NCBI GenBank assembly: GCA_009392815.1
Contig: VFFS01000043.1
Span: 1 to 48,688, forward strand
Direction of reading: 5' to 3'
DNA from: SAR202 cluster bacterium
Lineage (GTDB): Bacteria; Chloroflexota; Dehalococcoidia; Lucifugimonadales; UBA826
DNA: 48,688 bases
Part shown: positions 1 through 48,688 of the stretch, one piece after another
How the letters are laid out: each line of letters begins with the position of its first letter
Position numbering within the stretch: position 1 is the first letter of the stretch
Program-made: the position numbers and the translations under genes
Notes under the pieces: generated by a model
Databases searched by the model: none
Told to the model about the DNA's origin: nothing
Seen by the model: the letters and a program-made list of their open reading frames with translations, nothing else

Positions 1-216
1 TTAGAGCAAGATCATTACTTCCCATCTTCTTAAACCTTCCTATCAACGAATTAAGTTAATAAACATTTGACACTGCACACCCGCACAGAATCATGCCTAT
101 TTTAGCCAAAAACCGGCTCATCCGGCAATAAGTATAGGATATCAGTGAGGCGCTCTATGACCTGACCTTCGAATGCACAAGTATAGAAAGCTCCGATATC
201 CACAGTTTCAGCTAGG

Positions 217-2292
217 CTAAACCCGAAGCCTTCTCCCCTTTATATAATCCACAAGAACGTATTTCCCCAGCTCGTCCGGACTCGAGTAAAAGGCCCTACC
301 ACCATTAATCTTGACCATGCTATCAATGAATTCCATAAGGGTGTAATTTTCTTCCAGCATGAATGTGTTTATGACTATGCCTTCACTAGTGCAGCGCTTC
401 ACCTCTCGCAGCGTCTGATCCAGAGTTCTATCACTGGGTGGGTAGCTGAAATAAGCCTGACCACCCTCCATGTGGCAAGTTGGTTCCCCGTCCGTAACCA
501 TAAGGATCTGTTTATTACCAGCATTCTCACGAGCCAACAATTGGCGCGCCAGTATGAGGCCGTGGTGCATATTAGTTCCCGCAATCCAGTGGTTCCAGGT
601 TGACTCAGCGATATCTTCCCCCTGTATAACCATCCCGTAGTCAGAAAATCCGACAACAAAAAATTTATCCCGAGGAAACTTGGTTTTGATCAGCCAATAC
701 AAAGCCAAGGCTACTTTCTTGGCCGAAGTATAGGTGCCATACATTCCCATTGACCGACTTTGATCAATCATTAACACCGTTGCCGACCTAGTCAGATGTT
801 CATGCTCATTAATCTCAAGGTCTTCATAAGACATATTTAGGGGTAGAGAAGCACCTTGACGTTTAACTGTATTAAACAGAGATCTCTGCAAATTTATATT
901 GAATGACCTATCAGGCTCATACGGAAGTGTGTCTCCCGTTAGGTCTCCCCAATCCCCACTAATATAGGCCTCATGATCACCGGCTCTATCTTTTTTCATT
1001 CGGTCAAAAACCTGTTTCATAGCTTTCTGAGCTATCTGTCTTATGGCCAATGGCCCAAGTGAGAATCGATCCCGCGTTGCATTGAGATAACCAGCCTCTT
1101 CCAATGCCTGCACCATTCGACGAACTTCCTCCAGTTCGAATCTCGCTTCTTCCCCCAAAAGATCTTCTACTTCGTCTAAATCAAGATCGGCCACCCTTCC
1201 ACTTCTCATCACCTCTCTTATTGTGGAATCCAGTTCATTGATCCGACGCATTTCGTCAGCTAATTCCATCCCTTTTCCCAATGAAATCTGTGAGGATCCC
1301 GTAAATTTATATGCGTCAATCAAATCGTCGAAGGGTGAAATTTCCTGAATATGTCCAGCAAGTTCACTCAATGACGACGACATCTCACGATCCATAGAGA
1401 GGGCCAATATTTCTGAAATCTCATGTCTGACGCCGTCAGAAAGACTGGCAGAGATTGAATGCATCGCAATAAAATTATTTCTAAATTTTTGGATAAGTTC
1501 GTCAATATTTAACGGTCTTCGCTTATCCTCCGCCTCACCGAACAACTCTCCATATTTGTCTATAAAATTATCGAAATTCTCATCACGACCAGCCAGGCGA
1601 TCTCTGAGCATTCGATTAATTTCGTTTAGCGCACCCCTGATACTTATTTCATCGTCATTCGCCAGATTATTCAGGATATTTTGGGAATCTTGAAAAAAAC
1701 CTTGGACCATCTGTTCATGAAAATCTTCCAGCAAGCTCTGAAATTTATCGCGTGCCCCGGAATCCATAAATTCATAGAGGGCTAACTGGTCTATAGCCTC
1801 CGAAATACTTTCTGGAAGATTTTTGAGCTTTTGACGTCCGTCGGTAGCTCTTTTTTTAAGAAGCTCCATAGCAAATTCGAGTGACGCCTTCTCTGACTCA
1901 CTCGAATTATCAAAATTGTGAGAAGCCTCGGCGACCCGTCGGGATATTCCGTCTAATTCTGTTTCAACTAGGCCTTTCAATTGTTCAGAAATTTCATTCA
2001 CCGGTGATCCCAGATCATAGTATTCTTGATTCAGTCTCCTAAGCTCGTCGAGTCTCCTTAAAAGATCTTTCAGACCTCCCACAGGCCTAATACCTGTTGA
2101 ATGCCCCCTTTCGGCGTCCCTATATGGGTCAGGCCTGTCGGAATGAAAGCCATCAGCATATAGATTCCGCAAGGCTTGGTTTACGTCGCCAGCCTCGAGT
2201 ATCTCAGAAGCAAGCCGATCAAACGCTGTCTCTAACTCTTCAAAGGGACTTTGGGTCCCATCCCATTGCGAGTATGTATATCTGGTACCCAT
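217..2292 (-). CDS. VWA (von Willebrand factor A) domain protein
   Basis: Complete MIDAS pattern near the C-terminus: MIDQSRSMG (DxSxS), GTNMHHGL (Thr) and MVTDGEPT (Asp). Long, mostly helical charged N-terminal region. Confidence 0.85.
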   Translation of the reverse strand: MGTRYTYSQWDGTQSPFEELETAFDRLASEILEAGDVNQALRNLYADGFHSDRPDPYRDAERGHSTGIRPVGGLKDLLRRLDELRRLNQEYYDLGSPVNEISEQLKGLVETELDGISRRVAEASHNFDNSSESEKASLEFAMELLKKRATDGRQKLKNLPESISEAIDQLALYEFMDSGARDKFQSLLEDFHEQMVQGFFQDSQNILNNLANDDEISIRGALNEINRMLRDRLAGRDENFDNFIDKYGELFGEAEDKRRPLNIDELIQKFRNNFIAMHSISASLSDGVRHEISEILALSMDREMSSSLSELAGHIQEISPFDDLIDAYKFTGSSQISLGKGMELADEMRRINELDSTIREVMRSGRVADLDLDEVEDLLGEEARFELEEVRRMVQALEEAGYLNATRDRFSLGPLAIRQIAQKAMKQVFDRMKKDRAGDHEAYISGDWGDLTGDTLPYEPDRSFNINLQRSLFNTVKRQGASLPLNMSYEDLEINEHEHLTRSATVLMIDQSRSMGMYGTYTSAKKVALALYWLIKTKFPRDKFFVVGFSDYGMVIQGEDIAESTWNHWIAGTNMHHGLILARQLLARENAGNKQILMVTDGEPTCHMEGGQAYFSYPPSDRTLDQTLREVKRCTSEGIVINTFMLEENYTLMEFIDSMVKINGGRAFYSSPDELGKYVLVDYIKGRRLRV

Positions 2293-2415
2293 AACTGGAA
2301 TACTACATCAATAAAGAAAGCAAATTTGTGATTACCTATTGTGTTTTGTCATGCTAGAATCGGCATCCTGTGTAACCGATAATTGCAACTAAAAAAATTC
2401 GCTGGAGTGGATGGA

Positions 2416-3513
2416 ATGAAAATAACCAACATGAGGGTAGAGTGTTATCGCTGGCCCAAAAGAGTTCCCCAAAGTAACGGCAAGCACACATACACTCATG
2501 ACGGGCGTAATTTTGTATTTGTCGAAACAGATGAAGGAATTACCGGTGTGGGTCAGATTGGAGGAACACATTCATCAGACGAAGTAGTCAAGTCAATTTT
2601 TGATTACTACAAGGATTTTGTGATTGGACAGGATCCCTTCGACAATGAACGCATATGGGACGAACTCTGGGAACCGAAGATAACAGGAAGGCGAGGGCTT
2701 TCAACTCGTGTTATTAGTGGTATCGACATAGCCCTATGGGACATAAAAGGAAAAGCAGCCAATAAACCTGTGTATAAGCTTCTAGGTGGCTATACCGAAA
2801 AAGTCCCTGTTTATATAGCAGGGGGATATTATGAGGAAGGGAAAGGATTACCTGAACTACAAAATGAGATGGTTACTAGTGTTGAAATGGGAGCGGATGC
2901 GGTAAAAATGAAGATAGGGGCCGTCCCAATTAACGAGGACGTGGAGAGGGTAAAGGCGGTTCGAGAAGCGGTGGGACCAGATGTAAAACTACTTGTTGAC
3001 GCAAACTGCGCCTATCGGTATTACGAAGCAATTGAGATAGCACGAAAAATGGAACCATATGACATATTCTGGTTCGAAGAGCCTATCCCACCGGACGATT
3101 ACAAAGGTCATGTTTTAATTAGCCAGGCAACATCAATACCTATAGCCACCGGGGAAAACGAATATACAAAGTATGGATTCAGGGACCTCATAGAAAGCAG
3201 GGCTGCCGCAATCCTACAACCCGATGCGCTGATTATGGGTGGGCCCACCGAATTCATGAAGGTTGCTGCACAGGCCCAGGCACATAATCTTCCTATAGCC
3301 CCGCATGGAAGGCAGGAGGTACATATTCAGCTTCTCTGTGCAATACCAAACGGTCTGATTCTTGAGTATTACAGAGGCGAAACTGATCCTATATTCGACA
3401 AAGTGTTTAGCCATACACTACAGGTAGAAAACGGCTTTGTTAGCCCCCCAGACCTGCCCGGCTTCGGTATGGAGCCCGATCTCGAATTCTTAGAACAGTA
3501 TCGTGTGTCATAG
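2416..3513 (+). CDS. Mandelate racemase/muconate lactonizing enzyme (enolase superfamily) protein
   Basis: KMKIG (KxK), VDANCAY, WFEEP, ATGEN, QPDALIMGG and APHG motifs. Start set at the internal ATG 2416 after a GGAGTGGATGGA purine-rich SD; the ORF track starts at 2383. Confidence 0.88.
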   Translation: MKITNMRVECYRWPKRVPQSNGKHTYTHDGRNFVFVETDEGITGVGQIGGTHSSDEVVKSIFDYYKDFVIGQDPFDNERIWDELWEPKITGRRGLSTRVISGIDIALWDIKGKAANKPVYKLLGGYTEKVPVYIAGGYYEEGKGLPELQNEMVTSVEMGADAVKMKIGAVPINEDVERVKAVREAVGPDVKLLVDANCAYRYYEAIEIARKMEPYDIFWFEEPIPPDDYKGHVLISQATSIPIATGENEYTKYGFRDLIESRAAAILQPDALIMGGPTEFMKVAAQAQAHNLPIAPHGRQEVHIQLLCAIPNGLILEYYRGETDPIFDKVFSHTLQVENGFVSPPDLPGFGMEPDLEFLEQYRVS

Positions 3514-3574
3514 GAGCCCCTGATAGTTCATTTTCATAATCTAATCGCCATATCTTGGTGCGATTTCGAGGCAT

Positions 3575-4357
3575 CTAGTGCGACTGTGGATCAATGAACC
3601 TTGCAACTTCAAAATTGAATATATCCGGCTTTTCAAAATAGACGGAATGACCGCAATCCGGGATTACAGTCACCTCGGACCCTTCAATATATTTGGATGC
3701 CAGTTTAAGAATATGAGGGGGAGTGAGTTCATCTTCGTCACCTACTATGAACTGGACAGGCATAGTAAGTTTCTTAACGTCGGCACCTTTGGGACCACCG
3801 TAAAGTATGCCTCCACCCATATCCCTAGGAGGATTGGATCTTTGTATCTGAAGGTATAAATTTGCCATATCTGGATTCCGTTCACGAAATCCTTCTGAAA
3901 GCGCTCTGAAACCGATCCCTCTCGTATCCGGATGGGACTCTCTCCAGTCGGTGAGAGCCATTTCAACATCTGGTTCTCCCATGGCTCCTGTGGTATCAGC
4001 AAACGTTATACTCAGGACTCTTTCAGGATACTTTACTGCAAACCCTAGAGCTGTCCTACCACCCATAGACTGGGCCACCAGATGGAACCTATCTATCCCC
4101 AGTGAATCTACAAGTCCCCTTAAATCATCAGAAAAAGATTCCATACCTGGGCCATTTTCTAAATCATATGAGTGACCAAATCCCCTGTGCGAAAAAACAA
4201 CACAATCGTATTTGCGGGAAAAATAAGGAATTTGTTGAAACCAAGAAAGTAGATTACCTCCCGCTCCATGAGCAAATACGATGGATTCTGCCTCGTTTCT
4301 TTCTGGTCCGTACCTTTGGTACTCCATTTTTATTCCGTTAACGTCGATTTTTGACAT
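3575..4357 (-). CDS. Alpha/beta hydrolase
   Basis: FAHGAGGNLLSW oxyanion region, VAQSMGG nucleophile elbow, GDEDELTP acid and GHSVYFEKP His. Confidence 0.88.
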   Translation of the reverse strand: MSKIDVNGIKMEYQRYGPERNEAESIVFAHGAGGNLLSWFQQIPYFSRKYDCVVFSHRGFGHSYDLENGPGMESFSDDLRGLVDSLGIDRFHLVAQSMGGRTALGFAVKYPERVLSITFADTTGAMGEPDVEMALTDWRESHPDTRGIGFRALSEGFRERNPDMANLYLQIQRSNPPRDMGGGILYGGPKGADVKKLTMPVQFIVGDEDELTPPHILKLASKYIEGSEVTVIPDCGHSVYFEKPDIFNFEVARFIDPQSH

Positions 4358-4365
4358 ATTTATAC

Positions 4366-5208
4366 CTATCTTTTGTAAGGCATCTTGGCATCAGGATTTT
4401 CACTAACATACTGAACCTGTTGAACGCCAAAATTCTCTTGTAACTGGATTGTAAGACCTCCATCAACCGGAAGAGCATGACCCGTTATAAAAGATGCATC
4501 ATCAGAACTTAGAAAAACGGCAGCATTTCCAATATCTTCCGGAACTCCAGTTCGTCTAACCGGGTACTGATCTTCAAAAAATTTTAATCCCTCGGGGTTA
4601 TCTTTCCACGTGCTCTCAAATATCCGTTCCGTCACAATATGTCCAGGACAGATGGCGTTAACCCTTATCCCCATTTCACCGTAGTCAACTGCCATCTGAC
4701 GTGTCATAGCTATAACAGCAGCCTTTCCCGTCTCATAGGTAAGCGCCTTACGTGCCATGAGTAGTCCATGAACAGACGAAATATTGACAATTGATCCCCC
4801 ACCACCTTCTGCAAGTATTGGTATCGCATACTTACTACCTGCATACACAGAGGTAACCAATGAATGTATATCTCTTTCCCACCTTTCCTCCGAAACCTCC
4901 AATGCTCCACCCTGTTGCCCATCTGCAGCGTTATAGGCATTGTTAACCAATATATCGATCCCACCCCATAAAACTTGAGCTTCATTTACCATCAACTTCA
5001 AATCTTCGTATGAGTTCACATCCGTTTTTATAGCTGAAGCCGTGCCACCTATATCCAATATCCCGTCTACTGTTTTGTTGGCGGTTTTTAGATCTATATC
5101 AGCCACAAGTACTTTTGCACCAGCTAAGGCCATTTTCCGAGAAATACCACCACCCACTCCCTGGGCACCCCCTGTGACGATCGCAACCTTACCTGTTAAG
5201 TCTGACAT
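4366..5208 (-). CDS. SDR family oxidoreductase
   Basis: TGGAQGVGGGI, NNAYNA, YETGKAA and VDGG C-terminal motif. SD AAGGAGAG before the ATG. Confidence 0.9.
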   Translation of the reverse strand: MSDLTGKVAIVTGGAQGVGGGISRKMALAGAKVLVADIDLKTANKTVDGILDIGGTASAIKTDVNSYEDLKLMVNEAQVLWGGIDILVNNAYNAADGQQGGALEVSEERWERDIHSLVTSVYAGSKYAIPILAEGGGGSIVNISSVHGLLMARKALTYETGKAAVIAMTRQMAVDYGEMGIRVNAICPGHIVTERIFESTWKDNPEGLKFFEDQYPVRRTGVPEDIGNAAVFLSSDDASFITGHALPVDGGLTIQLQENFGVQQVQYVSENPDAKMPYKR

Positions 5209-5217
5209 CCACTCTCC

Positions 5218-6126
5218 TTAATCCTCGACACTTAAAACCTTCGGATAGTTTAATTGGGCACCTTTGGGACTGCCTATTTCACTGAGATCGTAACGACTGA
5301 TATGCCACCTTCCCAAATTTGCACTCAATAAATCAGCACGCTCCGGGCCACAAAAAGCTATATTAGTTGGGCTTGCCATTAACGTCCCCTCATAATCGTC
5401 CACAAGAACTTCCAAGCCTTCACCTTGCCGATAGCGCCATATGCGATCAGGGCGGTAGCAGGATATGTAAAGTGTTCCTTTGTCATCAAAAGCAAGTCCG
5501 TCAGGCACACTTCGAGGTACCAGAGTTACTACTTCCCTAGATCCTGGCGTACCGTCATCATTTATAGAGATTCGTTCTATACGCGGTTGGTCGAGACTCA
5601 CCGCCACGTACAAATACTCACCCCCAGGTGATAAACACAAGCCGTTTGGAAAAGTTTTTGGATATTCGGACCATACATCCGTGTGACCTCCCGGAGTGAT
5701 GCGAAAGATCTTTCCATTGGATTCACCCCAAATACCCGCATCAGATACGTATAGATTCCCATGAACATCGAATACAGGATAGTTGGGCGCAAGCATCTCA
5801 TTGCCTTCAGCACCTCCGGAATACAGGGACACTTTTCCTGTAGTAGTGATCTTATAAACACCATTGGCAACACAAGCATAAAGGTTATGGTCCAAGTCCT
5901 GGCATATCCCACCCACGAAACCCGGTGTCGTAGCGAACTGTTCAAAGGTACTTTGAGTCAGATCGATGCGGTATATTTGTCCGCCTTCTCCCCCTGCATA
6001 GGCAAACCCGTCGCACCCCCAGGCTACACATTCAGGATGATCCAGTCCCTGTCCGAAACTACCAACACAGTAGGATACAGATTCATGCACGTCTAAAAGT
6101 GGTTGTTCTGATTGATTTTTGTTCAA
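5218..6126 (-). CDS. SMP-30/gluconolactonase/LRE-like beta-propeller protein
   Basis: GLDHPECVAWGCDG, YVSDAG, FPNGLCLSPGGEYLYVA and DGLAFDDKGTLYISCY match SMP-30 repeats. TTG start. Confidence 0.8.
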   Translation of the reverse strand: MNKNQSEQPLLDVHESVSYCVGSFGQGLDHPECVAWGCDGFAYAGGEGGQIYRIDLTQSTFEQFATTPGFVGGICQDLDHNLYACVANGVYKITTTGKVSLYSGGAEGNEMLAPNYPVFDVHGNLYVSDAGIWGESNGKIFRITPGGHTDVWSEYPKTFPNGLCLSPGGEYLYVAVSLDQPRIERISINDDGTPGSREVVTLVPRSVPDGLAFDDKGTLYISCYRPDRIWRYRQGEGLEVLVDDYEGTLMASPTNIAFCGPERADLLSANLGRWHISRYDLSEIGSPKGAQLNYPKVLSVED

Positions 6127-6160
6127 AGCGTAAAATCCCTACTTACTAAGTCTGAAACGC

Positions 6161-6949
6161 TTACCGCACATCAAGTGATACAGTCCCTAGATTATCCATT
6201 TCAACAACAGCAACGGTACCTGCCTCAATAAATATAGGGGGTATCATGCTTCCGGTAATAACAACTTCTCCTTTACGAAGAGATTTACCGCGAGATGCTA
6301 CTGCATTCGCTATCCACACCATTGGCTCAACAGGATGTCCATTAACATCCTCTCCCCTGGCTGTTCCAGCTGACTGTCCATTTAACTTGAGTTCACAAAC
6401 CGACCCCGGAATATCGAGGTCTCGCCAGTTTTCGACCGTATCACCTATTACTACTCCGGCACCACTGATGTTCGTGGCTATAGACTGGGGAATACTGGCA
6501 TCTCCTAAAAAGGGCCTACCATCGATAATCTCAAAAGCCAATGCAATATGTGACACTGAGTCATAGACAGTCTCTCTTGTGAAAGGAGCATCACTTTGAA
6601 GTAGGTCCTTTCCAACCGTGACAGCAACCTCGCATTCAACACCAATATTCACATAATCTGAGGCATTCACTTCACATGGAGAATTAAAAACATCGCCTGA
6701 GAGTATGCGTCCATAAACAGGCTCTTTAGCTCCAAGTCTCTCCTGCATTACTTTTGTAGTATAGGCAATCTTGTAACCCGCATAGCCTCCCGCATCCTCA
6801 GCCTTAAGATCCATATAGACGTCCTGCACAGAATACGCTTCTTCAATGTCCGCCGGTGCCTCTGGTCCCGCCATCAGAGAAAATTCCTCTCTGGCTGTGA
6901 ATTCTTTATAAAGAGTGTGACCCGCTCTTTCTATCTTACTCTCGGACAT
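6161..6949 (-). CDS. 2-keto-4-pentenoate hydratase / fumarylacetoacetate hydrolase-family protein (MhpD-like)
   Basis: EEAYSVQDV, GYKIAYTTKVMQERLGAKEPVYGRIL, ECEVAVTVGKDL, FEIIDGR and GEVVITGSM follow the MhpD-type layout. Confidence 0.83.
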   Translation of the reverse strand: MSESKIERAGHTLYKEFTAREEFSLMAGPEAPADIEEAYSVQDVYMDLKAEDAGGYAGYKIAYTTKVMQERLGAKEPVYGRILSGDVFNSPCEVNASDYVNIGVECEVAVTVGKDLLQSDAPFTRETVYDSVSHIALAFEIIDGRPFLGDASIPQSIATNISGAGVVIGDTVENWRDLDIPGSVCELKLNGQSAGTARGEDVNGHPVEPMVWIANAVASRGKSLRKGEVVITGSMIPPIFIEAGTVAVVEMDNLGTVSLDVR

Positions 6950-6987
6950 AATTACTCCTATCTGTTAAATAAAATCCAACCAATTTT

Positions 6988-7818
6988 CTAATCGTTGAAG
7001 GGAGAATCCCTCCAGGCGAGTGCTGCTTTTAATCCCTGCTCATTCGATATTCGATTAAACTCCTTCACGATCTCTGACTGATGTGAAACAGCATCTGTTT
7101 CAGCAGCAATTATCTGCATCATATTTCTACCCATAAGATCGAGTGCTTTATTCACAATACTCTTGTTGGCAGCAAGCATGTCCCATGGAATTTTCGCCAT
7201 CTTATTAGCCAAATCATCAACAGCGGCATCCAGTCCTTCAGCAGGTACAGATTGCATCACTAATCCCATCTTTTCCGCTTCTTTACCAGATACGGTCTCA
7301 CCTGTGAGCATAAACCACTTCGCCCTCTGTGGACCCACCATATATGTCCACATATGGGTAGGGGGGGTGCCCATGGAACGAACTGGCGGGAACCCAATAT
7401 TGGCATCGTCGGCCGCTATGACAATGTCACAGTGAAGAGCTAAGTCAGTTCCACCTGCTATAACGTGGCCATGTATCCCGGCAATCACCGGCTTACTTAG
7501 ATCAAAAACCGAGGTCATAAGGCGAGCAGTTTTTCTCAACCTGTGCATATCCTGCCTGATATTCCCTCTTCTTTCAGCAGATGCAGCTCTTTCTTCCTCA
7601 GTCTGTGGAGGAGTTACATCGTATCCAGCGCAAAAGGCCCTTCCAGCGCCTCTTAAGGTTATAACTCTGACATTCAGATCGTCGTCGGCCTCCTGAAGAC
7701 AGTCATATAATTCCTTCTGTAATGGAAGACTGAGAGCATTCAGCTTCTCGGGCCTATTGAGCAGCACATTGGCAACTCCATTGTCAGAAACTTCATATTT
7801 AATGAATTCGTAACTCAT
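6988..7818 (-). CDS. Enoyl-CoA hydratase/isomerase family protein
   Basis: NRPEKLNALS, GAGRAFCAGYD and GIHGHVIAGGTDLALHCD motifs. Start moved to MSYEF at 7818, preceded by AAAGGAGAAGG. Confidence 0.9.
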   Translation of the reverse strand: MSYEFIKYEVSDNGVANVLLNRPEKLNALSLPLQKELYDCLQEADDDLNVRVITLRGAGRAFCAGYDVTPPQTEEERAASAERRGNIRQDMHRLRKTARLMTSVFDLSKPVIAGIHGHVIAGGTDLALHCDIVIAADDANIGFPPVRSMGTPPTHMWTYMVGPQRAKWFMLTGETVSGKEAEKMGLVMQSVPAEGLDAAVDDLANKMAKIPWDMLAANKSIVNKALDLMGRNMMQIIAAETDAVSHQSEIVKEFNRISNEQGLKAALAWRDSPFND

Positions 7819-7955
7819 TTCCTTCTCCTTTAGCGGCACGACTCCTTCAGGTTCCTAAATAGTAGTAGAAAAGCCGCGAAATAGTATCATGTGGACTTAC
7901 GTTTCAATTAATTTAACTGAAAGATATTAGAATCGCCTGGCCTGTAACTGGCACT

Positions 7956-9263
7956 ATGGCGAGTACGCTGATTGGAATACTTTTGAAAAATCTTCTACGT
8001 CTCATATACTCATGGCACCCCAAACCACCATTTTTCTACGGGTGGTTGGTTTTAGGAGTGGCAGCTGTGGGAGCTTTTGTAGCGGCCAGTGTTTCCCAGA
8101 CCGTGCTAGCAGGAGTCCAAGATCTAATTGCTTACGACATGGAATGGGACAGAAAAACCATTGCTCTGGCCGCAACGTTTGGTACCTGGACTTCAGGTAT
8201 GACAATGCCGTTCATAGGCAGACTAGTCGACAGATTCGGACCCAGGTGGATGATGTTGAGCGCAGCCATCTTAGTGGGATTGGGACTAATATTCCTATCG
8301 GAATCCCAAACAGTCTGGCAGTTCTTCTTTGCCTACATCATTGTACGCTCCATAGCGGGACCCAACCTGCAGAACCTCATACCCAGAACTATAGCAGTGA
8401 ATTTTTTCAATAAGAGAAGAAATCTCGCGATGGGAATCACTTCTTTAAACCGTATCGTGAGCGAATCTGTAAACATCCAGATAATAACCACTCTCTCCAC
8501 AGCATTCTCATGGCGAGTGGCGTACAGAACTCTTGGATTAGCTGCTATTCCACTATCCTTGCCGATATTCTTGATGGTCAGACACAAACCTGAAGATGTT
8601 GGTCAACTTTCTGATGGAACCCCCGCACAAAGAGATGAGGCAACTTCATCGAATAGCAGCATTGAACCTTCCAAAGAACGTATCTGGGCCCTACGAGAGA
8701 TAGTAACGCTACCCTCATTCTGGTTCATACTAACCGCCGAATTTGTCGCCGTATCTTCAACGTCCATGGTGGTGTTTCAGTTGGTCCCATTCCTTGTAGA
8801 TGGTGGCATGTCACAAGTTACAGCTGCTGGTGCACTTACACTGGGAAATTTCTTGGCAGGCATAAGTGTGCCTTTGTGGGGATGGCTCACGGATCGGTTC
8901 ACAACAAAGAAAATATCCGTTGTGATCGTGTTAGTGTCAATACTGCCAACTATTTTGTTCACAGTAGTCACACCACTTGGATTCGGGTTTTTACTGGTAG
9001 TAGTGTGGACAAGCATTACAGGGGCCGTTAATGTCCTGGGAAGCATGATGCTAGGCAGCGTATTCAACAGAAGCTCTTTCGGAACGGTAACAGGAATATC
9101 AGGACCCAGCAGGACGGCCGCAATGGGTTTGGGTCCAACTGCCGGTGCTTTGGTGGTGAGCTGGACAAATAGCTACAATCCCATTTTCGTCACTGCGATA
9201 CTTGGCTATATTCTGGTAATAGTCCTTTACTCCAGCGTCAGGACTGAAAGCTCTCAGCTATAA
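7956..9263 (+). CDS. MFS transporter
   Basis: FFYGWLVLGVAAVGAF N-terminus and GRLVDRFGPRWMM loop; about 12 hydrophobic segments. Confidence 0.88.
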   Translation: MASTLIGILLKNLLRLIYSWHPKPPFFYGWLVLGVAAVGAFVAASVSQTVLAGVQDLIAYDMEWDRKTIALAATFGTWTSGMTMPFIGRLVDRFGPRWMMLSAAILVGLGLIFLSESQTVWQFFFAYIIVRSIAGPNLQNLIPRTIAVNFFNKRRNLAMGITSLNRIVSESVNIQIITTLSTAFSWRVAYRTLGLAAIPLSLPIFLMVRHKPEDVGQLSDGTPAQRDEATSSNSSIEPSKERIWALREIVTLPSFWFILTAEFVAVSSTSMVVFQLVPFLVDGGMSQVTAAGALTLGNFLAGISVPLWGWLTDRFTTKKISVVIVLVSILPTILFTVVTPLGFGFLLVVVWTSITGAVNVLGSMMLGSVFNRSSFGTVTGISGPSRTAAMGLGPTAGALVVSWTNSYNPIFVTAILGYILVIVLYSSVRTESSQL

Positions 9264-10191
9264 ACCCTCTCATCCTAGCTTTAACAAGTTCTGCCAGCTG
9301 AGTTGGCTGCTTATCAAAGGAATGTGTTGCACCTGGATAAACATTCAAGGTGGAAGGGTTGCCAGAAGCAAACCAACGTGAATGCATAAACAAGGAATCG
9401 TCCAACAAAGGATCCAGTGTGCCTACCGTAAACAGAGCCGGAGCAAGGTTATGTAAGGAAGCAAATAGCGGTGACACATCCGGATCTCTTCTCATATCGG
9501 GGTCGGGCACATACTGCTCAGAGTACCACTCCATGATAGGTGTATTTAAAATCAGATACCGATCGCCCCAAAGACGACTACTTGGAGTGGAAGATAGATC
9601 AAACCATCCATAAACAAGATTCGCTCCAGCGAATCCCGAATATCCATGTCGATCTCTCATCCGAATCATGGTAGCTGCTGCCAAATGGCCCCCGGCAGAT
9701 TCTCCTCCGATCGCAATTCGATCTGTCCCAAACTCTTTTTCAGCGTTCTCGATAACCCACTGGGCAACTGCTTCACAATCATCTTGAGCAGCTGGGTATG
9801 GATTCTCCGGAGCCAGCCTATAATCAACACTGATGACCGCCGCATTAGCTTCTTCCATAATCTCAACGAGTTGCTCGTCTTGATGATGTGCTCTGCCAGT
9901 GACGAACCCTCCCCCATGTATATGCAAATACACACCGTCTATCTGTGCAGTAGGAATAAACGCTCTTACAGGAACAGATCCACCTTCTGTGGGAATGTCC
10001 CTCATAATAGCCTTGTCGGAGAGTACAGGTTTTGGCCTTGTTGGAGTCCCATTTTCACGTTCTTCTCTTGCAGCAACGGGGCCCATTTCCGTGATTTGTA
10101 CCTGGTTACCAAGCTCTTTTTCAAGATTAGCAACAAATTCTCTGAGTTCTGTCTGTACTTCTACAGTAAAAAAAGACGTTTCTTCTTGCAT
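9238..10191 (-). CDS. Alpha/beta hydrolase, hormone-sensitive-lipase-like esterase family
   Basis: HIHGGGFVTG, GGESAGGHLA, GTLDPLLDD and GATHSFD motifs. Confidence 0.9.
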   Translation of the reverse strand: MQEETSFFTVEVQTELREFVANLEKELGNQVQITEMGPVAAREERENGTPTRPKPVLSDKAIMRDIPTEGGSVPVRAFIPTAQIDGVYLHIHGGGFVTGRAHHQDEQLVEIMEEANAAVISVDYRLAPENPYPAAQDDCEAVAQWVIENAEKEFGTDRIAIGGESAGGHLAAATMIRMRDRHGYSGFAGANLVYGWFDLSSTPSSRLWGDRYLILNTPIMEWYSEQYVPDPDMRRDPDVSPLFASLHNLAPALFTVGTLDPLLDDSLFMHSRWFASGNPSTLNVYPGATHSFDKQPTQLAELVKARMRGFIAESFQS

Positions 10192-10194
10192 TAC

Positions 10195-11463
10195 CTATTC
10201 CCTGATGTGGCCATCACCCAATACTATCCATTTATAGGAAGTTAATTCTTTTAGTCCCATTGGTCCGCGAGCATGCATCTTATTAGTACTTATTGCAACC
10301 TCTGCACCTAAACCGAACTGGCCACCGTCGTTAAATCTTGTTGAAGCGTTTACCATTACCGCACTCGAATCAACTTCATTCAAAAACCTGGTTGCTGAAA
10401 AGTTATCTTCCGTCACTATTGCTTCAGAATGACCAGTCCCGTGGTCCAATATATGATCAAGAGCTGCATCCAGGGAGTCAACGACCTTCACACCTGCGGT
10501 AAGAGAAAGATGTTCAGTATCCCAGTCCTCTTCAGCTGCTGGGGTAATTTTCACATCTTCTCGATGTCCTAAGATTGACATTGACCGAGTATCGCAGCGC
10601 ATCTCCACTCCCGCCTGGGCAAACTCGGTAGCAATCTTTGGCAAATAATCAGGAGCTGCTGAAACGTGAACTAGCATCGTATCCAAGGCGTTGCAAACAG
10701 ATGGCCTTTGAACTTTCGCGTTGAAAACTATATCCACCGCCATATCCAGAGAGGCTGACTCGTCGATATATGTATGGCATACCCCAACTCCTCCTGTTAT
10801 AGAAGGCATTGAAGCTTCTCTCGCAACACGAGCAACCAGGTCTGCTCCTCCTCTTGGAATCATGAGATCTATGAATTCGTCCATTTTTAGCATCTCAGAC
10901 ACAAATTTTCTGTCTGTACTACCTATTATTTGCACGGCATCTTTTGATATACCCGCATCCACTATCGCCCCTCTGATAATATCCGCCAAAACCGTGTTGG
11001 AATAGAACGCCTCACTCCCTCCCCTAAGTATCACCGCATTACCGGACTTTAGGCATAAGGCTGATATATCCACTGTTACATTCGGCCGACTTTCATAAAT
11101 TACACCTATTACTCCCAGAGGAACCCTTCTACGGCTCACTTCAAGTCCGTTAGGCATGGTATTCATTTCAATAGTTTCACCTACCGGATCAGGTAGGCTA
11201 ACTACACTCACAGCGTCCCGGGCCATTGTCTCGATGCGCTCATCGTTAAGGAGAAGCCGATCCAGGACAGATTCAGAAAGACCTTTGTCTCTACCAGCCT
11301 CTATGTCGCGAGCATTCGCCACAACAATTTCTGATTTAGATGACACCAGCCGATCCGCTATATTTTGAATAGCTTTGTCCCTCGTAGTCCCCGACAAGGT
11401 AGCAAGTCCACGAGAAGCAGATTTTGCCGACTTACCTATTTTCCTCAATTCCGCGGAATCCAT
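10195..11463 (-). CDS. proA: Gamma-glutamyl phosphate reductase (glutamate-5-semialdehyde dehydrogenase)
   Basis: PLGVIGVIYESRPNVT, CLKSGNAVILRGGSEA, VCNALDTMLVH and NASTRFNDGGQFGLGAEVAISTNKMHARGPMGL. Confidence 0.97.
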   Translation of the reverse strand: MDSAELRKIGKSAKSASRGLATLSGTTRDKAIQNIADRLVSSKSEIVVANARDIEAGRDKGLSESVLDRLLLNDERIETMARDAVSVVSLPDPVGETIEMNTMPNGLEVSRRRVPLGVIGVIYESRPNVTVDISALCLKSGNAVILRGGSEAFYSNTVLADIIRGAIVDAGISKDAVQIIGSTDRKFVSEMLKMDEFIDLMIPRGGADLVARVAREASMPSITGGVGVCHTYIDESASLDMAVDIVFNAKVQRPSVCNALDTMLVHVSAAPDYLPKIATEFAQAGVEMRCDTRSMSILGHREDVKITPAAEEDWDTEHLSLTAGVKVVDSLDAALDHILDHGTGHSEAIVTEDNFSATRFLNEVDSSAVMVNASTRFNDGGQFGLGAEVAISTNKMHARGPMGLKELTSYKWIVLGDGHIRE

Positions 11464-11476
11464 ACTTTATCCTGTA

Positions 11477-12661
11477 TCAATCGTTAAGAAGGACTAAATT
11501 ATCCTTATGAATTATCTCGTCTCCAAAATGATAACCAAGTATCGTTTCAATTCTACTCGACCGGACCCCACTAAGTTTCTTTACGTCGTCAGAATCATAG
11601 TTAGATATACCAGCCGCAATTACACTTCCGTCAGAACCTTTTACAGAAACGATATCCCCTCTGACAAACGTACCGCGGCATTCAACTATTCCCGCCGGAA
11701 GTAAGCTCGTATTGCCACTTGTCATGGCATTAACAGCACCTCCATCCACTTCAATGGAGTTTTTAGTGCCTGCAACATCCCTTAATCCACTCAACATCCA
11801 ACGCTTACGACTCTCCAACTTGCTTACCGTAGCTTTGAATAAAGTTCCTAGGCTTTCCCCTGCCACAAGGCGAGTTATTGCGTCCCCATCGAGCCCGCTC
11901 GCTATCACCACATCCACGCCAGAAGCAGTCGCTAAACGCGCTGCCTCAATTTTAGTGACCATCCCCCCTCGACCCATTTTGTCAGCAGAGGGACCAGCCA
12001 GTGAAGTAATACTCTCATCCAATCTATCAACGATAGGAATAATTTCAGCGTCACCATGAAGATTAGGATCCTTGGTGTACATACCTGCCACAGTTCCAAG
12101 AATTATCAGCAGATCGGCATCAACCAGATTTGCTATCAAGGCGGACAAATTATCATTGTCACCGAAAACTTCACCTTCCAGCTCATCTACTGCAACGACG
12201 TCATTTTCATTCACTATGGGAATTACACCATTATCCATAAGAGAAGAAAGTGTGTTTCTTAGATTAAGATATCCCAGCCTGTCGTTAACGTCTCTGCGGG
12301 ACAAAAGCGCCTGAGCCGAAGGTAAACCATGTGAGGCGAATTCCTCCTCATATACGTGGATCAGCCTACCCTGACCTACTGCGGCTAAGACCTGTCTTCC
12401 AGGTAAACCATCTGTGCTTGCATGATCCTTGAATCCTCTTAAAACACCCCTCCCAGCGGCAACAGCACCTGATGAAACTAATATAATTTGAGTCCCCCTG
12501 ATACTAAGACTAGCAATCTGAGACACAACGTTGCCGATCATATTCAGGTCGAGTTCATCCGTTCCTCCTGTCAGAAGGCTCGTTCCCACCTTAACTACGA
12601 TACGTCTATGGTTACCCTTGACGGTATTGGACATGTAACAATCTTTGAAAACCTTCTTCAA
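11477..12661 (-). CDS. proB: Glutamate 5-kinase with C-terminal PUA domain
   Basis: RRIVVKVGTSLLTGG, VSSGAVAAGRG, NENDVVAV, FGDNDNLSALIA and MGRGGMVTKIEAA. The start may be the downstream MSNTVKG (12634). Confidence 0.95.
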   Translation of the reverse strand: MKKVFKDCYMSNTVKGNHRRIVVKVGTSLLTGGTDELDLNMIGNVVSQIASLSIRGTQIILVSSGAVAAGRGVLRGFKDHASTDGLPGRQVLAAVGQGRLIHVYEEEFASHGLPSAQALLSRRDVNDRLGYLNLRNTLSSLMDNGVIPIVNENDVVAVDELEGEVFGDNDNLSALIANLVDADLLIILGTVAGMYTKDPNLHGDAEIIPIVDRLDESITSLAGPSADKMGRGGMVTKIEAARLATASGVDVVIASGLDGDAITRLVAGESLGTLFKATVSKLESRKRWMLSGLRDVAGTKNSIEVDGGAVNAMTSGNTSLLPAGIVECRGTFVRGDIVSVKGSDGSVIAAGISNYDSDDVKKLSGVRSSRIETILGYHFGDEIIHKDNLVLLND

Positions 12662-12792
12662 ATATCAACTTAAGAGTTCTGATTTATGCCATATACAGAT
12701 TATAAATGGGTAAACAAATCAACTGGAAAATTATATCCGTGAAGGATTGGATCACTAACTTGAAACATTAAAATATTCCGTTCCGATAACAG

Positions 12793-13818
12793 CTACCAGC
12801 GGGGATGAGTGTCAGCCGAATCATTATTTGTAATACGAGCTTGATTCTGGCCACTACCATCCATCGTAAATATATCCGGGTCTCCATCAAGTTCCGACAC
12901 AAACGCAATCGTCCTTCCATCGGGAGACCAAATCGGCGAATAATCATCTTTTTCATTGAATGTGAGGCGTATTTGTTTATTACCGCTACTTTCCATCACA
13001 TAGATCTCTTTGTTCCCATCCCTCTCAGAAACGAAAAGAAGTTGCTTGCTATCGGGAGACCACGATATATCTGACTCAGGTTCATCAGTTTCTGTGAGCC
13101 GTAGCACATCCTTACGGGAATCCTTTGTAGTTGGACACAACTCATCCTCAGCATCCCTTTCCATGACATATATATCGGGATTTCCTTCTCTCTCTGAAAT
13201 AAATGCCAAACGTTTTGCGTCAGGAGACCACACTGCGCCATAGTCTGCGCCACAAGTCATCTGTCGCTGGTTGACCCCATCGGGATTGCGTACATGAATT
13301 CCTAATCGTTCATTATCATCTGAAGAAAATACCACCGACTCGCCATCAGAGGACCAGTCCCCAACTTCGGCCGCTTCAATATCAGATAGTTTGGCAGGTG
13401 ATGAATCTCTAACACCAGAAATAAATACTTTACTTCCCTGGTTCTTTACTTCACCTACAAATGCTATTCGATCACTACTGCCGTTCCATACAGGAGAATG
13501 GAAATTACCCGAGCCTCTAGATATTGGAAACCGTTCCGCCTCGCTTCCTGAATCAAGATTGAACACTTCTATTGACGAGTTATTTTCAGGCCCAACTCTA
13601 AATACAAGCCATTTCTTGTCTGGAGATAACACAGCCTCGTACTCATCCTCTGCAGTTTGAGTAATATTAATGTCTTCGTCTGAACTGATGTCTCTTTTGT
13701 ATATCTCATAGTTTCCATCCCGATCAGATGTGAAATATAAGCCACCACTACTTTGCTGACAGCCGGCCATGAGCCCAAGCAGAGTAAGAAGCATCAGGAT
13801 TTGAGTTACTTTTCCCAT
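12793..13818 (-). CDS. TolB-like PD40 beta-propeller lipoprotein
   Basis: Lipobox LMAGC; repeated WSPDSKQLLFVSERDGNKEIYVM-type PD40 units. Confidence 0.83.
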   Translation of the reverse strand: MGKVTQILMLLTLLGLMAGCQQSSGGLYFTSDRDGNYEIYKRDISSDEDINITQTAEDEYEAVLSPDKKWLVFRVGPENNSSIEVFNLDSGSEAERFPISRGSGNFHSPVWNGSSDRIAFVGEVKNQGSKVFISGVRDSSPAKLSDIEAAEVGDWSSDGESVVFSSDDNERLGIHVRNPDGVNQRQMTCGADYGAVWSPDAKRLAFISEREGNPDIYVMERDAEDELCPTTKDSRKDVLRLTETDEPESDISWSPDSKQLLFVSERDGNKEIYVMESSGNKQIRLTFNEKDDYSPIWSPDGRTIAFVSELDGDPDIFTMDGSGQNQARITNNDSADTHPRW

Positions 13819-13927
13819 AGGCGCATGTTACCCATAAAGCTTGGCATAAGGCTACGGGTTCAAGGTGCTTCTACATACCAAAAACCGCTTCCGGATACCC
13901 TCAATACCCGAAGTTGGTTAAAAGGAT

Positions 13928-15763
13928 CTAAAGACCAATCGCATAAGAGGCTCTTCTAGGATCAGCACTAGCCGCAAGAACACCATTCTCAGGATTCCGA
14001 ATTGCTACTGCAGCACCCATGCCACACGTCGCAGCGTGAACGATCTGATGTCCCTTTCCGGTCAAACCTTCTGCAACTCCTTCAGGAAACCCATCTTCCA
14101 TTGATAATTGGTTAGGTAAATAGGTATGTGGATAAAATGAATTAGGTGCACTCAAGCTGGAAAATCTCGGAGATTCTACAGCCTCTTGTGGGTTCATACC
14201 CCAAAGCAATGTATTAAGGACGAGTTGAAGATTAGCTTGGGCTTGTGCGTCACCTCCCGGACATCCAATAGTCCCTATGGGAACTCCATCTTTCGTAATC
14301 ATGTAGTTGATGATAGTGGTACGAGGGCGCTTTCCCGGTTTTACCACGTTGGGATGACCTTCAACGAAGTTAAGCATCTCACTCCTAGTACTTATAGCAA
14401 ATCCTAATTCAGGAAAAAATACGGACTTATTGAAAGCTCCACCACTCGGAGTAGAACAGGCCATATTCCCGTGTGCATCCATGACGGTTATGTGGGTAGT
14501 ACCACTTTCGTGCTGAAGATCCATTGGACCACCAGAATCGTAGGAAGGCTGTGGGGATACCTCACCATGAAGTCCTGAATATGCCCACGGATTACCATAA
14601 CTAGGCATCCCCGGATAAGCTTTCATTGGATCAATTTCCTTCGATCTTTCAGAGGCATACTGCTTCGATAGAAGACCATCGACTGGAACGGAAGCAAAGT
14701 CAGGATCACCGTAGAAAGCTTCACGGTCAGCAAGTGCAAGTTTTAAAGCCTCCGTAACGGTATGTATGTATTCCACGCTGTTATGACCCATGGATTTAAG
14801 ATCGAAACACTCCAATATATTGAGAGCCTGTTGTAGAACCGGGCCCTGGGTCCATGTCGAGTGCCCGTGAACGCCATAGCCCAGGTATGTGGTACCTACA
14901 GGTTCCGAGTATTTAGGCTCATAATTTTCTAAATCTGACTTGTCCAAAATCCCATCTACATTACGTGAGGCATCTGAAATAGCAGACGCGATGTCTCCGC
15001 TGTAAAAGCAATCTTTGGCGGCACTTATACCAGCAAGTCTATTAGGACCCGCATTGTCCGCTGCTTCAGACATCGCTCTAAATGTGCAACCTAAAGAATC
15101 CTGAACAAGTAGGGTTCCTGGGTCCGGTATTTCACCTTCATTGAAAAAGATATCCAACCCTCCCGGAGGAAAGAGTTCAAACTGACTCACAGCATCGCCG
15201 GCATCTAAGCGTCCGGTCATATATTCGTAATTGGGGATTCCCTTCTCAGCATATTCGATAGAAACAGACAAAATCTCCTGAACACTTTTGGTGCCGTATT
15301 TTTCTAGCATTGAGAAGCATGCCGCTGCGACGCCGGGAACGGTAAATGAAAGTGGCGCATCCTTGCCAGGACCTGTCGGTATCGAATCATGTCCCTTCGA
15401 CTTAAAAAACTCAGGTGTTGCTCTTGATGACACAGTACCCTGTCCACTCAAAGAGAGAAAGTCCCCGGTTACCGTATCGTGAAACATAAACACTGCCTCA
15501 GCACCTAGAGAATAGGAGGCTATCGGCTCTACCACAGCGGCAGCGAAAGTGGCTGATACTAGAGCATCAAACGCATTGCCCCCCGACATCAACATTCTCA
15601 TTCCAGCCATTGAAGTCAGGTAATGTCCACTCGAGATAATCCCATTGGTGGCATATATCACAGGTCTCCCGGTGGGAGGTTTACTAATGTCACCCTGTTC
15701 TAGAATAAATCCAACATCCCGTCCTTGAGTCACTTCCTCGCCCGCCATATCTACCTCCTGCAA
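13928..15763 (-). CDS. Gamma-glutamyltransferase-family (Ntn-hydrolase) protein
   Basis: GGNAFDALVSATFAAAVVEP, ESGTTHITVMDAHGN (catalytic Thr motif) and GCPGGDAQ. No obvious signal peptide. Confidence 0.9.
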   Translation of the reverse strand: MQEVDMAGEEVTQGRDVGFILEQGDISKPPTGRPVIYATNGIISSGHYLTSMAGMRMLMSGGNAFDALVSATFAAAVVEPIASYSLGAEAVFMFHDTVTGDFLSLSGQGTVSSRATPEFFKSKGHDSIPTGPGKDAPLSFTVPGVAAACFSMLEKYGTKSVQEILSVSIEYAEKGIPNYEYMTGRLDAGDAVSQFELFPPGGLDIFFNEGEIPDPGTLLVQDSLGCTFRAMSEAADNAGPNRLAGISAAKDCFYSGDIASAISDASRNVDGILDKSDLENYEPKYSEPVGTTYLGYGVHGHSTWTQGPVLQQALNILECFDLKSMGHNSVEYIHTVTEALKLALADREAFYGDPDFASVPVDGLLSKQYASERSKEIDPMKAYPGMPSYGNPWAYSGLHGEVSPQPSYDSGGPMDLQHESGTTHITVMDAHGNMACSTPSGGAFNKSVFFPELGFAISTRSEMLNFVEGHPNVVKPGKRPRTTIINYMITKDGVPIGTIGCPGGDAQAQANLQLVLNTLLWGMNPQEAVESPRFSSLSAPNSFYPHTYLPNQLSMEDGFPEGVAEGLTGKGHQIVHAATCGMGAAVAIRNPENGVLAASADPRRASYAIGL

Positions 15764-15777
15764 ACGTTAATTAGTCA

Positions 15778-16527
15778 TTAGAGTGAATCTATTTTCCAAT
15801 ACTCTTCAAGATTATCAGTAGGTTCCCAATCTAGGATACGTCGTGCTTTTTCATTCTGAAATTGCCCGTGGGGCAAATCACAGAATATGTTAAATATCTC
15901 GCACTTAGAAGGTAACTTATCATCAGGAATTTCCAATGAGAGCGGAAAAGCACGTGCAGCATCCTCCCAGGTTACTGAGAACGGCACAAACTGATTGGGG
16001 TCTATATCAGATGCTGAAAGCATATTATCGCCAGACTCTTTGAAGTTGTAGAAAAGTAACGTGATCACATGTAAATCATGGTTCTCAGAGAAAACTCTGC
16101 AAATCTCTTGGCCCAGAGATTTAGTGTGAGCGTACAAACCCGTCCCAGATTGGGAAGGTATTTCCGAGTTTATATTGAATTCAAAATCCTCATAACCGGG
16201 ACCAGCAATAGTGAAGTGAGGACCCGTATTTATTACGCGGGATATACCGTGGTGCACGGCTGCCTTCATCACGTTATAGCAACCTCTCGCGTTAACATCA
16301 AATGCAAGTTTTCGGTCATGTCTAAGAACCGAAAGATTCACAATTGCATCAACCCCCTCAGCCGCAGAGACAACTCCTTCCAAATCTGCGACATCGAGCT
16401 GCAAGTATTCATTATTCCCTTCATATTCTTCCTGTATGTCAGTAAGAATCAGATGATGGTCGTCCTGCAAAGCCTTCTCGACATACGGTCCTAGCATTCC
16501 ATTGGACCCTAGAATAAGAACTTTCAT
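15778..16527 (-). CDS. NAD(P)-dependent epimerase/dehydratase family protein
   Basis: MKVLILGSNGMLGPYV Rossmann motif. Start at 16527 overlaps the upstream stop as ATGA (16524-16527); the ORF track's 16632 start reads back into the upstream gene. Confidence 0.8.
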   Translation of the reverse strand: MKVLILGSNGMLGPYVEKALQDDHHLILTDIQEEYEGNNEYLQLDVADLEGVVSAAEGVDAIVNLSVLRHDRKLAFDVNARGCYNVMKAAVHHGISRVINTGPHFTIAGPGYEDFEFNINSEIPSQSGTGLYAHTKSLGQEICRVFSENHDLHVITLLFYNFKESGDNMLSASDIDPNQFVPFSVTWEDAARAFPLSLEIPDDKLPSKCEIFNIFCDLPHGQFQNEKARRILDWEPTDNLEEYWKIDSL

Positions 16528-17192
16528 TTCTCGATACTCACAGGTGTAAATCCAAGTTGAAGTTCCGCTTTCCTCGTTGAAAACCTTGATCGCCTCAACG
16601 AATTCCTGGATTGCAAGTGAAAAACGTTCCATGTACTAGCCGGCGCCCATGAACCTGGTGACAAGTCACATTCAATTGCCCCGATAACTCCACTCACGGC
16701 ATCAGCGCCATAAAGAACGGAACCGGACTCTAATTTCCCATCCCAGTCCAAATCACCTAATCGAAGTACACGAACATCGATACTTCGTTCTCGGGCATAT
16801 TCTCTGCATACAAACTCAGCTAGGTGAAAACAGAGCCCATTAATTTCCGTTGAAGGAAGAGGTTTCCATTTCTCATTGACCATATATTCCTCTGGGTATT
16901 CCTTCATAGATGAAAGTGACGACAGAAAAACAAACCTGGATACTCCCTCTTGGACACAGGCAAATAGCAAGTTATAAATTTGACGCATCGCCTGATCGAG
17001 AGCATCAGATTCATTCATCGACGGAGAATCCTGTAGGGAATGAACTACCGTATCCGCTCCTTTCACAAGTTCATTTTGGGATTCTTCATGACTAAAAGGG
17101 CCCGCTGCCAACTCTACTTCATGAGAAACAGTAAGAACCTGAACGATCTCACGGGACAATCGTGAGGTTGGATTTGTTACCAGAATATTCAT
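16524..17192 (-). CDS. Short NAD(P)-dependent epimerase/dehydratase-like protein
   Basis: MNILVTNPTSRLSREIVQVL N-terminus, DTVVHSLQDS, FVFLSSLS and REYARERSIDVRVLRLGD. 222 aa. Confidence 0.65.
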   Translation of the reverse strand: MNILVTNPTSRLSREIVQVLTVSHEVELAAGPFSHEESQNELVKGADTVVHSLQDSPSMNESDALDQAMRQIYNLLFACVQEGVSRFVFLSSLSSMKEYPEEYMVNEKWKPLPSTEINGLCFHLAEFVCREYARERSIDVRVLRLGDLDWDGKLESGSVLYGADAVSGVIGAIECDLSPGSWAPASTWNVFHLQSRNSLRRSRFSTRKAELQLGFTPVSIEK

Positions 17193-17208
17193 TTAAATAG
17201 ACGTACTC

Positions 17209-18330
17209 TTATCCAGCATCAGCCGACAATCTGTCCCCTGTAACAGTAAAAGTACCCTCGACTTCCTCCGATCCAATAGCTCGTGTTACAGAACTTGTAG
17301 GAGGATTAAGGTCCTTCAATGCTGGGAGAACCTCTTCACCAAACAGTTTAATAGATTTCATCAGTTTCTCATGTTCTATCCCGCCCCAGTCCATCCAAAG
17401 GCTAATATTCGTGATACCGATATCGTTTGCCCGCTTAAACTTCTTGATCAAAGACTCCGGATCACCTAAATATGTCCTGTCCAAAAACATATCCTGTTCC
17501 ATTTCTCCGTCGTATGGTTCTGCCTGAGTTCTACCATTTATCACTTTCTTCGCTGTAAGCGCTTTTTGAGCACGAATCTGCCACCTTATATAGGGAAGTT
17601 GGTTCAAGGCTTCCTCCATTGTTGGAGCGCAGTGAGTCATACATTGCAATGACATCTGAAGGTCTTCGACTGATTTCCCCAAATCCTTTCTAGCCCTCAC
17701 ATAGCTTCCAAATTGAGAAGCTACCCCATCCATACCCATCATGCTGGAAGTTAAAGGAGTAATATCCTTGGCCGCGGCAAGCTTCAAAGAACCTTCTGAA
17801 GACCCTGCCAGCCATAACGGCGGATGTGGTTTTTGATAGGGTTTCGGAAATACCGTTATAGGCTCGTCCACTTTTATGAATTCACCCTGGTAGGTCCAAT
17901 CCTCCTCCTCCGTCCATGCCTTCATCATGACTTCAACACCTTCTTGAAAACGGGGACGTGACTCTTCCAATCCAATACCAAATCCACCCATTTCATAAGG
18001 TTGATATCCTCTGCCTACCCCACAAAAAACTCTTCCCTTCGTAAAATGGTCAAGAACAGCCATTTCTTCGGCAGCTCTGATCGGTTGCCATTCAGGAACT
18101 ATAATCGCAGCGGTACCTATTTTTATCCTGTCCGTGCTTTCGGCTATCTTCAGAGCCTGAAGCAAAGGGGCCGGGGAAAAACCATAGTTAGAAAAATGAT
18201 GTTCGGCAATCAGAACGTAGTCATAACCAAGCTCCTCTGAAAGCTGTATCTGTTTTATACCCTCATCAAAACGGCTGGAGAAACTCCGAACCGATGGGTT
18301 AGGCCATTCCATGAACAGTCCAAACTTCAA
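17209..18330 (-). CDS. LLM class (luciferase-like) flavin-dependent oxidoreductase
   Basis: AEHHFSNYGFSPAPLLQALKIAESTDRIKIGTAAIIVPEWQPIRAAEEMAVLDHFTKGRVFCGVGRGY. TTG start with AGGAGGGAAG SD. Confidence 0.9.
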   Translation of the reverse strand: MKFGLFMEWPNPSVRSFSSRFDEGIKQIQLSEELGYDYVLIAEHHFSNYGFSPAPLLQALKIAESTDRIKIGTAAIIVPEWQPIRAAEEMAVLDHFTKGRVFCGVGRGYQPYEMGGFGIGLEESRPRFQEGVEVMMKAWTEEEDWTYQGEFIKVDEPITVFPKPYQKPHPPLWLAGSSEGSLKLAAAKDITPLTSSMMGMDGVASQFGSYVRARKDLGKSVEDLQMSLQCMTHCAPTMEEALNQLPYIRWQIRAQKALTAKKVINGRTQAEPYDGEMEQDMFLDRTYLGDPESLIKKFKRANDIGITNISLWMDWGGIEHEKLMKSIKLFGEEVLPALKDLNPPTSSVTRAIGSEEVEGTFTVTGDRLSADAG

Positions 18331-19589
18331 GACTTCCCTCCTTCCTCGAATTCAAACGAACGTTTGCAATTATAGCCCTCATCGTCTCCTCTGACAGGAG
18401 GTACACCCGGGTTGCGCGAAATTGCAAAAAGCAGGGCCCCTAATAGCATAAGAACCACCCCTGTCCACCAGGCCGGATCATATGAACCAGTTATGTCTAC
18501 AACATAACCTGCAGCAGGGGCACCAATGCCACCAATTGCGAGATTTATTGGTGTGACGATACCTCTAATTGTCCCTACATTCTCTCTTCCAAAATAATCC
18601 GCCCAGATATAATTTTGGTTAAACATATTCGTGCCTATCCCCAACCCGAACAAAGCCATGGACCAGAACATCAACCAAAAATCATAAGCGTATATGGACA
18701 TAACGCTTGCCAGAGCTAGCATTAAAAAAGCTGATGTACCGATCAACTTCGCAGATATCCGACGAACCAACATCCCCGCCAAAAAGCTGCCGGCACCGGC
18801 ACACACTGCATCAAATGCTGTAGCTATCGCTACAAGTCCAGGATCAAGTCCCCTGTCCATAAAAGCCGGAATCCGGTGTAATGCCAGTGTAAGTATCCCT
18901 AGAGAAAGAATCGAAAATGCTGCGGTAAGAGTCCACATAGAAAGTGTTTTAAGCGCCTGACGAGTCGGCCAAGACATCTCCATATTTTCTAAATTCTCGC
19001 CTGTGGAGTGATTTTCAGGCCCTGAATCACCATCGGGCAGTAGCCCAACATCTTCAGGCTCACGCCTTATAAACACCAAAGATAGAGGAACTATGATTGC
19101 TACACCAATTGCCGCGAGGATGATCCAGGATCCATGCCAGGTGTATTTTTCAATAAACACCTGGGTTAACGGAACAAATACGACCGCTCCTAAAGATATA
19201 CCGGCAGAAGAATATGCCAGTGCTTTACCCCTGTTTCGTACGAACCATTTCGTTGGTGGAACCGATGTAGCAAGAGCGCCGGGACCACTCATACCAACCA
19301 ATCCCATCACAGCAAACACCGCTACCAGATGCCATGGATCCTTTATATAAGCCAAAGCCACCATGCATCCCGCGGAAATTAACGTGGCAACAGAAAGGAT
19401 CCCCCTCGCACCATACAAATCGAGTAACTTTCCTATCAAGGGTCCTGTGAGTGCACCCGAGGCGCTTCGCGCAGACATGGCCCAACCAAAAGATGCCCTG
19501 CCTATTCCCAGCTCGTCGCCCATTGGCTTTATATACAGACCAAAGTTGAGAGACCCCATCCCCATACTGACGGCACTAGCAACCGCCAT
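18327..19589 (-). CDS. MFS transporter; 5' end uncertain, homology-like sequence continues upstream to about 19671
   Basis: MFS-like membrane protein (GKLLDLYGARG loop, about 12 TM). Upstream in-frame sequence encodes RIFYGWVIVAV before this ATG (see finding). Confidence 0.85.
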   Translation of the reverse strand: MAVASAVSMGMGSLNFGLYIKPMGDELGIGRASFGWAMSARSASGALTGPLIGKLLDLYGARGILSVATLISAGCMVALAYIKDPWHLVAVFAVMGLVGMSGPGALATSVPPTKWFVRNRGKALAYSSAGISLGAVVFVPLTQVFIEKYTWHGSWIILAAIGVAIIVPLSLVFIRREPEDVGLLPDGDSGPENHSTGENLENMEMSWPTRQALKTLSMWTLTAAFSILSLGILTLALHRIPAFMDRGLDPGLVAIATAFDAVCAGAGSFLAGMLVRRISAKLIGTSAFLMLALASVMSIYAYDFWLMFWSMALFGLGIGTNMFNQNYIWADYFGRENVGTIRGIVTPINLAIGGIGAPAAGYVVDITGSYDPAWWTGVVLMLLGALLFAISRNPGVPPVRGDDEGYNCKRSFEFEEGGKS

Positions 19590-19811
19590 GACAGCAACAA
19601 TAACCCAACCGTAAAAAATCCGGCCGTTACGGCTGCTAAGTCTTACGATTGAGTCCAGAAAATCACCCCATTTATCCTAGGAAGTCACTTGTGAGACTTC
19701 TTGATAAGAACATCATTGTACTCTTTAAAATATGAATATAGCGAAAGACTATGTTGACCCCCACTATCACCATGAGTAACCTTGCCAAGATTCAACAGCA
19801 AGGAGGAATAA

Positions 19812-20519
19812 ATGGCAGTTTCAGATGAAATATTGGCCAGATACAGAAAAGTAGCCGTCGCGACCATATATTCAGCGGTTAGAGAATTAGGTGGATATGA
19901 GCCATGCTTCATGCGCGGTGTCAAAGCCTATACTTCCCAGAAAACCGATAACGACAGGTTGGCTGGAAGGGCAAAAACTCTACGGTTTGTACCCCCTCGC
20001 AAGGATATAAAAATGGATACCCAGTCTGGGGAACAATCACCTGAATATATTGCCATGGGATCTTGTGGACCAGGTGACGTGGCCATATTTGACGCAATGG
20101 GAAGGAATGAGGCTTCAATAGGTGGAGATGTCAAACTTATTCAATTAAAAAACCAGGGCGCGGAGGGATTAGTCACCGATGGCTCAATCCGCGACATCAA
20201 CGCAGTAAAACCCTATGGATTCAAATTATTCGCTGCAGGTAACACAGCCCGGGTTGGAGAGCCAGACGTATGGCCCTACGAAGCGAACGGGGTGATTCAA
20301 TGTGGAGGGGTTACCGTGAGGCCTGGTGACGTTATAGTCGGAGATGATGATGGTGTTGTTGTTGTGCCGGAAAGAGTCGCAGAAGAAATAATTGAGTGGG
20401 CCGAAGACCATGAGAAAGTGGAAGAACAGATAAAGACTCTAATCGAGAAGGATAATGTCCCTCCAGGGAAATATTACAATCCCGCAACATTCTCAAAACT
20501 AAGCAACCTGAACAATTAG
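19812..20519 (+). CDS. RraA-like / HMG aldolase-family protein (copy 1)
   Basis: AVATIYSAVRELGGYEPCFM, YIAMGSCGPGDVAIFDAMG, AEGLVTDGSIRDINAV and RPGDVIVGDDDGVVVVP. SD AAGGAGG. Confidence 0.88.
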   Translation: MAVSDEILARYRKVAVATIYSAVRELGGYEPCFMRGVKAYTSQKTDNDRLAGRAKTLRFVPPRKDIKMDTQSGEQSPEYIAMGSCGPGDVAIFDAMGRNEASIGGDVKLIQLKNQGAEGLVTDGSIRDINAVKPYGFKLFAAGNTARVGEPDVWPYEANGVIQCGGVTVRPGDVIVGDDDGVVVVPERVAEEIIEWAEDHEKVEEQIKTLIEKDNVPPGKYYNPATFSKLSNLNN

Positions 20520-20543
20520 AGAATCAAAGTAACTGAGGGTAAT

Positions 20544-21245
20544 ATGAGCATTCCACCATCCATAATAGCCCGCTACAAGAAAGTAGCCTCCGCAACCGTA
20601 TATTCAGCGGTAAGACGATTAGGATATGAACCTTGCTTCATGAGGGAAGTTTTCTCATTTACGCCTGGGATAACGCTAGTCGGCTCCGCCAAAACCTTAA
20701 GATTCGTGCCACCCCGGCAAGACATCATGGAGCAGACACACATTGGTGAAAATTCTCCGGAATATATTGCCATGGGATCTTGCGAACCTGGAGACGTGCT
20801 GGTAATCGACGGACTAGGTAAAAAGTACGCAGCCGTCGGCGGTGACGTAAAACTTCTCCAACTAAAAATGCAGGGCGCAGCGGGACTTGTAACAGATGCT
20901 TCGATCAGGGACTTGAACATAGTTGCCGATTATGGACTGGCAGTGTTTGCAGGTGGTCGAACGCCAATGGGAGGGGCCGGTGAAATTGATCCCTTTGAAG
21001 CAAACGTGACAATCCAGTGTGGGGGAGTGGCAGTGAGACCAGGAGATCTGGTCATGGCTGATGATGACGGAGTAGTAATAGTTCCGGAATGCATAATCGA
21101 GGAAGTTATAGACTGGGTCGAGGAACACGAAGAAGTTGAAGAATGGATTAAAACCTTAATCGAGAAAGAGAACGTGGCTCCAGGCAAATATTACCCTCCA
21201 ACAGATGAAACTGTCAGACGGTACCATGAAAATAACGAAAAATAG
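20544..21245 (+). CDS. RraA-like / HMG aldolase-family protein (copy 2)
   Basis: ASATVYSAVRRLGYEPCFM, YIAMGSCEPGDVLVIDGLG, AAGLVTDASIRDLNIV and DDDGVVIVP. Clear paralog of 19812-20519. Confidence 0.88.
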   Translation: MSIPPSIIARYKKVASATVYSAVRRLGYEPCFMREVFSFTPGITLVGSAKTLRFVPPRQDIMEQTHIGENSPEYIAMGSCEPGDVLVIDGLGKKYAAVGGDVKLLQLKMQGAAGLVTDASIRDLNIVADYGLAVFAGGRTPMGGAGEIDPFEANVTIQCGGVAVRPGDLVMADDDGVVIVPECIIEEVIDWVEEHEEVEEWIKTLIEKENVAPGKYYPPTDETVRRYHENNEK

Positions 21246-21263
21246 ATGCGTCGTTAATAACGA

Positions 21264-22595
21264 CTATCTTGCCGGCTCAGGTTGGGGAACAGTCCTAATT
21301 GGGTTATATCTATACGAATATTTTTTCTCGTTAACACTGAAGGATGCGATACTAGCACCGATAAGGGTCAGTCCTGCAATTGCAAACGGAATTACATAAG
21401 ACCCAGTAAGTTGCTGTAGTTCCCCAGCCATAAGCACTGACAAAGCACCCCCAATCTGATGAGACATGTTCGTCATGCCGTTTAATGTACCTAAATTCCT
21501 CAGACCAAAAATATCTGCTGTAAGTGAAGAGGTCATTGACGCCGTAGCAATCCAAGACATGCCTGCTATGAAGGCAAATGCCCACATTCCTTCGACACCC
21601 CCTATGGTCAACAGGACAGCATATGCAATTCCGCGAAGAGCATAAGTGGATCCCAAAACCAACTTTTGACTCCACCAGCTCGAAAGCATACCTGCGGTAA
21701 GAACACCGATGGAATTAAGCCCCATCATGACGCCGAATATGCTGGCAGCGGTCATTTTAGGAACGCCCTGATCTTCAGCAAATGGCACAAAATGAACCGA
21801 AAGTATGTTAGTTGTAATTCCACACACCAGATAGGCCGCTGATAGTTGCCAAAAAGGTGAGGTCGAAAGAGCCGTCTTCCATCCACCGCGACCGGAGGTG
21901 AACAAGGGACCAGCCACAGACACACTTCCATCATCGCTGGGATCTTCACCTGATATTCTTTCCGAGTCCGGCACTGATCCTAGAGGGGTATTTTTTAAAA
22001 ATGTGAGCGCTAAAGGTCCTGCTATAAATGCAATAATGCAACCCAAAACAATAAAAGCGACCCTCCAATCAAACGTCTGAATTAAAAAGGCCGAAAGTGG
22101 AGCAAACATGAGAGGACCAAACGAACCGCCTGCCGCAGAAATACTCATCACGAGGCCACGACGCTTAAAAAACCACCTAGCTAGCAAGGAATGTATCGTA
22201 ACGAAGGAAACGCCACTGGATGCAAAACTACCAAGGAACCCGTAGATAAAAATAAATGAGGGTATTGAGTTGACCGTACTCATTAATGCTGTAGCTATGC
22301 CCAGCATTATTAAGGCTCCGCCAATAACGATTCTTCCACCAAAGCGATCGTGAAGATAGCCTGTCGCCAAGAAGGATACTGCGCCAACAAAAATTCCAAG
22401 AGATAGGACGCGGGTAATATCCGCCCGGGACCACCCCATATCAGCTTCAAGTGGAGTAACAAAAACACCCATTGATGAACGAATTCCAAATGCGGAAAGG
22501 GCAATAAAAAAGCAGACCGCAAGCACAAACCAGCCGTAGTAAAGACCGCCTGAACCGTTATTCGTACTTTTTGAAACCGCGGAAAATCTGTTCAA
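21264..22595 (-). CDS. MFS transporter
   Basis: LYYGWFVLAVCFFIALSAFGIRSSMGVFVTPLEADMGWSRADITR, typical of monocarboxylate/OFA-like MFS proteins. Confidence 0.9.
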   Translation of the reverse strand: MNRFSAVSKSTNNGSGGLYYGWFVLAVCFFIALSAFGIRSSMGVFVTPLEADMGWSRADITRVLSLGIFVGAVSFLATGYLHDRFGGRIVIGGALIMLGIATALMSTVNSIPSFIFIYGFLGSFASSGVSFVTIHSLLARWFFKRRGLVMSISAAGGSFGPLMFAPLSAFLIQTFDWRVAFIVLGCIIAFIAGPLALTFLKNTPLGSVPDSERISGEDPSDDGSVSVAGPLFTSGRGGWKTALSTSPFWQLSAAYLVCGITTNILSVHFVPFAEDQGVPKMTAASIFGVMMGLNSIGVLTAGMLSSWWSQKLVLGSTYALRGIAYAVLLTIGGVEGMWAFAFIAGMSWIATASMTSSLTADIFGLRNLGTLNGMTNMSHQIGGALSVLMAGELQQLTGSYVIPFAIAGLTLIGASIASFSVNEKKYSYRYNPIRTVPQPEPAR

Positions 22596-22748
22596 CCTAT
22601 ACTCAACCTGTTAATTTAGGGAACGTTCCAACAAAAGATACGAGGGAAATCGTACCATGTAACCGCGTTTTCGTAACGAAATCTAATTGCAGTCGATAGA
22701 ATTAATTTTTCACATTTTTACAATCAAACTGCCCAAAAAGAGAAACCC

Positions 22749-23723
22749 ATGCCTAGTAAAAGTAAAGCTGATAGAAGACTAGATCGAAACTGGGATACAG
22801 ACATAGTCGCCTATCCCGAACCAGCGGTAGAAGTTCTGGATGAACGATTTCAAAAATACGTCGTCGGAAACGCCGGAATGGAGCGTATTTACACCGGTTG
22901 CCGCTGGGCTGAAGGACCGGCGTGGTTTGGTGATGGTAGATATTTGCTATGGAGTGATATTCCCAACAACAGAATACTCCGATGGACTGAGGAAACTGGG
23001 TCAGTCAGCGAGTATCGCAAACCTTCAAACAATGCCAACGGAAATATTCGAGACCGGAAGGGAAGATTGGTCACTTGCGAACATTTGACCCGCAGGGTAA
23101 CGAGAACTGAACACGACGGTACCGTAAATACAATAGCCAGCTCATTTAGAAACCATCCTCTAAATTCACCCAACGATGCAGCAGTGCATTCAGATGGGGC
23201 AGTCTGGTTTACAGATCCTGACTACGGGATACTCAACGACTACGAGGGCGATAAGTCAGAGCCGGAACTTTCCACAGCAATTTATAGAATCGACCCTGTA
23301 GACGGATCAGTAGAGTTAAAAGCTTCAGGAATTCACAAACCTAACGGTATTTGCTTTTCACCTGATTTCACAAAACTTTACGTGTCTGATTCTGGATCAA
23401 ACAACCCGAGGGTAATTTACGTATATGAGATGACGAACGGGGGAACGACACTAAATGGCGGAAAAGTATTCACAGAAACCGGGAACGACTCCACGGACGG
23501 TATTCGCTGTGACTCTGATGGGAACCTGTGGGCTTCGGCACAACGAGGAACCAATTCGATTTCAATTTATTCCCCGGAGTCCGACTTGATAGGGCGTATA
23601 TATGTGCCAGAGGTTCCTTCAAATCTCACTTTCGGTGGGAAGAAAAGAAACAGGTTATTTATAACAGCCAGTCAGTCGGTTTATTCCATATATACCGGAG
23701 CCAAAGGAGCCGCTCTCAGCTAA
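22749..23723 (+). CDS. SMP-30/gluconolactonase-family protein
   Basis: GCRWAEGPAWFGDGRYLLWSDIPNNRILRW, LNSPNDAAVHSDGAVWFTDPDYGI, HKPNGICFSPDFTKLYVSDSG and DGIRCDSDGNLWAS. Confidence 0.92.
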   Translation: MPSKSKADRRLDRNWDTDIVAYPEPAVEVLDERFQKYVVGNAGMERIYTGCRWAEGPAWFGDGRYLLWSDIPNNRILRWTEETGSVSEYRKPSNNANGNIRDRKGRLVTCEHLTRRVTRTEHDGTVNTIASSFRNHPLNSPNDAAVHSDGAVWFTDPDYGILNDYEGDKSEPELSTAIYRIDPVDGSVELKASGIHKPNGICFSPDFTKLYVSDSGSNNPRVIYVYEMTNGGTTLNGGKVFTETGNDSTDGIRCDSDGNLWASAQRGTNSISIYSPESDLIGRIYVPEVPSNLTFGGKKRNRLFITASQSVYSIYTGAKGAALS

Positions 23724-23811
23724 TTGCACCTACTCATTACATACAGGAACTGAAAAAGTACCACAGCGGCACGTTTCCGACAAAAATATTTCGTTGACCG
23801 CAAATACCTAG

Positions 23812-24975
23812 TTAAGACCAATAAATATCCTGACGAGATGGATTTATTCCGGTACCCGGCCTCCATGGAAGGGCGTTATCATCCCACGGGTTGGCGGCAA
23901 GCCATTCTTCATCCATAGCAACCCCTAAACCTGGGCCAGGGGGAACACCGAAATATCCATCAACTTGTTGAGGAAAATCTCCAACCGTCGCATCTTGGAA
24001 CCATGGATGAATACCACCCTCCTGAATAAGGAAATTGGGGGTACAAGCATCAAGGTGTAAAGCAGCAATCGTACAGAAAGGACCATAAGGATTATGGGGC
24101 TGGAATCCCACATAATACGCCTCAGCCATGGCAGCAATTTTCTTGAGTTCCAGGATACCTCCCGCTTGAACAACGTCAGGCTGAATCAAATCCACGGCCT
24201 GGAGAGGTAGAAGATCGGCATAGTCAAATTTTGTTAGTAATCTCTCTCCAGTGGAGATCGGAATATTAACGTTGTCAGAGACTTTTTTGAGAGCTTCAAG
24301 ATTTTGTGGAGGAACCGGCTCTTCGTAGAAGAAAGGTCTAAATTCCTCAAGCCTATTACCTATTCTTATAGCATCAGAGGGTGCCAATCTCCCATGCACT
24401 TCAACAAAGAGTTCCACGTCATTCCCAACAGCTTCACGAACAGCCTTCATTTTTGCAATAGCTAACTCCTCAGAGTCTCGATCAATGAAAATACCCCTAT
24501 GCTCAAACGGATCCCCTTTCAAAGCAGTTAGGCCTCTCTCAACATGATCCATGGCATTCTGAACCGCTAATTCTGGCGTAGTCCCATCCCATCTGCCATA
24601 AGTCCATATCCTGTCACGTATCTTTCCACCTAAAAGTTCATACACTGGAACCCCTAGAGCTCTCCCTTTGATATCCCAGAGAGCAATTTCTATCCCACTT
24701 ATAGCAGACATCTGGACGATGCCTCCTCTCACATGAAAATGATGGTAAAGAGTCTGCCAATGTTTCTCTATTTCCATCGGGTCTTTACCCAGAATTACTT
24801 CTCCGAACTCATCAACCATGGTGGCTACACTTAGTGGACCACAGGTCGCTTCACCCCATCCTGTAATTCCTTCGTCTGTTTCTATCTTTACGAAAACGTA
24901 GTTTCTCGCTGTTTTAGTACCCACTCGAGTGGTGGTATGGGATGCGGGAATTGCTTTCACAGACGTTATTTTCAT
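23812..24975 (-). CDS. Mandelate racemase-type enolase-superfamily protein, galactonate/mannonate dehydratase-like
   Basis: GWGEATCGPLSVATMVDEFGEVILGKDPM, SGIEIALWDIKGRALGVPVYELLGG, FYEEPVPPQN, STGERL and QPHNPYGP. Confidence 0.9.
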   Translation of the reverse strand: MKITSVKAIPASHTTTRVGTKTARNYVFVKIETDEGITGWGEATCGPLSVATMVDEFGEVILGKDPMEIEKHWQTLYHHFHVRGGIVQMSAISGIEIALWDIKGRALGVPVYELLGGKIRDRIWTYGRWDGTTPELAVQNAMDHVERGLTALKGDPFEHRGIFIDRDSEELAIAKMKAVREAVGNDVELFVEVHGRLAPSDAIRIGNRLEEFRPFFYEEPVPPQNLEALKKVSDNVNIPISTGERLLTKFDYADLLPLQAVDLIQPDVVQAGGILELKKIAAMAEAYYVGFQPHNPYGPFCTIAALHLDACTPNFLIQEGGIHPWFQDATVGDFPQQVDGYFGVPPGPGLGVAMDEEWLAANPWDDNALPWRPGTGINPSRQDIYWS

Positions 24976-25046
24976 ATCTATCTCCTAATTTTCAGATCGA
25001 TCTTTACTATGAGAATCTGGGTCAGCAGCAGCAATGTTACAGACGC

Positions 25047-25077
25047 AAAAAGGGGAAGACTGAATGTCTCCCCCTTT
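25047..25077 (-). terminator. Rho-independent terminator after the alcohol dehydrogenase gene
   Basis: Stem AAAGGGGAAGAC/GTCTCCCCCTTT (one mismatch) with loop TGAAT, followed by a T5 run on the minus strand. A second hairpin TACCTA-GTTG-TAGGTA (25083-25098) lies just upstream on that strand. Confidence 0.8.
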
Positions 25078-25105
25078 CATATTACCTAGTTGTAGGTATT
25101 CACGC

Positions 25106-26092
25106 TCACTCGTTACTCATAACCACCTTGATAACGTCATCCTCATACTGTTCATACTGATCATATGCCTCTTGGACGTCATCAAACTTCATTTCATGAG
25201 TTTTCATCTCACCCGGATCCCACCAGCCTCTGTCCTTCAATTCAATCATCCTATCGATATGTCCTATCGGATCTCCACTTCCTGCTCCCGAGGTAGGTAT
25301 GATCGTCGGTGCATTCTTTAGAAATATAGACGTATCAATTTCTGTCATCCTGCCAGTTGGTCCTGCTTGAATACCGAATATGATTACCTTTCCGTGTTTG
25401 GTTGCTCCTCTAATCGCGGCAGTCAATCCATCAGCAAATCCCGAAGCCTCCACAGCAATATCTGCCAATTTCCCGTCAGTGATTTCCGCCAAGGCTTCGT
25501 CGACATTATCCTTATCAGGGTTAATGGTATGAGTGGCGCCGAATTTCTTACCCCATTCCAACCTATAGTCAAGGGGATCCACCGCAATCACTCGACGAGC
25601 ACCTGCTCTCGCAACTATTGCCGTGAAAGAGAGACCTATACTTCCCTGTCCCATTACGACAACATCTTTACCTAAGATAGTTCCCATCTGCTGGCAAGAA
25701 TAAAGAACGGTGCCCGAAGGTTGACATAGAATCCACTCCCCCAGATCACCATGATCTGGAACCAAGGCCATTCGGCCCTCATCTCCAGGATAGTACTCGA
25801 CAAGACCACCGGGACCGTCAGCACCAGGAAGAACTATTACGCGTTGTCCAACCTGAAATTTGTCGGATTTACTTTCTACAATTGTCCCTGCACATTCATG
25901 GCATGCACCGCCATGACGCATAGGATATTCCTCTTCTGGATGGACAGGGCCATATGCATGCCTGATGTCACTCCCGCAGACGGACCAACGCTCGAGTTTT
26001 ATCAGGCATTGACCATCGCTTATAACAGGTACATCTATATCCTCGATCTCATATTTCTTAGGGCTAGCTATTCTTGCTGCAAACATTCGCAC
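25106..26092 (-). CDS. Zinc-dependent alcohol dehydrogenase (MDR family)
   Basis: CGSDIRHAYG, HECAGTIVESKSDKFQVGQRV, VMGQGSIGLSFTAIVARAGARRVIAVD and EASGFADGL. Confidence 0.88.
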   Translation of the reverse strand: MRMFAARIASPKKYEIEDIDVPVISDGQCLIKLERWSVCGSDIRHAYGPVHPEEEYPMRHGGACHECAGTIVESKSDKFQVGQRVIVLPGADGPGGLVEYYPGDEGRMALVPDHGDLGEWILCQPSGTVLYSCQQMGTILGKDVVVMGQGSIGLSFTAIVARAGARRVIAVDPLDYRLEWGKKFGATHTINPDKDNVDEALAEITDGKLADIAVEASGFADGLTAAIRGATKHGKVIIFGIQAGPTGRMTEIDTSIFLKNAPTIIPTSGAGSGDPIGHIDRMIELKDRGWWDPGEMKTHEMKFDDVQEAYDQYEQYEDDVIKVVMSNE

Positions 26093-26232
26093 CCATCTCC
26101 CTTTAATTTATTTCATTCTTTGAAAAACTTTCCTATTCTAGTGACAGATGAACTCTTAACGCAACCTATCGATTTATGTTTTAGAATACAGATCAACCTC
26201 AACCCAAAATATAAGGGGGGAATTTTATCAAA

Positions 26233-26742
26233 ATGAATATGAGCAGCCTTTTGAGCTTCCCAAATCCCGTTAATGAGTACGCCGCTCGACTGGTGGCGTT
26301 TTTTGTGGTCGTATTGGCACTGGCATTTCAAGTCACTGGAAATGAGTATGTATTAATTTTCATGGCATATGGATTTCTTGCCCGAACTTTGACGGGACCT
26401 TCCCTCAGCCCAATAGGTCAGGTAGTCACAAGGGCTCTGATACCCCTTCTGAGAATCCCAAACAAACCAGTGGCAGGTCCACCTAAAAGATTTGCTCAAT
26501 CCATTGGCCTCGGATTTAGCATCGCTGCACTGATAACTTTCTACTTGGGTGGTTCCCTGGAAATTACCCGATATTTGATTGGTGTTCTTGGATTATTCGC
26601 CTCAATTGAGGCATTTCTCGGTTTTTGTACGGGCTGTTACGTATTCAGCTGGCTCATGAAATTTGGAATAATCCCAGAGTCCGTATGCGAAGAATGTATG
26701 ATTGACTACACAGAACCCGATGACAATTCCGACACCGTGTAA
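26233..26742 (+). CDS. DUF4395-like membrane protein
   Basis: NPVNEYAARLVAFF, FLARTLTGPSLSPIG, GPPKRFAQSIG and GFCTGCYVF are consistent with DUF4395. Confidence 0.7.
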   Translation: MNMSSLLSFPNPVNEYAARLVAFFVVVLALAFQVTGNEYVLIFMAYGFLARTLTGPSLSPIGQVVTRALIPLLRIPNKPVAGPPKRFAQSIGLGFSIAALITFYLGGSLEITRYLIGVLGLFASIEAFLGFCTGCYVFSWLMKFGIIPESVCEECMIDYTEPDDNSDTV

Positions 26743-26775
26743 CACAGATTTCTACCAGATTATATCTTTAGAACT

Positions 26776-27150
26776 TTAGTCTTCCGGTAAAAACATCTCC
26801 GTTTCACTGTCCGGACGAGTAAGGGAAATGTGGAAAAAGTCTTCAGAGTCAGCTGCTCCATGCCAGTGTTTCTCTCCAGCAGGAATAAATGCCGTGTCTC
26901 CAGCCTTCATCTGGATTTCCTCCGACTCATTCGCAACTATTCCAACGCCCTCTGTAGCAAACAGGATCTGATCACTCGTGTGTGTGTGGAAATGATTCTT
27001 TGCTCCGTCGTAAAAGGACACGAGTGCGAAGCTATATTGATCCGTTTTTGGATCACCCACAAGCGGCTTTCTGGTAACTTTGCCACCATAAAATAATGGG
27101 GCATTAGTAGCATCCTGGGCTTCGATATTTTCCTGTCTAACTACTTCCAT
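26776..27150 (-). CDS. Cupin-domain protein
   Basis: HFHTHTSDQILFATEG and AGDTAFIPAGEKHWHGA. Confidence 0.88.
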   Translation of the reverse strand: MEVVRQENIEAQDATNAPLFYGGKVTRKPLVGDPKTDQYSFALVSFYDGAKNHFHTHTSDQILFATEGVGIVANESEEIQMKAGDTAFIPAGEKHWHGAADSEDFFHISLTRPDSETEMFLPED

Positions 27151-27211
27151 TGATTTCTCCTCTTGATTAATCTCGTCCTAACAATACTAAGTCTATTCTT
27201 GGTTTTATGTC

Positions 27212-28477
27212 CTACTGTCCATCGATTACATCAAATCCAGTATAGGAACGCAGCACTTCCGGAATAAGTACGCTCCCATCTGCACGTTGAAAATTTTCCA
27301 TTATTGCAATCAACACCCGCGGTATGGCAAGACCTGATCCGTTGAGAGTATGCAAAAAACGGGGCCTTCCTCCTTTAACAGGTCTATATCTGATCGAAGC
27401 TCTTCTTGATTGGAAATCTGTGCAATTAGAACAAGAGGACACCTCCAACCATTCCTCCGTCCCTGGGCCCCACATTTCCACATCATAACTTTTAGAGGCA
27501 GCAAACCCTAGATCTCCGGAACATAGCTCCAGAACTCTATGGGGGATACCCAATTTTTCACAAACATCCTCTGCATCTCTGACAAGAAGTTCCAACTCAT
27601 CGTACGAGACATCAGGTTCCACAAATTTATACATCTCTACTTTGTCAAACTGATGAACTCTCTTTATACCTCTAGTGTCTCTTCCAGCAGAAAATTTTTC
27701 GCGACGCCAGCATGGAGTATGAGAAACAAACCTCATTGGAAGCTCTGCGTAATCGATTATTTCCTGGCGAAACATGCCAGTAACAGGAGCTTCTGCAGTT
27801 GGAACCATGAAAAGATCATCTTCCGAGTCGTGATACATATTTTCTTCAAAGTGCGGAAGATGGCTTGAGCCCGTTACCGTCTCTCGGTTGACCATGTATG
27901 GAAGGTATAACTCACTATATCCGTTCTCCAAGGTATGCAAGTTAAGCATCCATTGTATGAGCGCACGTTGAAGGGCAGCGCCTTTCCCCCTCAGGACATA
28001 GAACCTAGACTGAGCTAACTTAACTCCACTTTGAATATCAATAATGCCGAGATCTTCACCTATTTGCCAGTGCGGTTTAACTTCAAAGTCGAATTTCGGT
28101 TTCTCACCAATAGTTCTCACAACCACATTACCATCCTCGTCGTCACCAATGGGCACAGTCTCAGCAGGGAGATTAGGAATATTCATCAAAATAGATTCCA
28201 GTTTTATCGCAATATCACGCTCTTGTTCCTCCAATTGCTTGATCCGCCCACCAACTTCTCGCATATCCTGTATTAATTCAGCAGGTTTTTCCTTCAACCG
28301 ACCTAATTCCCGTGAAACATCATTCCTTTTCGCTCTCAGATTATCTATCTCGACAATTGTTAACCTTCGCTGCTTATCAAGATCGGCTGCTTCAGAAACG
28401 GGTATATCGATTCCACGCTTGGCGGCAGCGTCTTCTAGAATTTCAGGATGCTCTCTTATCAAATCTATATCAATCAA
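27212..28477 (-). CDS. serS: Seryl-tRNA synthetase
   Basis: N-terminal coiled coil, VPTAEAPVTGMFRQEII, CWRREKFSAGRDTRGIKRVHQFDKVEMYKF, SSCSNCTDFQSRR and LNGSGLAIPRVLIAIMENFQ. Confidence 0.97.
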   Translation of the reverse strand: MIDIDLIREHPEILEDAAAKRGIDIPVSEAADLDKQRRLTIVEIDNLRAKRNDVSRELGRLKEKPAELIQDMREVGGRIKQLEEQERDIAIKLESILMNIPNLPAETVPIGDDEDGNVVVRTIGEKPKFDFEVKPHWQIGEDLGIIDIQSGVKLAQSRFYVLRGKGAALQRALIQWMLNLHTLENGYSELYLPYMVNRETVTGSSHLPHFEENMYHDSEDDLFMVPTAEAPVTGMFRQEIIDYAELPMRFVSHTPCWRREKFSAGRDTRGIKRVHQFDKVEMYKFVEPDVSYDELELLVRDAEDVCEKLGIPHRVLELCSGDLGFAASKSYDVEMWGPGTEEWLEVSSCSNCTDFQSRRASIRYRPVKGGRPRFLHTLNGSGLAIPRVLIAIMENFQRADGSVLIPEVLRSYTGFDVIDGQ

Positions 28478-28821
28478 CTGCTAGTTATCCCTTCAATATA
28501 AGGTAAACAGGTCACAACCACATTCTATATAAATATCACCGCTATTTGGTTCTTTCACCCTGATCATAGGTTCTGGTACAGAAAATAACTAAGGTTATTA
28601 CGATAATTACGAATTGACCGTTTACGCTAACGGATAACAGTTATTTAAACCTAAACTCATACACAAATTTTCTGGTGTGCTTATTCATTACTGTTTAAAC
28701 TGGAAACAAATTTCATGAAAGCGTAGTTACGCAATCTTTAACCTTCATAGTCATATAAAGATAATTTAGGGTATTCACATGACTATATTTTGCGAAAAGC
28801 ACCGTTTTTTCTCTTTCTAAA

Positions 28822-28851
28822 TTGACATTATCGCAATGTGATGCATATACT
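28822..28851 (+). promoter_or_regulatory. Predicted sigma70-type promoter
   Basis: TTGACA (28822-28827), 18-nt spacer, TATACT (28846-28851). Confidence 0.55.
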
Positions 28852-28857
28852 TACGTT

Positions 28858-28963
28858 GAAAGGTTTTAGGTGGCGAGACTATAGGGAAATGGGTTAGAAA
28901 AGTTACAGATTCGTGATTTATTGAGAAATTCAATCCGTGAGCAAAATTGTCACGGCGTTTTTT
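28858..28963 (+). ncRNA. Putative orphan small RNA, about 105 nt
   Basis: Lies between a near-consensus promoter and a hairpin plus T6 terminator; no ORF in the track here. Contains a further hairpin ATTGA-GAAAT-TCAAT (28920-28934). Confidence 0.4.
28935..28963 (+). terminator. Rho-independent terminator-like hairpin
   Basis: CCGTGA-gCAaaatTG-TCACGG then CGTTTTTT. Confidence 0.6.
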
Positions 28964-29266
28964 CGCTGCCATATAATCCTTGTACTCTCCAGAAGATAAG
29001 AAACCAAACTCCGTACTCCTTCACTAGTCGGAACTGCCCTGGCGGATACCTCAAACTTCGACCTAGCAATCATCCATAGAAACCATCGTTATCCGGCCTT
29101 TCAAAACTAACCGGCCTTGGATTTATAGAAGAGGCGTAGATGGCGAATTCGATGACTTAAGATGACTTAAAGGGAATAAGTGACTCTCATACCATTATTC
29201 CCATAGACTTCCAAAGTAATCCCCTACTCAAGCGCGTAACTCTCTTATCAAGCATATAATCTAAAT

Positions 29267-29644
29267 ATGTCTCAGAATATAGAAGGGCGTCACGTAGAGA
29301 TCACTGACTATGCAGAAGAACTTATGTCAGTTCCGAGAGCACACGTTCGGATGGAGTATTCCCAAACCAATTCGGGCGTAGTACTAACACATGAGGGGAA
29401 CGAGCTCGTTAAATGTCCTTTGACTAGGTCTGGCATGGCTGCAGCAGGGTTCATGTCTCAAGCCATGGGTGTAGAGCTTCCAACTCTTAATGAAACTGTC
29501 AATGTGAGAGTGTCAACCGGAGTATTGTTCAGAGTCATCACCATAGCTGGACTCGACTTTGAAAACGATGCCTCTTTTATAATTTTGGATCGCATGTTGG
29601 AGGAAGCAGAACTTCAAAGGGGTTCGGCTTCTGGATCGGAGTAA
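29267..29644 (+). CDS. Conserved-looking hypothetical protein at the head of the fatty-acid cluster
   Basis: 125-aa ORF, same strand and close to the hot-dog genes; no domain recognised by eye. Confidence 0.65.
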   Translation: MSQNIEGRHVEITDYAEELMSVPRAHVRMEYSQTNSGVVLTHEGNELVKCPLTRSGMAAAGFMSQAMGVELPTLNETVNVRVSTGVLFRVITIAGLDFENDASFIILDRMLEEAELQRGSASGSE

Positions 29645-29664
29645 AATTAGGATCACACAGATTT

Positions 29665-30099
29665 ATGGATTCAAAAGAACACGATAAAAAAATCAGTTAC
29701 TCTGAACTGGAAATAGGCACAATTGTTTCCAAACAGTCATATCTTCTTGATAGAGAGTCAGTTCAAAAATACATATTGGCAGTGGAAGATAGTACAAACT
29801 CCATAGTAGCTGAGTCCTCAAATATCGCTCCACCAATGTCAATAGCGGCATTAAGTCTCCGAGGAGTAGTTAATGACCTAAACATCCCGGGAGGAACACT
29901 ACACATTGGGCAAGAATTGTCTTTTCTAAAAACGGTCCCGGTAGGAATGTATCTGGAATGCGAAGCAGTACTTTCCTCAAATAGTGTACGTGGTGACTTT
30001 CGATTCATGGTTGTAGATTTAAGCGTCAGAGACGATGTAAAAGATCATGTCATGAAAGGAAAAAGTACCATAATGTTACCTGTGGATATATCAAACTAA
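29665..30099 (+). CDS. MaoC-like N-terminal hot-dog protein (HadA-like)
   Basis: DRESVQKYILAVEDSTN...NIAPPMSIAALSLRGVVNDLNIPGGTLHIGQELSFLKTVPVGMYLECEAVLSS, a double-hot-dog-type N-terminal pattern without the dehydratase active-site motif. Confidence 0.7.
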   Translation: MDSKEHDKKISYSELEIGTIVSKQSYLLDRESVQKYILAVEDSTNSIVAESSNIAPPMSIAALSLRGVVNDLNIPGGTLHIGQELSFLKTVPVGMYLECEAVLSSNSVRGDFRFMVVDLSVRDDVKDHVMKGKSTIMLPVDISN

Positions 30100-30119
30100 T
30101 ATAGGGGTTAACGATAAAA

Positions 30120-30524
30120 ATGAAAGAGGGGGATTCAATCACTGAAGTTATCAAAGAGATAACTTCAGAACAGATTTTGCTTTATGCAGAAGCTTCTGGA
30201 GATTTTAATCCCATACACATCAATACAAAATTTGCAGAGGATTCTCAGTTTGGCAGGAATATTGCTCATGGCATGATGATAGCCGCATCAATTTCAGAAT
30301 CCATGTCTTTAACATTTGGACCATCATGGCACGATTCAGGAAAGGTCAAGATCAGATTTCGTTCCCCCGCATATCCGGGAGATACAGTTACAGCTTCAGG
30401 CCAGATCAAAAAAATATTACCCTTATTAGATGAAGGAACAGAAATAAGATGTTCTGTTTCCGTAACAAACCAAGCCGGAGAAGCTATCATATCTGGGACC
30501 TCTTCAGTAATTATTACCGGCTAA
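30120..30524 (+). CDS. MaoC-like dehydratase (hot-dog fold, HadB-like)
   Basis: YAEASGDFNPIHINTKFAEDSQFGRNIAHGMMIAAS, the hydratase-2 motif with Asp/His. Confidence 0.85.
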   Translation: MKEGDSITEVIKEITSEQILLYAEASGDFNPIHINTKFAEDSQFGRNIAHGMMIAASISESMSLTFGPSWHDSGKVKIRFRSPAYPGDTVTASGQIKKILPLLDEGTEIRCSVSVTNQAGEAIISGTSSVIITG

Positions 30525-30552
30525 CTCTTTTTAACCAATATAGTCAGGAGTA

Positions 30553-31569
30553 TTGACCTTGTCCGACCAAATAACAGTAGCAATAGACGCGATGGGTGGA
30601 GACAACGCTCCATCAGCGCCCGTGGAAGGGGCCGTACTTGCGGCTCAGAACGGACAAACGAGAATTCTGCTTGTGGGGGACCAAGAACGATTAGAAACAG
30701 AACTTGAGAAGTATGACACTAAGGAACTGCCAATCTCGATCATTGGCTCAGAGGGAAAAATAGACGACTCTGAAGCTCCTGCTCTAGCTCTTCGTCAAAA
30801 ACCCAGGGCATCTATCGTTGTTGCTACCGGACTTGTAAAAGCTGGGTCCGCAGACGCTGTTATATCAATGGGTTCAACTGGTGGAACTATGGCGGCTGCC
30901 GTAGTGATATTAGGCATAATCAAGGGAATAGAAAGACCCGCTATAGGGGGACCAATAGTGGGGGCAGCCCCTCATCAGACAATACTGGACTTAGGGTCAA
31001 ATATCGATTGCAAACCTTCCCAGCTTCTCGGTTTTGGAGTTCTTGGATCTGTTTTTGGGAATGTTTTATTGAAAATAGACAATCCCAAAATTGGGATATT
31101 AAGTGTGGGCAGTGAACAGAGCAAAGGCAATGCATTAACAAAAGAAGCCTCTGCACTATTTTCCAAAAGTGGTCTTAACTTCATAGGTAATGTGGAAGGA
31201 AACGACCTGGTAAAAGGAACTGCCGATGTGGTTGTCTGTGATGGGTTTGTAGGAAATGTACTGTTGAAATTAGTAGAAGGAATCGGAACAGAGCTAGGTC
31301 TTCAGCTGCAATCAGCACTGTCAGGCAAGATGCCACCCGAGGTTGTCGAGGGAATTCTCCATGAACTCTATAGTAAAAATAATGTTGTTGATTCCCGGGG
31401 CGGTGGACCTGTATTTGGTGTAAATGGAATTAGCATAGTCGGACATGGTAGCGCCAGCCCGACTACCTTCGAGCGCGCCGTGGACCTGGCCAAAATGTGT
31501 GTGGAAACAAGGCTAATAGAGGAGATGAATGAGCAAGTTCCACGAGTCATGGCATTAGCATCTGAATAG
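30553..31569 (+). CDS. plsX: Phosphate acyltransferase PlsX
   Basis: VAIDAMGGDNAPSAPVEGA, SMGSTGGTMAAAVVILG, VVCDGFVGNVLLKLVEG. TTG start. Confidence 0.95.
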   Translation: MTLSDQITVAIDAMGGDNAPSAPVEGAVLAAQNGQTRILLVGDQERLETELEKYDTKELPISIIGSEGKIDDSEAPALALRQKPRASIVVATGLVKAGSADAVISMGSTGGTMAAAVVILGIIKGIERPAIGGPIVGAAPHQTILDLGSNIDCKPSQLLGFGVLGSVFGNVLLKIDNPKIGILSVGSEQSKGNALTKEASALFSKSGLNFIGNVEGNDLVKGTADVVVCDGFVGNVLLKLVEGIGTELGLQLQSALSGKMPPEVVEGILHELYSKNNVVDSRGGGPVFGVNGISIVGHGSASPTTFERAVDLAKMCVETRLIEEMNEQVPRVMALASE

Positions 31570-31611
31570 CTGAAAATATATGTCCCCAACCAGCAGCGTG
31601 TTAGGAGATTT

Positions 31612-32373
31612 ATGACCCAGGAAAACCAAAATAGCCTTGAAGGAAAATTTGCCCTCGTAACAGGAGCCTCAAAGGGCATTGGGAGAGCCGCAGCTGTCGA
31701 ACTTGCACGGATGGGTGCGAGCGTTGCAGTAAACTACCATTCTTCGAAAGCTGCTGCTTCTGAAACTGAAAAATTGATCAAGAATTATGGAGTGGACAGT
31801 TTGACTGTTCGTGCGGATGTCGGAAATCTGGACGATGTTAATTCCATGATTGACTCGGTGAACGACAGATTTGGTCAGATCGATATTCTAGTAAACAATG
31901 CGGGAATTATTGACGATGGATTACTGCTTCGTATGACAGACGAAGCTTGGAAAAACGTTATTGATACCAACTTGAACGGTACATTTTATTGCACTCGAGC
32001 TGTAATCAGATCGATGGTAAGGTCACGCTGGGGTAGGGTCATAAACGTGGGCTCGGTCGTCGGACTCAGAGGTAATGTAGGTCAGACCAATTATACCGCT
32101 TCCAAAGCAGGAATAATTGGATTTACCTACGCGCTAGCCAAGGAAGTGGCCACCCGAAACATCACGGTAAACACAGTAACGCCAGGCTACGTAAATACGG
32201 AAACAGTTGAGGGTCTAACACAAAAGCAGAAAGATATGATAATGAACTGGATACCTATGCAACGGTTCGGAGAGGTCGATGACATTGCAGGCATGATAGG
32301 CTACCTAGCTAGTCCACGGGCTAGCTATGTCACAGGGCAAGTTATTAGCGTAGACGGAGGAATGGCTATCTAA
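31612..32373 (+). CDS. fabG: 3-oxoacyl-ACP reductase
   Basis: GKFALVTGASKGIGRAAAVELARMGA, DILVNNAGIIDDGLLLRM, NYTASKAGIIGFTYALAKEVATRNITVNTVTPGYV, SVDGGMAI. Confidence 0.92.
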   Translation: MTQENQNSLEGKFALVTGASKGIGRAAAVELARMGASVAVNYHSSKAAASETEKLIKNYGVDSLTVRADVGNLDDVNSMIDSVNDRFGQIDILVNNAGIIDDGLLLRMTDEAWKNVIDTNLNGTFYCTRAVIRSMVRSRWGRVINVGSVVGLRGNVGQTNYTASKAGIIGFTYALAKEVATRNITVNTVTPGYVNTETVEGLTQKQKDMIMNWIPMQRFGEVDDIAGMIGYLASPRASYVTGQVISVDGGMAI

Positions 32374-32407
32374 GGCATCCCAGTACTTTAATTAGCCGTA
32401 TATTGAA

Positions 32408-33190
32408 ATGACCGAATCCTCACAAAAAGATTTTCACTCAAAGACCGTATTAGTCACCGGAGGATCACGCGGCATAGGGAAAGCGATGGCACTGGAGTTT
32501 GCTAATCGCGGCGCCGATATAGTGTTCAACTACCTTCGTAACCACACAGCTGCAGAGGACTGCTACCAAGCAATTAAATCGATAGGAGTAAACTGCCTGA
32601 AAGTACAGGCCCACCTAGGTGACCCAGATAAGATCTATGATCTGTTTGATCAAATTCACTCTCAAATGGACGGTTTGGATGTATTGATAAATAATGCTGC
32701 TTCAGGAGTACAACGCAACGCACAGGAATTGGAACCAAAACATTGGGATTGGGCCATGAACATCAACGCCCGGGCACCATGGATATGTTCGGTAGAAGCG
32801 TCGAAGCTGATGACTAACGGCGGAAGCATTGTCAACATCAGCTCAGAGGGATCCAGAAAAGTTCTTCCATATTACCTCTCGGTTGGCACATCAAAAGCCG
32901 CACTTGAGTCACTTACACGATACCTAGCAGTTGAATTAGCGGAACAGGGAATAAATGTTAATGCCATATCAGGTGGGTACATAGAAACGGGTGCCTTAGA
33001 TTCATTCCCAAACAAAGAGAATATGTTAGCGGCTGGGAAACAAACTCTTGCTGGTAGAACAATTACGTCAGAAGACATAGCGAAGGTCGCCGCATTTCTC
33101 TGCACGAAAGAGGCAGAGATGATTAGGGGACAAGTAATTGTTGTAGACGGAGGAGTAACACTACCAGCCGATTTTCCAGAAATAAACTAG
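32408..33190 (+). CDS. SDR protein resembling FabL-type enoyl-ACP reductase
   Basis: NNAASGVQRNAQELEPKHWDWAMNINARA, KAALESLTRYLAVELAEQGINVNAISGGYIETGALDSFPN, MIRGQVIVVDGG resemble FabL family motifs. Confidence 0.78.
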   Translation: MTESSQKDFHSKTVLVTGGSRGIGKAMALEFANRGADIVFNYLRNHTAAEDCYQAIKSIGVNCLKVQAHLGDPDKIYDLFDQIHSQMDGLDVLINNAASGVQRNAQELEPKHWDWAMNINARAPWICSVEASKLMTNGGSIVNISSEGSRKVLPYYLSVGTSKAALESLTRYLAVELAEQGINVNAISGGYIETGALDSFPNKENMLAAGKQTLAGRTITSEDIAKVAAFLCTKEAEMIRGQVIVVDGGVTLPADFPEIN

Positions 33191-34098
33191 TCAGCCAGTA
33201 TATCTGACACGGTTACCTGCACACCGTCGCACATCATAACGTTTCCTTGCTCAGCTTGAGCGTTGCGAACAAAACCCATGCCAAAGCCACACAAAGCTGA
33301 GGTCATGACTCCAACAACCCGGTCTTCAATTGCTATGTCCTTTCCAGAAAGTCCACAATCTTCTCCATCCCACCTAAACTTCACCAGTTTTCGCTGAACT
33401 TTGTCATAAGTATTTAGCCGCGCAACGACCTCCTGACCTATATAGCAGCCTTTGTTGAAGCTTATGTAAGGCATAAGACCAGCTTCGAGAGGATTAAAAT
33501 CCTCTGTCAACTCAGCACCATAAGCCGGTACCCCTGCGTCAATTCTGACCTGATCATATTCCTCAATCTGTATTTCTCTAAAGACCTCGTCCATTTTTGC
33601 TTTTACAAAATCCTTACCTTCAAGTGACCCGATTAAATCTATACCAGGTTCATCACCTATTTTGGTACTGATTGCTAGACACTGGGTTTCTTCAATTTCT
33701 GCCTCCACAACGTGAAAAGGCTCAAGGCTGGATACATCTGGAATGAAATCAATATTTGAAGAGCTTCCCATCACTCTGAAATGAAAAGTCTCGTCTGAAA
33801 CGTCTTTGGTCTGAACATCTTCCATAATGGTGTAAAACTCGATCCAGTCCGAAACCTTTTTCGTAGCTTTGCCAGACGTGATAATCATTAAGTCTTTCTG
33901 TTGAAGATGGACTCCCAACAAATCTATGATTCGTCCTTTGTTGGTTGTCAAAACGGCCCCCATACCCATACCGACGCTAGTCAGGTCTGAAATACGGTTT
34001 GTCGTCAATCTGTCCAGGAGATCTAGAGCGTCATTACCGACTAATGACAATCTGCCTCTGTATGTACCAAGATCAACATAAGCAGGAAATTTAGTCAT
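33187..34098 (-). CDS. YgfZ/GcvT-type folate-binding protein
   Basis: KGCYIGQEVVARLNTYDKVQRKLVKF (YgfZ-type KGCYxGQE) and DLLDRLTTNRISDL. Confidence 0.92.
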   Translation of the reverse strand: MTKFPAYVDLGTYRGRLSLVGNDALDLLDRLTTNRISDLTSVGMGMGAVLTTNKGRIIDLLGVHLQQKDLMIITSGKATKKVSDWIEFYTIMEDVQTKDVSDETFHFRVMGSSSNIDFIPDVSSLEPFHVVEAEIEETQCLAISTKIGDEPGIDLIGSLEGKDFVKAKMDEVFREIQIEEYDQVRIDAGVPAYGAELTEDFNPLEAGLMPYISFNKGCYIGQEVVARLNTYDKVQRKLVKFRWDGEDCGLSGKDIAIEDRVVGVMTSALCGFGMGFVRNAQAEQGNVMMCDGVQVTVSDILAD

Positions 34099-34140
34099 TA
34101 CCCACCGACACTACCCTTCCAATTTTGAAACTCAAAGCCT

Positions 34141-34500
34141 CTATACGCTGAAGGAAGTACCGCAGCCACAGGTGGTTTTAGCATTGGGATTGTTAAAAAC
34201 AAAACCTTTACCGTTCAGACCACCTGAATATTCCAACACAGTCCCAGCCAGGAATATGTACGATTTCTTATCTACGAAAAGGCGTATCCCATTTTCTTCA
34301 ATAATCTGATCGTTGTCGCCAGGTCCGTCGTCCGTGATATCTAATATGTAGGTGAGACCAGAACAACCTCCGCCTTTAACTCCGACTCGAAGGTCTGCTT
34401 CAGGTTTTCCTTCAGCAGCAGCAAACTGCTTAACGTGGACTGCCGCATCCTCGCTTATGGTGATAGTTAGTGGTTGAGGAGTTGCTGTTGTCATGGTCAT
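34141..34500 (-). CDS. IscA/ErpA-type (HesB-family) iron-sulfur cluster assembly protein
   Basis: LRVGVKGGGCSGLTYILDI and ATTCGCGTSFSV: the three conserved Cys. Confidence 0.95.
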   Translation of the reverse strand: MTMTTATPQPLTITISEDAAVHVKQFAAAEGKPEADLRVGVKGGGCSGLTYILDITDDGPGDNDQIIEENGIRLFVDKKSYIFLAGTVLEYSGGLNGKGFVFNNPNAKTTCGCGTSFSV

Positions 34501-34675
34501 GACACCCCTTGATATTGGTGGTTCAACATTTAGTAGACTAGTGAATATATGGCGAATTCTATATAAGGTTGGCGTTTTAGGTCAATCTAACTATTGATCA
34601 CCATATAGACAAAACCTGTCCACGACCCCGTTGCAGGATTAATTAACAAGACAGGAAACCCCTGTATTTACCTAT

Positions 34676-34885
34676 CTAGGCTGCTTTACCTTTTTTACCC
34701 TTGCCACCCGAGGAAGTCGTTGAAGCGTCATCACTACTTGTTCCACTTCCAACCAACTGTGAGGCGGGCCGCTCAGATAAATCCTGGAGCAAACCACATT
34801 GAATACATTCCCTGAAGTCACCATAAACATCTTTACGAATGTGCATGTCACCTCTACATTTAGGACAAGACCTATAAAAAACCAT
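34676..34885 (-). CDS. Small zinc-ribbon protein with Lys/Ser-rich tail
   Basis: SCPKCRGDMHIRKDVYGDFRECIQCGLLQDL (two CxxC knuckles), then SSDDASTTSSGGKGKKGKAA. Confidence 0.7.
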   Translation of the reverse strand: MVFYRSCPKCRGDMHIRKDVYGDFRECIQCGLLQDLSERPASQLVGSGTSSDDASTTSSGGKGKKGKAA

Positions 34886-35376
34886 AACTATTTCTCCTCA
34901 GGCGGGTGCACTTTTCTATTTTCACCCTGCCAATCTGTCATTCACATGTGGACAAAGCACTATCGAAACAAGTGTCAGAATCCGTTAAGCGATTTATTTT
35001 TCCTGATGTAAATTTCCCGTAGTATTATTACTGAAGTCTTATTCCGTATGTTTGCGTCTTATTTTACACCCAAAAAAGGCGAACAAACCATAAAAACTTC
35101 CCGCAGTATTGTTTTTCACAATACTTATGCCTACACACTATCTATATTTACTATTTTCTTTCAGCACGAGCGAAAGTATAAGGGCTTACATAGATATTGC
35201 AATAGGGAATATTAAAATAGTATTCATTCTTTTTTATGATACTGATGAGGTAGTGGCTTTGTTCATCTGATCTATACTTAGCTATATATGATGTTTGAGA
35301 GGTCAGGCCTATCAACAAGCAATACAGCAAAGACACGATCGACAAGCTGAGGTTCTCACATAATAGCCATATTCTA

Positions 35377-35721
35377 GTGATTGCACCTCCTATGGATTAT
35401 GTAGAATCTTTGTCCCTTTTAAATCAAGATCTCAAGATTTCAACAACAGTCCCGATACTGGGGGCCTTCACCTATGATGTCGTGCAAATATTTGTTAGAA
35501 ATAAGATGGATGTGCTTGAGTTGGCCCCTAGCGCACCAGCCGTCTTAAAAACAGATGGTCTTCTTTGGTTCAGCTATCCCAGTGAAAATTCTGGCCTAGA
35601 CACCGACATCAACAGCAAGGAGGGTTGGGAATCACTCTTGCAAGCAGGTTGGAAACCTGGGGAGCATTTCGAGCTGGATAACCAATGGGCCTGTTTAAGA
35701 TTTGAATTCCACCAGCGTTAA
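35377..35721 (+). CDS. DUF3052-like small protein; N-terminus probably extends upstream
   Basis: DGLLWFSYPSENSGLDTDINSKEGWESLLQAGWKPGEHFELDNQWACLRFEF resembles the DUF3052 C-terminal pattern. Confidence 0.6.
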   Translation: MIAPPMDYVESLSLLNQDLKISTTVPILGAFTYDVVQIFVRNKMDVLELAPSAPAVLKTDGLLWFSYPSENSGLDTDINSKEGWESLLQAGWKPGEHFELDNQWACLRFEFHQR

Positions 35722-35796
35722 CCAAGCCAAGATAACAGCAGATCACAATGCTGTGGCAAATAATCGAATCTTGTTACAGAAAATTAGGAGTTTACG

Positions 35797-36117
35797 ATGA
35801 TATACGACATGAGAATTTATGACTTGAAACCTGGATCAGTGGATGCCTACATGTCAGCCGTTGAGGATGTGGCGCTAAAAATCAGGGAAGATTATGGAGT
35901 GAAACTCGCTGGGTGGTACTACACCGACATAGGACCATTAAACAGAATTGTCCACATATGGGCTTACCGCGATTATCACCACTTCGCAGAAGCTAGGGAA
36001 CAAGTCAGAGCAGACCCAAGGTGGAGCGGGGAGTACATTCCCCGAGTCAGCGGTCTGGCAATTAAACAACAGGATATGATTATGCAAGGCGCTAACTTTT
36101 TTCCTGGTCCTTCCTAA
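35797..36117 (+). CDS. NIPSNAP-family protein
   Basis: MIYDMRIYDLKPGSVDAYMSAVEDVALKIREDYGVKLAGWYYTDIGPLNRIVHIWAYRDYHHFAEAREQ. Confidence 0.88.
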   Translation: MIYDMRIYDLKPGSVDAYMSAVEDVALKIREDYGVKLAGWYYTDIGPLNRIVHIWAYRDYHHFAEAREQVRADPRWSGEYIPRVSGLAIKQQDMIMQGANFFPGPS

Positions 36118-36322
36118 AAGCCCAACCATTCAACAAAGACATAACCCGCGAAGACACCTCTATAAAACTATCGCGCAAACCTTGCTATTTAAAGGGCAGT
36201 TCTTTATAGTTTCGCCTACCTGTGCAACACGCTTAGTTGCAGAGGCTGTACCTTGTGCCTGTTGAAAGTTTGTAAACCAGAACAGGCTTAGGTTCGGAAG
36301 TTAACAGCAAGGAGTAGCTACG

Positions 36323-37387
36323 ATGGCTTCAGAAAGCAAAACAGAAACTGCTACAGATAGCTCCTCGTCCAATGGACGTATCGGAGAGGTAGTTCTTGAT
36401 GTAAAAGACCTAAAAACATACTTCGTAACTCGTTGGGGTGTAGTTAAAGCGGTGGATGGGGTAAGTTTCAACCTCCGCAAAGGCGAAACCTTGGGCATCG
36501 TTGGTGAGTCAGGGTCCGGAAAGTCTGTAACTTCTCTTTCCGTAATGAGACTAGTTCCTTCTCCTCCAGGTCATATCGTAGGGGGAGAGGTCTACCTTCA
36601 AGGGGAGAATATACTGGACCTTAGTGAAAAGGACATGGAATCAGTCAGGGGATCACGAGTAGCTATGGTACTTCAGGATCCAATGACGGCTCTAAACCCG
36701 GTCTTCGACATAGAAGATCAAGTTGGGGAAGCCATGAAAATACACGAGGGCCTAAAAGGTGACGGGCTGAAAGCTACCGTTATCGATATGCTCCGAAAGG
36801 TGCGTATTCCTGCCCCAGACATACGTATGAAAGATTTCCCTCACCAGCTGTCAGGTGGGATGAGACAGAGGGTAGTTGGGGCCATCGGCATTTCATGCAG
36901 CCCGGCAGTTCTAATCGCTGACGAACCCACTACTTCGCTGGACGCAACCATTCAGGCCCAATACTTACGCCTGCTAAGGGAACTCCAGGAAGATACTGGC
37001 GTAGGAATCATTTTCATCACGCATGACTTTGGCATTGTTGCAAAGATGTGTGACCGTGTCGCAGTGATGTATGCGGGTAAAATAGTTGAGCAGGGTGACG
37101 TAAGAACAATATTCAACAACCCTATACATCCATACACCGAGGCTTTGATCAAATCAGTTCCAAAGATGGAAGAAAACGTCGAGCGTTTGTATGCCATACC
37201 TGGAAATCCACCCAGCGTGACCAACCGTCCTTCCGGGTGTAATTTCCAACCGCAGTGTGATGGAAGCAACCCAGATTGTGTTACGCAGGAGCCAATACTC
37301 GTCGAGGAAGGTCCGGAGCACTGGGTAGCCTATTGTGCGCCATGTAAGGACACTCACGGATGTAAATGGTTCCCTAGAGACATTTAA
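36323..37387 (+). CDS. Oligopeptide/dipeptide ABC transporter ATP-binding protein (OppD/DppD-like)
   Basis: GESGSGKSVTSLS Walker A, LSGGMRQRV signature, LIADEPTTSLD Walker B and a C-terminal Opp/Dpp extension. Confidence 0.93.
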   Translation: MASESKTETATDSSSSNGRIGEVVLDVKDLKTYFVTRWGVVKAVDGVSFNLRKGETLGIVGESGSGKSVTSLSVMRLVPSPPGHIVGGEVYLQGENILDLSEKDMESVRGSRVAMVLQDPMTALNPVFDIEDQVGEAMKIHEGLKGDGLKATVIDMLRKVRIPAPDIRMKDFPHQLSGGMRQRVVGAIGISCSPAVLIADEPTTSLDATIQAQYLRLLRELQEDTGVGIIFITHDFGIVAKMCDRVAVMYAGKIVEQGDVRTIFNNPIHPYTEALIKSVPKMEENVERLYAIPGNPPSVTNRPSGCNFQPQCDGSNPDCVTQEPILVEEGPEHWVAYCAPCKDTHGCKWFPRDI

Positions 37388-37440
37388 TAGCTAGTACATT
37401 CAATAGCTAATATGGTCCAGCAACAGGAGGACAGAACCAA

Positions 37441-38487
37441 ATGACAAGCGAATCAGGGGCACTATTACAAATAAAAAATCTTAAGAAACACTTCCATGTG
37501 GGAGGGGGGTTCTTAGGAGGTCTAGGTGGCCAGAAAACATACCTTAAAGCGGTTGATGGAATTGACCTCGAAATAGAACCAGGTACAACCTATGGCTTAG
37601 TAGGTGAATCTGGTTGTGGTAAGTCCACAACGGCCAAAATGGTCCTAATGCTAGAAGAGCCCACAGACGGGGAGATTTACTTTGAGGGACAAGATGCCCT
37701 AAACATGAACAGAGAAGGACGAAAAAACTATAAGTCCAGTGTTCAAGCAGTTTTTCAGGATCCGTGGGCCTCACTTAATCCCAGAATGAGGGTGGAAAAT
37801 ATAATCGGTGAACCGTTGGAAATAAACACAACCCTCAGCCGAAAGGAAATCCGCACAAAAGTAGGAGACCTTTTAGAGGAAGTAGGCCTACAGCCATACC
37901 AAGCCGGCCTTTATCCACACGAATTCTCAGGGGGACAAAGGCAAAGGATCGGAGTCGCCAGATCCCTAGCCCTGAACCCAAAACTAATTGTGCTAGATGA
38001 ACCTGTCTCGGCCCTTGACGTATCAATTAGAGCTCAGATAATGAACTTATTGATGGATTTACAGAAAGAACATGGCTTAACTTATCTCCTCATTGCTCAC
38101 CACTTAGCTACCGTGAGATATATGTGTGACAAAATTGGGGTGATGTATCTAGGTCACATGGTTGAAGAGGCGACAACTGACGAGTTGTTTGATAACCCAA
38201 CGCATCCCTATACTCAAGCGTTGATTGGTGCGGCTTTGCCATATCACCCGGACGATGAGAAGGAAGAATCAATATTGGAAGGGGAAGTACCATCTCCAAT
38301 TGATCCGCCTTCATGCTGTAGCTACATACCAAACTGCCCGGAAACCTTCGCAGAATGCAATGATAATGTTGTTGCAACAAAAACCGTATCACCAGGTCAC
38401 ACAGTAGGACACTGTGCTCACTGTGTGGATCATTATGGATGTTATTGGTTTCCAAGGGTGAACCCGAATATAGAAAGAAACCAATAA
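37441..38487 (+). CDS. Oligopeptide/dipeptide ABC transporter ATP-binding protein (OppF/DppF-like)
   Basis: GESGCGKSTTAKMV, FSGGQRQRIGVARSLALNPKLIVLDEPVSALDVSIRAQI and the C-terminal Opp/Dpp extension. Confidence 0.93.
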   Translation: MTSESGALLQIKNLKKHFHVGGGFLGGLGGQKTYLKAVDGIDLEIEPGTTYGLVGESGCGKSTTAKMVLMLEEPTDGEIYFEGQDALNMNREGRKNYKSSVQAVFQDPWASLNPRMRVENIIGEPLEINTTLSRKEIRTKVGDLLEEVGLQPYQAGLYPHEFSGGQRQRIGVARSLALNPKLIVLDEPVSALDVSIRAQIMNLLMDLQKEHGLTYLLIAHHLATVRYMCDKIGVMYLGHMVEEATTDELFDNPTHPYTQALIGAALPYHPDDEKEESILEGEVPSPIDPPSCCSYIPNCPETFAECNDNVVATKTVSPGHTVGHCAHCVDHYGCYWFPRVNPNIERNQ

Positions 38488-38592
38488 AGGCTCAGGATTT
38501 CAAATATCAATAAATGACTTTTAATCATTATTGATCTGCGGTCATACTTAAATAGGTGGTTCCCAGCAGCCAGTTCGAGTCGTTTGGAATGA

Positions 38593-39411
38593 GTGCCTTC
38601 TAAATTGGCCTGGATAATATTACAGGTAATACTTGTTTTCCCTATATTTGTAGGTGCAATTGGCTCATGCACCATGACAGATAATGACCCTGAGAAAACA
38701 ATAGAACAGTCTTGGATAGAAAGAGGCCTCGCCCACGAAGCTAACTCCGAGTTTAAACTTGCCGTCGCATCCTTTTCTGAGGCCATTTCAAACTCCCCTG
38801 AAAGCCCTATTGCTTGGAAATTAAGGGGTACGGCGTATTATCGCCTTAATGAATTTAATCAGGCCGTGTCAGACCTAGACGAAGCTATATCTTTGGATCC
38901 TACCGCCCCTGATGCCTATTTATACCGTGGAAATGCCTACGGGGAAATGGACATGTACACAAAAGCCATAGAGGATTTCGATAAAGCACGAAATCTTAGG
39001 GACGGCGGTTACTTTGATAACCTTAACCAAGCCTATAACTCAATCATAGACAAGGATTTCTTGGAGGCTTTGGGCAGAGCTACAGCGGCAATCAATGAAA
39101 GACCTCGGGACCCAATACCTCACACCTATAAGGGAATTTGCCTGTATGAACTAGGCAAATTCCCTGAGGCATTATCTGCCTATAGCAAAGCTATATCGAT
39201 AGACCCTGATAACGCAGAATTACTGTTCAACCGCGGCCTTGTTCACCTTGCTACCCGAAAATTCGATATGGCTATTCTGGATTTTACAAAAGCACTGGCA
39301 ATTGACCCAACGTTTAAAAACTCATATGAACATAGAGCTCAGGCTTATAACGAGTTGGGCCTGAACGATAAAGCAGCTTCTGACCGAAAAGCCTCGAATA
39401 CTAATAAATGA
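38593..39411 (+). CDS. TPR-repeat protein, probable lipoprotein
   Basis: Hydrophobic leader ending VGAIGSC; several TPR units (AWKLRGTAYYRLNEFNQAVSDLDEAISLDP, AYLYRGNAYGEMDMYTKAIEDFDKA). Confidence 0.87.
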   Translation: MPSKLAWIILQVILVFPIFVGAIGSCTMTDNDPEKTIEQSWIERGLAHEANSEFKLAVASFSEAISNSPESPIAWKLRGTAYYRLNEFNQAVSDLDEAISLDPTAPDAYLYRGNAYGEMDMYTKAIEDFDKARNLRDGGYFDNLNQAYNSIIDKDFLEALGRATAAINERPRDPIPHTYKGICLYELGKFPEALSAYSKAISIDPDNAELLFNRGLVHLATRKFDMAILDFTKALAIDPTFKNSYEHRAQAYNELGLNDKAASDRKASNTNK

Positions 39412-39414
39412 ATT

Positions 39415-40203
39415 TTAGGATCTGGCTCCCGCCACCCATATCATCCGATCACTTTCCTCTATATAAGGGCCCTCTTCAAAATTTCCATAAAGACTTAATA
39501 TTTCAAAGCCGCAGGCGCGAAGCAGATGATACATTTCCCATCGAAAGGTGTACCGAAACTCCAGGTCATGAACAACACGACGGGTTACAAGGCCAGATTG
39601 ATCCAGAAAATCTGCGGCAACTTTTAAATATCCAACTTGCGAATATTCCTCATAGTCGCCCTGTGTATATACTACAATTTTATCCCCATTTTCGGTAACT
39701 AAATCCATGTGATGGTACATGGTGGAAGGGTCTCCCAGCATAACCTCCAGATTTGGCACAGCCAGATCTATCACTAACCTCCCCCCAGGTGAGAGTTGCC
39801 TTCTAACGATGTTGAGAAATTGCTGCTGTTGGTCTGAATCTATCAGAGACATAAATGCAAAGCATGGAACCACGGCAAGACCATATTTTTGGCTACTATC
39901 AAGATCAAGGTCTGATAGGGATGATTGCACAAGAGTCACGCGGTCAGAATTCGCCAAAAGACCAATTTTGGATCTGGCAAAATTTAACTGGGATTCTGAA
40001 GGATCTACCGCATAGATCGATTTACCAAAGTCGGCCAACAACTCCGTTATACGTCCTGTCGAACACCCTAGCTCTAGAACACTTCCTCCAGCCTGGGAAG
40101 ATTGATCCAGATAAAAAGATACATCAGACCTATTACCTGAGTAGTAAGCCTCACACAAATCCGCCCAAGGGGCACTTCCAGCATCATCGATAAAGTGAAT
40201 CAT
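39415..40203 (-). CDS. Class I SAM-dependent methyltransferase
   Basis: SVLELGCSTGRITELLADFGKSIYAVDPSESQLNFARSK and LSPGGRLVIDLAVP. Confidence 0.88.
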   Translation of the reverse strand: MIHFIDDAGSAPWADLCEAYYSGNRSDVSFYLDQSSQAGGSVLELGCSTGRITELLADFGKSIYAVDPSESQLNFARSKIGLLANSDRVTLVQSSLSDLDLDSSQKYGLAVVPCFAFMSLIDSDQQQQFLNIVRRQLSPGGRLVIDLAVPNLEVMLGDPSTMYHHMDLVTENGDKIVVYTQGDYEEYSQVGYLKVAADFLDQSGLVTRRVVHDLEFRYTFRWEMYHLLRACGFEILSLYGNFEEGPYIEESDRMIWVAGARS

Positions 40204-40214
40204 CTTATGTCCTA

Positions 40215-42257
40215 TTATGGGCTAAGACGGATAATCGCATCATCGCTTGTCACTGTAATCCATATATCACCATCAAGGGGAAGTATTTTTGCGGGGGAAG
40301 CACCTACTGGATAGATCCCAACAGTTTCTCCGTCCACCGAAAGTTTAGTAACTGTGCCATCCATACTGTTAGCTGTCCAGATATACTCCCCATCAAAAGC
40401 GATACCATAAGGCATTCTACCTGTAGCAAATCTCCCAAGCTCCTCACCTTCCCCTGACAATTTAGAAACAGTATTCTCCCGCCAATTTGCTACCCATATA
40501 TTTTCATTTTCCTGAGCAAAGTCTATGGGGACATCGCCAACCTTGGTCTGAGTTATCAACTCTCCGTCAAGTGAAAATTTAGAAACACTATCACTATGAG
40601 CATTCCCTGCCCATACGTACTCTCCGTCAAAGAATAGGACGATAGGACCAGCACCTTCCGTCATTACCGGTTCTACTGCATTCCCTTCTTTGTCCAGTCT
40701 ATACAAGAGAGTCTCCCAGCAACCTGAAGACCACACGTTCTCACCGTCAAACACCAATGTCCGAGGAAGAGTAGAGACAGCATAGGTCCCTAAAAGCTCA
40801 CCTTCACGAGATATTCGCGTGGCATTATGATCAAACTGATTTGCAGACCAAATATTTTCGCCGTCGAACACTAGAGCATTGGGTTCTTTCCCATAAGATT
40901 CATAAACGGCAAGTTCCTCACCTTGAAGATTCATCTTGCTAATTGTGTGTGAAAGAGAATTCCCTACCCACAAATTATCCCCGTCCCAAATAACAGGCTC
41001 AGGAGAATTTCCAACCGGGAAAGTAGAAGCCTCCACCCCCTCCATAGATAGTTTAGAAACCATACTTTCAGCAGGATTTGCAACCCAAATAGTACCTTGC
41101 CCATCTGTCGCGAGAGATCCCGGAGCATTACCTATATGAAAAGTTCCCATATGAGAACCATCGTCTGAATATTTCGTCATTGTTTCATCCGCACGATTTG
41201 CAACCCAGATACCAGTGCCATCATGAATAACGTCTCCGGGAAGAGCTCCAGTGGGAAATACACCCAACTTCTCTCCATTTAGATCGTATCTTGTGAGAGT
41301 GTCATCGAGAGAGTCCACTACCCATACATGTCCATTACCATAAGCGAGACCTCGTGAACCAGAACCCACACTCCAGCTGCCAACAACTTCACCATCCGTA
41401 GAAATTTTTGTTAGTGTGTCATCCCCGCTATCAACCACCCAAACATGTTCACCGTCAAAAGCCAGCTTCTGGGGATTTGAGCCCGTCTGGATATTTTGTA
41501 CGCTCTGACGATCTTTGCTGATCCGTGTAACAACATTTCTATCAGAATTAGCAATCCACATTGCCTCTCCTGCGTATAACATGTCCGTTGGCCTTCGGAG
41601 CTCAACAGGGGCACTTCCCATTCCTCCTTGAAGGTCAAAAGTTCTGACAGCAAAATAAGTGCTTACCCACAACTCATCTCCATCATGAGCCAAGCTCTTC
41701 GGATATGGATGCAAAGGCATAGAAGAGATGAGTTTCCCATCAGTGGTGTAATTTGCGATACCGTCTTCATCCTGTGATGAGACCCATAGAGAATCTTCCA
41801 AAAAGAAAATATCTGTTGGTTTGCCAGGCACATTAAATGTTGAAATAGTAGGAATAGGTATATCCATGGCTGGATTGGATGGAGTGGTAGACGGCGCCTC
41901 ATACACATTGATGGGAATAGGGGCTCTCCCTGGCTCTTCGATCTCAACATTAGATGTATTTGTAGGTTCAGGCACTATATAGAAACCACTAGTAGCGGTA
42001 AACGTTTCAGGTTCCGGTGAGGTATCACCTTCGTTTGGCAAGAATGGTATTTCTCCACGACGAACAAATGCGACTGTAACCAGAGAGGAAACCAGCATAA
42101 GCAAGGGAACTACCGTATAAAGTATCCAAGCGGGTACTACCACAGCCAGCACTACACCATCAGTGAGATTGGAATTTTCTTGTCCCAATACTCCTACAAC
42201 ATTGGCGATTCCTGTAATGATAATCAGTAGATAAAGACGATCTCTTATATTTTTCAA
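40215..42257 (-). CDS. Membrane-anchored multi-repeat beta-propeller protein (YncE/NHL-like)
   Basis: Two N-terminal hydrophobic segments, then repeats of about 41-43 aa with IWVAN...TVSKLS.DGE..G...G..P.. pattern. Confidence 0.85.
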   Translation of the reverse strand: MKNIRDRLYLLIIITGIANVVGVLGQENSNLTDGVVLAVVVPAWILYTVVPLLMLVSSLVTVAFVRRGEIPFLPNEGDTSPEPETFTATSGFYIVPEPTNTSNVEIEEPGRAPIPINVYEAPSTTPSNPAMDIPIPTISTFNVPGKPTDIFFLEDSLWVSSQDEDGIANYTTDGKLISSMPLHPYPKSLAHDGDELWVSTYFAVRTFDLQGGMGSAPVELRRPTDMLYAGEAMWIANSDRNVVTRISKDRQSVQNIQTGSNPQKLAFDGEHVWVVDSGDDTLTKISTDGEVVGSWSVGSGSRGLAYGNGHVWVVDSLDDTLTRYDLNGEKLGVFPTGALPGDVIHDGTGIWVANRADETMTKYSDDGSHMGTFHIGNAPGSLATDGQGTIWVANPAESMVSKLSMEGVEASTFPVGNSPEPVIWDGDNLWVGNSLSHTISKMNLQGEELAVYESYGKEPNALVFDGENIWSANQFDHNATRISREGELLGTYAVSTLPRTLVFDGENVWSSGCWETLLYRLDKEGNAVEPVMTEGAGPIVLFFDGEYVWAGNAHSDSVSKFSLDGELITQTKVGDVPIDFAQENENIWVANWRENTVSKLSGEGEELGRFATGRMPYGIAFDGEYIWTANSMDGTVTKLSVDGETVGIYPVGASPAKILPLDGDIWITVTSDDAIIRLSP

Positions 42258-42376
42258 CTCTACCCCTCAAGAAATTCTGCCAGTCTACTGTACACGTATA
42301 TACCTACATAATTGCATAAAATGCCGTGCAACCAGGTTAAAGCTAAGTTTTACATCGATCAGACACAAGACAATAG

Positions 42377-44209
42377 CTACTTTAACGCGACTGTCCGAAC
42401 GTTATTGATTCCAGCTAAATTCGGAACGGCAGTCGGCCTCTGATCCCAGCCCACTACAGTTTTAGGATCAGAAAACGGCCACAATTGTTCTTCGACAATT
42501 CCAATACAATTCGCCCAGACTCTATTTTCTCTGAAAAACTCGGACGCTAATCCTTTCCGAACCCCAATATCCAACTCACCTAACATAAGCTCAAATGTCT
42601 TAGTGGCGTAGGGGACTTCCTGCCCGGCACCGTATCTTCCGCTAGAAAAAGAACTTACATCAAATCCATGAGCCCAGTCATAAGGTAGATTGGAATGGTT
42701 TTCTTCACGACATGCATTTATTCCGGGCAATTTACTGGTTCGGGCAACCAGTCCCGGTCGATATACTTCATATGCAGTATCTATCAAATTGACATTGATA
42801 CCCAGGTTTTTGTGCCATGCTCTCCCCAGCCATTCACCCAATTCAGAACTTATACCAGACGGCCCGGTCCACAGATCGAGAGAGAATCCACTTCCATACC
42901 CTGCATCGGCGAGTAATTCCTTACCCTTTTCATAATCCAGCCCCCAACCCCATTCGTCTATGTAATTATTATTGTTTACCGACAAATAAGGTTGATGGTT
43001 AACATATCCGTGACCATCGAGAACATCGTCAAGAAGTACCTGTCTATCTATACTCCACGCAAGAGCATTGCGAACCTTCTTGGAGTTAACCATAGATTTG
43101 GAATTTTCGTCATAAATCCCATTTTCAAAAGGATCACCAACCCATGGCAAAGATTTATCTCTCCGACGATCCAGAACGGAATCATCCATAGGGTTATATT
43201 TTTCCCAATAGTTTCCAACCATTGATACATTATGAATAATGTTGTGTTGAGCCCTCTTGTTAGGTGTAAATCCCTTCTCTAACAGTGAGGAGTAGTCTTT
43301 GGACTGGACTTGGGCTATCTGACTCTCGCCTGATTCCAACATTGCCAGTCTTGCAGAAGCTTCCGGAACCTCCAAAAATATCACTTTCTCTACAAACGGA
43401 CCTTGACCTAGAGATGCTCCCCAATAATCGACAAAAGCGTGCCCAACTATCTTTCCATTTCTACTCCATTCTTCGTTTTCGAACGCTCCCACCCCTACGT
43501 AAATATTTTGCATATCAGACGAACCATGTTCATGAAAAACTTCTGAGCTCACTATTCCGGCAGTTTTCCAAAAGAGACTAAAGTGATGTAAAGGCCCACG
43601 GGAATCTAAACTTCCATAATTCAGCTTCAACGTATGATCATCAACTACTTCTATATTCCCGATAAGAGCTGCAAAAGCTCTAGATTGTCCGTGGATCGAC
43701 GCAGGTGTACTTCTAGAATTAGCATCATCAAAAGAGAACTTAACGTCCCCTGCTTTCATTTCTCCGTACCCGCCATGAAATTGAACATCTTCTCTAAGTT
43801 TAAGCATTGTGAAGTCTAAACTCGGTCCCACCTCATATGAGAGTGCTAGCATAGGCTCTGTAGTCAATAAATCTTCTTTCACCACGGAATTAAATAGGAC
43901 GTCGGTAATACCAGACGCATATATCGTTTCCGCACAACCCGACGTACAAAATCTAGGCAACCCGTTGGGAGTATCAACAGAATCCACAACCACGGTTAAA
44001 GTACCAGATATATTTCCATCCGCCGAGAATACTGATTGCGTGTCGCCAGCCGTGTTGACTGGAACCACAGTCGAAAAATTTCCTATATTCATCAATGTGT
44101 TTTCATCAGTTGATCTACCCGTAACGAAATCACACGCAAGCCCACCAGAAACAAAAAACAATGCGGTAATTGCGATAGCAATTTTTGAATTAACCCAAAC
44201 GGTCCACAT
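42377..44209 (-). CDS. ABC transporter substrate-binding protein, oligopeptide-binding (SBP family 5)
   Basis: Secretion/lipoprotein-like leader VSGGLACDF; LREDVQFHGGYGEMKAGDVKFSFDDA and RNALAWSIDRQVLLDDVLDGHGYVNHQPYLS are SBP_bac_5 features. Confidence 0.85.
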   Translation of the reverse strand: MWTVWVNSKIAIAITALFFVSGGLACDFVTGRSTDENTLMNIGNFSTVVPVNTAGDTQSVFSADGNISGTLTVVVDSVDTPNGLPRFCTSGCAETIYASGITDVLFNSVVKEDLLTTEPMLALSYEVGPSLDFTMLKLREDVQFHGGYGEMKAGDVKFSFDDANSRSTPASIHGQSRAFAALIGNIEVVDDHTLKLNYGSLDSRGPLHHFSLFWKTAGIVSSEVFHEHGSSDMQNIYVGVGAFENEEWSRNGKIVGHAFVDYWGASLGQGPFVEKVIFLEVPEASARLAMLESGESQIAQVQSKDYSSLLEKGFTPNKRAQHNIIHNVSMVGNYWEKYNPMDDSVLDRRRDKSLPWVGDPFENGIYDENSKSMVNSKKVRNALAWSIDRQVLLDDVLDGHGYVNHQPYLSVNNNNYIDEWGWGLDYEKGKELLADAGYGSGFSLDLWTGPSGISSELGEWLGRAWHKNLGINVNLIDTAYEVYRPGLVARTSKLPGINACREENHSNLPYDWAHGFDVSSFSSGRYGAGQEVPYATKTFELMLGELDIGVRKGLASEFFRENRVWANCIGIVEEQLWPFSDPKTVVGWDQRPTAVPNLAGINNVRTVALK

Positions 44210-44459
44210 AAATTTCAGTCCCTGTATATAACTATTACGCTATACAGCAATTTTAAAGCTATAAAGACGGCCATCCAAACATAAATGCATCAGATAATCT
44301 TACGAATCGACTTAATAAAGAGCCAAGCGGGGCAAGTAAAACTCTAGTACAAGCGCATCAAAAAAATTACGTGCTAGAATGCGCTCTCAACACATAGACC
44401 CAAAACGTTATGATATAAGCCGAAAAACTGATTTTAATGTGAATATTCAGGAGATAGTA

Positions 44460-45365
44460 ATGGCAGCATACGAAGGGATTTTCCCAGCAATCGCAACCCC
44501 ACTTAATAGTGACGGATCATTCAACGAACAAGCTTTTCGTGAGGTGATGGAATTCAATATTCAGGCCGGAGTCGGAGGATTTTGGGTTGCAGGAGGAAAT
44601 GGTGAGAGCGTATTACTTGATGATGAAGAGAATATGCGTATTGTCTCCGCAGCAGCTGAAGTGAACGCAGGACGAATCAATAACATCATGCATGTCGGAG
44701 CTCCTACCACAGAGAGGTCAGTTAGGATGGCAGAACACGCCGCCTCCGTGGGTGCGGAAGCAATTTGCTGCGTTCCACCTTTCTTCTACAGCCAGACTGA
44801 CGAAGCCATCGTAGAACATTACAAGGCAGTAGCCGCCGCCGCTGACCTGCCATTTTACGTGTACAACCTCCCCCAGTCGACGGGAGTAGAGGTCACGCCA
44901 GACTTGATGAAGAAAATTCAAGATAACGTTCCTCAACTCGCCGGACTAAAGCATTCCTCAGTAAACTTCGCTAACGTAAGAGAATGGGAAAGAATGGGAC
45001 TGAAATGCTTCATAGGAAGTAGTATGCTCATGCTGCCAGCCCTGACTATTGGCGCTGTTGGATGCATTGACGGTCCACCATGCGCAGCGCCTGAGCTATG
45101 GGTCGACATTTGGAACAAATGGCAATCCGGCGACATAGAAGGGGCGAGGGAGGCACAAGCGCATGCCTCAAAATTTACCGACATAATGAGGGAAGTTGGA
45201 GTTCACAGTGGAACCAAAGCAGTTCTAACCGAAAGACTTGGCATTGACTGTGGAAGTGGAAGACTTCCAAACCCTCCATTAGAAGGCTCCCGAAGAGAAG
45301 AAATGCTCAAAAAAATTTCCTCTCTAGGTATTAATCCTGTAGCTGTTCCTTCGGGTGGGGATTAG
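44460..45365 (+). CDS. Dihydrodipicolinate synthase/N-acetylneuraminate lyase superfamily protein
   Basis: GIFPAIATPLNSDGSFNEQAFREV, GGNGESVLLDDEE, VYNLPQSTGVEV (Tyr) and LAGLKHSS (Schiff-base Lys). Start set at ATG 44460 with AGGAGA SD; the ORF track starts at 44379. Confidence 0.9.
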   Translation: MAAYEGIFPAIATPLNSDGSFNEQAFREVMEFNIQAGVGGFWVAGGNGESVLLDDEENMRIVSAAAEVNAGRINNIMHVGAPTTERSVRMAEHAASVGAEAICCVPPFFYSQTDEAIVEHYKAVAAAADLPFYVYNLPQSTGVEVTPDLMKKIQDNVPQLAGLKHSSVNFANVREWERMGLKCFIGSSMLMLPALTIGAVGCIDGPPCAAPELWVDIWNKWQSGDIEGAREAQAHASKFTDIMREVGVHSGTKAVLTERLGIDCGSGRLPNPPLEGSRREEMLKKISSLGINPVAVPSGGD

Positions 45366-45385
45366 CCGTCTCAGGGGCAAACTAA

Positions 45386-46111
45386 ATGCCTATTAATTCA
45401 CCGAATATTGATGCGATTGAGGGGGTTACAACCCTCACATTCGATATATTTGGCACTGTCCTCGACTTGGCTGGAAGTTTAACCCCCCCGTTACAAAAAC
45501 TTCTGGCCGAATGCGGCGTCGGAGAAACAGTACATGCAGAAGATGTATGGGCGCAGTGGAGACATCGTCAACGTATCGAACAGTATCAAGACAACTTACT
45601 GATGTTGGGACACAGTGGGTATCTGGCTGTAAAAAGACGGGCCTTACTCTACACCCTGCGGACACTAAAGATAAACTTCAGCCAAGATCAAATTGATAAG
45701 TTTATGGAAAGCTATCAAGTTCTAACACCGTTTAAAGACGCACTTGACGGACTAAATCGCCTAGGAACAAAGTACAACCTCGTCATGTTATCTAACGGAG
45801 AACAACCTTATCTCGAGCACCTGGCACAAAATCGTATCAACATAAATTTTCATGAAATTCTTTCGGCAGAAACTGCCGGTAACTTCAAACCTCATCCAAT
45901 CGTGTATCGTTTTGCAGCCAGAAAGCTGGGCTTGGAACCACAGCAAATAATGATGGTCGCTGCACACTCTTTTGACATACTGGGCGCAAGACATAGTGGA
46001 TATAGAGGCGCTTACGTAAACAGGTATGACTTACCATACGACGAGTCGGAATATAAACCTGATTTCATAACAAGAGATTTCAATGAACTCTGCGATGTCC
46101 TGCACGTCTAG
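45386..46111 (+). CDS. HAD-family hydrolase, (S)-2-haloacid dehalogenase (type II)-like
   Basis: TFDIFGTVLD, MLSNGEQ, NFKPHPIVYRFAARKLGLEPQQIMMVAAHSFDILGARHSGYRGAYVNR. Confidence 0.85.
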   Translation: MPINSPNIDAIEGVTTLTFDIFGTVLDLAGSLTPPLQKLLAECGVGETVHAEDVWAQWRHRQRIEQYQDNLLMLGHSGYLAVKRRALLYTLRTLKINFSQDQIDKFMESYQVLTPFKDALDGLNRLGTKYNLVMLSNGEQPYLEHLAQNRININFHEILSAETAGNFKPHPIVYRFAARKLGLEPQQIMMVAAHSFDILGARHSGYRGAYVNRYDLPYDESEYKPDFITRDFNELCDVLHV

Positions 46112-46146
46112 ATTGCTCTGAATAAGAGCAAGGAGGAATTACCACT

Positions 46147-47091
46147 ATGGTGGGAATAAGCTACGACAAGGTAAGAATAGGAATCGCACTCGGAGGATGG
46201 CCCTTCCCCGAACCAGATCCACATCTACTATGGGACTACACGGAACGAATGGAATCCCTTGACGTAGATTCAATTTGGTTTACTGACCGTATCGTCTCAC
46301 CAACTTTTACTTTAGAAACCGTGGTTGCCATGTCTTTCATAGCGTCCAGAACGACCAAACTGAAATTCGGCACAAGTGTTATAGCACTTCCACTACGAAA
46401 TCCGACGATACTCGCTAAGGAGTTGGCAACCATTGATTTTCTATCCAACGGCAGGTGCTTGCCGGCAGTAGGACTTGGAACAGAGGACGAAATAGAGTAC
46501 GAAGCCTGTGGAACTGAAAAAAGAGTTCGCGTAAGTAGAACAGAGGAAGCAGTCCATATAATGCGTCGGCTTTGGTCTGAAGATAGTGTAACCCACAGGG
46601 GAAAGCACTTCTCTCTCACGAACGTGACTGTCCAACCCAAACCGGTCCAGAAAAGCCTTCCTCCTATTTGGTTCGGCGGAAGAAGTGAACCCGCACTGAG
46701 GAGAACTGCAAAAATCGGGGATGGCTGGTTGGTATCACAGGCAACGCCGGAGGAGGCGGGTGTGGGAGTTAAAAAGATAAAGTCAATGGCTTCTGAATTT
46801 GGAAATGATATCGAAGACGATCATTACGGAGCCATATTTAGTTACTGCTTCGCTGACAGTCAAGGAGAAGCAGAGGCCCTTGCAACTCCCTATCTGTTAA
46901 GGCGTAGGGATGACATTAACCCAAATGAGATGAACGCATTCGGGAGACCAGAAGATTTGATCTCAATGCTTGATCGCTACATATCTTCAGGAGTTACAAA
47001 ATTTGCTCTCAGACCTGCCTGCCCGCCAGAAATGACACAACAGCAGATGGAAATTCTTGGCAAAGATGTGATTCCCAGATACCACAATTGA
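46147..47091 (+). CDS. LLM class (luciferase-like) F420/flavin-dependent oxidoreductase
   Basis: DSIWFTDRIVSPTFTLETVVAMSFIASRTTKLKFGTSVIALPLRNPTILAKELATIDFLSNGRCLPAVGLG and PPIWFGGRSEPALRRTAKIGDGWL. Confidence 0.92.
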   Translation: MVGISYDKVRIGIALGGWPFPEPDPHLLWDYTERMESLDVDSIWFTDRIVSPTFTLETVVAMSFIASRTTKLKFGTSVIALPLRNPTILAKELATIDFLSNGRCLPAVGLGTEDEIEYEACGTEKRVRVSRTEEAVHIMRRLWSEDSVTHRGKHFSLTNVTVQPKPVQKSLPPIWFGGRSEPALRRTAKIGDGWLVSQATPEEAGVGVKKIKSMASEFGNDIEDDHYGAIFSYCFADSQGEAEALATPYLLRRRDDINPNEMNAFGRPEDLISMLDRYISSGVTKFALRPACPPEMTQQQMEILGKDVIPRYHN

Positions 47092-47110
47092 ATCAGAGAG
47101 GATCTTCACT

Positions 47111-47947
47111 GTGAGAAATATCAAAGACATTAAAGTGGGTGACACTGTAATTTACTCTGTTTCAGATGGTGACCTAACTTTTGAAAAAAACGTGTTTTTT
47201 AATGCACAATCCGAGGAGGACTGGAAACCTTATTCCGACTACCATGACTCCAAAATAGGCATGAATGTCGGTTCTTTCATAATTCACACTGATTCTAGAA
47301 CCGTACTCGTCGATACTGGGTTAGGGAAACTTGACCACCATCTAGAGCAAACAGCCAGAGAGACCCTTATTGGTGAAATAGATGCTGCCGGCTTCCAACC
47401 TCAGAACATAGATACCGTTTTCCTAACCCACATGCATATGGATCATGTTGGAACAAATATGACCGAGACCGATCACGGATGGGTTCCCACATTCCCCAAC
47501 GCTCGTTACGTTGTCTCAAAAGCTGACTGGACGTTATTTGGAAGTAGAGTAAACACGCGACCGTTTGCATATCTAAAAGAACAAATACAACCCCTCATTG
47601 ATGCTGATGTGCTTGATCTGATAGAAGGGGAGATAAATATTACCGATGAAATCACAACCCTTCCGACCCCGGGACACACACCGGGTCATACAAGCTTGCT
47701 AATTTCCTCGGCTGGGGAAAAAGCTGTCATTGTGGGTGATGCCGCCCATGTTCCCCCTCAAATAGAGGAGACCCACTGGAGCCCTGCACCCGACAGGGAT
47801 AAAGACAAGTCTTCAGAATCAAGATCTATGATGATGGATTTAATCGAAAAAGAACATGCTCTGGTAGCATCGGGCCACTTTCCATCACCCGGTTTCGGAA
47901 ACATTGTAAGGGTAAATAGTCGCCGCAAGTTTATCCCGGTCTCCTGA
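47111..47947 (+). CDS. MBL-fold metallo-hydrolase
   Basis: THMHMDHVGTN (HxHxDH), PTPGHTPGHTSLLI, IVGDAAH and VASGHFPSPGFG. GTG start. Confidence 0.93.
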   Translation: MRNIKDIKVGDTVIYSVSDGDLTFEKNVFFNAQSEEDWKPYSDYHDSKIGMNVGSFIIHTDSRTVLVDTGLGKLDHHLEQTARETLIGEIDAAGFQPQNIDTVFLTHMHMDHVGTNMTETDHGWVPTFPNARYVVSKADWTLFGSRVNTRPFAYLKEQIQPLIDADVLDLIEGEINITDEITTLPTPGHTPGHTSLLISSAGEKAVIVGDAAHVPPQIEETHWSPAPDRDKDKSSESRSMMMDLIEKEHALVASGHFPSPGFGNIVRVNSRRKFIPVS

Positions 47948-47987
47948 CTGCAGACGTCTAAATTTCAAGACAGTCAGATTACATAAA

Positions 47988-48230
47988 TTAGCCATAAACA
48001 GAAGATGGATAATTAGCAGATCTCTGTTTTTGTAATTGCTTCCGATCGTGCTCAAGAACAGCAATAACCAGTTCTCTAATGTTTCTTACCTTAAGAGGGA
48101 GTTTTCCGAGATCTCTATTATGACCACACATCACGCAGACAATACGAACCCCAAACATGTCTTCATCGTTTGTGAGGGTACCCGTACCACATCTGGGACA
48201 GGAACCTGTCATTATCATTGTGTCAATCAT
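47988..48230 (-). CDS. Small zinc-ribbon protein
   Basis: SCPRCGTGTLTNDEDMFGVRIVCVMCGHNRDLGKLP: two CxxC knuckles. Confidence 0.65.
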   Translation of the reverse strand: MIDTMIMTGSCPRCGTGTLTNDEDMFGVRIVCVMCGHNRDLGKLPLKVRNIRELVIAVLEHDRKQLQKQRSANYPSSVYG

Positions 48231-48582
48231 ATGTGCCTATAATCTTCCATTCTGTCTACGTACACGGCGAATTCTAATTCAAGTACTACCCTGTATGTTG
48301 ATCTATGCCTCCATCAATAATAACCTCCTTTGACATTTCCGCTAGCCATACAAGGATCAATTACTTAAGAAAAATATTCCAATTGAGGATATATCAAGGT
48401 TTATTCACCCTGCATTCATCATTCGCTAATTTATAAATACAAGATGGCATAACGATACACAGACAAATTAAGATTGCGAACTCTTACTTATATTTGCAAT
48501 TAATAGCAATATGAAATAAGTTCCTAGTCGATTTAGATGTGTCATATAAATTTTTTACTAAATATTCATAAAAGGAGAGCAT

Positions 48583-48688
48583 ATGAGTTATCTTATTAGT
48601 GCGGTGCGAAACCCATTACCTGGAAAGACTCAACAACTACTCTCAACAGTAGTAAGCGACTTTGAAAATAATATCGGAAGAGGGATAG
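48583..48688 (+). CDS. 5' end of a CDS truncated by the window edge
   Basis: AAAGGAGAGCAT then ATG; open to the edge: MSYLISAVRNPLPGKTQQLLSTVVSDFENNIGRGI... Confidence 0.6.
   Translation, partial: MSYLISAVRNPLPGKTQQLLSTVVSDFENNIGRGI

Follow-up and report, generated by a model that had tools for sequence, protein, structure and literature searches.

Genomic setting of the element

The window, that is, the whole stretch of DNA analysed here (48,688 nt), is one entire contig (C43) of a 1.78-Mb SAR202 genome bin; its SerS orthologues place it among marine SAR202 Chloroflexota. The candidate element is located in the gap between serS, on the minus strand, and a fatty-acid cluster on the plus strand, which opens with orf29267 and continues with two dehydratase-like genes, a PF02504 FA_synthesis (PlsX-type) gene and two short-chain dehydrogenases. 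The features of the region are listed below, with comparisons to G005, a genome of the same family and another genus.

27212..28477, minus strand: serS, the divergent neighbour (TIGR00414, 490.5 bits)
28696..28719, no strand assigned: second conserved block, TAAACTGGAAAN6TTTCATGAA, 21 of 24 positions identical in G005 (score 33)
28821..28890, plus strand: conserved block covering the promoter with its spacer and ~33 bases from the start of the transcribed part (GTTGAAAGG-TTTTAGGTGGC...), matching G005:C22:7922-7992(-)
28822..28851, plus strand: sigma-70-type promoter TTGACA-N18-TATACT (11 of 12 positions matched), aligned with TTGACA-N18-GATAAT in G005 at equal distance from serS
28858..28963, plus strand: proposed RNA of ~106 nt, predicted from promoter and terminator, with its start placed 7 nt past the -10 and its end at the T run
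28870..28884, plus strand: possible 4-codon frame GTG GCG AGA CTA TAG after an SD-like GAAAGG, read from the sequence; peptide not conserved in G005
28920..28934, plus strand: weak hairpin ATTGA-GAAAT-TCAAT, negligible at -0.8 kcal/mol
28935..28963, plus strand: intrinsic-terminator-like hairpin CCGTGA-N9-TCACGG, CG, T6 (-7.8 kcal/mol); sequence not conserved in G005
28947..28977, plus strand: second promoter-like match TTGTCA-N19-TATAAT (11 of 12), overlapping the terminator
29255..29260, plus strand: -10 of the downstream operon, AGCATATAATCTAAATATG versus AGCATATAATCAACTTATG in G005, directly ahead of the orthologous gene
29267..29644, plus strand: orf29267, which opens the fatty-acid cluster; its protein family occurs across the order and has no name in Pfam or NCBIfam

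The promoter and terminator on which the preliminary description of this DNA was built are both present, the former with hexamers TTGACA (28822-28827) and TATACT (28846-28851) and an 18-nt spacer, the latter with a 6-bp stem of CCGTGA (28935-28940) and TCACGG (28950-28955) around a 9-nt loop, followed by CG and T6 (28958-28963). The same holds for the small hairpin abutting the terminator and for the CGTGA motif, which lies at 28912-28916. No credible open reading frame spans the candidate RNA region, in agreement with the earlier reading, and the nearest plus-strand gene, placed by that reading about 300 nt beyond the terminator, starts at 29267, 303 nt after the T run.

Taken singly, neither signal is special. 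Promoters matching at least 11 of 12 positions occur on average 1.5 times per shuffled window, and terminators of comparable strength 10 times. The window has a single case of a promoter with a terminator 50-250 nt behind it. Of 60 shuffled windows, 1.7% contain this arrangement, and it did not arise in any of 1000 shuffles of the intergenic region. The second promoter-like match, lying over the terminator, has no counterpart that could be seen in G005 and is probably a chance occurrence.

Conservation of the promoter and the RNA start

When the gap was searched by blastn against 40 relatives, the single match outside the window's own genome was in G005 (E 6.5e-4). There too the matching block lies upstream of serS, and its distance from that gene is unchanged. 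In a comparison of the two gaps only, its local alignment score was 47, with a maximum of 29 in 500 shuffles, and the consensus of the two sequences reads ATTGACATtATCGCAA..TG.TG..(T/G)ATA.T..GTTGAAAGG(A)TTTTAGGTGGC. The block at 28696-28719 stands 125 nt ahead of the promoter block in the window and 124 nt ahead of it in G005; it could serve as an operator or belong to the promoter of serS. It also holds TGGAAA-N6-TTTCATGA, an imperfect inverted repeat that is conserved in G005.

The remainder of the gap, between and beyond these two blocks and including the terminator, gave no confident alignment to G005. The SerS proteins of the two genomes are 74% identical, and the retention of 70 bp in an otherwise diverged gap therefore points to selection on the promoter and the start of the RNA. 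Conservation in relatives, whose absence the preliminary description would have counted against the unit, holds for the promoter and 5' end in G005 and extends neither to the terminator nor to the rest of the 250 genomes of the order. Other hairpins are found in the G005 counterpart, at +48..+73 and +82..+103, the latter followed only by TTTAT, a poor T tail.

Probable independence from the downstream operon

The -10 hexamer TATAAT of the operon lies six bases before the ATG of orf29267 and is conserved in G005, which gives the appearance of a leaderless start. Judged from this sequence arrangement, the operon probably has a leaderless promoter of its own, and the element in the window is consequently best understood as a short transcription unit in its own right. 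Two other genes intervene in G005 between the element and the orf29267 orthologue; together with the conserved operon -10, this implies that the element is not simply the promoter of the operon. The preliminary description had favoured a free RNA over a leader. A separate unit is supported by the conserved promoter and RNA 5' end and by the operon's own -10, which makes a leader of that operon less likely; the terminator is not conserved in sequence. In G005 the next gene on the same strand, Usp-like (named by eye), lies ~240 nt downstream, and there the element could serve as the promoter of that gene, with a leader role.

Folding of the candidate RNA

At -7.8 kcal/mol the terminator hairpin is modest, compared with -21.9 kcal/mol for a clear intrinsic terminator of the same genus. 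The whole candidate RNA folds no better than its shuffles (z -0.73), the conserved 5' stretch forms no stable structure, and a consensus fold of the two orthologues, from the window and G005, yielded no convincing common structure. A conserved hairpin at the 5' end, with AGGUGGC placed in the loop, was considered and rejected, as it did not surpass shuffled sequences.

It had also been proposed that the upstream CGTGA might pair alternatively with TCACG and so act as a switch. This proposal is not supported: when the pairing of 28912-28916 with 28950-28954 is forced, the energy is -11.0 kcal/mol, about 7 worse than the -18.3 kcal/mol obtained with the terminator, and the ensemble probability of the alternative pairs is ~0. 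A transcription attenuator or switch requires an alternative structure that competes with the terminator, and the forced pairing does not.

Class and best explanation

The element is probably an ordinary lineage-specific small RNA gene or a regulated promoter unit, without a known family. An Rfam scan at the gathering score returned no family (6S, SRP RNA, tmRNA, T-box and riboswitches included), at a permissive threshold only chance eukaryotic matches appeared (E 0.87 or worse), and a tmRNA search found none; the earlier reading had likewise recognised no SRP RNA, tmRNA, 6S or T-box. To the more specific reading, a lineage-specific intergenic small RNA gene of this SAR202 bacterium with a product of ~106 nt, we assign roughly an even chance of being correct. 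It draws on the promoter, the hairpin, the fact that a second genus preserves both the promoter and the start of the RNA, the lack of a conserved open reading frame and the separate -10 of the operon, and further on the low frequency of such promoter-terminator pairs in shuffled windows and the lack of an Rfam family. Against it count the unconserved terminator region with the poor T tail in G005, the unremarkable folding energy, the single orthologue outside the window and the result of the target search given below. The element has a promoter of its own, TTGACA-N18-TATACT, that is conserved in G005, and the window and G005 share no conserved protein-coding frame across it.

In such a small RNA gene, a sigma-70-type RNA polymerase would initiate at about 28858 from the promoter at 28822-28851, and transcription would halt at the hairpin with its T run, whose last base is 28963, to release a free RNA of ~106 nt. 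The conserved, weakly structured 5' stretch (GAAAGG-UUUU-AGGUGGC) may be the contact region, either pairing with target mRNAs or being bound by a protein, a layout known from many trans-acting small RNAs. With regard to targets, ten-base complements of the 5' stretch were not enriched over a reversed control, and they pointed to no gene common to the window's genome and G005.

Among known systems, the candidate resembles intergenic trans-acting small RNAs of the RyhB or Spot 42 kind in its own sigma-70-type promoter, its length of ~100 nt, the absence of an open reading frame, the intrinsic-terminator-like hairpin and a short, conserved, weakly structured stretch. Unlike them, it is related to no Rfam family by sequence or structure, and its terminator is unconserved in its one orthologue. 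With T-box and other aminoacyl-tRNA synthetase leaders it shares the proximity to a synthetase gene, serS, but it is transcribed away from that gene and has no T-box match in Rfam. A promoter, a short SD-GTG frame and a hairpin with T run ahead of a biosynthetic cluster also recall attenuator and leader-peptide regions; here, however, the operon has its own conserved -10, there is no regulatory codon run, the alternative pairing is unfavourable and the downstream gene order is not conserved.

The same observations have to be weighed against other explanations. It is possible, though we regard it as doubtful, that the element is a regulated promoter whose initially transcribed region or operator is conserved, and that this promoter feeds a long 5' leader in which the hairpin is an attenuator or a product of chance. 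The genes served would be the fatty-acid cluster in the window and the Usp-like gene in G005. In favour of such a promoter, conservation covers the promoter and ~33 nt, and not the terminator, a second conserved block 125 nt upstream has kept its spacing, and the same-strand gene ~240 nt downstream in G005 has no promoter match of its own nearby, the hairpins before it having a weak T tail. The window itself argues otherwise, since a conserved -10 belonging to the operon lies six bases ahead of the ATG, a hairpin with T6 intervenes before that operon, and the CGTGA/TCACG switch is energetically unsupported; moreover, the first downstream genes are not the same in the window and G005.

The best conserved stretch of all is the region from GAAAGG to GTG, and the distance between the two (6 nt in the window, 7 nt in G005) is a good Shine-Dalgarno spacing. 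GAAAGG could be a ribosome-binding site and the GTG at 28870 the start of a tiny translated leader or small protein. This is unlikely: a one-base insertion shifts the frame between the two genomes, and the resulting frames of 4 codons (window) and 9 codons (G005) have only their first residues in common. A conserved promoter remnant with a chance hairpin and no functional product is very unlikely, because 70 bp conserved between two genera with 74% identity in SerS, in a gap that has otherwise diverged, argue for selection, even if few orthologues exist and chance alone often yields terminators as strong as this one (10 per shuffled window). The small RNA reading also has a more unusual variant. 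The 5' stretch GAAAGG-UUUU-AGGUG resembles the complement of the 16S rRNA 3' tail (CACCUCCUUUC) in both of its halves, and a SAR202-specific RNA with such a 5' end might sit on ribosomes or influence translation directly, in place of pairing with individual mRNAs. We consider this extremely improbable; the likeness is the same fact as the Shine-Dalgarno-like look of the stretch and is no evidence of a new mechanism.

If transcribed, the ordinary small RNA gene would be a first concrete small-RNA candidate in the SAR202 clade of uncultured marine bacteria, as far as literature searches show, and its defined ends would make it checkable in existing ocean metatranscriptomes. The general view of RNA regulation would be unchanged; this is a common kind of gene.

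Distribution among relatives and the orf29267 family

Pattern and model searches found no other convincing orthologue in the 14 other genomes of the family or in the rest of the 250 genomes of the order. A serS scan of genome contigs revealed no further close relative, the serS-orf29267 gap in other families of the order holds no similar element, and viral contigs and phages gave no match. The motif is kept at serS in no other genome of the family; in genera g2, g3, g4 and g6 only a short gap separates serS from the dehydratase-like gene that comes after it. The contig of G001, a member of the same genus as the window, begins 28 nt upstream of serS and is thus uninformative on the element.

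Weaker matches in g2 (G007, G011) and in G001 fall within coding regions and were discarded. In three genomes of genus g4 (L045, L046 and L047, from G008, G004 and G010), a TGAAAGGTTTTAGGTGACAGA-like sequence that resembles the window's RNA 5' end precedes an SDR gene and stands 6 nt past a hexamer TAAGCT. It looked at first like a shared element, yet the resemblance was not significant: a model made from the window and G005 only recovered it in one genome (E 0.042) and not in the other two. A pattern made after seeing the g4 hits is circular, and the look-alike is therefore treated as unproven.

The product of orf29267 has 125 aa and no match in Pfam, NCBIfam or PDB; of 247 genomes in the order, 119 contain it. 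Only two genomes within the window's own family carry a member. In several genomes, members lie beside serS or precede fatty-acid genes, and in another family of the order (L181, L185 and L186, from G081, G084 and G083) a Uma2-type endonuclease-like gene, judged by eye, is situated between serS and the orf29267 orthologue.
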